Origin: Terriglobia bacterium
GTDB lineage: Bacteria; Acidobacteriota; Terriglobia; Terriglobales; Acidobacteriaceae
DNA length: 49,991 nucleotides
Assembly (NCBI GenBank): GCA_032252755.1
Contig: JAVUPY010000037.1
Span: 1 to 49,991, forward strand
Direction of reading: 5' to 3'
The translations under genes and the position numbers were made by a program. Shown piece after piece: positions 1 through 49,991 of this stretch; positions within the stretch are counted from its first letter, which is position 1; every line of letters starts with the position of its first letter. The notes below the pieces were generated by a model. It did no database searches and had not been told where the DNA came from. It saw nothing but the letters and a program-made list of their open reading frames with translations.

Positions 1-2
1 TT

Positions 3-590
3 GAGGGCGGAAGCATCGACGTCAACGGGCGCGGAACGCTGATCACCACCGAAGAGTGCCTGCTTAGCACGGTTCAGCAGCGCAATCCGGGGCTATCGCG
101 AGCGGATATCGAACTGATCTTCGAGCGATACCTTGGCGTCACCAACGTGATCTGGCTCGAGCGCGGCATTGTTGGCGACGACACTCACGGTCATGTCGAC
201 GACATCACGCGGTTCGTCGGCCCGAACACGATCGTCACATGCTTCGAGGACGACCGCAGCGATCCAAATCACGAGATCCTGCGCGAGAACTACAAGCGAC
301 TGACGCGCGCGAAGGATCAGGACGGGAAGCCGCTGCGGATCGTGAAGATCCCGATGCCTTCGCCGGTCGTCTATCGCGACCAGCGACTGCCCGCGAGCTA
401 CGCGAACTTCTATATCGCGAATGGGCGCGTGCTGGTGCCTGTGTTCAACGATCCCAACGACCGCATTGCGCTGAACACGCTCGCAGAGTTGATGCCGAAA
501 CGCAGGATCGCGCCGATTTACTGCGGAGATCTCGTCTGGGGACTCGGGACGATCCACTGCATGACACAGCAACAGCCGAAGGGCGAGTGA
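3..590 (+). CDS. aguA: Agmatine deiminase, 3' part of gene (5' end outside window)
   Basis: The reading frame is open from base 3 to the TGA at 588-590, giving about 195 C-terminal residues of a porphyromonas-type arginine/agmatine deiminase. Visible family motifs are EGGSIDVNG near the start of the fragment, the histidine motif HGHVDD, and the C-terminal GLGTIHCMTQQ that holds the nucleophilic cysteine. The family hydrolyses agmatine to N-carbamoylputrescine and ammonia in the cytoplasm, a step to putrescine; peptidyl-arginine deiminases share the fold and cannot be fully excluded. The gene ends only 5 nt before the stop of the convergent MutS-like gene, and no terminator hairpin is visible between them. 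Whether a carbamoylputrescine amidase lies upstream cannot be seen. Confidence 0.9.
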   Translation, partial: EGGSIDVNGRGTLITTEECLLSTVQQRNPGLSRADIELIFERYLGVTNVIWLERGIVGDDTHGHVDDITRFVGPNTIVTCFEDDRSDPNHEILRENYKRLTRAKDQDGKPLRIVKIPMPSPVVYRDQRLPASYANFYIANGRVLVPVFNDPNDRIALNTLAELMPKRRIAPIYCGDLVWGLGTIHCMTQQQPKGE

Positions 591-595
591 CGACG

Positions 596-2374
596 TTACA
601 CGTCCAAACCAATCGACCTCATTAACGCCAGCCCATTGCTCTTCGTAACAATGCCCTCGCGCAACTTGTAATCGAAATGAATTCTTTCGTCCTCGAACTC
701 TTCCTGGAAGTGAACGTTGTGTACGTGCCCATCGAGCGGGCCACCAATCTCCGCGAGCGCCAGGTCGTGGGTGCTGACCATTCCTATGGCACCGCGGTCC
801 AGGAATGCATGAAGTACGCCCTCGGCTCCTATTCGCCGGTCATTCGAGTTGGTACCTTGCAGCAACTCGTCCAACAGGAATAGCAGTGGAAGATCACGGT
901 CTGCAAGATCGAAGAGCTTACGCAATCGAGTAATTTCGGCGTAAAAGCGCGAGCTTCCTTCCTGCAAGGAATCGTTGATCCGAATGCTCGCACCCACATG
1001 CAAGGAGGTCAGTCGAAGGCGTTGCGCCCGGACAGGTGCGCCAGCCATCGCCAGTACGGTGTTAATACCGACTGTCCGAAGCAACGTGCTTTTGCCAGAC
1101 ATATTTGAACCGCTTACGAGAAGAACTCGAGTGTCTCCGCACAAACGCACGCTGTTGCGAACGCAGCGTCCCGCGGGGACCAGTGGATGCCCAATCTCCT
1201 CGGATTCGAAACGCGCCGCTCCTTCTGTAAACTCTGGAAATGGGTCGGCGGGATGCTCATAGCTGTAGGTTCCCAGTGATATCAGTGCCTCGATCTCGCC
1301 GATTGCCTCTAACCAGCGACGGACCGCATGTCCGTGATCGCTTCGCCAGCGATCAGCGGCGAATGCTACGTGCACCGAGTACATCAGCGGAATATCGAGC
1401 AGGCCCACAATCATGTTTCTCCGGGAATCGGAGAAATCGACGATGGTTTTGAGACGAGCGATCGCTTCGGAACTCGCAAGCGTATGCGAGGAGAGGTCTC
1501 GCTGAAGAGATTTCAGACGTGGCGAAGAGAAAGCCTGTTGTTCGACCCGCGCCAAAACGCCGGAGAGCAAGCCGAGGTCGTGAAACACATGCTCGGAGCT
1601 GAGCAGAACCTTGTCAATCCAGTTCCGCAGGGAGTACCTCAGAATGCTTTCGACGACGATGACGATGAAAAATGGGGTGGCGATTCCGAAGTAGCCCCAC
1701 ACGACAACGCCACCGATTGCCAGGAGCGCGAGCACCCAACTGAAGCCGCGAAGCCAGCGGGGCTTTGTCTCGGATGGACCTTCCGCCCATTGGAGCAAGG
1801 CTTGCGGATGTACGCCCACGCTTGAATCCGCGCCCAATATGGCCAAATCCTCGCGGAGATCAAGCTGATCCCGCAGCTCACGAACGGCCACGTGCCGTTC
1901 GGCGATCTCATCCACTGTCGATGGGGCGAGCAGCCACTTCGCAAGGGTCTCTTCACCCATGCGGGTACGGGCAGTCGAGAGAAGTTCGAAGAGATTGCCG
2001 CGCCCGAATAGATCGAGGTCGGCAGCGTATTCGTGGTGAGGATCGTTGAACCTTTCGCCCGTCTGTCCTGTTCCCGCCCAGCGGTCTTCAATACGAGCCA
2101 AGCCAGCCTTATAAAACACCGCCTCACGCCGGGCCGTGTCACGGGATGTCAGAATGCGCGAATGATAAATCGCAATGGCCACAAAGCTGAGTAATGGAAG
2201 CAGCACCCACGACGGCGAGAAGGCATGCTGTTTCAGGGACTCCCAGGCCAGGACGACGATTATCAAGCCCAGCAGCAAACGAAGATTCCCAAGACGAATG
2301 TGGATTGCCTCGCAATGAGCGGCTGCTGTTTCGCGGTGTTTGAGGCGGTCTCGATATTCCTGCGCTGGCTCCAC
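596..2374 (-). CDS. Membrane-anchored MutS-family ATPase
   Basis: This 592-residue protein carries a C-terminal MutS ATPase domain. The Walker A motif GSNMSGKST is at about 422-430, Walker B with the DE pair is at about 502-503, and NDR follows. A core motif DLDLFGRGNLFELL is near residue 119. Unlike MutS1 it lacks the mismatch-recognition domain. It has hydrophobic segments near residues 31-46, 55-72 and 211-245, so it is probably membrane bound. MutS-related proteins of this size and form are known in several phyla, but their role is unclear and canonical mismatch repair is unlikely. The start is a GTG at 2374 without a good Shine-Dalgarno sequence, so the N-terminus is uncertain. It stands alone, between a convergent agmatine deiminase gene and a co-directional thioredoxin gene that is separated by a hairpin. 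Confidence 0.8.
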   Translation of the reverse strand: MEPAQEYRDRLKHRETAAAHCEAIHIRLGNLRLLLGLIIVVLAWESLKQHAFSPSWVLLPLLSFVAIAIYHSRILTSRDTARREAVFYKAGLARIEDRWAGTGQTGERFNDPHHEYAADLDLFGRGNLFELLSTARTRMGEETLAKWLLAPSTVDEIAERHVAVRELRDQLDLREDLAILGADSSVGVHPQALLQWAEGPSETKPRWLRGFSWVLALLAIGGVVVWGYFGIATPFFIVIVVESILRYSLRNWIDKVLLSSEHVFHDLGLLSGVLARVEQQAFSSPRLKSLQRDLSSHTLASSEAIARLKTIVDFSDSRRNMIVGLLDIPLMYSVHVAFAADRWRSDHGHAVRRWLEAIGEIEALISLGTYSYEHPADPFPEFTEGAARFESEEIGHPLVPAGRCVRNSVRLCGDTRVLLVSGSNMSGKSTLLRTVGINTVLAMAGAPVRAQRLRLTSLHVGASIRINDSLQEGSSRFYAEITRLRKLFDLADRDLPLLFLLDELLQGTNSNDRRIGAEGVLHAFLDRGAIGMVSTHDLALAEIGGPLDGHVHNVHFQEEFEDERIHFDYKLREGIVTKSNGLALMRSIGLDV

Positions 2375-2444
2375 AGGTTGAGAATACAGCAGGAGGAGTG
2401 ACGGTCAAACCAAGAGAGATGGGCGCCGTCTCCCAAACGAACTA

Positions 2445-2470
2445 CCCCGCCCTGGCGAGCCAGGACGGGG
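2445..2470 (-). terminator. Hairpin downstream of the DsbA-like gene
   Basis: CCCCGCCCTGG at 2445-2455 pairs with CCAGGACGGGG at 2460-2470 around a CGAG loop. The stem is 11 bp with one C-A mismatch. It sits 28 nt past the minus-strand stop at 2498 and is a likely terminator of that gene, although the T-tract on the minus strand is weak. Confidence 0.6.
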
Positions 2471-2497
2471 CACAGGAACTTTCTTGGATGGCGAAAA

Positions 2498-3466
2498 CTA
2501 TTGTTTCTGTGTGGCCTCGAAATCGACGAGCGCCTTCAATGTGTCGTAGGGGACGCCGCCAACGTTGCTGATGGGGCGGCCGTTCACGAAGAGCGTTGGG
2601 GTGCCGGTGACTTTCACTTTCCTGCCGAGGTCGATCGACTTCTCGATGCGCTCGCGCGTGTCGAGGCTGGCGGCACAGGTGGCGATTTTGGCCGGGTCGG
2701 CGCCGGCCTGCTGGGCGTACTGCTTCAGCTTGTCGATTGCGTTCTCCTTGGTGATCTCGCCCTGGTTGGTGTAGATGGCCTCGATGAAAGTGTTGGCGTC
2801 CTGATTGCTGGTGCGGTAGATGCAGTCGAGATAGCTGGCGGCCTCCATGGCCCAGGGATGGAGTTCGGCGAGCGGGAAGCTCTGGAAGATGAGGCGGGCG
2901 TTAGGTTCGTTGCTGAGCAGGCGGTCGACGATGGGCTGCGCTGCCTTGCAGGCCGGACACTCAAGATCGCCGAACTCGACAATGGTTACGCTGGGCGTGG
3001 CCGAGCCGCGGGTTGGGCCAAAGGCCTTTTGCAGGAGTTGGCGGTTGTCGGAGTAAGGATCGGCTCCGAAGGGGATCATTTCGCCGTTGATGGCGTGCTT
3101 GCCGTCCGGCATGACGTAGAGTTTGGCGACCTGCTGGCCTTCGGGCGTGCTGGCGAGGGCGGTGACTTCGGCGACGCCGGGGACTTGGGACCAGCGGATG
3201 TCGGCGACCTTGAAGTTGAGGTTGGGCTGGAACCCGAACATGCGGTTGTAGAAGGCGAGCACCGTGGCCTGATCGGGGAGCTTGGCGTCGGTGGCCGGGA
3301 CTTCTTCGGTCTTCTTCTCGGCGGGAGCAGCCGTTTTTGCCGAGTTGGATGTAGATGCTTTCGCGGGCTTGGCGGTCTTTATGGGCGTCTTCGGCGATTG
3401 TTGAGCGAACGCAAAGCCAGTCATAAAGGCTGCGCTCGCCATGATCAATGCGATTTTCCTGTACAT
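2498..3466 (-). CDS. Secreted DsbA-like thioredoxin-fold protein
   Basis: The 322-residue product begins with a clear signal peptide (MYRKIALIMASAAF, cleavage after FAFA) followed by a Lys/Ala/Pro-rich linker to about residue 60. Residues 64-150 form a small N-terminal domain, and the rest is a DsbA/Thioredoxin_4 domain. That domain has the redox motif CPAC at 170-173 in the context EFGDLECPAC, and the cis-proline loop TGTPTLFVNG near the C-terminus. It is probably a periplasmic thiol-disulfide oxidoreductase; whether it oxidises or isomerises disulfides cannot be told. The ATG at 3466 has a GAAGGA ribosome site just upstream. nadE lies 27 nt upstream on the same strand, so cotranscription is possible. 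A hairpin follows the stop. Confidence 0.85.
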   Translation of the reverse strand: MYRKIALIMASAAFMTGFAFAQQSPKTPIKTAKPAKASTSNSAKTAAPAEKKTEEVPATDAKLPDQATVLAFYNRMFGFQPNLNFKVADIRWSQVPGVAEVTALASTPEGQQVAKLYVMPDGKHAINGEMIPFGADPYSDNRQLLQKAFGPTRGSATPSVTIVEFGDLECPACKAAQPIVDRLLSNEPNARLIFQSFPLAELHPWAMEAASYLDCIYRTSNQDANTFIEAIYTNQGEITKENAIDKLKQYAQQAGADPAKIATCAASLDTRERIEKSIDLGRKVKVTGTPTLFVNGRPISNVGGVPYDTLKALVDFEATQKQ

Positions 3467-3493
3467 GGATTCCTTCTGTCCTTCAACTCAAAC

Positions 3494-5134
3494 TCAGACT
3501 TCGTGACGGACTGCTATGGGGAAACGGCGTCCCACACCGAACGCCTTTTCCGTGATCTTAATCCCCGGGGCCGCTTGCTGTCGCTTGTACTCTGAACGCT
3601 CTATCATCTTTACCACACGGCGCACGAGTTCGATATCCACTTTGCGGGTTTCCGCGATCTGCTCGGCCGAGCGAAGGTCCTCGACATAGTCTTCGAGGAT
3701 CTGGTCAAGGATGTCGTAGGGCGGCAGAGAGTCGCTGTCGAACTGGTTGGGGCGGAGTTCGGCGGAGGGCGCCTTGGTCATCGTCGATTTCGGGATGACG
3801 TGGCGCACCGAATTCACGTATGAGGCTATACGGTAGACCATCGTCTTCGGCACATCGGAGATGACCGCGAGTCCGCCGGCCATGTCTCCGTAAAGGGTGC
3901 AATAGCCGACACCGAGTTCCGACTTGTTGCCGGTGGAGAGCACGAGCGCGCCGAACTTGTTGGAGAGCGCCATGAGAATGGTGCCGCGAATGCGCGCCTG
4001 GATGTTCTCCTCGGTCTCGTTCTCGGGCAGTCCGGCAAAGACGCCGGAGAGCGCGTGCTTGAAGCAGCCGAAGATATCGACGATGGGAACGATTTCGAAA
4101 CGGATGCCGAGGTTGGCGGCGAGTTCGCGCGCGTCTTCGATGCTTCCCCGCGAGGAATACTGGCTGGGCATGCCGACGCCGATGACATTTTCCGGACCGA
4201 GGGCTTCGGCGGCGATGGCGGCGGTGAGGGCGGAGTCGATACCGCCGCTGAGACCGACGATGGCCTGGCGGAAGCCGCACTTGTGGACATAGTCTCGGGT
4301 GCCAAGAACGAGCGCGGAGTAGGCGCTGGCTTCGGTTCCGGGAGGGCGCTCGTGGACGTCGCCCTTCTGGGTCGCGGTGTCGAAGTAGATCAGGTCCTCT
4401 TCGAAGGATTTCGCCTGCGCCAGCACGAGACCGTCAGGGCCGATCACCAGACTGGAGCCATCGAAGACGAGGCTGTCGTTGCCGCCGACCTGGTTCACCA
4501 TGGCCACAGGAACGCGATAGTGGGTGGCGATGGTGGCAAGCATTTCGTAACGGAATTCGCGCTTGCCGAGGTGAAAGGGCGAAGCGGAAATGTTCAGCAA
4601 GATCTGGCCGCCGGCGCCGAGGAGTTCGGCGACGGGATCGACTCCGTAAAGTTGTCGATTCCAGAAATTCTTATCATTCCAGGCATCTTCACAAATGGTG
4701 AGCGCAATCTTGGAGCCGCAGAGGTCGATAAGTTCCTGGTGCTTCGCGGGAGCGAAATTGCGGGATTCGTCGAAGACGTCATACGTCGGCAGCAGGCGCT
4801 TGGATTGCACGAAGGCGATTTTGCCGTCGCGAAGGAGCGCGGCGGAGTTCATGACGCTCTTGCCGGTGCTGGCGTGCGCGGGGCTGGCGAATCCGCAGAC
4901 GACGGCGATTCCCTGGGTAGCGGCGGTGACTTCTTCGAGCGCCGATTGGTTGCGGGCGAGGAATGCGGGTTTTTCGACAAGGTCTCGGGGAGGGTAGCCG
5001 CAGATACTGAGTTCGTGGAAGAGGATAAGGTCGGCGCCGGCGTCGCGAGCGCGCCGGGAATACTCGATGATTTTGGCGGCGTTGCCTTTGAAGTCGCCAA
5101 CCGTGGTGTTGATCTGTCCCAGGGCGAGGATCAC
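3494..5134 (-). CDS. nadE: Glutamine-dependent NAD+ synthetase
   Basis: This 546-residue protein amidates deamido-NAD to NAD+ with ATP, taking ammonia from glutamine, in the last step of NAD synthesis. The N-terminal nitrilase-type glutaminase domain shows the catalytic triad: Glu41 (FHELSICGYPP), Lys112 (QSKRLLPTYDVFDE) and Cys148 (LTICEDAW). The C-terminal synthetase domain has the ATP pyrophosphatase P-loop SGGIDS at 296-301. Length and domain order fit the two-domain bacterial enzyme. The start is GTG at 5134, where the family N-terminus ILALGQINTTVGD begins. There is no Shine-Dalgarno sequence; a promoter-like -10 lies 6 nt upstream, suggesting a leaderless mRNA. The dsbA-like gene follows after 27 nt. 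Confidence 0.95.
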   Translation of the reverse strand: MILALGQINTTVGDFKGNAAKIIEYSRRARDAGADLILFHELSICGYPPRDLVEKPAFLARNQSALEEVTAATQGIAVVCGFASPAHASTGKSVMNSAALLRDGKIAFVQSKRLLPTYDVFDESRNFAPAKHQELIDLCGSKIALTICEDAWNDKNFWNRQLYGVDPVAELLGAGGQILLNISASPFHLGKREFRYEMLATIATHYRVPVAMVNQVGGNDSLVFDGSSLVIGPDGLVLAQAKSFEEDLIYFDTATQKGDVHERPPGTEASAYSALVLGTRDYVHKCGFRQAIVGLSGGIDSALTAAIAAEALGPENVIGVGMPSQYSSRGSIEDARELAANLGIRFEIVPIVDIFGCFKHALSGVFAGLPENETEENIQARIRGTILMALSNKFGALVLSTGNKSELGVGYCTLYGDMAGGLAVISDVPKTMVYRIASYVNSVRHVIPKSTMTKAPSAELRPNQFDSDSLPPYDILDQILEDYVEDLRSAEQIAETRKVDIELVRRVVKMIERSEYKRQQAAPGIKITEKAFGVGRRFPIAVRHEV

Positions 5135-5140
5135 GGATTA

Positions 5141-5170
5141 AGTGTAAAGCGCGCGAGCGAGGGTCGCCAA
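5141..5170 (-). promoter_or_regulatory. Putative sigma70-type promoter of nadE (leaderless)
   Basis: On the minus strand TTGGCG (5170-5165), an 18-nt spacer and TACACT (5146-5141) resemble -35 and -10 boxes. Only six bases separate the -10 from the GTG start at 5134, so transcription would begin at or next to the start codon. This rests on sequence inspection only. Confidence 0.45.
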
Positions 5171-5195
5171 CTGACGAGAGAATTACCCCCTGCAA

Positions 5196-5222
5196 GAAAA
5201 ACCCACCTGAGTACCAGGTGGG
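5196..5222 (-). terminator. Rho-independent terminator of the secreted-protein gene
   Basis: CCCACCTG (5202-5209) and CAGGTGGG (5215-5222) form a perfect 8-bp stem with a 5-nt loop. On the minus strand it is followed at once by TTTTTCTTGC. It lies 22 nt past the stop at 5244, and transcription from that gene should end here, upstream of the nadE promoter. Confidence 0.85.
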
Positions 5223-5243
5223 CGTGTGGAGCTTAATGCCGGT

Positions 5244-6350
5244 CTACATCGGCGGACTCGTTCCCATACCGCCGCCGGGAGGTCCGCCCATGGTTGGCGG
5301 GGCCCCGGTGGGATCGGAACCCGGCATGTTGTCCGGTTGTCCGGGCTGCCCGGGTTGTGTTTGCGTGGGGCTGCCGGGCGGTGGTGTCTGATGGGGATCC
5401 TGTCGAGCCCCCGGGCTTGTGGTGATGGCCTTTTCGCCTGGACGGAGCAGGCTTGGTGCGTTTTCGGGTTGCTGTTCTGGTGCCTGCTCTTTCTTGGCGA
5501 CCTCGGTTCCAGTGTCGATGTGGACTTCCGGAGTAGTGCGCACGATCTTTTCGCCGTCCACCTTCATGGTTTCGACGCGGATCACACGATCACCGACAAA
5601 GCGCACGAAATGTACTTCCTGCGGCGGCTGACCATACATCCACTCTTCGTAATCTTCTTTGCCGTCGTTGTCACGGATCTTCTTGTCGGCGCGACCCATG
5701 GCGGCCATCACCATGTCCTTGTCCATGCCGACGAGCGCTCTGTGGTCCTTGATTGCCTGCTGCACGACAGGCGGCAGCGACGCGGCGTAGGCTTGCGCGG
5801 CATTCAAGGCCGTGAAGTCGAGAATCGGCTTCAGCATGGTTTTAATCTGTTCCGTGGTGACTTGCGGAATGTAGTTCTTGAATTCGATAGCGATATACGA
5901 CCCGCGATTATTGACGTCGAGATTGGTGGGATCGCCACTGCGATCCATGGGCGCTACCTGGCCACCCGTCGCTCCCACGGAAATGCGCTCGTACCATTTC
6001 TTCTTTTTAACCGGGCCACCGTTGATCTCGAAAATGATGGCCTTGCCCTTGAAGAGCACGTTGGTAATTCGCACGCGGTCGCCGGGTTTGGCGGCGGGAC
6101 CGTACTGGGCCACCATCGCTCGAACTTCCTGGGGACCGGGCGTGACCCTGCCGTCCGGCGTGATCTTGAGGCCGACCTTTCCCATGGGGAAATAGGTGTG
6201 ACAGAAGACCTGTTCCGCCTGGAAGTTGCGGATGATCATCTGCCGCCCCTGGTCGTTGAGTTTCTCCGGTTTGCCTTTATCTCCCGCAAGTAACGGAACG
6301 GCAAGAATGACGAGCGCGGCAGCGAGCGCTGCTTTGCGATGCGGCTTCAT
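5244..6350 (-). CDS. Secreted protein with BamE/SmpA-like segment and Pro/Gly-rich tail
   Basis: The 368-residue protein has a signal peptide (MKPHRKAALAAALVIL, cleavage near LLAG). Residues about 30-190 form an unrecognised domain. Residues about 215-270 (ALVGMDKDMVMAAMGRADKK onward) resemble the SmpA/OmlA/BamE-type fold, in which a short helix pair precedes a strand with YEEWMYG. The last 80 residues are a low-complexity Pro/Gly/Gln/Thr-rich tail. I do not recognise the whole family; it looks like a periplasmic or outer-membrane-associated protein common in acidobacterial genomes. It is a single gene ending in a strong intrinsic terminator, with the CPBP protease gene 77 nt upstream on the same strand. 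Function unknown. Confidence 0.75.
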   Translation of the reverse strand: MKPHRKAALAAALVILAVPLLAGDKGKPEKLNDQGRQMIIRNFQAEQVFCHTYFPMGKVGLKITPDGRVTPGPQEVRAMVAQYGPAAKPGDRVRITNVLFKGKAIIFEINGGPVKKKKWYERISVGATGGQVAPMDRSGDPTNLDVNNRGSYIAIEFKNYIPQVTTEQIKTMLKPILDFTALNAAQAYAASLPPVVQQAIKDHRALVGMDKDMVMAAMGRADKKIRDNDGKEDYEEWMYGQPPQEVHFVRFVGDRVIRVETMKVDGEKIVRTTPEVHIDTGTEVAKKEQAPEQQPENAPSLLRPGEKAITTSPGARQDPHQTPPPGSPTQTQPGQPGQPDNMPGSDPTGAPPTMGGPPGGGMGTSPPM

Positions 6351-6427
6351 GGGAGGCCTCGATTTCTGCCTGCATTATAAGCCCGTTTCAGTACCCCAGG
6401 AGGGGGCTCAAGCCGGCTTCACCGGAG

Positions 6428-7372
6428 TTAGATGCTCGCCTCTGTGTTACGTTGCGGCACGGAAATGGAAGAGAGTTCCGGCTTTGGGGCCCAAGCGACC
6501 AGCACGAACCCAAGAAGAAGCACCAGCGTGCCAGTCAGGCTGGCTTCCAGACCGTAAGCGCCGCCCGTGAGCAAGTGCGAGCCGTGCGCAGTGGAGCGGA
6601 CAACGATCGAAAAATCGCGAATTCCGCTGACCGGTAATCCGTAAACGATGCCGAGAAAAAAATTCCACCCAAAGTGCATCCCGATGGGGAGCCAGAGGGT
6701 TCGGGTGCGAAGGTAGGCGTAGGCGAAAAGGACTCCCACCAGGATAGTGTTGAAAAACGCGAGGCTGAGCATGCCCTGCGAGTTGGGATTCTGTAGGTGA
6801 ACTGCGCCGAAAAAGATCGAAAGCACGATGATGGCACCGATCGGGCGAATGGCTTCCACGAGGCGCTGAAAGGGATATCCGCGAAACGCGAGTTCTTCCA
6901 GGGCCGCACCTCCGATGAGAAGTACTACTGCGAGCAGTTCATGGGCGATTGCCAGGCCGGAGAAATTGAAAGCGAGCGACAGGTGGCCGATGATCGCCAC
7001 CGACGCAACTGCGATGGTGATGAGGACAGCCGAGATCGCGAATCCTGCTGCGGACTGCGTTACTGCCAGCCGTCTCCAGGGGAGTCCTTGATACTGCCAG
7101 GGATCGCCATCCCACTGATCGAGAATGCGCGTGTAGAGCAGAAAGCCTCCAGCCAGCACGGCTGCGGCGAGCCAGCGATAAGCAGTGTCGGCCAGTAACG
7201 GGTGCCCGGCGAAAGCAAGAAACGTGAGAATCGGAATGAAGAGATTCGCGAGCACAACCAGGATCGCGGCCAGAAGAAAACGCACAAGTGGATGCGGCGG
7301 CTTGGGGAGGGAGACCGGCGCCGGAACATATTCCGGCGTCGGCCCGGAAAAAATGGGGTGCTCCGGAGTCAT
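6428..7372 (-). CDS. CPBP family intramembrane metalloprotease
   Basis: This 314-residue polytopic membrane protein holds all the motifs of the CPBP (CAAX protease/bacteriocin-processing, Abi) family. They are EELAFRG with Glu159, Glu160 and Arg164, FFGAVH with His192, and GMHFGWNFF with His233 and Asn237. These residues bind the catalytic zinc and water within the membrane. About eight hydrophobic segments are visible from residue 30 on; residues 1-28 are a Pro-rich cytoplasmic tail. Substrates of bacterial members are mostly unknown. The start ATG at 7372 overlaps the last 4 nt of the upstream GHMP kinase gene, implying translational coupling. Confidence 0.9.
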   Translation of the reverse strand: MTPEHPIFSGPTPEYVPAPVSLPKPPHPLVRFLLAAILVVLANLFIPILTFLAFAGHPLLADTAYRWLAAAVLAGGFLLYTRILDQWDGDPWQYQGLPWRRLAVTQSAAGFAISAVLITIAVASVAIIGHLSLAFNFSGLAIAHELLAVVLLIGGAALEELAFRGYPFQRLVEAIRPIGAIIVLSIFFGAVHLQNPNSQGMLSLAFFNTILVGVLFAYAYLRTRTLWLPIGMHFGWNFFLGIVYGLPVSGIRDFSIVVRSTAHGSHLLTGGAYGLEASLTGTLVLLLGFVLVAWAPKPELSSISVPQRNTEASI

Positions 7373-8418
7373 TTCGAAGCCTGGGTCGCGGCAACGACCT
7401 GGACCGACAGACCTTCACGAGCGACCCGGAAGGGCAGAATCGTGGCCTCCGCCGCGCGCAGGGCATTCTCAACCCGCTCGCGGGTATCCGGTTCGGCGAA
7501 GAACAGGACGCAACCGCCGCCGCCGGCTCCGCACACCTTTGCGGCCAATCCGCCATTCTTTTTCGCCACATCCACAAGTTTATCTATGAACGGCGTGGTT
7601 ATTCCCGGCGCGTTGGTGCGACGCAGTTTCCATTCCTCTCGAATGAGACGCGCTACTTCTCTCCACTTGCCGTTTGCGAGTGCGGCGTGCATGGCCTGGG
7701 CGATCGCGGTGATGTTCTCGAAATTACGGAACACCTTCTTGTTGCCGTCGATATGCGACTTGAAGACTTCCCAGTTGTTGATACCGGACTGTCGCGGCGC
7801 TCCGGTATAGGCGAGCACGAAACGCGAGTCGAGTTCCTCGAGCGGAACCGGAATGGCTTCACGATGAATGCCGTCAGGGTCGAGATGAATAGCGCTGGCG
7901 CCTCCGTAAAGCGCCGGGTAATAGTCCTGGCAGCCGGTGGGAACCTGGATCAGTTGCGCCTCGATGTTCTGAGCGAGCACGCGCGTCTCCTCCAGCCCCA
8001 GTTCCCTTCCCGTGAACTTCGCCAACGCGGCCGTCGAGGCGATCATCAGCGCCGAGGAACCTGAGATGCCCGCTCCGGCTGGAGACTCGGAGTGTGTCTC
8101 CATGCGGAACCCACCTTCGGGCGCGAAGAATTTCACAAGATAGGCGGCAAGAGGATGTTTGAACTTCGTCGCCTTGCAGAGTTCGCCGAAGCTCGCAAAC
8201 TTTTCCTCGCGTCCAGTATCGGTGGACTTGAGATGAATCTGCTTGCCAGATGTGGGATGAATGCGACAGGTGGTGAGAACGTTGACCGCGAGGTTTACCG
8301 TGACAGCACCAGGATGAAAGAGATAAAGAGGCCAGAGATCGACGGTGCCTCCGGCGAGATCAACGCGACATGGGGCTTGCGAAAGGATGATTTGCTGGGA
8401 ATTCCCTTGGGTCGGCAT
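7369..8418 (-). CDS. GHMP-family sugar kinase (heptose-kinase-like)
   Basis: The 349-residue protein has the three GHMP kinase motifs. The N-terminal one is APCRVDLAGGTVDLWP, the glycine/serine-rich ATP loop is SPAGAGISGSSALM near residue 120, and the C-terminal one is KVCGAGGGGCVLFF near residue 310. The first motif (RxDLAGGxxDxxP) is typical of D-glycero-D-manno-heptose 7-phosphate kinase and L-fucose/arabinose kinase-like members, so a phosphorylated sugar for nucleotide-sugar synthesis is the likely substrate; mevalonate kinase is less likely. No partner isomerase or nucleotidyltransferase of heptose synthesis is adjacent. The stop overlaps the CPBP protease start by 4 nt. Confidence 0.8.
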   Translation of the reverse strand: MPTQGNSQQIILSQAPCRVDLAGGTVDLWPLYLFHPGAVTVNLAVNVLTTCRIHPTSGKQIHLKSTDTGREEKFASFGELCKATKFKHPLAAYLVKFFAPEGGFRMETHSESPAGAGISGSSALMIASTAALAKFTGRELGLEETRVLAQNIEAQLIQVPTGCQDYYPALYGGASAIHLDPDGIHREAIPVPLEELDSRFVLAYTGAPRQSGINNWEVFKSHIDGNKKVFRNFENITAIAQAMHAALANGKWREVARLIREEWKLRRTNAPGITTPFIDKLVDVAKKNGGLAAKVCGAGGGGCVLFFAEPDTRERVENALRAAEATILPFRVAREGLSVQVVAATQASK

Positions 8419-8440
8419 GACAGAAGTGTTCTATCACAAC

Positions 8441-8535
8441 AATTGACGATTGACGATTTTCAGATTGACGATGAGGTTCACTACGAAGGCGCGAAGGCAC
8501 GAAGGAGGTCATTTCTAAACTCTTCGTGCCTTCGT
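8441..8535. repeat. Intergenic stutter repeat with inverted arms
   Basis: The gap downstream of the decarboxylase gene holds two word repeats. One is (AT)TGACGATT, repeated three times in 8441-8475. The other is GAAGGC(G/A)CGAAGG, whose arm CGAAGGCACGAAG (8492-8504) is matched in reverse by CTTCGTGCCTTCG (8522-8534), a perfect 13-bp stem with a 17-nt loop. It may act as a terminator, but the internal tandem structure resembles other intergenic elements of this window. Confidence 0.75.
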
Positions 8536-8558
8536 GACTTCAGGATGAGAAAGTGAAT

Positions 8559-9959
8559 TCAAATCTCCGCGCTCAGTCTCATCACTTCCCTTACGACTTC
8601 TTCCACATCTTTCTGCGTGCTGCGGTGGTTTGTGATGCAGGCGCGGAGGGCGAATTTGCCGTTGAGCATCGCATTGGAGAAGAAGACGCGTCCGGCGCGT
8701 TGCGAGCGCTTCACGATCTCGGCGTTGACAGCATTTACCTCGTCTTCGGAATTTGCTTCGGGCCTGTAGCGGAAGCAGACGGCGCTCAGTTCGACGGGGG
8801 CGAGCAGATCGAGTTTGTCATGTTCACCGACGACGGATGCCAGGTGCAGTGCCAATCGCAAATCTTCCGCGATGGAATCCCGAAAGGCCTGTGCGCCGTG
8901 ATAGCGCAGCGATAGCCAGATTTTCAGGGCGCGGAAGCGGCGCGAGAGTTCCATCGACTCCTCGAAGAACGCAAAGCCCTCAATCGGATCGCTCGAGAGA
9001 ACCTTGGTGTAGTCGCCGCTGTGTGAGAAAGCACGTTGCGCGGCGGTGGGGTTGCGGTAGAGAAGGCACCCACAATCCAGTGGTTGGTAGAGCCACTTGT
9101 GCGCGTCAAGAGAGAGCGAATCGGCACGGGAGAGGCCGCGGAACTTGTCTGGGGCCACCGATGCTGCGAATGCGCCATAGGCGCCATCGACGTGGAACCA
9201 GAGATCGTTGGCGGAGGCGATGGTTGCGAGCTCGTCGAGGGGATCGATGCTGCCGGTTGCGGTCGTTCCGGCGCTGCCGACAATTGCAATCGGGCGCTTC
9301 CCCGCCCCGCGGTCTTCGCGGATGGCCTTCTCCAACTCGTCAACTTTCATCCGGAAGCGCTCGTCGACGCCGATGTAGCGAATGGAGTTGTAGCCAAGCC
9401 CGAGCAACGCCGCGGCCTTGGGCACCGACATATGAACTTCGCTCGAAGTGTAGATCACGACTGGTTGCGCGCCGGTGTCGTTCGCGGGAGCCTTGGCCTC
9501 CCGCGCCATGGCCAGCCCCATCAGGTTCGCCGAGGAACCGCCACCGGTCAGGCTCCCGGAGAATCCGCGGCAGCCGATGAACTCGCCCAACCAGCGCACG
9601 ACTGTTCGCTCAATGGTCGCCGCCGCGGGTCCGGACCGCCATGAAGTCACGTTCTGGTTGAGGACGCTCGCCACCAGGTCGGCTATCGCACCGACAGGCT
9701 CACCGGAACCCAATACGTATCCAAAGAATCGGGGAGTGTTCTGTCGAGATAACTCGAGCACTCGCGCGAAATCGTCGAATGCGGCCTCGCCAAGAGGCTC
9801 TTCCGGCAGGCCCAGATCAAAAATCGCGTTGGTTTCTTCTCCGCTGGTTTCCGGAAAAGATGGCGCTGTCGGCAATTGCTGAAGAAAGACAGTGGTCAGG
9901 TCAACGGCGCGGTTGGCGAGTTTGCGGTACTGCTCGGGGGAAAGATTGAGACGGGACAT
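8559..9959 (-). CDS. PLP-dependent group II decarboxylase
   Basis: The 466-residue protein belongs to the aromatic-L-amino-acid/glutamate decarboxylase family (fold type I). The PLP-binding lysine is Lys288 in SLDAHKWLYQPLDCG, preceded by His287. The ring-contacting aspartate is Asp258 in WFHVDGAYGAFAA, and the phosphate-binding loop is GGGSSANLMGL near 139-149. Length and motifs fit an intact cytoplasmic enzyme that releases CO2 from an L-amino acid, most likely an aromatic one; the exact substrate cannot be read from sequence. The ATG at 9959 matches the family start. It is not in an operon: repeats and hairpins flank it on both sides. Confidence 0.88.
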   Translation of the reverse strand: MSRLNLSPEQYRKLANRAVDLTTVFLQQLPTAPSFPETSGEETNAIFDLGLPEEPLGEAAFDDFARVLELSRQNTPRFFGYVLGSGEPVGAIADLVASVLNQNVTSWRSGPAAATIERTVVRWLGEFIGCRGFSGSLTGGGSSANLMGLAMAREAKAPANDTGAQPVVIYTSSEVHMSVPKAAALLGLGYNSIRYIGVDERFRMKVDELEKAIREDRGAGKRPIAIVGSAGTTATGSIDPLDELATIASANDLWFHVDGAYGAFAASVAPDKFRGLSRADSLSLDAHKWLYQPLDCGCLLYRNPTAAQRAFSHSGDYTKVLSSDPIEGFAFFEESMELSRRFRALKIWLSLRYHGAQAFRDSIAEDLRLALHLASVVGEHDKLDLLAPVELSAVCFRYRPEANSEDEVNAVNAEIVKRSQRAGRVFFSNAMLNGKFALRACITNHRSTQKDVEEVVREVMRLSAEI

Positions 9960-10000
9960 GACGAGATGAAGTTACAGGGTGTAGGGGAGATGTTCAAGAA

Positions 10001-10110
10001 GGTACGAGTTGCGAGGTACGGTGGGCGAGGTGTCAGGTATGAGGTGTCAAAGAAAATCGGGGGTGGTCTCAGATGACTGAACCCTCGTACCCCGAACCTC
10101 GTACCTCGCA
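10001..10110. repeat. GAGGTACGAG-type palindromic intergenic repeat
   Basis: The space between the beta-propeller and decarboxylase genes is made of variants of the word GAGGTACGAG on one side and its complement on the other. TGCGAGGTAC (10010-10019) matches GTACCTCGCA (10101-10110) perfectly in reverse. GGTACGAG (10001-10008) matches CTCGTACC at 10084-10091 and again at 10098-10105. This allows several alternative foldbacks. It shares its build, not its sequence, with the repeat at 8441. Confidence 0.7.
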
Positions 10111-10119
10111 GTTCGCCAC

Positions 10120-11112
10120 TTATTGCAGTTTCGCTTCCGCGCTGGAGTCCTGATCGTTGCCTTGTCCCGGCACACTGAGCAGCAGGAGTTTGGAGCGGCC
10201 TTCGCGACCGCCGGGGAACAAGACCAGTTTGCGGTCGGCGTCATATGCCACGGAGTAACCCTTCACGTCGGTCGGCAACTCGTCGACGGCGTGCAGGCGC
10301 GAGTCGGCCTTCATGACCAGGAGGGAGCCACCGGCTGCACCGTAGAGCATGCGCGAATCAGGGTCGAGCCAGAGATTGTCGATGCCGGCATCGGCGGGGA
10401 CGCGGGCGAGCTCCTTGCCGTTCGCGGCATCCAGCGAGAGCACGGCGTAGCGCACCGACACGTAAATGCGGTCAAGTTTGCGGTCGTAGACGATGCCAGT
10501 CGGTTGAGATGCGGCCAGCTTCGTGCGGCGCGTCATTTGCAGGTCCTTATTGAGCGCGAGGACTTCGCCAAGGTCCTCCAGGGTGGCGAGCAGGAGCCCG
10601 CGCGAAGAATCGAAGGCTAACTCCCGAGGTGTTCCGGGAAGAGGAACCGTGTTGGCCTGCTGCCGAGTGTGCAGATCGACGAGCATCAATCGCTGCTGGA
10701 GGGGGTCCGTGATGGCCAGCATGCCCCAGGCCGGGATGACGGCCAACTCCGCGGGCGAACCGTTCAGCGGAATCGTGCCGGTCACGTGCCAATCCTTCGC
10801 GTCGAGGACAACGATGTTGTTGGCATTATGGTTGGCGATGAAAACTCGCTCGCCATCGGGATCGACGGCGATCCCGCGCGGGTCCGACATGCCCTTCACT
10901 TTAGCGATCAGGCGGCGCTTGGCCGGATCGAAAATATCCACGGTGCCGGCGCCGGCATGGCTCATCAGCACGATGCCGTGTACGACGGCCATCCCGTCGA
11001 AGCCGGGCTTGCCGGGAATATCGAGCATACCGATTTCGCGCACGCTCTGTGCCAAGGCAGGTACGCTAGCGAGCGCAATCAACAGTATCGGGAGTAGGCG
11101 ACGAGGGAACAT
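10120..11112 (-). CDS. Secreted YncE/NHL-type beta-propeller protein
   Basis: From the ATG at 11112 the protein has 330 residues and opens with a clean signal peptide (MFPRRLLPILLIALASV, cleavage after ALA). A longer in-frame start at 11148 would place 12 odd residues before the signal, so 11112 is preferred. The mature part is a run of about seven blades of 40-45 residues with repeats such as DPRGIAVDPDGERVFIANH and TGIVYDRKLDRIYVSVR, typical of YVTN/NHL/40-residue propellers. These proteins act in the periplasm as binding scaffolds or lactonase-like enzymes; no catalytic residues can be assigned. It is divergent from the tolC-like gene. A repeat element lies just past the stop. Confidence 0.8.
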   Translation of the reverse strand: MFPRRLLPILLIALASVPALAQSVREIGMLDIPGKPGFDGMAVVHGIVLMSHAGAGTVDIFDPAKRRLIAKVKGMSDPRGIAVDPDGERVFIANHNANNIVVLDAKDWHVTGTIPLNGSPAELAVIPAWGMLAITDPLQQRLMLVDLHTRQQANTVPLPGTPRELAFDSSRGLLLATLEDLGEVLALNKDLQMTRRTKLAASQPTGIVYDRKLDRIYVSVRYAVLSLDAANGKELARVPADAGIDNLWLDPDSRMLYGAAGGSLLVMKADSRLHAVDELPTDVKGYSVAYDADRKLVLFPGGREGRSKLLLLSVPGQGNDQDSSAEAKLQ

Positions 11113-11242
11113 GAGGTCGACGGCGCAGCCGAGAGTTCCGGCATGCAAATCCTAGGATGCGTCTGGCGCCAGTGATGCTGCCCGCCTGTTCCACACGACT
11201 TTCCCGCCCGTTTGGTGTTTTTCGCTTTACCACCCAGACGTT

Positions 11243-11248
11243 TATACT
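11243..11248 (+). promoter_or_regulatory. Possible -10 box of the tolC-like gene
   Basis: TATACT at 11243-11248 matches a sigma70 -10 box 30 nt before the chosen ATG. A -35 is weak (TTTTCG or TTTCGC at 11219-11225). The ribosome site AGAAAGG follows downstream, about 10 nt before the ATG. Confidence 0.35.
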
Positions 11249-11277
11249 CGGCCTTTCAGCATAGAAAGGGTTCATCG

Positions 11278-12573
11278 ATGCGTTTACTATTGCGCCCTTC
11301 TGTATGTGCTTTCCTTGTTTCTGTTTTTTTGGTGACGGCTGCATTTGCGGAGCCCATCACTTTCCGGCGCGCGGTGGAAGCCGCGTTGAAGCACAGCGGC
11401 ACCATGGCTATCGCGCAGGCCGACCAGACGAAGACCTACCAGGAGTATCTCTCTGCCAAGGACAGCTACCTCCCTTCCGTGGCCTTCGGATCGGGCGTCG
11501 GCTATTCAGTCGGCATCCCTCTGGCGATTGTCGGAACCGCGCCGTCGATATTCAACGTCACCACGCAACAGTCGGTCTTCGACCCTGCGTTGAGGAAATC
11601 CATTGAAGCCGCGAAAGTAGATTGGAAAGCCACCGACCTCGACCTCGTTGACAAGAAGAACGCAGTGATCATGCAGACGGCGGTGGCATACTCGGGCCTG
11701 GACAACGTGACTTCGAAATTGAAGATACTGCATGAGGCTCAGGCCGCGGCCCAGCAGGCGGAATACATCTCGCAACAGAGGTTGAAACAAGGTATTGACA
11801 GCGAACTCGACCTGAAGAAGACGCAACTCGCCAGCGCACAGGTGGCATTGAGCATCGCCGAGGCTGAGGCGCAGGCAGATGTGTATCGCGATCAGCTTTC
11901 ACAACTTACCGGATTTCCGGCGGCATCGATTGAAACTGTCGCCGAATCGGTTCCAATTCCTCCCGACATCCCGCAAGATCCCAATGTCCCGGGCGATGCC
12001 GCGGATCGAAACCCCACGGTGCGCATGGCGTTCGAAAAGGCGAAGTCGGCAGAGTTGAGGGCCAAGGCCGAGCACAACCGGATGCTTCCGGCGTTTGACT
12101 TCGGCACCCAATACGCCCTGCTCTCGACTTTCAACAACTACGATCAGGTTTACAAAAAATTCACACGCAACAACTACACCTTTGGATTGAACATCCGCTT
12201 CAATTTCCTCAATTTCGGACAGCGCGCGGCGGCAGAAGCAGCCGATGCTGACGCGATCCGGGCGAAGAAAATGGCCGAGAGTGCCAAAGATGACGCCGAG
12301 CTCGAAGCCCTCAAATTGCAGCGCAGCTTGCGCCAATTGGCCGCGGCCAAAGATGTCGCCAAGCTGCAATGGGAGATCGCGCAGGCAGGAGTGGACGCCG
12401 TTCAGGCGAAGATCGAGACGGGCCAGGCCAGTTCGCGTGACCTGGAAGCCGCGCGCATGGACGCTAACGACCGGTATGCACAGTATCTTGACGCAAGCCA
12501 GCAGTTGTTCACGGCTACCGTGCAAATGCTGCGATCAACCGGGAAGATCCAGGAGTGGGCCCTGGAAAAATGA
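11278..12573 (+). CDS. TolC-family outer membrane efflux protein
   Basis: The ATG at 11278 follows a GAAAGGG site and opens a signal peptide (MRLLLRPSVCAFLVSVFLV, cleavage after AFA). An upstream in-frame start at 11212 would bury the signal and is rejected. The 431-residue protein has the two repeated halves of the outer-membrane-factor family: long heptad-rich helices (for example LHEAQAAAQQAEYISQQRL and LEALKLQRSLRQLAAAKDVA) and short beta segments. Such trimers form a tunnel through the outer membrane for tripartite pumps. A MacB-like permease gene lies just downstream but convergent; no membrane-fusion protein gene is near. The stop codon is the first three bases of an inverted repeat. 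Confidence 0.88.
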   Translation: MRLLLRPSVCAFLVSVFLVTAAFAEPITFRRAVEAALKHSGTMAIAQADQTKTYQEYLSAKDSYLPSVAFGSGVGYSVGIPLAIVGTAPSIFNVTTQQSVFDPALRKSIEAAKVDWKATDLDLVDKKNAVIMQTAVAYSGLDNVTSKLKILHEAQAAAQQAEYISQQRLKQGIDSELDLKKTQLASAQVALSIAEAEAQADVYRDQLSQLTGFPAASIETVAESVPIPPDIPQDPNVPGDAADRNPTVRMAFEKAKSAELRAKAEHNRMLPAFDFGTQYALLSTFNNYDQVYKKFTRNNYTFGLNIRFNFLNFGQRAAAEAADADAIRAKKMAESAKDDAELEALKLQRSLRQLAAAKDVAKLQWEIAQAGVDAVQAKIETGQASSRDLEAARMDANDRYAQYLDASQQLFTATVQMLRSTGKIQEWALEK

Positions 12574-12775
12574 ACTAATCGGGCCATCGTGCCAACGGAA
12601 GGCAACAACAGCGAAACTCATGGTCGGGCGGTGCTGGGTTGCAGGCCGGAAGTCAGTGCTTGCCGTATCTTCCCCTGGCGGTCTAGATGTATGGTTCCAC
12701 GGGGCTTGAGGCAGCAAACAGGAGACAGTAAACAGGTAGAGATTCCCACAATGGCCCGATGCCTCGATTAGTTCA
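12571..12775. repeat. 205-bp inverted-repeat-bounded element between convergent genes
   Basis: TGAACTAATCG plus GGCCATCGTG at 12571-12591 recurs in reverse at 12747-12775 as CACAATGGCC, CGAT, an extra 8 bp (GCCTCGAT) and TAGTTCA. Apart from that 8-bp insertion and one substitution the arms match over 21 bp. The outermost TGA on each side is the stop codon of the flanking gene: tolC-like on plus, macB-like on minus. The interior has no gene and contains an AACAGG/ACAG stutter at 12717-12736. It could be a MITE-like insertion or a long-looped bidirectional terminator. Confidence 0.75.
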
Positions 12776-13969
12776 CTCGTAGCGTAAGGATTCTGTTGGC
12801 TGGAGTTTCGAGGCGCGGTTGGCGGGTAGCCAGCCGAAAATCATTCCGGTCGAGAGGGAAACGACGAAGGCGGCCAGGATCGACCCGACCGAAATGGGGA
12901 TATGCAGGTTCATATCGGTGGGGATCAGCGCGCCAGCGATGATGTCAATGCCGAGGGCGACGGCGATGCCGATGAGAGCGCCTACGCCACTGATCACCAT
13001 TGCTTCGACAAGGAATTGGTACAGAATCTCCTGACGGCGCGCGCCTACGGCTTTCCTCAAACCAATCTCGCGCGTGCGCTCCGTAACCGTAACCAGCATG
13101 ATGTTCATGATTCCCACGCCGCTGATGATGAGGGCGATGGTTCCGACTAGGAGAAGGACGGCAGTGAGCGCCATTGAAATCTTGCGCGCCGCATCAAGAA
13201 TTGAAGTGAGGTTTTGAACGAGGTAGACAGCGCCTGGCCGATGGCGCGATTCCAGCAGGCGCTGCACTTCCCTGGTAACGACCGGGACATTATCGGCGCT
13301 GTCGGCCTGCACGTAGAGGGTGCGAATGTAGTTCTTGCCCGAGTAGTACTTGATCAGCGGAAACGGAATCAGCACTGATTCGGAGGTGATTTCGGACTGG
13401 CCGAAAGTCGCGACGCGCTCACGGAACACTGCGATCACCGTAAAGGTAAGCTCGCCGATGTGGATTTGGTTGCCGACCATGTTCTGGTCCGGCAGTTTCT
13501 TCGCCAGGTCCTGTGTGATCATGCAGGCCTTGCTGGCCGTTTGCATATCCACAGAATCGAAGAAGCGCCCCTTGAGAATCAACAAATTGCGGATTTTCTG
13601 GAAGCCTTCCGTGACGCCGATGAGAGTCACGGCCCGTTCCTGTCCGTTGATGACGACGCTCGATGACATGTCGTGAGTGCCGGCGGCTTCCACGACATGC
13701 GGAAGTTGCTTGGCTGCAGCAAGGTCCCCGAGGCTGATTTCGTCGGCGACTGGCCGTACGGGGGAGTTGCTGAAGTAGGAAGCGTAAACCAGGTTCGAAC
13801 CCACGCCCTCGATCTGCGCCATGACGTAGGTTTTACCGATCAGGGCGATCGTGACCACCAGCACGATGCAAGCGCTCCCGATGACGACGCCGAGCATCGT
13901 AAGAGCAGCTTTGACCTTATTGGCCCGAAGCGCGTCCATGGCGACGCGGATTGTCTCGCGGCTGAACAT
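12773..13969 (-). CDS. MacB/FtsX-type ABC transporter permease
   Basis: The 398-residue protein has the MacB permease plan. There is an N-terminal transmembrane helix (about residues 20-45), a periplasmic MacB_PCD domain of about 200 residues, and three C-terminal helices in the FtsX domain (MNIMLVTVTERTREIGLRKA just after the second helix). Such permeases couple ATP hydrolysis to mechanical export through TolC-like channels of peptides, lipids or macrolides. The ATPase normally encoded next door is absent here, and the next gene upstream is divergent and unrelated, so the subunit must be supplied from elsewhere. It is convergent with the tolC-like gene; the two stops lie in the arms of one inverted repeat. 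Confidence 0.88.
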   Translation of the reverse strand: MFSRETIRVAMDALRANKVKAALTMLGVVIGSACIVLVVTIALIGKTYVMAQIEGVGSNLVYASYFSNSPVRPVADEISLGDLAAAKQLPHVVEAAGTHDMSSSVVINGQERAVTLIGVTEGFQKIRNLLILKGRFFDSVDMQTASKACMITQDLAKKLPDQNMVGNQIHIGELTFTVIAVFRERVATFGQSEITSESVLIPFPLIKYYSGKNYIRTLYVQADSADNVPVVTREVQRLLESRHRPGAVYLVQNLTSILDAARKISMALTAVLLLVGTIALIISGVGIMNIMLVTVTERTREIGLRKAVGARRQEILYQFLVEAMVISGVGALIGIAVALGIDIIAGALIPTDMNLHIPISVGSILAAFVVSLSTGMIFGWLPANRASKLQPTESLRYE

Positions 13970-14340
13970 GCGAAAGTTGGTTCTAATATAAACCCTGGGT
14001 TGTGGGGAGTGTTTTAGTTTGCATACGTATGTGAGAACGCAAAATGGCGAAGCCGGAAATCAGGAGTCAGCCGGCAGAGCGAAAATACCAAAAGAGTATC
14101 GATATCAGTCCTATCCTTTACCATCCGCCCGGCGGTTCGAAGGAGTTGCGCCCTTGATGCTCTGCCCTCACCTTGCGGTTCAACTTAGGTGTTGGTACTT
14201 CGGTTCCACGTGTTTATTCCGCCACACTTGAAACCATTTGAGACCTCCGGGCTGCCGTCCGCATCTCATTTGTTACGTTCCAGTTGCAATTACGCGACAC
14301 CCGGGAGCTATGGTCTGTTAACATACCGAAGATACGAACT
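13970..14340. other. Divergent intergenic region with a 10-bp palindrome
   Basis: These 371 bases separate the macB-like and hpnJ starts. A perfect palindrome CATACGTATG lies at 14022-14031, about 50 bp upstream of the macB-like ATG, where a TATATT (minus strand, around 13985-13990) could be a -10 box. The palindrome could be an operator. I see no RNA gene or convincing ORF in the remainder. Confidence 0.35.
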
Positions 14341-15873
14341 ATGGCCTTGAAGACACTGTTTTTGAACCCACCCTCGTTTGAGAATTTTGATGGCGGAGCC
14401 AGTTCGCGTTGGCCCGCAACTCGCGAGATTGAGTCCTACTGGTACCCGGTATGGCTGGCCTATCCGGCCGGCATGCTGGAAGGTTCACGCCTGCTGGACG
14501 CTCCGCCGCACCACATCGACGCTCAGCAGACGATTGAAATCGGTAAAGAATACGAATTCCTGGTGCTATTCACCTCGACACCCGGCTTCCCCGGAGACAT
14601 GAGGCTGGTCGAGGCCATGAAGGCCGCCAACCCCAAGTTGAAGGTTGCGTTTGTCGGCCCACACGTCACTACCCTGCCCGAGCAGGCCTTAAACGATTGC
14701 CCCGCTATCGATTTCGTGGTCCGCAAAGAATTCGACTATGCGGTGGTCGAGTATGCCAACGGCAAGGCCCTGGAAGATATTTTGGGGGTCAGTTACCGCA
14801 AAAACGGGCGGGTGGTTCACAATCCGGATGCGCCCTCGATCAGCAACCTGGACGCTCTGCCACACGTGACCGAGATTTATGCGCGGGATCTGGACATCCG
14901 ACGGTATAACGTTCCGTTCCTGCTGCACCCCTTTGTCTCGCTCTACAGCACCCGTGGATGCCCCGCACAGTGCACCTTCTGCTTGTGGCCGCAGACCTTG
15001 AGCGGCCATCCCTGGCGCAAGCGCTCCAGCGACGACGTTGCCGCGGAGATGAAGAAGGCCAAAGAGCTCTTCCCCTACGTGAAAGAGTTCTTCTTCGACG
15101 ACGACACGTTCAATATCCAGAAAGCCCGCACCATCGAACTTTGCGCCAAGCTGAAGCCCCTTGGTCTTACCTGGTCCTGCACCTCGCGCGTCACTACCGA
15201 CTACGAGACGCTGAAGGCGATGAAGGAAGCCGGATGCAGGCTCCTGATCGTCGGCTACGAGTCTGGAGATCCGCAGATTCTGAAGAACATCAAGAAGGGC
15301 GCCACCGTCGAGCGCGCACGCGATTTCACTCGCGACTGCCACAAACTCGGCCTGATCGTTCACGGCGACTTCATCCTCGGTCTTCCTGGCGAAACCAGGG
15401 AAACCATTCGCCGTACCATCGAGTTCGCCAAGGAACTGGACGTCGAAACCATCCAGGTCTCCATCGCACACGCCTACCCGGGAACCGAGTTCTACGATTT
15501 CGCGCGCGAGAATGGCTTCATTATCAACGAGCAGCAGATGGTCGACGCCGGCGGACACCAGGTCGCGCACGTCCAATATCCCGGCCTCCCTGCCGACTAC
15601 GTCATGGAGATGGTGCACCGCTTCTACGACGAGTACTACTTCCGCCCCAAGGCTATTTTCCGCATAGTCAGGAAGGCTCTGTTTAATGGTGAAGAGCGCC
15701 GGCGCCTGTACAAAGAGGCAAAAGCCTTCATGACGCTGCGAGCCGCCCGCAACAAAGCCGTCCAAGAGAAGCGGACGCAGGCGGTACGGCTGCCACAGCC
15801 GGCGCCAAATCCGTTCCCAATCCTCCAGCATGCTGAGGCGAAAGAAGAGACGCTGAGCGTTTCGAACGATTAG
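14341..15873 (+). CDS. hpnJ: Hopanoid biosynthesis radical SAM protein HpnJ
   Basis: The ATG at 14341 opens the family N-terminus ALKTLFLNPPSFENFDGGAS; an in-frame start at 14284 adds unconserved residues. The 510-residue protein has a B12-binding-like Rossmann domain (about 1-165), then a radical SAM domain with the 4Fe-4S motif CPAQCTFC in YSTRGCPAQCTFCLWPQT near residue 205, and a C-terminal helical extension. The first 60 residues and the CLWPQT context closely resemble HpnJ, which acts late in hopanoid synthesis to make the cyclitol side chain of bacteriohopanepolyols. No other hpn gene is in the window. The C-terminus is about 30 residues longer and more basic than I expect. An intrinsic terminator follows. 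Confidence 0.82.
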   Translation: MALKTLFLNPPSFENFDGGASSRWPATREIESYWYPVWLAYPAGMLEGSRLLDAPPHHIDAQQTIEIGKEYEFLVLFTSTPGFPGDMRLVEAMKAANPKLKVAFVGPHVTTLPEQALNDCPAIDFVVRKEFDYAVVEYANGKALEDILGVSYRKNGRVVHNPDAPSISNLDALPHVTEIYARDLDIRRYNVPFLLHPFVSLYSTRGCPAQCTFCLWPQTLSGHPWRKRSSDDVAAEMKKAKELFPYVKEFFFDDDTFNIQKARTIELCAKLKPLGLTWSCTSRVTTDYETLKAMKEAGCRLLIVGYESGDPQILKNIKKGATVERARDFTRDCHKLGLIVHGDFILGLPGETRETIRRTIEFAKELDVETIQVSIAHAYPGTEFYDFARENGFIINEQQMVDAGGHQVAHVQYPGLPADYVMEMVHRFYDEYYFRPKAIFRIVRKALFNGEERRRLYKEAKAFMTLRAARNKAVQEKRTQAVRLPQPAPNPFPILQHAEAKEETLSVSND

Positions 15874-15911
15874 AACCTTTACCAAGGCACCGAGAAAATT
15901 CCGGTCAAAAG

Positions 15912-15951
15912 CAAAGGACGAAGCCGTGCAGGCTTCGTTCTTTGTCTTTTT
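15912..15951 (+). terminator. Rho-independent terminator of hpnJ
   Basis: CAAAGGACGAAGCC (15912-15925) pairs with GGCTTCGTTCTTTG (15931-15944) over 14 bp with one G-T wobble and a GTGCA loop. TCTTTTT follows directly. It lies 38 nt past the hpnJ stop and separates it from ribBA. Confidence 0.9.
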
Positions 15952-16057
15952 GATCAAGATATCTGTGCCTCGGGTGTCTCTGTGGGAGCTGTGTTTTTCG
16001 TTTTTGTGACAATCGCGAGACGTCCCGTTTACCCTGCTTTGCTACAATTTTGAAGTA

Positions 16058-17230
16058 ATGACTCCTGCTGCTCCATTTTGTGATGTGCCGACGGCATTGG
16101 ACGAGATCCGCGCCGGGCGCATGATCATCGTCGTTGACGACGAGGATCGCGAGAACGAAGGCGACCTGACCATGGCCGCCGAGAAGATCACGCCAGAGGC
16201 CATCAACTTCATGGCCAAACATGGGCGCGGCCTCGTCTGCCTTGCAATGACCGAGGATCATCTCGATGACCTTCGGCTTGGCCCCATGTCAGCCGAGAAC
16301 ACCTCAAATTTTGGTACGGCGTTTACGGAGTCGATTGATGCCCGCGACGGTGTGACAACGGGGATCTCGGCTTATGATCGCGCGCGAACTATCCTGGTTG
16401 CGATCGATGAACGCACACGCCCCAGCGATCTGGCGCGCCCCGGCCACATCTTCCCTCTCCGCGCCCGCAAAGGCGGCGTGCTGGTTCGCGCCGGGCAGAC
16501 GGAAGCCTCCGTTGATCTCGCGCGGCTGGCTGGGATGAATCCTTCCGGCGTCATCTGCGAAATCATGAACGACGACGGCACGATGTCCCGTGTGCCCCAA
16601 CTGACCAAGTTCTGCGCCGAGCACGGCCTGAAAATGTTGACGGTCGCCGAACTCATTCGCTATCGCATGCAGAACGAGCGCTACGTGCACCGCGTCGGCG
16701 AGGCGATTGTGCCGACGCGCTTCGGCACCTTCCGCCTGATTGCATACCAATCTCAGCTCGACGGCGAATCGCATATTGCACTGGTAAAAGGCGATGTTGA
16801 GAAGTTCGGCGAGGAGCCGACCCTGGTCCGCATGCATGCGCATTGCCTGATTGGTGACGTTTTCAGCGCGACCTGGTGCGAGTGTCGCAGCCTGCTCGAA
16901 CAGTCCATGCGCATGATCCAGGAGGCCGGACGCGGCGCTATCGTTTACCTGCACCAGAGCTCACGCGGCTTCACATTTGAAGATTTCAAAGGCGAGAAGG
17001 CGCTCGTCTTCCACAAGGAAACGCGCCTGCCAACTCTTCCCGAGAGCCAGAGAAAGATTCAGCGCGAGACCGGTGTCGGCGCGCAGATTCTTACCGACCT
17101 GAATCTCAAGCGTCTGCGCCTGCTCACGAATCGGCCACGCAAAGTAGCCGCCCTCGAAGGCTTCGGGTTGGAAATAGTCGAGCAGGTGCCAGTGCCGGTA
17201 AAGGCTGACATTCCGACCTGCCAGGACTAG
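16058..17230 (+). CDS. ribBA: RibBA: DHBP synthase / GTP cyclohydrolase II, divergent active sites
   Basis: The 390-residue protein fuses 3,4-dihydroxy-2-butanone-4-phosphate synthase (about 1-205) to GTP cyclohydrolase II (about 206-380), the two entry steps of riboflavin synthesis. The DHBP part shows [15 protein letters not shown] and [10 protein letters not shown], but the usual RAGHTEA is RAGQTEA: the metal-binding histidine is Gln147. The GCHII part keeps three zinc cysteines (263, 274, 276 in [14 protein letters not shown]). However, the loop RQEGRGIGL is HQSSRGFTF, and the DTVEAN..LGF..D.RDY stretch is replaced. The end [19 protein letters not shown] is normal. It may be a lineage-specific active variant. 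No FMN riboswitch precedes it; TACAAT at 16043-16048 lies 9 nt before the ATG. Confidence 0.88.
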
Positions 17231-17270
17231 ATTTCCGCACTCGGCATTCACTCGATCTCAGCTTCAACTT

Positions 17271-17294
17271 GCGAACGCTGCCGGCAGCGTTCGC
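17271..17294. terminator. Perfect 24-bp palindrome, bidirectional terminator candidate
   Basis: GCGAACGCTGCC followed directly by GGCAGCGTTCGC is a perfect palindrome. It lies between the convergent ribBA and P1 peptidase genes, and its last base is the last base of the minus-strand stop codon (17294-17296). No U-tract follows on either side, so it could be a hairpin stop, a protein site or both. Confidence 0.65.
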
Positions 17295-18556
17295 TATCTC
17301 GATGGCTTCTTCGGTCCTTGTACCGGAGTCGGTGACTGTTGCGGTGCCGGTTCAGGCTGTCCGGGCGGATTCAGCCGGTTGTACTTCTTCAATAGCTGCT
17401 GCAACTGATCGTGCGGGATTGCCTGCACGGTGATGTTGTTGGCTCCGGTCATGGTCTGAGCCGCAATCATCGAGTTGACGATCGCTTCTTCCGTGGCTTC
17501 CACTGTGGCTGCGAAAAGAGGGTTGATCTCGTCGTTCGGAAGCATCTGGACGGTAGCAATCTTTTTTGCGGAAACGGCGCCCGGGTTCGCCGTGGAGAAT
17601 GCCAGGATGAGGTCACCCGACGAGTCTTCCCCCAGACCGCCAATGCGTCCCACCCCCAGGATGGCCCTTTTGGCGATACGTCTCAATTGCGTCGGGAGCA
17701 GTGGCGCATCGGTGGCTATGACCACGATGATCGATCCGCTGCCCGCGGGCTTTGGTTCGGCGATCGCCGGCGGCACCAGTTCCCTTCCCACAGGAACTCC
17801 CGCGATGGTCAGATTGTGAGGGTTGCCGAAGTTGGATTGCACGAGCACGCCGACGGTATAGCCTCCCTGCGTGTCCGGCAGTTTGCGCGACGCAGTTCCG
17901 GTACCGCACTTCCAACCGAAGCAGATCATTCCGGTCCCGCCGCCGACGTTGCCTTCGGGGACCGGTCCAGAACTCGCTGTATTCATCGCGGCAAAAACGT
18001 CGTCCGGCTTGACGTGGAATCCGTTCATGTCGTTCAGCGGTACGTCGGCGGTCTCGGCCACCACCGGCAGCGAAGCCCAAAGGTCGGCGGTGTAGAGATC
18101 GGAGAGAGGGATATAGCCGGTTTTTCCCTGCCAAGCGATGATCGAGTCACGAACGACGCCAACGCTATGGGTATTCGTGATTGCCATGGCGCCCTGCATG
18201 AAACCGCTCTCCTTGATCCAGTTTGTACCGGTCATTTCGCCATTGCCGTTGAGCACCGTCGTGGCCGCCATTACGGAATCTTTCGCCGTTTTGCCACGCG
18301 GAAAGATGACCGTCACTCCGGTGCGCACGGGGCCTTTGCCGACTACGAGCGGCCCGCTTCCAGAGATCAGCGTGGTCATGCCGACCTCGACGCCCTTCAC
18401 GTCGGTGATTGCGTTCAACGCTCCGGGTGTTCCCTGGAAAGGAATCCCAAGGTCGCGTGCGCGGATGGGTTTTTCTGTTAAGACATTTGCCGGTTGCTGG
18501 GCAACAGCGGCGATTGTCGCGAGTGCCAGGAAAAGCGGGATCAATCGGAATTTCAT
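17294..18556 (-). CDS. Secreted P1-family aminopeptidase (DmpA/BapA-like)
   Basis: The 420-residue protein starts with a signal peptide (MKFRLIPLFLALATIAAVAQ). The body matches peptidase family P1 (S58), self-cleaving N-terminal nucleophile hydrolases that release N-terminal or beta-amino acids. Recognisable parts are ARDLGIPFQGTPGALNAITD at the start, GNVGGGTGM..GWKCGTGTASR in the middle, and AGSGSIIVVIATDAPLLP. The last should hold the autocleavage bond Gly274-Ser275, freeing Ser275 as nucleophile. Residues 395-420 are a Pro/Gln-rich tail. It is likely periplasmic. The co-directional MDR gene ends 13 nt upstream of its start, so the two may share a transcript. Confidence 0.88.
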   Translation of the reverse strand: MKFRLIPLFLALATIAAVAQQPANVLTEKPIRARDLGIPFQGTPGALNAITDVKGVEVGMTTLISGSGPLVVGKGPVRTGVTVIFPRGKTAKDSVMAATTVLNGNGEMTGTNWIKESGFMQGAMAITNTHSVGVVRDSIIAWQGKTGYIPLSDLYTADLWASLPVVAETADVPLNDMNGFHVKPDDVFAAMNTASSGPVPEGNVGGGTGMICFGWKCGTGTASRKLPDTQGGYTVGVLVQSNFGNPHNLTIAGVPVGRELVPPAIAEPKPAGSGSIIVVIATDAPLLPTQLRRIAKRAILGVGRIGGLGEDSSGDLILAFSTANPGAVSAKKIATVQMLPNDEINPLFAATVEATEEAIVNSMIAAQTMTGANNITVQAIPHDQLQQLLKKYNRLNPPGQPEPAPQQSPTPVQGPKKPSR

Positions 18557-18569
18557 TCTGCCTCTAAGA

Positions 18570-19592
18570 TTACGGATTCAGTATGACTTTGCCGAACATG
18601 TTGCTCTTGGCAAGGTATTCATGCGCGCCTGCCGCATCGCGCAATGGAAAACTCTTGTCGACAACAGGCTGCAGCCGTCCGGCAAATACGTGCTTCATCA
18701 CCTCGCGAAACTCGCCCATGTTCCCCATGAAGGAGCCGAGCAGGCTCAACTGACGCGAGAATAGCACTCGCAAGTCGATGATGCCCTCGGGTCCGGTGGT
18801 CGCACCGCAGGTGACGAGCGTTCCGCCGGGTTTGAGCGAGCGTATGCTCTCGGGCCATGTGGCTTGTCCTACGTGCTCGAATACCACATCGACGCCTTGC
18901 TTTGCGGTGATCTCTTTGACGCGCTCCGAGATTTTTTGCGTGTAGTGATCAATCACCAAATCCGCGCCAAGTTCTCGTGCGCGATCCAGCTTCGACTCGC
19001 TGCCGGCAGTTGCGATGACGCGGCAGTTCCAGAGCTTCGCAATTTGGATGGCTGCCGAACCCACGCCGGAACTGGCGCCGAGCACGAGGACGGTTTGCCC
19101 CGGTTGAATCTTTGCACGGCCGACGAGCATGTGCCATGCCGTCAGGAAGACGAGCGGGACACTTGCGGCCTCGTCATAGGTCAATTCATCTGGGATCGGC
19201 AGGACGTTTACGCGGGGAGCTGCAAATAGTTCACTGTCCCCACCGGGCACACGATAGCCGAAAACGCTGAACTGCGGACAGAAGTTCTGCTTCCCGCTGA
19301 CGCATTTGTCGCAAACTCCGCAAAAATACATGGGGGCGAGCAGGACACGAGTGCCCGGCTTGATGTCCGTTACGTACTCGCCTGCCTCGACGACATCTCC
19401 GGCGATGTCGCTGCCGGGAATCTGCGGGAGAGGCACGCCCGGCACACCCTGGCGCACGAAGAGATCCAGGTGATTGAGCGCGACGGCCTTCACACGCACC
19501 AGTACCTGGTCTTTGCGCAATACCGGGTCGGGCACATCTTCGTATTTCAACACTTCCGGCCCACCGTGCTGGTGGAATCGGATGGCTTTCAT
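18570..19592 (-). CDS. Zinc-containing MDR-family alcohol dehydrogenase / quinone reductase
   Basis: This 340-residue protein has a GroES-like N-terminal half and a Rossmann nucleotide-binding half (VLGASSGVGSAAIQIAK, about 170-186). Four cysteines at 91, 94, 97 and 105 (CGVCDKC..NFC) make the structural-zinc lobe. The residues that bind catalytic zinc in alcohol dehydrogenases are changed: no Cys near position 40 (ALNHLDLF), and GSDIAG instead of GHE. It may therefore reduce quinones or enoyl substrates with NADPH without catalytic zinc. It probably heads a two-gene transcript with the P1 peptidase gene 13 nt downstream. A palindromic repeat lies upstream. Confidence 0.85.
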   Translation of the reverse strand: MKAIRFHQHGGPEVLKYEDVPDPVLRKDQVLVRVKAVALNHLDLFVRQGVPGVPLPQIPGSDIAGDVVEAGEYVTDIKPGTRVLLAPMYFCGVCDKCVSGKQNFCPQFSVFGYRVPGGDSELFAAPRVNVLPIPDELTYDEAASVPLVFLTAWHMLVGRAKIQPGQTVLVLGASSGVGSAAIQIAKLWNCRVIATAGSESKLDRARELGADLVIDHYTQKISERVKEITAKQGVDVVFEHVGQATWPESIRSLKPGGTLVTCGATTGPEGIIDLRVLFSRQLSLLGSFMGNMGEFREVMKHVFAGRLQPVVDKSFPLRDAAGAHEYLAKSNMFGKVILNP

Positions 19593-19652
19593 GATGGCGC
19601 TCCTCGCGAACCGAAAATGCTATCAGAAACGCAGGACCGACTCACCCAAGAG

Positions 19653-19765
19653 ACGCAGAGGCGCAGAGATTGTCAGGCACAATACTCAAACGAAAAGGGG
19701 TTTTGTCACCGCCCCCAGTCCTTTTGATTTTGGGTTTGTGCATCAATTCCTCTGTGCCTCTGCGT
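19653..19765. repeat. GAGGCGCAGAG-type palindromic intergenic repeat
   Basis: ACGCAGAGGCGCAGAG (19653-19668) is matched in reverse by CTCTGTGCCTCTGCGT (19750-19765), 15 of 16 bases. Each arm is itself two copies of a GCAGAG-like word. The 81-nt centre contains no gene. It fills the gap between divergent MDR and xdhC genes. Confidence 0.75.
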
Positions 19766-19782
19766 CACAGTGGCGAATCGGT

Positions 19783-19812
19783 TTGCGAACTGTCACACCC
19801 CTCGCGGATAAT
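19783..19812 (+). promoter_or_regulatory. Putative promoter of xdhC, leaderless arrangement
   Basis: TTGCGA (19783-19788), an 18-nt spacer and GATAAT (19807-19812) resemble sigma70 boxes. The ATG at 19819 is 6 nt past the -10 and has no Shine-Dalgarno site, so the transcript would start at the initiation codon. Confidence 0.45.
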
Positions 19813-19818
19813 AAACGC

Positions 19819-20643
19819 ATGGACCTCTACGAAGAGATAGTCGCGTTGCGCCGTGCTGGACGCAAGGGCGCCCTGGCGACCATCACCAGCGTTCGCGGAT
19901 CGATTCCGTCGTTTCGAACGGCAAAGATGCTGGTTCGCGATGACGGCTCGATCATGGGTACTATCGGCGGCGGATGCGTCGAGGCTGACGTTTGGCAGGC
20001 CGCGCGCGAGGTCATGGAGCAGGAGAAGCCCCGCTCGCTCAGTTTCGATCTCAATAACAATCCCAGCTATGACACCGGCCTCGTGTGCGGTGGTACCCTG
20101 GAGGTCTTTATCGAACCTATTCTTCCTCCGGCGGAACTGTTCATCTTCGGCGCAGGACACGTTGCGCTGAATCTCTCTAAGATGGCGTCCCTCGCTGGTT
20201 TCGGCGTATCGATCATCGACGATCGCGAAGCGTATGCCAGTCGTGAACGGTTTCCAGAAGCGCGACAGATCGTTGCCGAGGATTTCGACGCCGCTCTCTC
20301 CAGGCTTGAAATTCCCGAACATGCCTATATCGTGATTGTCACGCGCGGGCATCGCGACGATATGCGGGTACTTCGTTGGGCCGTCGATCAGCCGGCCAAG
20401 TACATCGGCATGATCGGCTCGAAGCGGAAGGTGCTGTCCATCTACAAAGAGTTGGAGAAGGAAGGCCTTCCAGCAGCGAAATTCGAGCGGATCAATGCCC
20501 CGATTGGGCTGGAGATTGGGGCGGTGACGCCGGAAGAAATCGCTGTGGCGATTGTGGCAGAAATGATTGCCGCCCGCCGAGGAGTAGATGCCGGAGCCCT
20601 CTCTAAAGCTCGCCCCGTTCAGGACCGGACAGCATCTCACTAG
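19819..20643 (+). CDS. XdhC/CoxI-family molybdenum-hydroxylase maturation factor
   Basis: From the ATG at 19819 the protein has 274 residues and begins MDLYEEIVALRRAGRKGALA, the usual XdhC/CoxI start. The frame is open 345 nt further upstream but that part covers the palindromic repeat and is not conserved-looking. The N-terminal XdhC_CoxI domain shows TITSVRGSIPS and GTIGGGCVEADVW. The C-terminal Rossmann domain shows FGAGHVALNLSKMAS and MIGSKRKV. Family members bind molybdenum cofactor and insert its sulfurated form into xanthine dehydrogenase or CO dehydrogenase-like enzymes. No such enzyme is in the window, but a MocA-like gene two places downstream fits the same pathway. Confidence 0.88.
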   Translation: MDLYEEIVALRRAGRKGALATITSVRGSIPSFRTAKMLVRDDGSIMGTIGGGCVEADVWQAAREVMEQEKPRSLSFDLNNNPSYDTGLVCGGTLEVFIEPILPPAELFIFGAGHVALNLSKMASLAGFGVSIIDDREAYASRERFPEARQIVAEDFDAALSRLEIPEHAYIVIVTRGHRDDMRVLRWAVDQPAKYIGMIGSKRKVLSIYKELEKEGLPAAKFERINAPIGLEIGAVTPEEIAVAIVAEMIAARRGVDAGALSKARPVQDRTASH

Positions 20644-20714
20644 CTGAATTCGTTTGCAGGACGCGCTCCAATTGTTAGCATAGTACTGGCGGTCCCCCGT
20701 CCGCCCGGAGGTCT

Positions 20715-21404
20715 ATGTCCAACGGCTCTTCGCGATTCAAGGCGGATTGCGCACCCATCTACGAACCCCTGCTCGGCCAGGCCCTGCTCGACCCTGAGCC
20801 GGAGACCCTCGCGGTCGTACACAAGGTGTTCGTGCAATTACTTGAGCGCCTCATTGACAAGCATCTCTCGAACGAGGAGGCCGCACAGGCTCGCGAGCAC
20901 ATGACTTCCCTGCGCGAGTTGCTCGACTATTTGAAATCGACGGGCGAGCATGGCGCGCAGATATTTCCGCACGCCGTAGCTTCGCTGCGTCAGTGGCTCT
21001 TCCGCGAGGAACTCGACCCGGTCCTGAAAGGCCAGAATCTGGATGAATTCGGCTTTCTCTGGCTCGACCCGCTTGAGACGGCAGCATTCTGCTCGCACCT
21101 GGTTCGGCGCATTGCCGCCACAGATGAAGCCGGCGCCGAGCGCATCGGCAATTTGTCGTCGGAAGCCAAGATCAAGCTGCTGCTCGAAATGGCCAAGCAG
21201 TTCCAGATGATGTTCCTGGCGCAGTTGCAGAACGAGGTCGGCAAAGAGCGGTTCGAGGCGGCGACGGAGGCCGGTGCGAAGGAACTGTACGAGTTGTACC
21301 ATCACTTGCAGAGCCCGATCGGCTTTCTCGTGAATTGCAAGGAGAAGTTCGTGCGCGCGCATTTGCGCGAACTGGTGAAGCACCAGTCGCAGAGCAAGCA
21401 GTGA
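20715..21404 (+). CDS. Uncharacterised helical cytoplasmic protein
   Basis: The 229-residue product starts at an ATG with GGAGG just upstream (CGGAGGTCTATG). I recognise no family. It has no signal or membrane segment and appears all-helical and rich in Glu, Leu and Ala, with long amphipathic stretches (for example AKIKLLLEMAKQFQMMFLAQ). A promoter-like TTGCAG-16-TAGCAT lies in the 71-nt gap after xdhC. It sits between xdhC and a MocA-like gene, which hints at a link to molybdenum-cofactor work, but nothing in the protein itself shows this. Confidence 0.65.
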   Translation: MSNGSSRFKADCAPIYEPLLGQALLDPEPETLAVVHKVFVQLLERLIDKHLSNEEAAQAREHMTSLRELLDYLKSTGEHGAQIFPHAVASLRQWLFREELDPVLKGQNLDEFGFLWLDPLETAAFCSHLVRRIAATDEAGAERIGNLSSEAKIKLLLEMAKQFQMMFLAQLQNEVGKERFEAATEAGAKELYELYHHLQSPIGFLVNCKEKFVRAHLRELVKHQSQSKQ

Positions 21405-21429
21405 TCACCCGGCCACAGGTCCGGAAGCC

Positions 21430-22056
21430 ATGACTCGTTCTCCCAGCTTCTGCGGTTTGATTCTTTCGGCGGGCACTTCGTCCCGCATGGGCAAGGACAA
21501 AGCGCTGCTGCCCTGGCCACCGTCGGCACAGCCCTCCGCCGGGCTGATTGATACTTTCCTTGGTGCGCACATTACCGCGCTTCGGCCGCACTGCGACCTG
21601 GTTGTGGTGATCGCCGGAGCAAATTTCGATCAACTTGCGCCGGTGGTTTACTCGGTTGGCGGCTTCATGATTCGTAACTCCGCGCCTGAACTGGGCCAAT
21701 TTGGCTCGCTCAAACTCGGCGTGCAGGATGTACTGAATCGCGGCCGCGACTCGGCCATTGTCGCGCTGGTGGATCGTCCACCCGTTCGTCCTGAAACACT
21801 TACGAAGCTTCACGACGAGTTTCTTGCCGCCGAAGAAGGCGTCTGGGGCGTTGTTCCCGAGTATCAGGGCAAACACGGACATCCCTTCTTCGCGGGACGC
21901 GATTTGATAGAAGTTTTTCTGCGTGCGCCTATTACGTCAACTGCGCGTGATGTGATGCACTCGCTGGCCGGGCACTTACGCTACATTCCAGTTGACGACC
22001 CCCACGTTAGTCTCAACGTGAATACGCCCGAGGACTACTCGCAGTTGTGCAGGTAA
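21430..22056 (+). CDS. MocA/MobA-like nucleotidyltransferase
   Basis: The 208-residue protein has the NTP_transf_3 signature LILSAGTSSRMGKDKALLPW at residues 10-29, where Gly-Thr-Ser-Ser-Arg and the lysines bind the nucleotide. A second motif VDRPPVRPETLTKL replaces the usual DMP(x)V metal site with DRP, as in MocA-type enzymes. It likely attaches CMP or GMP to molybdopterin. It starts 25 nt after the helical protein gene and shares its direction with xdhC, consistent with a small cofactor-maturation cluster. A general sugar-nucleotide transferase is possible but less likely. Confidence 0.8.
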   Translation: MTRSPSFCGLILSAGTSSRMGKDKALLPWPPSAQPSAGLIDTFLGAHITALRPHCDLVVVIAGANFDQLAPVVYSVGGFMIRNSAPELGQFGSLKLGVQDVLNRGRDSAIVALVDRPPVRPETLTKLHDEFLAAEEGVWGVVPEYQGKHGHPFFAGRDLIEVFLRAPITSTARDVMHSLAGHLRYIPVDDPHVSLNVNTPEDYSQLCR

Positions 22057-22138
22057 CCTCTGGGTGACCATGTCCTTTTGACCGGGCTTTACAGCCGCGG
22101 CCTTGTTATATATTGAGTTGCGGAGATTTTTGCGCGCC

Positions 22139-22840
22139 ATGCAACGTTCGGCTCCCGCCACAGCATCCACCGGGTTCGTCCAGAAGGTTCTTCACAAGAA
22201 ACCACGTGTGGCCGTTTTTGATTGCGATGGCACCCTCTGGTCCGGCGATGCCGGCGCCGACTTTTTCTACTACGAGATCGATCGCGGACTGCTCCCAGAG
22301 AAGGTAAAGAACTGGGCATTGGCGCGCTACGAGGACTACAAAGCGGGCAAGGTCGACGAAGTGACGATCTGTGGCGAGATGGTCACTATCCACGACGGCA
22401 TTCCCGATGCCGATATCCGCGCACTTGCGCGCGAGTTCTTCGCCTCAACCATCGCTCAACGTGTCTTCGGAGAGATGCAGGAGTTGACGCACTGCCTCGC
22501 CGAAAGCGGCTGCGAAGTCTGGGCGGTCTCCTCAACGAACAGTTGGGTGGTCGAAGAAGGAGTTCGCCGTTTCGGTATCCCGACCGAGCGGGTCGTGGCT
22601 GCCCAGGTCGAGATCAGGCACGGCAAGGCCACCAACAAGCTCATCCAGGTGCCGACGGATGAGCTCAAGGTCACCGCCATCCAGAAGCACATTCCGAAGA
22701 TGGTCGATGCGATCTTCGGGAATTCCATCCACGATCTGCACATGCTGGAACTGGCGCGGATGCCTTATGTCATCAACCCCAACCCCGACCTCGAGGCAGT
22801 CGCCAGGGAGAAGGGTTGGCCCATTCACAAGCCTTTGTAA
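22139..22840 (+). CDS. HAD-superfamily phosphatase (SerB-like, class IB)
   Basis: From the ATG at 22139 the protein has 233 residues; a TTG at 22103 is possible but adds unconserved residues. HAD motif I is AVFDCDGTLWSGD, with both aspartates. Motif II is WAVSSTNSWVV, a lysine follows in EIRHGKATNK, and motif III is IFGNSIHDLHML. In motif III the usual Gly-Asp is Gly-Asn, but the later Asp is kept. The helical cap between motifs I and II fits phosphoserine-phosphatase-like class IB enzymes. The substrate is unknown; it is cytoplasmic. It is convergent with the broken MCDYS-type gene. Confidence 0.8.
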   Translation: MQRSAPATASTGFVQKVLHKKPRVAVFDCDGTLWSGDAGADFFYYEIDRGLLPEKVKNWALARYEDYKAGKVDEVTICGEMVTIHDGIPDADIRALAREFFASTIAQRVFGEMQELTHCLAESGCEVWAVSSTNSWVVEEGVRRFGIPTERVVAAQVEIRHGKATNKLIQVPTDELKVTAIQKHIPKMVDAIFGNSIHDLHMLELARMPYVINPNPDLEAVAREKGWPIHKPL

Positions 22841-22882
22841 GGTGGTTCTTCGTTCTTCGCCTTTAGGGTTCAGTTCCCTGCC

Positions 22883-23340
22883 TCAAACGCTTGCCAGTTC
22901 GCTCTCTTCCACCGCGACTGGTTCTGAGGACAGCGCCAGAACACGCACTCGCTGGCCTTCGCGCAGTCTCTGCAGCGACAGCTCACGACCATTTGAGAAG
23001 CGCACCGCATCGCGATAATCACGACGATCGAGTTCCGTGAAGACGACTTCCTGATCTGGACTGTCGAGACGCAGCTTGCGCTGCATCTTCTCCGGAACGT
23101 CCTGTAACAGCAAACGTGCTCCCGGCGGCAAACCACAGTGCATCTATCCGCCGGGGGATTCAACAACCGGGCGACCTTGGCCCAGAAGCCATGAACTGGT
23201 TGTTCCTTAAGCTTATTCAATTCACATACTTCCATAGCCGGTGCCAGGCCCGTCGTTCCGAACTCGAACTTGTGAGCTACAAGATCCTCTCCACACTCGG
23301 CCAGGCGATTTTCAAGAGCCATTAGGGAGTAATCACACAT
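22883..23340 (-). pseudogene. Frameshifted MCDYSL-family small protein gene
   Basis: The ATG at 23340 follows a strong AAGGAG site and encodes MCDYSLMALENRLAECGEDL, the start of a small uncharacterised family known from Proteobacteria and others. Family-like sequence runs to about 23150. The downstream half (HCGLPPGARLLLQDVPEKMQ, then a strand-rich part ending at 22883) continues in another frame. A shift of one base within about 23125-23145 restores one protein of about 150 residues; the original frame would run on to 22870 as Cys/Arg-rich nonsense. In the second frame TAG is directly followed by ATG (23146-23141), so re-initiation could also make two pieces. It could be a real mutation or a sequencing error. 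Confidence 0.7.
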
Positions 23341-23665
23341 TTTCCGCTCCTTGCAGTTGAACTCCGGACAGCAAACTCTGCTCGGACAAAAATTGGATGC
23401 CTCTCGCTAATGACCCGTGGTACCCGGCGAGGTTGCATAAGGCGACTTCAACGTTGTTTCCAGCAGATCACGTCCCGCCTTTCGTCGAGAAAACGGCGAT
23501 CTCACAGCCTCTCGTGACCGCTATCACTGAGGCAACGGTTTTTTCTGGTGTTAGCTATCCGAACTCATATTGCTCCACCGGGGCCCCGAAAGCGCGTGAC
23601 CGCATTAATAGGAACTCAGCGTCTCAGCAGAAATATATCCGTGCGCGAGAACTGCGGAGGAAGTG
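23341..23665. other. Intergenic region between divergent genes
   Basis: These 325 bases separate the divergent MCDYS-type gene and the membrane protein gene. They hold the AAGGAG site for the former and the GGAGG site (23656-23660) for the latter. I see no convincing hairpin, RNA gene or coding frame in the rest. Confidence 0.4.
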
Positions 23666-25414
23666 ATGTCAAACGACGCCAAGGAAGTTTGCACGACCCT
23701 GGAGCAACTCAACGAACGCGTACAGCACCTCGAAAACCGAATTGCAATCCTGGAAGGCGAACCCCGGACGCAACGCGTCGCAGCCATCGCGCAACCAGTC
23801 AACCCGGTGCGACGAGAACGGCCGCCTGAGACCTGGCAGGGATTCCCTTCCATTGAGTTGCCTGCGGCGATTTCAACGTTGGGCAAGGCCGTGATCGGAC
23901 TGGCGGGCGCTTACCTGTTTCGCGCACTAGCGGAATCCGGAACGCTTCCCAAAGCCCCGGTTGTGGCGCTTGCGGTTGCATATGCAATGCTCTGGTTGGT
24001 TCAGGCAATTCGAGTTCATGCCCAGAAGTTCGCCAGCACCACTTATGCTCTCACTTCCATCCTGATTCTCTCGCCCATGCTCTGGGAGACGACGGTGAGG
24101 TTCGAGTTCGTCTCGCCTGCTTACGCCGGAGCCATTCTCGTCGGTTTCTTTGCCGTGACGCTGGCGCTCTCTTGGAAGCGTGAACTGGAAACCATCCCGT
24201 GGCTGGCCGCGGTCGCGACGAGCGGCACCGTGATTGCGCTCTTCTTCGCAACCCGGGATGTGTTGCCGCTGACGTTATCGGCCCTGGGAATGGCACTTGC
24301 GATGGAAGTTGTTACGTGCTCTGGGCGCGTCCCGACCTCCAGGATGATCCCTGCGTTGTCCGCAAACCTGGCAGTATGGCTGGTCATAACCATCATGATG
24401 TTTGGACCGCCGGCTGAAGAATATCCGCAGGTTGGAAAGGCAACTATAAGCGCGCTCTGGTTTGCGTTGCTGGCGATCTATGTCGGGAGTATTGGACTGC
24501 GAGGATTCTTGCGAAGGCGCGGGGTCACGGCCGTGGATGTGATCCAGGGCTCGATGGCAGTTGCTGTCGCTGCGTTAGGCGCAACGCGCTCGTCAGGCCT
24601 GACCAAATCGATGTTGGGAGTTGTTATGATGGCGCTCGCCGCAGGATGCTACTGGTTGGGGCTTGCGAGATTCAGCAGCGAATTATATGCGCGCAATCGC
24701 CGTATCTTCTCCGCCTGGGGTGCGGCGCTTCTGATTGTGGGCAGCGTTTTCCTGCTCGGAGCAAATGCCTCTGTGGTGTTCCTGGGCGCTGCAAGTGTGG
24801 CGATGACCTTTGTGTACAGGCGCTTCGGAACCCTTAGCCTGGGATTACATCCTTCCGTATTGCTGGCTGCAGCAGCGGTCTTGTCTTCCTTGCCGACATT
24901 CATAGCGGCTGCGTTGTCTGGAACGGTGACTGCGTCGCCGGATTGGACCGTTATGGTTGTCACGGTAGCGGCGGTGCTCTGCTACTCGATTGGTTCGTCG
25001 GTCGCGGAGACCAGGATCAGACGGCGGGCTTTGTGGATTATTCCAGCAGCGCTGAGCGCAGTGGCTGCGGTCTCGCTCGCCGTGACGGCCATCGTCTGGC
25101 TTGCGAATGGCCACTGGGAAACTTCTGCGTCGAGACTATCCGTGATTCGGACGATCGTGAACTGTGCGCTGGCGCTGACGTTGGGCTACCTGGGGCCCTA
25201 CTGGCGACGGATCGAGCTTGGATGGGTCGCGTATGCCGCGGTCGCGTTCGGAACCCTGAAGCTGGTATTCGAGGACCTGCGTTTTGGGAGTCCTGAGACG
25301 CTCGTCTTCTCTTTCCTGTTCTATGGCCTGGTGCTTATTGTGCTTCCGAGACTGGCACGGCGCAGACAGACGGATTATCAACACCCGAGGAAGTACTTCG
25401 CAGCCAGCGCGTAA
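23666..25414 (+). CDS. DUF2339-like polytopic membrane protein
   Basis: The ATG at 23666 lies 5 nt after GGAGG; a GTG one codon earlier is less likely. The 582-residue protein begins with a short coiled coil (LEQLNERVQHLENRIAIL, about 10-28), a Pro/Arg-rich linker to about 60, and then about fourteen hydrophobic helices to residue 570. This plan, coiled coil plus many helices, matches DUF2339-type inner-membrane proteins, whose function is unknown, though those are often longer. No catalytic motif is seen. It is a single gene convergent with the PilT-like gene. Confidence 0.6.
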   Translation: MSNDAKEVCTTLEQLNERVQHLENRIAILEGEPRTQRVAAIAQPVNPVRRERPPETWQGFPSIELPAAISTLGKAVIGLAGAYLFRALAESGTLPKAPVVALAVAYAMLWLVQAIRVHAQKFASTTYALTSILILSPMLWETTVRFEFVSPAYAGAILVGFFAVTLALSWKRELETIPWLAAVATSGTVIALFFATRDVLPLTLSALGMALAMEVVTCSGRVPTSRMIPALSANLAVWLVITIMMFGPPAEEYPQVGKATISALWFALLAIYVGSIGLRGFLRRRGVTAVDVIQGSMAVAVAALGATRSSGLTKSMLGVVMMALAAGCYWLGLARFSSELYARNRRIFSAWGAALLIVGSVFLLGANASVVFLGAASVAMTFVYRRFGTLSLGLHPSVLLAAAAVLSSLPTFIAAALSGTVTASPDWTVMVVTVAAVLCYSIGSSVAETRIRRRALWIIPAALSAVAAVSLAVTAIVWLANGHWETSASRLSVIRTIVNCALALTLGYLGPYWRRIELGWVAYAAVAFGTLKLVFEDLRFGSPETLVFSFLFYGLVLIVLPRLARRRQTDYQHPRKYFAASA

Positions 25415-25434
25415 CGGTTCTCAGCAGAGATAGT

Positions 25435-26508
25435 TCAAGCGACGCTGTGAAGGCTCTTCAACAAGCTCACCAGGTCATCCTGGTGAACGGCGCGCATCAT
25501 CGCTTCTTCCCGGTCAATCTTCCGTTCCATGACGAGCCGCGAGAGCGATTCCTCCAGCGTCTGCGAGCCCTGGTTCTTGGTCAGCGTGATCTCCTGGTGT
25601 AAATGCTGCAAGGCATTGCGGCGGATGTGATGGCGCGTTCCGTATCCGACCATCAGCAACTCGACTGCGGGAACTCTCCCCCCGTTATTGCTGGGGAGAA
25701 GCATCTGCGTCATCACCGCGCTGGCTGCCATCGCGAGGTCCTGGCGAATGGTGTTCTGACGCTCCGGCGGGAAGGAGTCGGCGATTCGACCGATTGTGGA
25801 AGCCATGTCCGTGGTGTGGAGTGTGGAGAAGACCAGGTGGCCCGTTTCAGCGGCGGAAAGGGCGATTCGCATCGTCTCCGGATCGCGCATTTCGCCGACG
25901 ACAATGATGTCGGGAGCCTGGCGCAAGGCGGCGCGGAGAGCGGTTGGGAAATCGGGAGCATCCGTTCCGATCTCGACCTGCTCGATGATGCTGTGCTCGT
26001 GCGAATGCTCATACTCGATCGGGTCTTCGATGATGACGATGTGACGAGCCGACGAGCGATTGATCTCGTGAATGAGCGCAGCAACAGTGGTCGTCTTCCC
26101 GGAACCAGCAGCACCGCCGATGAGGACGAGTCCGCGCTTAAGTTGAGAGAGCGCGTGAACCTGCGGAGGAAGGTTGAGTTCGGAGAGCTGTGGAACACGG
26201 GTGGGAAGCGCGCGAATGGCGGCCGCCGCATCTCCCTTCTGGTGGTGAAGGTTGATGCGGAAACGTCCGAGTCCGGAAACGCGGTAGGAGGAATCGGCGA
26301 TTCCATCGCTGCGATAGAGTTCCAGAGCGTGGGGAGTGAGCGCTGGAACGACCGCATTCTCAATTTCGGCACCGGTGAGAGGCGCGGTATCCATGCCGCG
26401 AACCACGCCGTCAACCAGCATGCAGACGGGAGCGTCGGTGACGAGAAGGATGTCGCTGCCGGCATTGGCGATGAGCGTCTCGAGCCACTTGTCTAGAGGG
26501 AGAGGCAT
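25435..26508 (-). CDS. PilT/PilU-like type IV pilus ATPase
   Basis: The 357-residue protein is a secretion ATPase of the PilT subgroup. It has Walker A GGAAGSGKTTT at 131-141, an Asp box IIEDPIEYEH, Walker B IIVVGEMRDPET and a His box STLHTTDMAST. The N-terminal domain is short, as in PilT and PilU rather than PilB. The C-terminal AIRNLIRE motif needed for retraction in PilT is not recognisable; at that place the sequence is TRHHIRRNALQHLHQE. It may therefore be a PilU-like accessory motor or a divergent PilT. No other pil gene is in the window. The 3' ends of this gene and the membrane protein gene are 20 nt apart. Confidence 0.88.
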   Translation of the reverse strand: MPLPLDKWLETLIANAGSDILLVTDAPVCMLVDGVVRGMDTAPLTGAEIENAVVPALTPHALELYRSDGIADSSYRVSGLGRFRINLHHQKGDAAAAIRALPTRVPQLSELNLPPQVHALSQLKRGLVLIGGAAGSGKTTTVAALIHEINRSSARHIVIIEDPIEYEHSHEHSIIEQVEIGTDAPDFPTALRAALRQAPDIIVVGEMRDPETMRIALSAAETGHLVFSTLHTTDMASTIGRIADSFPPERQNTIRQDLAMAASAVMTQMLLPSNNGGRVPAVELLMVGYGTRHHIRRNALQHLHQEITLTKNQGSQTLEESLSRLVMERKIDREEAMMRAVHQDDLVSLLKSLHSVA

Positions 26509-26641
26509 AAGTTAGGCACCAGCGGACCATTGTAATGCTGGTCGCCGGTTCCCAGTTCTCGGTCTCGCCTCCCTCAGCTATGGCTCGGAGAGGTAGGGTG
26601 AGGACCTCAAGGGCGAAAGCTTGTCCTCATGGGGTCTGAAA

Positions 26642-26660
26642 GGCACGCTGAACCCGTGCC
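26642..26660 (-). terminator. Hairpin past the NTF2-like gene
   Basis: GGCACG (26642-26647) and CGTGCC (26655-26660) form a perfect 6-bp stem, followed on the minus strand by TTTCAG. A second stem, TGAGGAC (26599-26605) with GTCCTCA (26623-26629), lies further downstream. Together they may end transcription of the gene that stops at 26689. Confidence 0.5.
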
Positions 26661-26688
26661 CCTTCAATAACTCGTACCCTTTCAAAAC

Positions 26689-27180
26689 CTATTTGTCAGG
26701 GATTTCGAGGGTACGCATGGCGATGTTGGGGTCGGGGACGGCGGATTCGTGCGCTACGATCAGCCACTTGCCTTTGATCTTCCGGATGATTACGAGATTC
26801 ACTCCGAAGACGCTTTGTCCGGCGTTCATGGAATCGTAGCGAGTGATGGCATACGCGAATTCTTGGGAGCAACTGGAAGCCAGCACTTTCAGCGATTCGA
26901 TCTTGTACTTGGCATCGGTGCCTCGTTTCACGTACGCCTTGATAGCGGGGCGGCCATGAACGATGCCGGTGGCGAAGTGCTGCGTGAGGTAGGTTGCGTC
27001 TTCGGCGTAAAGCGCCGCCACCGCGTCGGGATTGCCAGAGTTGTAGCCGTCTTTCCAATCCTGGGCGACCTTCTGAATTACGCTTTCGATCCCGGGAACA
27101 GCGCATTGTTGGGGATGTTGTGGCAAAGCCTGCCCAAGTGCGAGATTCGAGATAAGCAACAGCAGTCCGAGTTTCAACAT
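26689..27180 (-). CDS. Secreted NTF2/SnoaL-like protein
   Basis: From the ATG at 27180 the protein has 163 residues with a signal peptide (MLKLGLLLLISNLALG). A start 42 nt upstream would add a charged leader and is rejected. The mature part is a DUF4440/SnoaL-like cone fold: a helix with VAQDWKDGYNSGNPDAVAAL, then YAEDATYL, GRPAIKAYVKRG, and the strands IKGKWLIVAHESA. Members bind small ligands or act as isomerases and are often exported in Acidobacteriota. No catalytic residues can be fixed. It is a single gene with a hairpin after the stop. Confidence 0.8.
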   Translation of the reverse strand: MLKLGLLLLISNLALGQALPQHPQQCAVPGIESVIQKVAQDWKDGYNSGNPDAVAALYAEDATYLTQHFATGIVHGRPAIKAYVKRGTDAKYKIESLKVLASSCSQEFAYAITRYDSMNAGQSVFGVNLVIIRKIKGKWLIVAHESAVPDPNIAMRTLEIPDK

Positions 27181-27372
27181 GACAGATTTAGTACACGGCC
27201 AAGAAATGATTCTCTGTCGCAAAGATCACAACTGGCAGTGATATGAAATGGTCTCTTGTTCGGGCCATCCTCATGCCCGGAAAGGGGTAGTGCGGGGGCG
27301 GCACTTTGATGCTAGTTTGCCTATACCTTCACTGGGGCAACAAGAAAGACACGCTGGAGCAGGAACGCAAGG

Positions 27373-27594
27373 ATGGTGGCCTCAGACTTTTCCCTTCAAA
27401 AATGTGCGGCGCCCAACTGTACGCAGCGGTGGCACAGGCTGGGTGTCGGCAAGCTGTTCACTTTTCACGTGAGGACTGGCGGAATAAGCAGCGCCATGCA
27501 TGTGTGGCTGTGTGATCGGTGCGTTGAGAGTTGGTGCGCTGTTGCCCAAGAAGGAAACATTGTGCTGGTCCCGCAAAAACGTAGAGCGAGTTAG
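27373..27594 (+). CDS. Small zinc-ribbon-like protein
   Basis: This 73-residue product starts at an ATG after AGGAACGCAAGG. It holds two cysteine pairs, KCAAPNC near residue 10 and WLCDRC near residue 46, suggesting a single zinc site. Between them is a strand-rich core (GKLFTFHVRTG). The C-terminus is VLVPQKRRAS. Small zinc-ribbon proteins of this kind occur in many acidobacterial genomes, but I know of no assigned function. It precedes two small DNA-binding genes in the same direction. Two longer-looking frames overlap it but lack cysteine spacing. Confidence 0.55.
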   Translation: MVASDFSLQKCAAPNCTQRWHRLGVGKLFTFHVRTGGISSAMHVWLCDRCVESWCAVAQEGNIVLVPQKRRAS

Positions 27595-27815
27595 AGCCCT
27601 GTCGTATTAGTATGTCGCTGTAGCACTTAACTTCATTAAGTGCAGGCGACCTGGACGCGGGCGTTCGGGGGAGCGCCTGCGTCCTTGACATAGACTTAGA
27701 CGAGAATTCATCGCGGTGAGCAGTTGGGCTGGTAGTGCGCGTATACAATCCCGTTTAAGCAAAACGAGCTTGAGCGAAGTACTAATGAGAAGTTGGCTTG
27801 CTGGAGAAAGGACTA
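27595..27815. other. Structured leader or small-RNA region with two strong hairpins
   Basis: GCACTTAA (27623-27630) and TTAAGTGC (27636-27643) form a perfect stem with a 5-nt loop. GTCGC (27614-27618) and GCGAC (27646-27650) extend it. ACGCGGGCG (27655-27663) pairs with CGCCTGCGT (27674-27682), one wobble. A TTGACA box lies at 27685-27690, and a TATACAAT further on near 27748. No coding frame is convincing. It may hold a terminator of the zinc-ribbon gene and the promoter of the HTH genes, or a small RNA. Confidence 0.45.
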
Positions 27816-28187
27816 ATGGCTAAAACAAAGGGCTTTGGGGCAGTCAAGAAGATCGATAAGACGAGTCTGGAGCGCATGAAGCGAGCCGGGATGACCGAGT
27901 TTGCGATTGCGGAGAAACTCGGTTGCCATCGCTCGCATGTGACGCGGGCGACGATTCTTTACGGGCTGCAAGGCATGGGCGCGAAACGCGGACACGGTCC
28001 GATCAAGGTTGCTCCGATTACAAAACGCGAACTGGCGTCGCTGCGCAACAAGGGATGGAAGCTGCAGGAGATTGCCAATCATTTCGGGTGCGGAATCGAC
28101 CACATCACGGTACTCATCCGCAGGTACGGATTGCCGAAGAGTAAGGCAGGGAGACCTGTACAACCAGTAACGAAAGCGGCACGCTAA
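27816..28187 (+). CDS. Small protein with two tandem helix-turn-helix repeats
   Basis: The ATG at 27816 follows GGAGAAAGG; an earlier TTG at 27798 is rejected. The 123-residue protein has two related segments of about 45 residues. The first, near 12-58, contains MKRAGMTEFAIAEKLGCHRS and ends YGLQGMGAKRG. The second, near 72-112, contains LRNKGWKLQEIANHFGCGID and ends YGLPKSKAG. Each has the spacing of a resolvase/homeodomain-like HTH. The basic ends suggest DNA binding in the cytoplasm. It is followed 54 nt later by an XRE-type gene. Such paired small regulators can belong to mobile or defence regions, but no partner gene of that kind is seen. Confidence 0.7.
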   Translation: MAKTKGFGAVKKIDKTSLERMKRAGMTEFAIAEKLGCHRSHVTRATILYGLQGMGAKRGHGPIKVAPITKRELASLRNKGWKLQEIANHFGCGIDHITVLIRRYGLPKSKAGRPVQPVTKAAR

Positions 28188-28241
28188 GTTGAGCGTGAAG
28201 AGCGGGCGTCGTTCGAGGATAAGGATGGGGCGGCGATAACG

Positions 28242-28493
28242 ATGAAACCAAAGGGAACCTGGAAAAACATTGGGGAGTATATCCGTTTCCGACGTATCAA
28301 AGAAGGGATGACGATTCGCGAACTGGCGGGGCTGGCGGGAATGACGTCGACGCTGCTGTTCAACATAGAATCGGGAAAAAACGATCCGAAGCTCAAGTCG
28401 GTTGAGAAGATCGCGATGGGCTTTGGGGAGCCGGAGATGAAATTTCTCGGCAGGTTCTATGGTCAGCGTCGGCATCGAAATCGGGGAAGCTAG
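28242..28493 (+). CDS. XRE-family DNA-binding protein
   Basis: This 83-residue protein is almost all one Cro/C1-type HTH: IGEYIRFRRIKEGMTIRELA, then GMTSTLLFNIESGKNDPKL and the last helix VEKIAMGFG. It probably binds DNA as a dimer. No ligand or effector domain is present. The start ATG at 28242 fits the fold; the ribosome site is weak. It lies 54 nt after the double-HTH gene, likely in one transcript. No toxin-like neighbour is visible: the next gene encodes a membrane protein. Confidence 0.75.
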   Translation: MKPKGTWKNIGEYIRFRRIKEGMTIRELAGLAGMTSTLLFNIESGKNDPKLKSVEKIAMGFGEPEMKFLGRFYGQRRHRNRGS

Positions 28494-28668
28494 CTCGCAC
28501 CAACCAACTGACTCGCCATTTTTTAGTTGCATTGCCAAAGGGGAGCAACTACTCTGTTGCGCACAAATTTCCCTGGGGACTTCTAGTCACAATTTAGATC
28601 GCTAGTACATGATGCGGCGCGGATCTTTTTGCGCTCGCGAGCTGCGTTTGAGAGGCGAGGAGATTTCT

Positions 28669-29424
28669 GTGGCCGTTGGAAACGTGGGGTTTGCTGCCGG
28701 ACTCGAGAAAAGAGGCGTCACAACTCAGTTCAAGAGGTTTCTCGGCCGTTATTTCTACTTCGTCATGTCGCTGGTGATGGCGACTCTGGTAGTCGCGGGC
28801 TTCAGTCGCACCGTGGACCAGAGCCTGTTCCACGCGAACCCGCCGAGGCCGTTGCTGTTGTGGATGCATGGTGCGGCGTTCTCGACTTGGATGCTGTTCT
28901 TTATTTTGCAATCGGCGCTGGTGCGGGTGCGCAAGGTGAGCGTGCATCGCGTTCTCGGCTGGTTCGGTGCCGCGCTTGGCGCCCTGATGGTTCCATTGGG
29001 ACTGACCGTGATGGTAGTCATGACGCGATTCGACATGGGCGTCCTGCATCAGGCCGGCGTCGATTCGTTCATCTCCGTGCCGATTTGCGACATGGTCGTC
29101 TTCGGTACTTGCCTGGCCCTGGCGATTTACTGGAGGAAGAAGCCGGAATACCATCGCCGGCTTCTGTTCGTCGGGACATGCGAATTGATGGACGCCGGGA
29201 TTGGACGATTCGATTTCTGGTTCAACCACAGCATCTTTTACGTCGGACTGGACGCGCTGATCGTGCTCGGGATGGTGAGAGATTGGATGGTTGAAGGGCG
29301 CGTCAATAAGGTCTATTTGTATGCGCTGCCAGCAATGATTGTTCTGCAGAGTGTCGCGATTTATGCGTGGAGAGGTAATCCTGCCTGGTGGCAGGGGATC
29401 ACGCACGCGATCCTGGGGATGTGA
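28669..29424 (+). CDS. Uncharacterised integral membrane protein
   Basis: A GTG at 28669 with GAGGAGA 6 nt upstream gives 251 residues; the frame is open from 28609 but earlier codons read as unlikely sequence. There are six or seven transmembrane helices, starting with FYFVMSLVMATLVVAGF. The stretch LWMHGAAFSTWMLFFILQ followed by VHRVLGWFGAALGALMV is typical of a widespread uncharacterised membrane family. Histidines in these segments (HG, HR) could bind haem or metal, but that is a guess. It is convergent with the MFS exporter gene. Confidence 0.6.
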   Translation: MAVGNVGFAAGLEKRGVTTQFKRFLGRYFYFVMSLVMATLVVAGFSRTVDQSLFHANPPRPLLLWMHGAAFSTWMLFFILQSALVRVRKVSVHRVLGWFGAALGALMVPLGLTVMVVMTRFDMGVLHQAGVDSFISVPICDMVVFGTCLALAIYWRKKPEYHRRLLFVGTCELMDAGIGRFDFWFNHSIFYVGLDALIVLGMVRDWMVEGRVNKVYLYALPAMIVLQSVAIYAWRGNPAWWQGITHAILGM

Positions 29425-29510
29425 AGGACCGTGCCGCCCGAAGAGGCTAACGGTCTTTCGACTCCGCGCAATGAAGCCGCGCTCCGTTCCGGACGACGCA
29501 GCTTCTGAAG

Positions 29511-30845
29511 CTATTCTTCCGGGGGTTCCTGGAGCACGGAGGCAGTGTGGATGCCGGTGGCCATTTCGGGCAGAATTCCTTTCTCGACATAAATGGGGCG
29601 AATGAGTTGGCGGATTGCGGGTAGCTCTGTTGCGAACAGCGCGGCTCCGGCGACGCAGATGGCTCCGCCAATGGTAAGCGTGAGGGGCGCGCCGATGCGA
29701 CTGGCGATCGCTCCCGCGGCGAGACTCCCGAAGGGTGCAATGCCCTGGAATGCCATCGCGTAGAAACTCATGACGCGCCCGCGCTTTGAGTCTTCCGAAA
29801 TAGTTTGAAGGATGGTGTTGCTGGCGGCCATCTGCTGCATGACGCTGAAGCCGGTTATCACCAGCAGCAGCAGCGAGAGCCAGATCTGGCGCGACATCGA
29901 AAAGGCAATGAGAGATGCGCCGAATCCGGCGGCGGTGATGGGGATGATCCGGCCGAGGCCGAGCACGCTCTTGCGCGCGGCGAGGCTCATGGCGCCGATA
30001 AGCGCGCCAACGCCGGCGGCTCCCATGAGAAACCCGAAAGTATGCGCGCCGCCGTGGAGGATGTTTCCGGCGAAGATGGGCATGAGTGCCGTGTAGGGCA
30101 TGCCCACAAGGCTGATAAGCGCCAGCAGCAGGAGGATCGCCCAGATGGGACGAAAGCCGCTGATGTAGTTCCAGCCTTCGCGGAGTTCGGAGGCGACGCT
30201 TTCGTGCTCGCGCGGAGGCGAAGCGACGACCGTCATGGCAAGAAGCGAGATTATGACGGCGATGTAACTGATGCCGTCGAGCAGGAAGCAATACCCTTCC
30301 CCAAAGGCCGCGATGAGAAGTCCGGCGACGGATGGGCCGATGAGTCGCGCACCGTTAACCAGTGATGAGTTAAGGGCGATGGCGTTGGGGAGATCGGCAC
30401 GGTCTTCGACCATTTCGATGACGAATGCCTGGCGCGCCGGCATATCGAAGGCGTTCACGCAGCCCTGAAAGAGGTTGAGCAGGATGATTTCGGTAACAGT
30501 GATAATTCCTGGGAGCGCCAGAGCCGCGAGGGCGAAGGACTCGACCATTGAGAGGATTTGCGTGATGACGAGCACGCGATGACGGTTGAGGCGGTCGACC
30601 CAGACACCCGCAAACGGACCGAGGATGAGGATCGGAATCTGACTAGCGAAACTGACGAGCCCGAGAAGAAATGCCGAATCGGTGAGGCGGTAAACGAGCC
30701 ATCCCGTTGCGACTCGGGTCATCCAGGTGCCGATCAGGGAAATCCCCTGGCCGCCGAAAAAGAGGCGGTAATTGCGGTGGCGGAGAGCGCGGGCGATTTG
30801 ACGCCAGTCGGTTCCGCCTCGCCGGGGATTGGATTGGTTAGGCAC
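29511..30845 (-). CDS. MFS transporter (MFS_3/EntS-like exporter)
   Basis: The 444-residue protein has twelve predicted membrane helices. The cytoplasmic loop motif after helix 2 is seen as GPFAGVWVDRLNRHRVL near residue 77. The order and the segment FDMPARQAFVIEMVEDRADL after helix 4 are typical of the MFS_3 group, which includes the enterobactin exporter EntS and many uncharacterised drug or metabolite exporters. The substrate is unknown. The N-terminus (MPNQSNPRRGGTDWRQIARA) is cytoplasmic. It is transcribed alone, away from the histidine kinase gene. Confidence 0.88.
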   Translation of the reverse strand: MPNQSNPRRGGTDWRQIARALRHRNYRLFFGGQGISLIGTWMTRVATGWLVYRLTDSAFLLGLVSFASQIPILILGPFAGVWVDRLNRHRVLVITQILSMVESFALAALALPGIITVTEIILLNLFQGCVNAFDMPARQAFVIEMVEDRADLPNAIALNSSLVNGARLIGPSVAGLLIAAFGEGYCFLLDGISYIAVIISLLAMTVVASPPREHESVASELREGWNYISGFRPIWAILLLLALISLVGMPYTALMPIFAGNILHGGAHTFGFLMGAAGVGALIGAMSLAARKSVLGLGRIIPITAAGFGASLIAFSMSRQIWLSLLLLVITGFSVMQQMAASNTILQTISEDSKRGRVMSFYAMAFQGIAPFGSLAAGAIASRIGAPLTLTIGGAICVAGAALFATELPAIRQLIRPIYVEKGILPEMATGIHTASVLQEPPEE

Positions 30846-30996
30846 GCCAGGACAGGACTAAGCTTCAATGTAGCAAAAGAACTTCATGGCGTGTGAACAG
30901 GATTCTTCGTCTCCTTCGACAGGATCAGTCTCCTCAGGATGACCCAAAAAGCTAACGGACATGGCACGGAAGAAGCCCGCCCTTGCCAAACCGCTT

Positions 30997-32673
30997 CTAT
31001 TCGCAAGGGAAGAAGAGGGAGAAGACGGTGCCGGTGTGTCCGGGCGTGGTGCTGCTCTTGAGCGAGAAGCGGCCTTTGTTTTTGCGGATAAATTCGGCGG
31101 TGATCCAAAGCCCAAGACCATTTCCCTTCTCTTTTTTCGTACTGAAGAAGGGTTCGAAGATCTGTTTGCGGATTTCACGGCTCATGCCATGCCCGGTGTC
31201 GGCGACGGTGATGCGAAGGCCTTTAATGCCGCCATTCATCCAATCTCGGCGGAGATTGGCGCGGACGATGAGGCGGCCGCCGTTGGGCATCGCGTCAATG
31301 GCGTTGGTGACGATGTTGGCGACGACCTGGCGGACTTCGCTGGCATAGCAACGAATGGGGCGGAGTTCGCCTAACTGCACGGTAAGAGAGATATTTCTCC
31401 CGCTGATCTGCTTCGAGAGAAGGTTAACGACCGCGTCGACGATGGCGCCGACGTCGACGAGCTCACGCTGGTTCGAGTAGCGGTAGAAGGTCAGCGTCTG
31501 GCGTGTGATTTCGCCGATGCGGGCGAGTTCGCGCTGGGCGGTTTGCCCATACTCGCGGATGCCGGGTTCTTTCGAGGTGGTTGCGATCAGATAGACGAGG
31601 TTGGTGACACCCTCGAGCGGATTGTTGATGTCGTGCGCGATGGTGCCAGCGAGTTTTCCGGCAATGGCGAACTTCTCGGCGTTTTGCAGAGCGTGCTGAA
31701 GAGCGGCCTGCTCCTGGATGTCGGTGCACGTCGCGACCCATTCCAGGAGGTCTCCCTGAGCACCGAGAACTGGCACCACGCGCCACTGAACGAGGCAGTA
31801 GGAGCCATCAGCGCGATGCAACCGGAACTGGCACTCGACGCCGCGACGGCTCTGAATCGCCTCCGACCAGATGCGCTGCACGTCTTCGCGATCGCCGGGA
31901 TGAACGGAATCGAGCCAACCGGAGCCCACGTACTCGCCTGGAGCCTGACCGGTGAAGGCTTCCCAATCATGCTGATGATTGCGTGCGCCACCTTCGGCGT
32001 CGGCAAGCCAGACCAGCGATGAAGAGGCAAGTACCAACGATCGGTAACGTTGCTCGCTCTTCGAGAGCGCCTGTGTTACCTGCGTTAGAGTTGCGAGGTG
32101 ATCGCGGATTTCATACTGGCGCGCGCGCGCGCGCAGGGCAGACCCGGCGGCACTGACGAGAGTGACTGGGCGAATGGGACGCTCGAGGAGCGAGACGTTG
32201 CCAAGAACGCCGCGATTGCGCGCAGCTCGCAGGCTTCGGCTATCGCTGGCACCGCCGCCGGTGAGCACGATGATAGGGAGATCGGACCACGCTGGCTGTG
32301 CAGCGAGGGTCTTTGCGAGCGTGGAGATTCCGGCCGGCATCAAGGCCTCTTCGGCGACAATCACGGTGCCGACGCCATGCTTCATCCGCGTGCAAAGCTC
32401 GATGAGCGAGTTGCACACTTTGACCCGGATTCCGGCGAGATTGAGTTCGCGGCCAATCAGGAAACCGTCCACCCCGGCAGGAGCGAGAACCAGGACACGA
32501 CTTTCGAGGGTCCGGGACTCTACCGGACTAGTCGGCTGCTGCGTCTCGGGCTGTTCCACCAAGAAAAGTCGGGGTTCCGGCGAGGACTCCCTGGAAGTTC
32601 CTGAGGGGCTCGCCGACTCGGATTCCGTTCGATCCCAACTGAAGTTCGCGGATTGTGCGTTCGTGTCGTCCAC
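30997..32673 (-). CDS. Receiver-like/PAS sensor histidine kinase
   Basis: The protein has 558 residues from a GTG at 32673. A receiver-like domain spans about 58-185 (ESRVLVLAPAG..IVAEEAL) but the phospho-acceptor Asp position reads Glu, so it may be a pseudo-receiver. A PAS domain follows (about 205-325: SLVLASSSLVWLADAEG, with a PAC end VATCTDIQEQ). Then come a HisKA domain with His346 in IAHDINNPLEGVTNLVY and an HATPase (NAIDAMPNGGRL, GHGMS, KGNGLGLW). No membrane helix is present, so it is cytoplasmic. It overlaps the upstream KaiC-like gene by 146 nt in another frame; a later GTG at 32559 would cut this to 32 nt. No response regulator is adjacent. Confidence 0.88.
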   Translation of the reverse strand: MDDTNAQSANFSWDRTESESASPSGTSRESSPEPRLFLVEQPETQQPTSPVESRTLESRVLVLAPAGVDGFLIGRELNLAGIRVKVCNSLIELCTRMKHGVGTVIVAEEALMPAGISTLAKTLAAQPAWSDLPIIVLTGGGASDSRSLRAARNRGVLGNVSLLERPIRPVTLVSAAGSALRARARQYEIRDHLATLTQVTQALSKSEQRYRSLVLASSSLVWLADAEGGARNHQHDWEAFTGQAPGEYVGSGWLDSVHPGDREDVQRIWSEAIQSRRGVECQFRLHRADGSYCLVQWRVVPVLGAQGDLLEWVATCTDIQEQAALQHALQNAEKFAIAGKLAGTIAHDINNPLEGVTNLVYLIATTSKEPGIREYGQTAQRELARIGEITRQTLTFYRYSNQRELVDVGAIVDAVVNLLSKQISGRNISLTVQLGELRPIRCYASEVRQVVANIVTNAIDAMPNGGRLIVRANLRRDWMNGGIKGLRITVADTGHGMSREIRKQIFEPFFSTKKEKGNGLGLWITAEFIRKNKGRFSLKSSTTPGHTGTVFSLFFPCE

Positions 32674-34009
32674 TGCGCTTTTTCACCACGGAAATTGCCT
32701 GACGGACTTCACCATAGGCTTCGTAGTAACGCAGGAGAAGGATCGCGTCGGCGAGATAGCTTACATCAACCGGTGACTGCATCGCCGCACCGACTATGCC
32801 GGTTTGGGCAAGCACCATGAGAGTAACCACGCCTTGCTGGTTGAGGAACGTGAGCAATTCGTGAAGTTGAATAGTTAGAAAGTCTTCGCCGGGCATGGCC
32901 TGGAGAAAACCGTTGAGGCTGTCGATGATGACCATTCGAGCATTACGCTCTTCTACCGCTGAGCGGACGTTTTCGACGAATTCTCCGGGCGACAGAACGG
33001 CGGGATCAAGTTGCTGGACCTCGAGCACATTCTCGCGTAAGGGCGCCGACAGGTTGATCTTGAGACCCTGCGCGCGTTCCATGAACGTCTGCTGCGATTC
33101 TTCGAAAGTGAAGAAGCAAACGCGCTCGCCGCGATTCGACGTTGCAGCAGCGAATTGCAAAGCAACCGTCGATTTGCCGCAACCGGCAGGACCAACCAGG
33201 AGCGTACTAGTGCCGCGATCGATGCCGCCGCCGAGAAGATCATCGAGTTCGCGGACACCACTGGGGACGGGCTCAATTTTGAACTTCTTTCCGTGCTGCG
33301 AAGCTTCGAGCCGGGGGAAGACGCGAAGTCCACCTTTGCGGATCACATAATCGTGGAAGCCTTCGCGAACCTGCATGCCGCGCATCTTCGTGGCTTCCAG
33401 GCGACGACGGGTCACACCATATTCACGCGCGATCTTCTCCATGGTGATGACGCCGTGGACGATGCTGTGCAATTGCATATCGGCGGAGCGACCGGTGCGG
33501 TCGTCCAGAAGGAGCACGGTACAGCGGCGGCCTTCAAAGTGATGCTTGAATGCGAGGATCTGGCGACGATAGATGATGGGCTCGCGGGCCAGCATGCGAA
33601 GTTCGGCGAGAGAGTCGATCACGAGGCGGCTGGGATTGATCTTCTCTACTTCGGAGAGAACAGTCTTGGCGGTGTCGGCTAACTCGACATCAGAGGGATG
33701 GAACACCGTGTAATGATCGTCGGGGCTGAGCTGGCCGCGCTCGGCAAATAGTTCGTAGATGGGAATCTGGTCAAGGTTCCACCCGTGAGACCGCGCCACT
33801 GCCTCGAGTTCCATCTTGGTTTCCGAGAGGGTGACATAGAGCACATTCTCGCCATTGCGAATACCTTCGAAAAGAAACTGAAGAGCGAGCGTCGTCTTGC
33901 CCGCGCCGGGGTCACCCTCGAGCAGGTAAAAGTAATTAGCGGGCACTCCGCCATTCATAACCTCGTCAAAGCCGGCTACACCTGTCTTCAGCCGATCGTT
34001 ATCTGCCAT
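32528..34009 (-). CDS. KaiC-like double RecA-fold ATPase
   Basis: The ATG at 34009 has AGAGGAACA before it; a longer frame from 34168 is rejected. The 493-residue protein has two KaiC domains. Walker A is GDPGAGKTT at 32-40 in the first and GPAGCGKST at 273-281 in the second. RLVIDSLAELR and MVIIDSLNGFL carry the Walker B strands. The KaiC phosphorylation residues cannot be confirmed in the C-terminal half. Two-domain KaiC homologues outside cyanobacteria are thought to act in signalling, often with histidine kinases. Here the kinase gene follows with overlap, a strong sign of joint function. kaiA and kaiB are absent from the window. Confidence 0.9.
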   Translation of the reverse strand: MADNDRLKTGVAGFDEVMNGGVPANYFYLLEGDPGAGKTTLALQFLFEGIRNGENVLYVTLSETKMELEAVARSHGWNLDQIPIYELFAERGQLSPDDHYTVFHPSDVELADTAKTVLSEVEKINPSRLVIDSLAELRMLAREPIIYRRQILAFKHHFEGRRCTVLLLDDRTGRSADMQLHSIVHGVITMEKIAREYGVTRRRLEATKMRGMQVREGFHDYVIRKGGLRVFPRLEASQHGKKFKIEPVPSGVRELDDLLGGGIDRGTSTLLVGPAGCGKSTVALQFAAATSNRGERVCFFTFEESQQTFMERAQGLKINLSAPLRENVLEVQQLDPAVLSPGEFVENVRSAVEERNARMVIIDSLNGFLQAMPGEDFLTIQLHELLTFLNQQGVVTLMVLAQTGIVGAAMQSPVDVSYLADAILLLRYYEAYGEVRQAISVVKKRSGRHERTIRELQLGSNGIRVGEPLRNFQGVLAGTPTFLGGTARDAAAD

Positions 34010-34386
34010 TGTTCCTCTATCTTTGCGGGCCCGAGTTGGCGTGGCTATGCCGAGACCGGGGACCGCTTTCATTCCTATTCTTGGCGCTGCATAAGGGCGC
34101 GTCCTGAAAGCCTCACCGGGCGCGTGCTGCCGGAACGTAAGCTCCCGCAGGAAGTGGGCACTCCTCACCCGCTGTTTTGGGGGAAGACCAGACTGGCAAA
34201 AATAGATGCGAGTTTGTTTTGAGGAAGTTGCTTACTTAAGCAATCTGGCGTGAACACCCGTCCAGAGCGGAGTCAGCGGACTGCGCGAGGCGACTGTTCA
34301 CCGCGAAGAAAAGCCCCACCCTGACGAAGGAAGCCAGGATGGGGCCCTAATTAGCCTGCGTTCACGTCTACATCGCCTTCCCCAAC
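34010..34386. other. Intergenic region upstream of kaiC-like gene
   Basis: These 377 bases lie between the stop of the giant lipoprotein gene and the KaiC-like start, both on the minus strand. They hold the terminator at 34313-34345 and the ribosome site AGAGGAACA. A frame continuing the KaiC ORF to 34168 reads as Arg/Pro-rich nonsense. I see no other gene. Confidence 0.45.
34313..34345 (-). terminator. Intrinsic terminator of the giant lipoprotein gene
   Basis: GCCCCACCCTG (34313-34323) pairs with CAGGATGGGGC (34335-34345), an 11-bp stem with one C-A mismatch, followed on the minus strand by TTTTCTTCGC. The stem resembles the hairpin at 2445-2470, including the position of the mismatch. Confidence 0.8.
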
Positions 34387-37300
34387 TTACTGCACGGTTG
34401 CAGTGACTGAGGTTCGGCTGGTTGGCGTGTTGTAGCCGGTCGGAGTTCCGACGTTCACGTGTGTCGTACCGACAGCGACAGCGTGGAAGGTCGCGCTGCC
34501 GGCAGACTGGCTCGAAGACAGAGTGACCGGCGTCGTGATGGTTCCCGCCGAGGTGTTGTCGCTTGACATCGGGACCTGGATGCTAATGCCGCCCCGTACC
34601 GGTTGCACGACGAGGAAGTTCGAATTGGCGTCAAGCAAGGCGGAGGCGACGCCAACCGGAGTATCGGACCCGGTGATGGCGTTGAAATCAGCCGAGGTAA
34701 TGATGAACCCGGACGGATTCACCGTGACGTTGATGGTCGTTGTGGCATAGCCGGTGGCAGTCACGGTCAGCGTGGTCGTACCCTGGCTGATGCCCTGGAT
34801 GTAGAAGTTTGGTGTGGTGCTGCTGATGCTGCTGAAGGTCACGGTTCCGGTGCCGGCGACGGTGGGATCGGTGCTGACGGTAGCGACTGAGGTGGAACTG
34901 CTGGCAATCGTCACATCAACCGGGGTTGTCGGTGTCGTGCTGAGTGTGACGGTGTTGGACTGTTGGAGGTCCTTGCCGACGGTGACCTGAGTGTTCGTAG
35001 TCAGGCCGGGTAGACCGACGGATGCGGTGATGCTGCCGTAGGTCATGGGCGTGCTGAAGCCTGCGGGGGCAACGGTCGCGAGCGTCGTTTCGCCATCGGC
35101 GAGAGCGTGGAATGTGGCGCTGCCCACCGATTGGTTGCTCGCGAACGCAACCGGCGTGGTGATGGTGCCCACAGCCGTGTTGCTGCTGGTAAGGCCGACG
35201 GACGCGCTGACGCCACCACGCAGCGGTTGCAGGCCGATGTAGTTAAGCGTCGTTGAGTCGAGCACGGCGGGAGCGATATTGACCGTCTTCGTGTCGTTCA
35301 CATTCGCGTTGAAGCTCCCGGTATCCATGATGAATCCGGATGGATTAACAGTGACGTGAATGGTGGTGTCGGCATAGCCAGGCGCGCTAACCGTGAGCGT
35401 GGTCGAGCCGATGCTGATGCCCTGGATATAGAAGTTGGGCGTGCTTCCTGTGATGTTGTTGAAGGTCAACGAACCGGTGCCGGCGGACGCCGGATCAGTG
35501 CTGAGGACGGCGACCGCAGTGGAGTTGCTGGTCACGGTGACCGCGACAGGACTGGCCGGCGCCGTGTTCAGCGTAACCGTGTTCGGCTGTTGCAGATCCT
35601 TGCCGATCGTGAACGCGGTCTTGGTGGTCATGCCGGGCAGCCCGACATTCGCCGTGATGGATTGATATTGCGTCGGCGTACTGAAGCCGGACGGGGTCTG
35701 GATGGCGACGGTGGTGGTTCCACCCGAGACTGGATGGAAAGTCGAGGTCGCGCTCGCGACGTTCGCAGCAAAGCTGATCGGACTGGTTACAGTCGCGACG
35801 CCGGTGTTCGAACTGGTGATTCCGAGATTGACAGGAGCAGCGCCGGGACGAACCCCCTGCGACGTCCCGGTCGGAACCAGGGAGCTGTTGAGAACCGCAG
35901 TCGCAAGGGTGACAGTGCTGTCTCCAGTGGAGCCGCTGTTGATGCCTGAGTTGACGATGACGAACCCGGACGGCGCGAGTGTGATCGTTGTCGTGCCGTC
36001 GGTAAGGTTAGTCCCGCTGGCCGTGAGGGTAACGGTGCCGCTGGAAGCGAGAGCCTGAACATAGAACTGCGGTAACCCTCGCGTCCCACCATTGACGTGA
36101 ACCGTGGTAGTGGCTGCGCCCGCCGTTACAGGATCGGACGAGACCACGACCTTGGACGGATCGGAACTGGTGATGGTTACGTCAACGCCGTCGGGACTTG
36201 GTGCTGGGTCACCGAGATAGATCGTGTCAACGCCCTGGAGGTCTTTGCCAACCGTGAGCGGGTTCATGGTGACAGTGGCGTTGCCAACATTGACCTTCAT
36301 CACCTGGAAATTCGCGGGCGTGGTGAAGCCGCTCGGTTCGGTGACGGTGATGTTGGTGGTCCCGGTGGCGAGGGGGTGGAAGGTCAGCGTGGCATACGGT
36401 GTTCCGGCGCCGAGAGAGATGGAACTCGTACTGATGGTGCCGACGGTCTTATCGGAATTGGTTAGCTTGATCGTCTGCGAACTCATGCCCCCGCGCAGGG
36501 TTTCCGTCCCGAGAACGTTCTTAGTGGTTGGATCCAAGTATGCGGGCAATACGGTGAGCGTGGAGTCAGCGGCAAAGACCGAGGTATTGAGCGTGTCAGA
36601 CGTGCCGTTTCGGATGATAAAGCCGGAAGGCGCGAGCGTGACCGTCGCGGTCGTGTCGAGATAACCCGAGGCCTTGATGGTCAGCGTCGCCGTACCGGTA
36701 TCGGTTAGAGCCTGCACGAAGAATGAGGGGCTGGTCTTGGAACCGGCGGCGGCGGTCACCTTAACGGTGTCGCTCCCCTTCGCTGTGGCACTGTTCGAGA
36801 GCAGGATTTTCGAGGTGTCAGTGGTCGTGACCGTGATGTCGGTGGATGCGCCAGTGACGACGCCGAAGGTTACGGCGGCGGAGCCTTGCAGGTCCTTGCC
36901 AACGGTGATGTTGGGAACAGTCATGCTGTTCACCGTTACATTAACGGTGACTGACCCTGTCGTGTAGCCGCTGGCGGTCCCTGTAATGGTGGTGGATCCG
37001 GCGGCCGAAACCGAGGTGACTGTCACCGACGTGGTGGACGAACCCGATGACACTGTGACGCTTGCGGGAACCGTAGCAACACTGGTGTTGCTGCTGGTCA
37101 GGTTGACCGTGACTCCACCGGAACCAGCGGTTTGTCCGAGAGTCAAGATGAGGGTTGCCGTGGAATTGCCGTTCATGTCGAGCGGCGAAGGCGAAAAGCT
37201 GATATTGGTATTCGGGCCAACCGTGATGTTGACGGTGTCCGGCGTCGAGGTCAGGAGGCCATCGCTGACAACCAGTTCAACGGTGTAGGTGCCCTGAAGG

Positions 37301-40300
37301 TCAGCTGCAAAAGTTGGCTTCGAGGTGGTTGCACCGGCGAGCGTTGCAGTGGAACCGTTGGGGATCGACGTGAAGCGCCACTGATATGTCAGCCCGTACC
37401 CATCGGGATCAGTGGAACCGGTGCCGTCCAGCGTGACCGTGGAGCCGACGCTCGGCGATTGATCTGGCCCTGCATTTGCGACCGGCGCACGGTTCGACGA
37501 AGTGATGATGACAGTTCGCGGAGCACTGTCGCTATGGCCATCGTTGACGATCACCTGTGCGATGTAGGTGCCCCGCTTGTCGAGCGTGAAAGACGGCGTT
37601 TGCGAGGTGGGATCGTTGAGCGCAGCGGTGCTGCCCAATGGCAGCCCGATCAAAGACCACTTGTAAGTCAGCGAGTAGCCTTCGGGGCTGCTGGAGCCAC
37701 TCGCGTCGAGGTTGGCCGCGGAGCCTACATTCACGCTCTGGTTGCTTCCGGCGCTGGCCGATGGCGGCGCGTAAACCGTGCTCACGAGAACGGTGGCGGG
37801 CGCGCTGGTGACGATTCCGTTGGAGACAAAGAGTTCGGCGACGTAATCGCCCGCAATATCGGCAGTGAAGCTGGGCTTCTGCCCAGTGGAACTGCTGAGC
37901 GCGGCGGTGCTGCCGGCGGGTTTGGAGACGAGGGCCCAGGCGTAGCTGAGCGTGCCGCCGCCGGGATCGAAGGAACCGCTGCCGTCAAGTTGAACGGCGC
38001 CGCCCACGGTCGCGTGCTGCGGCTTTCCAGCATTGGCGATCGGGGCCACAGGCGAGGTCGAAATTGTGACGGTTGAGGCCGAACTGTAGAAGTGTCCGTC
38101 GTTGACCATCAACTGGGCGACGTAGTCACCGGCTTTGTCGGCGACGAAAACCGGGTTGGGTACAGTCGGATCGGAAAGGACGGCCGCGCTGCCGGCAGGC
38201 TTGCTGAGTAGCGCCCAATAGAACTGCAGCGCGTTGCCATCAACGTCGGTGGAACCGGAGCCATCGAGTTGAACAGTCGCGCCAGCGGCGACGGTCTGGC
38301 CGGGTCCAGCGTTGGCGACGGGGGCGGAGTTCGTGGTGCTGATGGTGACCGTCGAAGGCGCACTGTTCGCGGTGCCGTCGTTGACAATCAACTGCGCGAC
38401 GTAGGTTCCGGCGACGTCCGCGGTGAACGAGGGCTGAACCGAAGCTGCAGATGAAAGAGTCGCAGTGCTTCCGGAGGGACGCGCGATGAGCGCCCAGCGA
38501 TAGGAGAGCGCGTTGCCGTTGGCGTCGGTGGAAGCGCTGCCGTCGAGCAGAACGTCGGAACCCGTTGTAACTGTGCGATCACGGCCTGCCGACGCGACAG
38601 GCGGAGTGTTCACCGTGCTGACGGTCATGGTCGAAGCAACGCTATTGACCGTGCCGTCATTGACGATCAACTGGACTAGATAAGTTCCGGCCTTGTCGGC
38701 AACGAAAGTCGGCCGTATGGAATTCGCGTTCGAAAGTCCGGCGCTGCTGCCGGCGGGAGCGCTCGTGATCGCCCACGAATATGTCAGCGGATCGCCTTCA
38801 AAGTCACTTGAAGCGCTGCCGTCGAGATGCGCGGTGGCGCCGACTTGCACGGCCTGGTTACGTCCGGCGTTGGCGATGGGCGCGGAATTTGAAGTGTCGA
38901 TGTAGACGCGCGAGATGTGGCTGTCAACAATGCCATCGTTGACAATCAGGTCCGCCTGGTAGGTTCCAGCTTTGTCCACCACGAATGTCGGTTGCGGGCT
39001 GGTAGTGCTGGAAAGAGCCGCCGAGCTGCCGGAGGGACTGACCAGCGTCCATTTGTAGGTCAGGTGATTGCCGTCGAAGTCGGTTGAATGCGTGCCGTCG
39101 AGTTGGATGGTCACGCCGATCTTGGCAGTCTGGTTGAAGCCGGCGTTTGCGACCGGCATGGAATTGACGGTGCTGATGGTCACAATCGCAGGAGCACTGG
39201 TGGCCGTCCCATTCCTCACAACGAGTTGGACAAGATAGTTCCCTGCTACGTCGGCGACGAAGCTCGGCGTTGGAGAGCTTGCATTCGAGAGAGTCGCGGT
39301 GCTGCCGCTGGGAGCCGATGCCATCGTCCACTGGAAAGTCAGCGGAGATCCATTGCCATCGCTGGAGCCGTAGCCGCTGAGATTCACAGTCGAGCCAACG
39401 GCGACGGTCTCATCGAGACCGGCATTAGCGACCGGGGGCTGGTTCGCGGGGCGCGTGACAATGTTCAGCTGAACTGGGTTTGAAGTCCCGCCCTGCGGAG
39501 CTGAATTAACGACGGTGACGGCGGGCGTTCCGACGGAAGCAAGATCGGCCGCGGTAATGCTTGCGGTCAGTTGCGATGAACTGATGAAGACGGTAGTGCG
39601 GCTGGAACCACCGAGTTGGACGGTTGAGTTGGGAAGGAAGTGACTGCCGTTAACGGTTAGCGTGATGTCTCCGGAGCCGGCATAAACCGTCGTCGGATTG
39701 ATGCCGGTGAGGACCGGCACAGGAGCATTGATGAGGAAGTTCTGCGCAGTGGAGGTTCCACTGCTTCCCGTCGTGACGGTGATCGGTACAGAGGCCGACG
39801 ACGCGACGAGCGAAGCCGGGATATCAGCGTTGAGCTGACTGCTGTCGAGGTACGTGGTGGAAATTGCGTTGCCGTTCCAGTTGATCGTCGAAGTCGGGTT
39901 GAACCCGGAACCGGTAACGGTGAGCACAAAGCCGGCGCTGCCCGCAGTCACATTGCCGGGGTTCAGCGAAGAAATGGTTGGAGCGGCAGACGAAACAGTG
40001 AAGTTGACGGAATTAGACGTGCGGCCGCCATCCGTGACCGTAACTCCAAAGGTACCGGCGGTAGTAAGAGACGATGCCGGGATTGTTGCGCTCACCTGGG
40101 TCGGGCTCGTGTAGGTTGTCGTGAGCGCCGTCCCATTGAAGTTGACGACAGAACTCTTGGTAAAGTTCGCCCCCGTAACTGTAATTGTGGTCGCCTGCGA
40201 GCCTACGGTGACCTTGGAAACGGAAAGGGAGGCAATGCTGGGCGCGCCACCCGAGCCGGAGCTTTTGCCGCAGCCGGAGATGAAGGCAAGAAGAACGAGA

Positions 40301-40335
40301 ATGACACCCAGAAGAGCGGTACGACGGTAGAGCAT
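34387..40335 (-). CDS. Giant modular surface lipoprotein with IPT, PKD-like and Ig-like repeats
   Basis: The 1982-residue protein starts with a lipoprotein signal (lipobox AFISGC, Cys22), with GGGAGGATT just before the ATG. Modules in order: three IPT/TIG domains (about 30-295), eight PKD/REJ-like domains of about 93 residues (about 300-1040), each opening like ANAGPDQSPSVGSTVTLDGT and ending VNDG....VTIST, and one Ig-like domain (about 1045-1130). Four long repeats of about 210 residues to the end each hold VGKDLQ, a PSGFII-type motif and two Ig-like sandwiches. There is no enzyme domain or C-terminal sorting signal. The role is probably adhesion or structure at the cell surface, tethered by lipid. 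It is Thr/Ser/Gly rich, has very few Cys and is a single gene. Confidence 0.85.
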   Translation of the reverse strand: MLYRRTALLGVILVLLAFISGCGKSSGSGGAPSIASLSVSKVTVGSQATTITVTGANFTKSSVVNFNGTALTTTYTSPTQVSATIPASSLTTAGTFGVTVTDGGRTSNSVNFTVSSAAPTISSLNPGNVTAGSAGFVLTVTGSGFNPTSTINWNGNAISTTYLDSSQLNADIPASLVASSASVPITVTTGSSGTSTAQNFLINAPVPVLTGINPTTVYAGSGDITLTVNGSHFLPNSTVQLGGSSRTTVFISSSQLTASITAADLASVGTPAVTVVNSAPQGGTSNPVQLNIVTRPANQPPVANAGLDETVAVGSTVNLSGYGSSDGNGSPLTFQWTMASAPSGSTATLSNASSPTPSFVADVAGNYLVQLVVRNGTATSAPAIVTISTVNSMPVANAGFNQTAKIGVTIQLDGTHSTDFDGNHLTYKWTLVSPSGSSAALSSTTSPQPTFVVDKAGTYQADLIVNDGIVDSHISRVYIDTSNSAPIANAGRNQAVQVGATAHLDGSASSDFEGDPLTYSWAITSAPAGSSAGLSNANSIRPTFVADKAGTYLVQLIVNDGTVNSVASTMTVSTVNTPPVASAGRDRTVTTGSDVLLDGSASTDANGNALSYRWALIARPSGSTATLSSAASVQPSFTADVAGTYVAQLIVNDGTANSAPSTVTISTTNSAPVANAGPGQTVAAGATVQLDGSGSTDVDGNALQFYWALLSKPAGSAAVLSDPTVPNPVFVADKAGDYVAQLMVNDGHFYSSASTVTISTSPVAPIANAGKPQHATVGGAVQLDGSGSFDPGGGTLSYAWALVSKPAGSTAALSSSTGQKPSFTADIAGDYVAELFVSNGIVTSAPATVLVSTVYAPPSASAGSNQSVNVGSAANLDASGSSSPEGYSLTYKWSLIGLPLGSTAALNDPTSQTPSFTLDKRGTYIAQVIVNDGHSDSAPRTVIITSSNRAPVANAGPDQSPSVGSTVTLDGTGSTDPDGYGLTYQWRFTSIPNGSTATLAGATTSKPTFAADLQGTYTVELVVSDGLLTSTPDTVNITVGPNTNISFSPSPLDMNGNSTATLILTLGQTAGSGGVTVNLTSSNTSVATVPASVTVSSGSSTTSVTVTSVSAAGSTTITGTASGYTTGSVTVNVTVNSMTVPNITVGKDLQGSAAVTFGVVTGASTDITVTTTDTSKILLSNSATAKGSDTVKVTAAAGSKTSPSFFVQALTDTGTATLTIKASGYLDTTATVTLAPSGFIIRNGTSDTLNTSVFAADSTLTVLPAYLDPTTKNVLGTETLRGGMSSQTIKLTNSDKTVGTISTSSISLGAGTPYATLTFHPLATGTTNITVTEPSGFTTPANFQVMKVNVGNATVTMNPLTVGKDLQGVDTIYLGDPAPSPDGVDVTITSSDPSKVVVSSDPVTAGAATTTVHVNGGTRGLPQFYVQALASSGTVTLTASGTNLTDGTTTITLAPSGFVIVNSGINSGSTGDSTVTLATAVLNSSLVPTGTSQGVRPGAAPVNLGITSSNTGVATVTSPISFAANVASATSTFHPVSGGTTTVAIQTPSGFSTPTQYQSITANVGLPGMTTKTAFTIGKDLQQPNTVTLNTAPASPVAVTVTSNSTAVAVLSTDPASAGTGSLTFNNITGSTPNFYIQGISIGSTTLTVSAPGYADTTIHVTVNPSGFIMDTGSFNANVNDTKTVNIAPAVLDSTTLNYIGLQPLRGGVSASVGLTSSNTAVGTITTPVAFASNQSVGSATFHALADGETTLATVAPAGFSTPMTYGSITASVGLPGLTTNTQVTVGKDLQQSNTVTLSTTPTTPVDVTIASSSTSVATVSTDPTVAGTGTVTFSSISSTTPNFYIQGISQGTTTLTVTATGYATTTINVTVNPSGFIITSADFNAITGSDTPVGVASALLDANSNFLVVQPVRGGISIQVPMSSDNTSAGTITTPVTLSSSQSAGSATFHAVAVGTTHVNVGTPTGYNTPTSRTSVTATVQ

Positions 40336-40918
40336 AATCCTCCCACGCAGGGATACACCGTTATCGGCGGAACGGGTCGCACCGGCAGACGGTCTATGAA
40401 GATAATGAGTTCGGCTGCAGAAGCATTACGGCTGAAGACGAGCGCACGTTTGATGTGCTTGAGCCAAACGCACTCGATCCGTACAGAAACGGACCGTTTA
40501 CTGCAGGCCGTCCAACATCAAATTTCCAGAATTCAGGAACGTACCTTTTATATCGCAAACCCGGGCCCTAAGTCTTGGTAATTACAATTTTTAACGTCGT
40601 TCCACGCTTAGAACCGAATTCGCCACAGAGACACTGAGGCAAAGAGTTTTCTGGGCGGAAACCCACGAATGCCGATTCGCGGGTTTTCGCTTTTGTGACT
40701 CTGGGTCTCCGTACTGCGGCTCGCTTGCGGCGAACAAGGCTTCTTCGTTCGGTTGGATTGTCGACTGCCGATGCGAGGACGGCAATCAGAGAAGAACCCT
40801 AATCAGGAAGTATGTTGACTATGGGAACACGAAGGTGGAGCTAACGGTAAAACTGAGAAACTCTGCTTTTCGCGCGCATGGAACGCGGAGAACGGACATC
40901 TGATGGATCGCTAATTTG
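40336..40918. other. Long intergenic region with nested palindrome
   Basis: These 583 bases lack a credible gene; a 61-codon frame at 40396-40581 has no ribosome site. GCGGAAACCCACGAAT (40655-40670) folds on ATTCGCGGGTTTTCGC (40675-40690), 14 of 16 pairs, loop GCCG, with TTTTGTG after it. Outside it, CACAGAGACACTGAGG (40624-40639) faces the CACAGAG-like complement TGACTCTGGGTCTCCG (40695-40710). The build matches the other palindromic intergenic repeats. The giant-gene ribosome site lies at its left edge. Confidence 0.6.
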
Positions 40919-42568
40919 CTACTTCCCTTTCATATTGCGATAACGCCGGATTAGCGCATTGGTTGAGCTGTCGTGCTTCAGTGGCGGTTCTTGGGCGGCG
41001 GCGAGTTCGGGATAGATGTTTTTCGCGAGCACTTTGCCCAGTTCGACGCCCCACTGATCGAAGGAATCGATGCACCACACCATGCCTTGAGTAAAGACGC
41101 TGTGCTCATAGAGGGCGACAAGTTTGCCGAGCGTGGTCGGTGTGAGGCGTTCGGTGAGGATGACGTTCGACGGGCGGTTGCCCTCGAAGGTGCGGTGCGG
41201 AACGAGCCAGTCGGGCGTGCCTTCGGCTTTGACCTGGTCCGGCGTTTTGCCGAAGGCGAGCGCTTCGGCCTGCGCGAAGATGTTGGCCATCAACAGGTCA
41301 TGGTGTTCCCCGAGCGGGTTGAGCGATTGTGCGAAGCCGATGAAGTCGCACGGAATAAGGCGCGTGCCCTGGTGAATGAGCTGGTAGAACGAGTGCTGCC
41401 CGTTGGTGCCCGGCTCTCCCCAATAGATCGCTCCGGTTTCGTACGTGACGCGGGCGCCGCCCCGGGTGACGTGCTTGCCATTACTCTCCATCGTTAATTG
41501 CTGCAAGTAAGCGGGGAAACGCTTGAGGTACTGGTCGTACGGGAGGACCGCGACTGTCTCAGAGCCGAAGAAATCGCTGTACCAGACCGCGAGCAGGCCC
41601 ATGATCGCCGGGAGATTGCGCTCGAAAGGCGTCGTTCGGAAGTGCTCATCGATTTCGTGCGCGCCCGCCAGCATGGCGCGGAAGTTTTCCGGGCCAATGG
41701 CAATCATCGTCGAAAGGCCGATAGCCGACATCATGGAGTACCGCCCGCCGACCCAATCCCAGAATCCGAACATGTTCGCCGTGTCGATACCGAACTTTGA
41801 GACTTCGGCGGCGTTGGTGGAGACGGCGACGAAATGCTTCGCGACGGCCTTCTCGCCGCCGAGTTTGGCTAACGACCATTGTTTCGCGGTCTGGGCGTTG
41901 GTCATCGTCTCGAGCGTGGTGAAGGTTTTCGACGAGATGATGAAGAGTGTCTCTTCGGGATCGAGTCCGTGGGTGGCTTCGGCGAAGTCGGTGCCGTCGA
42001 TGTTCGAGATGAAGCGGAAGTTGAGGTCGCGCTTGCTGTAATGGCGGAGAGCTTCGTAGGCCATGACGGGGCCAAGGTCGGAGCCGCCGATACCGATGTT
42101 GATCACGTTGCGGATGCGCTTGCCGCTGAAACCACGCCACTCGCCGTTGCGGATGCTCTCGGCGAATTTCGCCATGCGATCAAGGACTTCGTTGACTTCC
42201 TCTACGACGTTCTTGCCGTCGACGACGATGGATGCTCCGCGAGGCATGCGCAGGGCGACGTGAAGAACCGAACGATTCTCGCTGAAATTGATCTTGTCGC
42301 CGCGGAACATGGCGTCTATGCCCTCGCGGAGACCGCACTCATTCGCCAAAGCGACGAGCAGGCGCAAGGTTTTGTCCGTGACGCGGTTCTTGGAGTAATC
42401 GAGGAAGAGTCCGGCGGCCTCGGCCGTGAGATGCTCCCCGCGCTTGGGATCCTCGGCGAACAACTGGCGGAGAGTAACGTTCTTGACCTGTTCGAAATGA
42501 GAGCGGAGTGACTTCCATGCGGAAGTGTCGACAGGAGTTTGTAGTTGCAGGCCGGTCGGAGTGCTCAT
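40919..42568 (-). CDS. pgi: Glucose-6-phosphate isomerase
   Basis: The 549-residue protein interconverts glucose 6-phosphate and fructose 6-phosphate in glycolysis and gluconeogenesis. Family signatures are present: [19 protein letters not shown] near 151-169, [14 protein letters not shown] near 208-221, [15 protein letters not shown] near 267-281, [11 protein letters not shown] near 354-364 with the catalytic-base Glu, and [18 protein letters not shown] near 382-399. Length and order fit the bacterial and eukaryotic long form. The ATG at 42568 is the natural start. It is a single gene; the next gene upstream is divergent. No unusual residues were noticed. Confidence 0.96.
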
Positions 42569-42986
42569 CGGTTCTCCATTATGAATGCGAAGGTATAGAT
42601 GCTACTGCCATCGCGGGCCGATTCCAACTTTTGAAGGACAACCGCATATCCGAACAGCGGAACCGAATAGTCAACAGCAACGGCTCAACGTCCTATTCTT
42701 CGGTTTTCGCAGGAATGGATTAGGTCGTCGGAGCCGTTCATGAATGCGAGCCGAACGGCAGACACAACTCACTTCAGAGAAGCTGCATCCAACTTTTACG
42801 TATTTGCCCTAATCCCTTATAAAACGCAGGTTTACAGCAACGGGGGATGTCGGTTAATCTCATAAAACTTTCGGCAGATGACGCGCCCGCAAGGGTGGCC
42901 GTCGTGGGGAGCTGCCAGAATAGTTGTTCGTCAGGGTTGTTCGACCCGAATTCAAGGTACCAAACGATGATTAGAGAAACGCTCTT
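42569..42986. other. Divergent intergenic region with a structured leader before the TonB receptor
   Basis: The 418 bases separate pgi and the receptor gene. Close to the receptor, GGCAG (42873-42877) pairs with CTGCC (42912-42916). Inside, GACG (42880-42883) pairs with CGTC (42900-42903), and CGCCC (42884-42888) pairs with GGGTG (42893-42897) around a GCAA tetraloop. This could be a leader RNA or regulator site. It does not match the cobalamin or cyclic-di-GMP riboswitch patterns I know. The remainder shows nothing clear. Confidence 0.45.
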
Positions 42987-45035
42987 ATGCGTCTGCTCGT
43001 GAACTGTCGTCAATTTACGGTTCTGGTGCTCGTGCTCGGGAGCATCATTCCCTGTCGTGCGGCCAATGCCACGCAGAACGATCAACAGACCGCAAAAGAA
43101 TTGAAGCAACTCTCGCTCGAGCAACTCTCAAACATCGAAATCACAACCACGAGCAAGGGGCCGACCAATGCGTTTCGCGCGCCGGCCGCGGTCTACGTCA
43201 TTACAGCCGAGGACATACGTCGGGCCGGGGTGAGCACTATTCCGGACGCGTTGCGTCTTGCGCCTGGGGTTGAGGTCGCACAGATCGACAGTAACAAATG
43301 GGCGATCGGCATTCGCGGCTTTGGAAGCAGGCTGTCGCGCTCAGTGCTGGTTTTGATCGATGGGCGCACGGTTTACACCACTCTGCTGGCTGGAACTTAC
43401 TGGGAAGTCCAGGACACCTTGCTATCGGACATCGATCGAATCGAGGTGATTCGCGGTCCCGGGGGGACCATCTGGGGCCCGAACGCAGTTAACGGCGTTA
43501 TCAACATCATTACGAAGAGCGCCAGCGAGACACATGGGACGCGCGTAGAAGTCGGCGGCGGTAACGTCCAGCAAGGGTTTGCGAATTTCCGCTACGGCGG
43601 CGCAACGAAGGGCGGTTTCAACTACCGGGTCTACGGCAAGTGGTTTACGCGGGGACCGATGTATCACCCGGATGGCCGGAACTTCGACGACTGGCGTGGT
43701 GGGCAGGGTGGCTTCCGCACGGACTGGAACAATGGAGAAAAGAACCACTTCACGGTACAGGGAGATTTGTACAAGCAGGAAGACGGCGAGAGCGTGGTCG
43801 CGACGAGTTACACAGCTCCATTCTCCCGGATAATCGATGCCAACGCGCATCTCTCTGGAGGCAACATCCTCGGGAGGTGGACGCACGGTATTTCTGACGG
43901 CAACGACATCCAGGTGCAGGCATATTACGACCGCACGAACCGGCACGAACCCAATTTTGGGGATGTTAGAGACACTTTCGACGTCGATTACGTTCAACAC
44001 GCGCGAATAACGCGGAATGACTTTACGTTCGGATTCGGCGCGCGCTTCAGCCGCGGCAATGATCTCCAGGTGGTCTCGGGTCTGACCTTCAGCCCGGCAA
44101 AGAGAACCGACGCCCTCATTACGGGGTTTATCCAGGATGAGTTCGCGATTGTGCCGCAGCGGCTGTCGCTGACTATCGGGACGAAACTGTTGCACACGAA
44201 TTTTACTGAGTTCGAGCCCGAACCCAGCGCTCGGCTGCTATGGACGCCAAATGACAAAATGACGTTCTGGGCCGCGGCGACGCAAGCGGTGCGAACACCA
44301 TCAGACGCCGAGCACGACTTCTACCTTTCGGGCTTTCTTGGGCTCGCCCCTGACGGAACGCCCTTCTTCGCGCGCTTCAATGCGAACAAGGACTTCCGCC
44401 CGGAACACATGAATGGGTTCGAGTTGGGCTACCGGCAACTTATAAGCAAAAAGCTCTTTGTCGATGTCGCAAGTTTCTATAACCACTACAGCGATTTATT
44501 CAGCGAGGACATCACGGGGGGACCCTACCTGGAGACCACGCCGCAGCCGACGCACTACCTTCTGCCTGCGGAGTTTGGCAACGGCCTAATGGGGAATACG
44601 AAAGGGTTTGAAGTTTCGCCCGAGTGGCGTCCGACGAACTTCTTCCGGCTTCGCGGGTCCTATTCGTACCTGCACATGAGTATCGCGAGGTCGCCGAACT
44701 CGATAGACATCGGCACGGCGCCGCAGATTATGGGCTCCAGCCCACAGCACCAGGTCACCGCGACGTCTTCGTTTGATCTGCCCTCGGCCTTCTTGCTCGA
44801 TCTCGACTTTCGTTTCGTCAGTTCCCTTCCCGCCCAGAAAGTGCCTGCCTATTCGACGGCCGACGCTCGGTTTTCGAAGCAATTTGACAACGGATTTCGG
44901 ATTGCACTCGTCGGACGTAATCTGCTTCAGCCGCATCATCTAGAGTTCGGGACAGACCCGGGAGCGACAGCCAACGACATCACCCTGGTCGGGATCCGGC
45001 GAAGCGCCTATATCGAGCTGAGTTGGGTGCACTGA
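42987..45035 (+). CDS. TonB-dependent outer membrane receptor
   Basis: The 682-residue protein has a signal peptide (MRLLVNCRQFTVLVLVLGS, cleavage near RAANA) and then the segment LKQLSLEQLSNIEITTTSKG, typical of receptors linked to signalling. The plug domain covers about 50-170, with IRGFGSRLS, LIDGRTVY, IDRIEVIRGPGGTIWG and AVNGVINIITK. The rest is a 22-strand barrel with repeated aromatic motifs, ending IELSWVH. It would bind an outer ligand and use TonB energy; the substrate is unknown. The stop overlaps the next gene (TGATG), so it is translationally coupled to the DUF4154 protein. A structured leader precedes it. Confidence 0.9.
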   Translation: MRLLVNCRQFTVLVLVLGSIIPCRAANATQNDQQTAKELKQLSLEQLSNIEITTTSKGPTNAFRAPAAVYVITAEDIRRAGVSTIPDALRLAPGVEVAQIDSNKWAIGIRGFGSRLSRSVLVLIDGRTVYTTLLAGTYWEVQDTLLSDIDRIEVIRGPGGTIWGPNAVNGVINIITKSASETHGTRVEVGGGNVQQGFANFRYGGATKGGFNYRVYGKWFTRGPMYHPDGRNFDDWRGGQGGFRTDWNNGEKNHFTVQGDLYKQEDGESVVATSYTAPFSRIIDANAHLSGGNILGRWTHGISDGNDIQVQAYYDRTNRHEPNFGDVRDTFDVDYVQHARITRNDFTFGFGARFSRGNDLQVVSGLTFSPAKRTDALITGFIQDEFAIVPQRLSLTIGTKLLHTNFTEFEPEPSARLLWTPNDKMTFWAAATQAVRTPSDAEHDFYLSGFLGLAPDGTPFFARFNANKDFRPEHMNGFELGYRQLISKKLFVDVASFYNHYSDLFSEDITGGPYLETTPQPTHYLLPAEFGNGLMGNTKGFEVSPEWRPTNFFRLRGSYSYLHMSIARSPNSIDIGTAPQIMGSSPQHQVTATSSFDLPSAFLLDLDFRFVSSLPAQKVPAYSTADARFSKQFDNGFRIALVGRNLLQPHHLEFGTDPGATANDITLVGIRRSAYIELSWVH

Positions 45036-45637
45036 TGCGGGAGTCGAACCGAGTACGTGGGCCGCGCAAGATACTACGACGTGTGAATCGACTCGTAGTG
45101 CACGTTCTCCTTACGATCGCCCTTTTGGCCAATGGCGAACTCGCGCTGGATGGACAGCAGATCAGGCCCACGGAAGCCCAGTTGAAGGCTGCCTTCCTCT
45201 TCAATTTCGGAAAGTACGTCACTTGGCCGAGAATTACCGGAGACACCTTCTCGATCTGCCTCCTCGGGCAGGACCCTTTCGGGCCGGTACTCGATTCCAT
45301 TGTGGCCGGCGAAAAGCTGGGCGGGAAACCAGCGGATGTTCGGCGCATCCGAGGTGCTCAGGAGGCATCCACCTGCCAGATAGTTTTCATCAGTTCTTCC
45401 CAGGAAAGCCATTTGCAGTCGACGCTAGTGGAACTGGCGAAATATCCGGCCTTGACCGTGAGCGACATCCCTGACTTCGTCCGTCGCGGGGGCATGATCC
45501 AGTTCGTCGATGAAGACGACCGCGTGAGGTTCATCGTGAATCTCTCGGCCGCCCAGAAGGCTGGATTTGTGGTCAGTTCCGAGCTGTTAAAGGTAGCCAA
45601 GTACGTACAACGCGAAAGTGGACCGGGGGGTGTCTAG
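45035..45637 (+). CDS. YfiR/DUF4154 periplasmic signalling protein
   Basis: From the ATG at 45035, sharing one base with the receptor stop, the protein has 200 residues. A signal-anchor (about 20-37, LVVHVLLTIALLANGELA) is followed by the DUF4154 body: TEAQLKAAFLFNFGKYVTWP, FSICLLGQDPFGPVLD, STCQIVFISSSQ, PALTVSDIPDFVRRGGMIQF and RFIVNLSAAQKAGFVVSSEL. YfiR of this family sits in the periplasm and restrains the CHASE8 diguanylate cyclase YfiN. Here the downstream gene encodes a CHASE8-type histidine kinase, whose GTG start overlaps this stop by one base. A redox-active disulfide pair is not obvious. Confidence 0.88.
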   Translation: MRESNRVRGPRKILRRVNRLVVHVLLTIALLANGELALDGQQIRPTEAQLKAAFLFNFGKYVTWPRITGDTFSICLLGQDPFGPVLDSIVAGEKLGGKPADVRRIRGAQEASTCQIVFISSSQESHLQSTLVELAKYPALTVSDIPDFVRRGGMIQFVDEDDRVRFIVNLSAAQKAGFVVSSELLKVAKYVQRESGPGGV

Positions 45638-47457
45638 TGCGCCTCCAACCTTCCATTTCGCGAAAGCTCACTTGGCTCAACGTACTCGTCAGCGCCACGG
45701 CACTTGCAATTACCGCTATTGCTCTCATCGTCTACGACCAGTCGAGCTACCGGCGAATTCTCCTGGAGAACATCTCCGCACAGGCCGATGTAGTAGGCAG
45801 AAACAGTGTCTCGTCACTCGTATTCGCCGACCCCCAGACAGCGCGAAACACCTTGAGCGCACTGGATAGCGTCCCCAACATTCTCGCCGCCAGTCTCTTC
45901 ACCGCGGATGGGCACCTGTTTGCGTCCTACAGCAGGAGACCTGATCTGGCGATCACGGCCATGGGAACGCCGACGTCGACGGTGCAAGAGTACCCGGATC
46001 GAACGTTAGTTCTGACGCGGCAGTTACTTTCAGGCGATCAGGTCGTCGGTTACCTCACCATCAAAGCGGACGCTTCCCCTATACGGCAGAGGCTACGGAG
46101 TTACCTGATGATCGTCGGTGGCGTCTTGGGTCTGTCGCTGCTGGCGGCAATCCTCTTGTCATCGGCATTTCGCCGCGCGGTTGCACGACCAATTGTCGAA
46201 CTCGCAAACTCCGCGCGATTCGTGTCCAGGGAAAAGGATTATTCCGTCAGGGTGCCGGAGACGGGCACGGGCGACGAACTGTCCGTCCTGGTGGATGCGT
46301 TCAATGAGATGCTGTCCGGTATCCAGAGCCGGGATCTGGCGCTCGATTCCGAGCGCGCGCGCTTGAGAGCGGTGCTGGAGAGCGCTCCGATAGGGATCAT
46401 GGTGGTCGATCCAAAGTCGCAGAAGATAATTCTCTCCAACAGAACCATGGACGAGATTCTGCAGGAACCCGCAGGCTCGTTCGGAAAACCCGCTTTAAGT
46501 TGGAGCGCGATGCGACCGAATCGTGAGCCCGTGACTTTTGACGAACGACCCCTGATTCGCGCGCTTCGTGGAGAGGTCGTTACCGCAGAGGACTACATTC
46601 TCGTTCGCAGCGACGGCACGGAAACATGGGTGAGATCGAGCGCAGTACCGGTACGCGAAAAGGACGGTAATATCGCGGCAGGATTGGTGGCGGTGATCGG
46701 GATCGACGCACAGAAGAAAGCGCAGGAGGCACTGCTGCAGGCCGAAAAACTGGCGGCGGCAGGGCGGTTAGCGGCTTCGATTTCCCACGAGATCAATAAC
46801 CCGCTGGAGAGCGTGACCAATCTGCTTTACATTGCGCTCTCCCAGGATTCCCTCACACCCGAGGTGCGGCACCTTTTGACGCAGGCGGACCAGGAACTAT
46901 CGCGGGTCACGCACATTGCCACGCAGACTCTGCGTTTTTACCGGCAGTCGACGAATCCCACCTCGGTGGATATGGGCAATCTGATCGATTCGGTGCTGCA
47001 GTTACTCTCACCAAGGCTCCGCAATATGGAAGTCGAGGTAGGGAGAGAATACGGCGCGAAGACGCGTATCACCTGCTTCGAGGGCGAACTGCGGCAGGTT
47101 TTCACCAATCTGATCAGCAACGCAGTTGACGCAATGCCTAAAGCCGGAGGACGCCTCATTGCACGAACCAAGCAGGTTGGGAGTTCGAACGGAACAGGAC
47201 TGCAGGGCATACAAATCACGATCGCCGACAACGGACAAGGAATCCCGGCGGACCTGGAAAGCCGCATCTTCGAACCGTTCTATACGACCAAGGGAAATCG
47301 TGGCACGGGACTGGGGTTGTGGGTGACGAAGGAAATTATTGCAAAACATAAAGGAACCATTCGAGTCCGAAGCACGGTTGGACGTGGCACGGTATTCATG
47401 ATCGTGATTCCGTTTGCGATTGCCAAAGAAGACAGTCGGCTCGCCCAACTCGCATAG
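45637..47457 (+). CDS. CHASE8-HAMP-PAS sensor histidine kinase
   Basis: The 606-residue protein starts at a GTG overlapping the previous TAG. It has helix 1 (about 13-33) and a periplasmic CHASE8-like domain (about 35-150; ENISAQADVVGRNSVSSLVF, TADGHLFASYSR). Next are helix 2 (about 152-175), HAMP (about 175-230), PAS (about 245-360) and HisKA with His384 in ISHEINNPLESVTNLLY. An HATPase follows (NAVDAMPKAGGRL, DNGQG, GTGLGLW). The HisKA box is close to that of the kinase at 30997 (HDINNPLEGVTNL), so they are paralogues. It is the third gene of a coupled operon and likely reports the state of the periplasmic YfiR-like protein. No response regulator follows. Confidence 0.9.
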   Translation: MRLQPSISRKLTWLNVLVSATALAITAIALIVYDQSSYRRILLENISAQADVVGRNSVSSLVFADPQTARNTLSALDSVPNILAASLFTADGHLFASYSRRPDLAITAMGTPTSTVQEYPDRTLVLTRQLLSGDQVVGYLTIKADASPIRQRLRSYLMIVGGVLGLSLLAAILLSSAFRRAVARPIVELANSARFVSREKDYSVRVPETGTGDELSVLVDAFNEMLSGIQSRDLALDSERARLRAVLESAPIGIMVVDPKSQKIILSNRTMDEILQEPAGSFGKPALSWSAMRPNREPVTFDERPLIRALRGEVVTAEDYILVRSDGTETWVRSSAVPVREKDGNIAAGLVAVIGIDAQKKAQEALLQAEKLAAAGRLAASISHEINNPLESVTNLLYIALSQDSLTPEVRHLLTQADQELSRVTHIATQTLRFYRQSTNPTSVDMGNLIDSVLQLLSPRLRNMEVEVGREYGAKTRITCFEGELRQVFTNLISNAVDAMPKAGGRLIARTKQVGSSNGTGLQGIQITIADNGQGIPADLESRIFEPFYTTKGNRGTGLGLWVTKEIIAKHKGTIRVRSTVGRGTVFMIVIPFAIAKEDSRLAQLA

Positions 47458-47650
47458 GCTGCGACGTTCCAGGTGCATTCGGTGTTATGCGGCCCGATCG
47501 TGCGAGCCATGCCGCTCCCATTCACTACGCAACTGGAAGAGGCGAAGGATGTGGCTGCGCGTATCGTGCCCCCCCCGGGCGGTACTAGCTGGCCCTGGGG
47601 AAGGGTTTCCTGTGCGGAGATGCACTTGCGTGCGCGGCGGACAACTGCGC

Positions 47651-48100
47651 TCAGCCGTCGGCGCGAGCGCGAAGGCCAGTCATGGAATGCACCTTGATTC
47701 GAAAGAAGACGGGATCGATGAGCTGGTCACCACCTTTGGCCTGGCGCTCGGCAAAGGCGATTTGCCACCAGCGGCTGCGCTTCTCCAGCAGGCTGCGCGC
47801 ATGCGCACGTTCGTGTGTGAAGCGTGGTTCGACCAGTTCCTCGTATTCGCCGTTGAAGACGACGCTCGTCCACTGGATTTCGTTGCTGATTTCGTCGATG
47901 GCTACGCACACTTTGGCGTTCTCGCGCATCCATTCGATCTTCTGCCCGAAGGTGGAGATAGCATAGATATAGCCGGAGTCGTAGGCGACGTTGATGGGAA
48001 TCACGTAGGGCTGGTTGTCCTGCGCACAGGCGAGCCTGCCCAGTGTAATGCGGGTTGCAAACTCCATACATTCGTTCTCGGTCATTTCATCGATCGTCAT
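47651..48100 (-). CDS. PPOX-fold flavin/deazaflavin-binding protein
   Basis: The 149-residue protein starts MTIDEMTENECMEFATRITL and shows the pyridoxamine-5'-phosphate-oxidase-like split barrel: GRLACAQDNQPYVIPINVAY, YIYAISTFGQKIEWMRENAK and VCVAIDEISNEIQWTSVVFN. This pattern fits the nitroimidazole-resistance-like and PPOX-type flavin-binding group rather than true PdxH, which is longer. A flavin redox or protective role is likely but unproven. The ATG at 48100 has a GAGAAG site nearby. It is a single gene, convergent with the kinase operon and divergent from the lactate dehydrogenase gene. Confidence 0.8.
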   Translation of the reverse strand: MTIDEMTENECMEFATRITLGRLACAQDNQPYVIPINVAYDSGYIYAISTFGQKIEWMRENAKVCVAIDEISNEIQWTSVVFNGEYEELVEPRFTHERAHARSLLEKRSRWWQIAFAERQAKGGDQLIDPVFFRIKVHSMTGLRARADG

Positions 48101-48221
48101 GATTGCTTCTCGCGCCCAAGCTACGAACCTATTATTCCATTGATGGCGCTTTCAGGTGTTGGATGCGCGTCTTTCCCGCTGGACTGTTCTCAGCATCGGT
48201 TCTAACCTCTTTCGATAAACC

Positions 48222-49445
48222 ATGGCGACCGAAACCACGCAGCGCGTACAGCAACCGCAAGCGAGCAAGTCAACTTCATCTGGAAAGCTGAGTTCTGTCG
48301 TCAACATCGCGGACCTGCGGGCGATGGCGAAGCGGAGAGTTCCGAAGTCTGTGTTCGATTACCTCGACGGCGGGGCCGAGGGCGAGGTCACACTGCGGGA
48401 GAACTGTCGCGCCTTCGAGGACATCGTCTTCCGGCCCAGGAGCGCGGTGCGGCTCGATAACGTCGATCTGCGAACCACGGTCCTTGGTCACGCGCTGGCC
48501 TTTCCGGCAATCCTCGCTCCCGTCGGTTACAGCCGCTTGATGCATCCGCGGGGCGAGTGTGCGGCGGCGCAGGCCGCGGGCGAGGCCGGAACGGGATACA
48601 TTCTGTCCACGATTTCCGGACACAAGCTTGAGGACGTGAAGGCGGCGACGCAGGGATTCGCCTTCTACCAGCTTTACCTGATGGGCGGTCGCGAGGCGGC
48701 AATGGGCGCCATGGAGCGGGCCAAGAAGGCAGGCTTCGCGGCGCTGGTCATCACCATCGACACGGCGGTCTCCGGTTTGCGAGAGCGCGATCCGCGGAAC
48801 GGAATGAAAGAGCTGTTGGGGAAGAATCCGTTGGCGAAGCTTCCCTTTCTGCCGAATATTCTTGCGCATCCGGGATGGCTGATCTCTTTCCTGCTCGACG
48901 GTGGAGTTCCGCCGCTGGCGAATGTCGTCGTTCCGGGCAAAGGAGCGATGCCGATGACCGATGTCGCGGCGGCGCTCGACGAGTCGACGGTTGTGTGGGA
49001 GGACCTGAAGTGGATTCGAGAAGTGTGGACCGGACCGATCGTCGTGAAGGGCGTGATGATTGGCGACGACGCGCGAAGAGCCATCGACGCGGGCGCGGCG
49101 GCGGTCGTGGTCTCCAACCACGGCGGACGACAACTGGATTGCTGCGACGCCACGATCCGCATTCTTCCCGAGGTCGTCGAGGCCGTTCGCGGACAAATCG
49201 AAGTCCTGATGGATGGCGGCGTGCGTCGCGGCGGCGACATCGTCAAGGCTCTCTGCCTCGGCGCAAGAGCGGTGCTGATCGGTCGCGCGTACGCATACGG
49301 CCTGGCCGCGGCGGGACACGCTGGCGTCACACGCGCGCTGCAGATCCTGCGAGCCGATGTCGAACGGACGATGCGGTTGCTGGGCGTTGCGTCGGTCGCG
49401 GAGCTGAATAGCGAGTATGTGAAGTATCTGCCGAGCGCTCGGTAA
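48222..49445 (+). CDS. FMN-dependent alpha-hydroxy-acid dehydrogenase (L-lactate dehydrogenase-like)
   Basis: The 407-residue protein is a member of the lactate/glycolate/mandelate dehydrogenase family. The N-terminal motif FDYLDGGAEGEVTLRENCRA is near 45-64, the FMN segment ILAPVGYSRLMHPRGE is near 94-109, and the signature SNHGGRQLD with the catalytic His and the Arg is near 299-307. MDGGVRRGGDIVKALCLGA follows in the phosphate loop. The likely reaction is oxidation of L-lactate or another 2-hydroxy acid to the 2-oxo acid, feeding quinones. A hydrophobic patch near 225 (HPGWLISFLL) may aid membrane contact. No lactate permease is adjacent. The first 25 residues are Gln/Ser/Thr-rich. Confidence 0.9.
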   Translation: MATETTQRVQQPQASKSTSSGKLSSVVNIADLRAMAKRRVPKSVFDYLDGGAEGEVTLRENCRAFEDIVFRPRSAVRLDNVDLRTTVLGHALAFPAILAPVGYSRLMHPRGECAAAQAAGEAGTGYILSTISGHKLEDVKAATQGFAFYQLYLMGGREAAMGAMERAKKAGFAALVITIDTAVSGLRERDPRNGMKELLGKNPLAKLPFLPNILAHPGWLISFLLDGGVPPLANVVVPGKGAMPMTDVAAALDESTVVWEDLKWIREVWTGPIVVKGVMIGDDARRAIDAGAAAVVVSNHGGRQLDCCDATIRILPEVVEAVRGQIEVLMDGGVRRGGDIVKALCLGARAVLIGRAYAYGLAAAGHAGVTRALQILRADVERTMRLLGVASVAELNSEYVKYLPSAR

Positions 49446-49454
49446 GACTGCAAA

Positions 49455-49500
49455 ACAGCAAAGGGAAAAACAGCAAAACGGCAACGAACATCTTTGCTGT
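49455..49500 (+). terminator. Terminator-like inverted repeat with CAGCAAAA stutter
   Basis: ACAGCAAAG (49455-49463) pairs with CTTTGCTGT (49492-49500), and GTTTCTT follows. The loop repeats the word ACAGCAAAA. It lies 10 nt past the dehydrogenase stop and is a possible terminator. The following 40 bases (49507-49530) carry another stutter, GCGACCTCCGCGTCCTCTGCG-like. Confidence 0.55.
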
Positions 49501-49569
49501 GTTTCTTCCGCGACCTCCGCGTCCTCTGCGTTAATCCGCTAAGCAGTGTGGTAAATTTAAGAGTACCGT

Positions 49570-49645
49570 GGGTGCGTAGCTCAGTTGGTAGAGCAATGCC
49601 CTTTTAAGGCATGGGTCGAAGGTTCGAGTCCTTCCGCACTCACCA
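49570..49645 (+). tRNA. tRNA-Lys (anticodon UUU)
   Basis: A full cloverleaf is readable. The acceptor is GGGTGCG with CGCACTC (one G-T pair), and the D-arm is GCTC/GAGC with loop AGTTGGTA. The anticodon stem ATGCC/GGCAT has loop CTTTTAA, so the anticodon is TTT. The variable loop is 5 nt, the T-arm GAAGG/CCTTC has loop TTCGAGT, then the A discriminator and an encoded CCA at 49643-49645. Confidence 0.97.
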
Positions 49646-49726
49646 AAATCAAAATTGGCTTACTGCCACGGCCGGAGTCATCCGAACCATTGGCTGGTGG
49701 CCCAGCTATCCACGACTAATTTGTGC

Positions 49727-49763
49727 CCCACGTTCATGTCCCGTTTTTGGACGCCAACGTGGG
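49727..49763 (-). terminator. Hairpin downstream of the Ig-like gene remnant
   Basis: CCCACGTT (49727-49734) pairs with AACGTGGG (49756-49763), with an inner GTCC/GGAC pairing and a run of five T in the loop. It lies just past the minus-strand stop at 49782. No strong T-tract follows. Confidence 0.5.
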
Positions 49764-49781
49764 CGAATCACAGTTTTCCTC

Positions 49782-49991
49782 TTATTCACAAGTCAAACTT
49801 GCTGTCCCGCTGACGGTCGGCGGTGTCGTGCTGCCACTCGATGCGTTGCCCGTCCCCGTGACTGGCCCCGATGTCGCGCTTTATACATGTAGCTACGCCG
49901 TAGGTCGCGTCATGCACGTTGCTGATGCTTACGTTCTGCGTATCCGATACCGTCCAGGTCACATTCGTCAGATTGCTTTGCGCAATCGCGC
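49782..49991 (-). pseudogene. 3' end of an Ig-like (BIg-type) surface protein gene, frameshifted
   Basis: On the minus strand the window edge opens a frame reading QSNLTNVTWTVSDTQNVSIS, then HDATYGVATC, a bacterial Ig-like domain. The rest of the domain (SATSGPVTGTGNASSGSTTP, then TVSGTASLTCE and a TAA at 49782-49784) is in a neighbouring frame. Removing one base near 49883 (TGTATAAAGC to TGTAAAAGC) joins them. The unshifted frame stops at 49786. The start lies outside the window. Either the gene is damaged at its end or the base is an error. The ending GTASLTC is typical of the last strand of such domains. Confidence 0.65.

Follow-up and report, generated by a model that had tools for sequence, protein, structure and literature searches.

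TonB-dependent receptors have few known routes by which to inform the cytoplasm, namely the one through STN, FecR and a sigma factor and that of SusCD with hybrid kinases. A locus on a contig of a Terriglobia bacterium (JAVUPY010000037.1, assembly GCA_032252755.1; the 49,991 nucleotides analyzed are referred to here as the window) raises the question whether such a receptor can act as the input of a histidine kinase through a YfiR-like periplasmic protein. An earlier note on this DNA had proposed that ligand occupancy outside the cell could be relayed by the three gene products through all layers of the envelope. The features on which we base our answer are the following.

42987..45035, + strand: TonB-dependent receptor, 682 aa (Pfam plug 77.5 bits, barrel 92.2 bits)
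43110..43157, + strand: conserved receptor N-terminal segment LSLEQLSNIEITTTSK, residues 42-57 (L47 in 93% of 107 aligned receptors)
45035..45637, + strand: YfiR-like periplasmic protein (DUF4154, Pfam 156.4 bits at ORF residues 53-193), with its ATG inside the receptor stop
45637..47457, + strand: sensor histidine kinase, 606 aa (Pfam domains), GTG start
45751..46062, + strand: CHASE8 periplasmic sensor domain, kinase residues 39-142 (PF17152, 56.8 bits)
45811..45831, + strand: SSLVFAD motif, kinase residues 59-65, aligned with AAVVFAD of E. coli K-12 YfiN
46168..46326, + strand: HAMP domain (Pfam 32.2 bits)
46360..46689, + strand: cytoplasmic PAS domain (Pfam 28.7 bits)
46762..47418, + strand: HisKA and HATPase_c catalytic core (HisKA residues 376-437, 29.7 bits; HATPase_c 484-594, 88.8 bits)

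As the earlier note had described, the three genes are co-directional, in the order TonB-dependent receptor, DUF4154/YfiR-like protein and CHASE8-HAMP-PAS-HisKA-HATPase kinase, and are joined by 1-nt overlaps. Within TGATG (45033-45037) the TGA of the receptor overlaps an ATG that belongs to the YfiR-like reading frame; within TAGTG (45635-45639) the kinase GTG start lies in the YfiR-like stop codon. A TTG at 45023 is an alternative earlier start, which gives the longest YfiR-like ORF (45023-45637, 204 aa). Promoter-like sites (3 vs a shuffle mean of 1.7) and terminator-like sites (4 vs 4.7) are uninformative on the operon ends. Domains were called with Pfam, each kinase domain scoring above its own cut-off. 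Together with matches in NCBIfam these calls bear out the proposed identities, comprising the TonB-dependent receptor, the homology to YfiR and CHASE8 and the phosphotransfer output.

The N-terminus of the receptor is hydrophobic and reads like a signal peptide, and Pfam gave no match to an STN domain. Against the NCBIfam family NF053590 (TOL_0244 family TonB-dependent receptor) it scores 584.7 bits over model positions 1-590 of 604, below the cut-off of 645, and we therefore regard it as a homologue rather than a formal member of this equivalog. The nearest solved structures, the colicin I receptor and BtuB, are too distant for the ligand to be named. The N-terminal segment, which starts with LSLEQLSNIEI (residues 42-52), looks TonB box-like. 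It was not found in the 140 residues inspected of two other receptors of this genome (L255 and L256). As proof of contact with YfiR the segment was rejected, since L263, an orphan receptor for which there is no DUF4154 match, also carries one.

The YfiR-like protein exceeds the cut-off of NCBIfam NF053591 (134.9 vs 125 bits) and falls below that of the NCBIfam YfiR model (38.5 vs 85 bits). Its predicted model fits YfiR crystal structures with a TM of 0.66-0.71, and F170, the equivalent of F162 in YfiR, is kept in 88% of 107 aligned trios. The kinase, through its sensor region, reaches 194.9 bits as a protein, and 198.6 bits in the genome search, against NCBIfam NF053592 (sensor histidine kinase, YfiR-like protein-associated; cut-off 194). 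The CHASE8 domain that the earlier note had suspected in its periplasmic part is predicted with a pLDDT of ~90 at residues 41-100 and 131-140, and of 58-66 at residues 101-120. In YfiN the AAVVF sequence is the proposed YfiR-binding patch (PMC3375315), and from the alignment SSLVF would be its counterpart in the window; over the 107 trios F63 is conserved in 99% and D65 in 96%.

The gene order proved to be conserved well beyond the window. Five samples yielded 207 DUF4154 genes, and the same neighbors recur in all five: a CHASE8 kinase is encoded on the same strand within 2.5 kb in 152 cases, CHASE8-GGDEF in 17, and a TonB-dependent receptor, the frequent third partner, is next upstream and co-directional in 122. 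DUF4154 is carried by 68/297 genomes of the phylum of the window and by 50/200 Pseudomonadota genomes, with a CHASE8 kinase at 69/89 and 48/67 of the DUF4154 places examined, respectively. The genus-level sample consists of the window's own genome alone, and among plasmids a relative occurs in 3 of 72,556 records. No receptor is present within 6 kb at 26 of the 152 kinase loci, and at 11 more it is found only on the opposite strand or at more than 3.5 kb. A YfiB-like gene lies within 4 kb at 1/126 receptor-bearing kinase loci vs 3/9 receptor-less GGDEF loci; in the window, a profile of limited sensitivity grown from E. coli YfiB identified no co-directional YfiB-like ORF within 4 kb. One natural protein joins DUF4154 to a hybrid kinase, and this fusion has no CHASE8 match.

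The receptor subfamily and DUF4154 co-occur. In the family of the window (60 genomes) the subfamily is present in 16/24 DUF4154-positive vs 0/36 negative genomes (Fisher 5e-9), and in Pseudomonadota (200 genomes) in 38/50 vs 1/150 (Fisher 4e-29). Viewed from the receptor, DUF4154 is present in 16/16 and 38/39 of the genomes with the subfamily, respectively. Genome G416 has the receptor subfamily and no DUF4154 match, and neither the subfamily nor a nearby same-strand receptor is found in 3 own-family and 7 Pseudomonadota genomes with DUF4154.

YfiR and CHASE8 co-vary (r 0.47; 0/1000 permutations), also when receptor and kinase core are controlled for (r 0.43; 0/1000), but YfiR does not co-vary with the kinase core, which is part of one polypeptide with CHASE8 (r 0.07; 173/1000). 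In the Pseudomonadota subset (17 members) a correlation between YfiR and the core is seen as well (0.54). The co-variation of receptor and YfiR given CHASE8 is weak: the partial r with the other parts controlled, CHASE8 included, is 0.00 for the plug and 0.09 for the barrel, and 0.18 and 0.19 in a second analysis (18/1000 and 2/1000 permutations).

We consider it probable that YfiR controls the kinase by way of CHASE8 and that the receptor provides the input in the place of YfiB. The YfiR-like protein would bind the periplasmic CHASE8 domain at the SSLVF patch and so set the state of the kinase, a step that by analogy with YfiN may be repressive. HAMP and PAS would pass the change on to the HisKA/HATPase core. 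No receiver domain was found on the kinase, and a receiver-domain profile detected no response regulator across the 50 kb of the window; the core may phosphorylate a regulator encoded beyond it. Receiver-domain genes occur at 35/61 of the downstream neighbors scanned vs 7/56 upstream. The receptor would be the outer-membrane input, with ligand binding or transport altering the action of YfiR on CHASE8, either by capture of YfiR on the periplasmic face of the receptor or by handing the ligand to YfiR. This reading is proposed because of the domain homology, the neighborhood with its receiver-domain genes downstream and no inner-membrane importer or TonB/ExbBD among the families listed, the co-occurrence of the receptor subfamily with DUF4154, the co-variation of YfiR with CHASE8, the retention of SSLVF and F170, the fusion protein and the rarity of YfiB-like genes at receptor-bearing kinase loci. 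It is weakened by the low receptor-YfiR partial r, the receptor-less kinase loci, the DUF4154 genomes with neither the subfamily nor a nearby receptor, G416, the 0.54 of the Pseudomonadota subset and the lack of a CHASE8 match in the fusion. A tentative elaboration is that the ligand-loaded receptor exposes an LSLEEL/NIEVTS-type periplasmic segment that captures YfiR in YfiB's hydrophobic pocket, upon which YfiR would leave CHASE8 and the kinase would switch; the receptor might then be devoted to sensing instead of serving as a gate for uptake, in a design possibly common in the three sampled phyla.

It is possible, if rather doubtful, that the receptor merely imports a ligand, which periplasmic YfiR then binds to switch the kinase without contacting the receptor. 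The weak receptor-YfiR co-variation favors this, as does the resemblance of the YfiR fold to part of a periplasmic binding protein: after YfiR itself, the best structural matches of the model are the substrate-binding proteins 8wgl, 3lkv and 3lft (L-Trp bound). Against it are the reported Kd values of 35 and 77 mmol/L and the composition of the neighborhood, in which no inner-membrane importer or TonB/ExbBD appears among the 25 neighbor families listed per side. Import followed by sensing is one of the two forms that the input step can take in the preferred reading; we keep it apart because it predicts no receptor-YfiR complex, and confidence in the two overlaps.

A role of the receptor as target or passenger, its gene being only co-expressed with or regulated by a YfiR and kinase that sense periplasmic redox or stress, seems unlikely. 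In its favor, YfiR of P. aeruginosa activates YfiN without the involvement of YfiB when conditions are reducing (PMC3375315), some kinase loci have no receptor close by, and the window protein has a counterpart of the Cys71/Cys110 pair (C79, C118). However, the C71 position is a cysteine in just 53/126 receptor-bearing kinase loci, so the redox pair is not general; a pure target would also not be expected to co-occur this tightly in two phyla, largely as one subfamily. A chance neighborhood with no functional link is exceedingly improbable, given the 1-nt overlaps and the recurrence of the same neighbors in all five samples.

The interpretation of the locus as an envelope signaling system holds as regards homology, kinase output, the receptor as frequent third partner and gene order; the passage of a ligand signal across the three layers is a hypothesis, with weak co-variation of receptor and YfiR given CHASE8. 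The supposed novelty does not hold. The kinase had been taken as an unfamiliar exchange of output, whereas histidine-kinase, hybrid-kinase, GGDEF-EAL, Hpt and MCP outputs of YfiN homologues were previously described in silico (Malone 2012, PMC3375315), and kinases form the majority here (152/207). The kinase version of the YfiR system is therefore not new. The usual picture of YfiR shifts, as the well-studied diguanylate-cyclase output is the minority in our samples (17/207), and the trio is frequent in the sampled genomes. If the receptor is the input, the three genes would offer a testable path from ligand to phosphorylation across both membranes. In the open-licence literature, with items on YfiR and TonB judged by title and the opening of the abstract, no published experiment on the trio was found.

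FecA/FpvA-type cell-surface signaling (STN, FecR and an ECF sigma factor) and SusCD-linked hybrid two-component systems resemble the window in that a TonB-dependent receptor is tied to a cytoplasmic output. FecA/FpvA-type signaling uses STN, whereas the window receptor, without an STN match, has a YfiR-like protein and a CHASE8 kinase as neighbors. YfiBNR of P. aeruginosa, yfiR-dgcN-yfiB of E. coli and HmsCDE share with the window, in the published descriptions drawn on, a DUF4154 protein and a CHASE8-HAMP membrane sensor, and the likeness to YfiBNR extends to the AAVVF/SSLVF patch, the conserved YfiR Phe and the fit of the model to YfiR crystal structures. YfiBNR differs in its diguanylate cyclase (GGDEF) output, where the window has a HisKA/HATPase_c kinase, and in YfiB, an OmpA/PAL-type lipoprotein, where the window has a TonB-dependent receptor. 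The second cysteine pair of YfiR is absent from the window protein. The kinase-output homologues of Malone 2012 show the YfiR/YfiN pairing of the window, and divergent YfiR/YfiN operons almost all lack yfiB (PMC3375315; the article text does not contain the word "TonB", the operon list being placed separately in Table S4). Other published sources drawn on are PMC4655355 and PMC4887326. A further relative is the set of NF053590, NF053591 and NF053592 (TOL_0244 receptor, TOL_0243 YfiR-like protein and YfiR-associated kinase; TOL_0243 and TOL_0244 are locus tags of Thalassolituus oleivorans), known from curated family names, with TOL_0243 not found in the open-licence literature; these families comprise the same three proteins as the window, whose receptor stays below its cut-off and whose YfiR-like protein and kinase pass theirs.

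The trio and its neighbours are laid out as follows:

42987–45035, forward strand: TonB-dependent receptor with plug and barrel, above the Pfam cut-off
45035–45637, forward strand: YfiR-like protein with DUF4154, above the Pfam cut-off (longest ORF from TTG at 45023)
45637–47457, forward strand: kinase with CHASE8, HAMP, PAS, HisKA and HATPase_c, each above the Pfam cut-off
40919–42568, reverse strand, upstream: 549-aa ORF, by reading a putative glucose-6-phosphate isomerase
downstream, reverse strand: 149-aa ORF with no NCBIfam match
downstream: 407-aa ORF resembling FMN-dependent dehydrogenases, below the NCBIfam cut-offs shown

Neighbouring genes have one base in common at each junction (TGATG between receptor and YfiR-like protein, TAGTG between YfiR-like protein and kinase), bearing out the three co-directional genes with 1-nt overlaps described in the earlier note, and Pfam confirmed the domain order predicted there for the kinase. 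The receptor gave no Pfam match to an STN domain, and the receiver-domain profile identified no response regulator in the whole 50-kb window. The genome holds one DUF4154 match. Elsewhere in the window, a second ORF matches the kinase profile (30997–32673, reverse strand), and a 1982-aa protein (34387–40335, reverse strand) carries NCBIfam ‘choice-of-anchor Z’ repeats (234.5 bits) and, by reading, Ig-like repeats.

DUF4154 was found in 68 of 297 genomes of the same phylum, 24 of 60 of the same family, 50 of 200 Pseudomonadota (the phylum of Caulobacter), 11 of 79 from the phylum of Desulfobulbus, and 6 of 6 in a fifth sample, the genomes of six named contigs. Samples that recurred were assumed to contain the same genomes, as the listed genome handles agree. 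Together the five samples gave 219 distinct DUF4154 places; 207 were compared with their surroundings, and 12 weak matches (E 2.5e-7 or worse) were left out. Two repeats of other loci (L002 and L005) were removed ahead of the counts. The profiles used to call locus features were built on the proteins of the window itself and, in the case of GGDEF, on ORFs selected by motif; genes were taken as longest ORFs, so overlaps are possibly overstated.

A CHASE8 kinase is encoded on the same strand no more than 2.5 kb away at 152 of the 207 places, a CHASE8-GGDEF protein at 17, another or cut-off CHASE8 protein at 12 and none at 26; for the 182 places with 2.2 kb or more to the sequence ends, the counts are 137 for the kinase and 16 for GGDEF. 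A co-directional receptor adjoins DUF4154 upstream (gap of at most 400 bases) at 122 places and downstream at 12, and is non-adjacent within 3.5 kb at 20; a further 11 have a receptor inside 6 kb that is on the opposite strand or more distant, and the remaining 42 have none in that range. The kinase is accompanied by a co-directional receptor at 115 of the 207 places, and the gene order is conserved, as had been anticipated. Ten proteins analyzed by Pfam included two chemotaxis-type (MCP) outputs, CHASE8-HAMP proteins with a methyl-accepting chemotaxis signalling domain adjoining DUF4154 (L089:8085–9965, forward; L247:4398–6317, reverse), and one CHASE8-receiver-Hpt protein without a match to a kinase domain, whose neighbours are DUF4154 and a receptor (L074:6233–7387, reverse). 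At four loci of the same phylum (L058, L059, L065 and L118), DUF4154 is followed by a receptor, with no CHASE8 partner found nearby; their source genomes hold several DUF4154 matches each.

The kinase protein itself contains a receiver in 115 of 152 cases. The window's is among the 37 that lack one, some of which are cut by contig ends. Where at least 1.2 kb of downstream sequence was present (n = 34), a co-directional receiver gene follows the receiver-less kinase within 400 bases in 20 cases; the window is one of 13 with no recognised gene in that interval. A minority of kinase loci may still end in c-di-GMP: of 136 cases away from sequence ends, 11 have a GGDEF- or EAL-encoding gene as the next one recognised. 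Among 107 usable trios, a co-directional ORF lies within 150 bases downstream in 62 and upstream in 57; receiver domains are present in 35 of the 61 scanned downstream and in 7 of the 56 scanned upstream (the scan excluded one ORF per side, that downstream of the window trio and L166:1–1962). Neither an inner-membrane importer nor TonB/ExbBD occurs among the best 25 of 38 and 25 of 52 flank families.

Co-variation was analyzed in these 107 trios (92 genomes), of which 98 had sufficient coverage; dropping near-identical kinases left 78. Distance matrices of YfiR and CHASE8 correlate at 0.47 (reached by 0 of 1000 permutations), and at 0.43 (0 of 1000) with receptor and kinase core held constant, compared with 0.07 (173 of 1000) for YfiR and the kinase core and 0.14 (33 of 1000) for CHASE8 and the kinase core of the same protein. 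We read this as a periplasmic pair that would have stayed together while output domains were swapped. The pattern is not uniform, however, as the value for YfiR and kinase core is 0.54 among the 17 Pseudomonadota members.

AAVVF has been proposed as the YfiR-binding patch of YfiN, and F162 and the pocket at F151 form the centre of the YfiR surface (PMC3375315, PMC4655355). In alignments with the E. coli K-12 proteins, SSLVFAD of the window kinase is the counterpart of AAVVFAD, and F170 of the YfiR-like protein that of the conserved phenylalanine; over the 107 trios, kinase F63 is conserved in 99% and YfiR F170 in 88%. The Cys71/Cys110 pair of P. aeruginosa YfiR (residue numbers obtained by counting along the sequence) corresponds to C79 and C118, and the Cys145/Cys152 pair is absent; both latter cysteines are present at 4 of the 9 GGDEF loci that lack a receptor, at none of the 8 that have one and at none of the 152 kinase loci. 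The YfiR-like model (7 sequences, pLDDT 85.8) best matches YfiR structures, then substrate-binding proteins, and that of kinase residues 1–235 (pLDDT 75.3) WalK and LapD-type periplasmic domains, with CitA weaker.

One of the 207 DUF4154 ORFs also matches kinase or GGDEF profiles: L209:4542–7136 (reverse strand), 864 aa, with DUF4154 at 50–189 (53.8 bits) followed by HisKA, HATPase_c and a receiver. By its architecture this fusion speaks for DUF4154 and kinases as functional partners; it gave no CHASE8 match and is therefore uninformative on YfiR-CHASE8 contact. Its host is a Pseudomonadota genome (G455) with 7 DUF4154 matches. Taken by itself, a gate formed by the YfiR-like protein, CHASE8 and the kinase is very probable.

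Of the 60 genomes of the same family, 16 have the receptor subfamily (NF053590, E ≤ 1e-90), and all 16 are among the 24 with DUF4154. The kinase sensor family (NF053592, E ≤ 1e-20) is present in 24 genomes, 21 of them DUF4154-positive (Fisher 5e-9 for the receptor and 4e-10 for the kinase; genome kinship overstates independence). In Pseudomonadota, the N-terminal region and plug of the receptor (E ≤ 1e-25) were found in 39 of 200 genomes, 38 with DUF4154 (Fisher 4e-29, with the same overstatement by kinship). This search returned zero matches between 2.6e-41 and 1e-25, and this gap suggests that the receptor forms a discrete subfamily. DUF4154 occurs without the subfamily in 8 of 24 family and 12 of 50 Pseudomonadota genomes, an absence less certain in receptor-rich genomes, where only 17 or 18 receptor candidates were scored; a more distant receptor adjoins on the same strand in 5 of the 8 and 5 of the 12, leaving 3 and 7 with no receptor close by. 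The sole reverse exception found is a Pseudomonadota genome (G416) with a receptor above the NF053590 cut-off and no DUF4154 match; the 3.5 kb examined near this receptor (L263) matched neither DUF4154 nor CHASE8.

Between receptor and YfiR the correlations are 0.26 and 0.27 (1 and 0 of 1000 permutations), 0.18 and 0.19 (18 and 2 of 1000) given CHASE8 and kinase core, and 0.00 (plug) and 0.09 (barrel) once every other part is held constant; plain values in 49 members of the same phylum are 0.40 and 0.35, and that of CHASE8 with the receptor plug is 0.22 (3 of 1000). These values are joint inheritance, with no more than a weak hint that the receptor pairs directly. The receptor is rather likely to serve as the input, and direct capture of YfiR by it is possible but less likely.

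In the literature, judged mostly from listings, we did not find a receptor described as a regular third partner, nor an experiment on the trio. That YfiR/YfiN sensors can have kinase outputs has been in print since 2012 (PMC3375315), and all three proteins have consecutively numbered NCBIfam families (NF053590, NF053591 and NF053592). The window trio belongs as an ordinary member to a recognised kind that is apparently unstudied in the literature.
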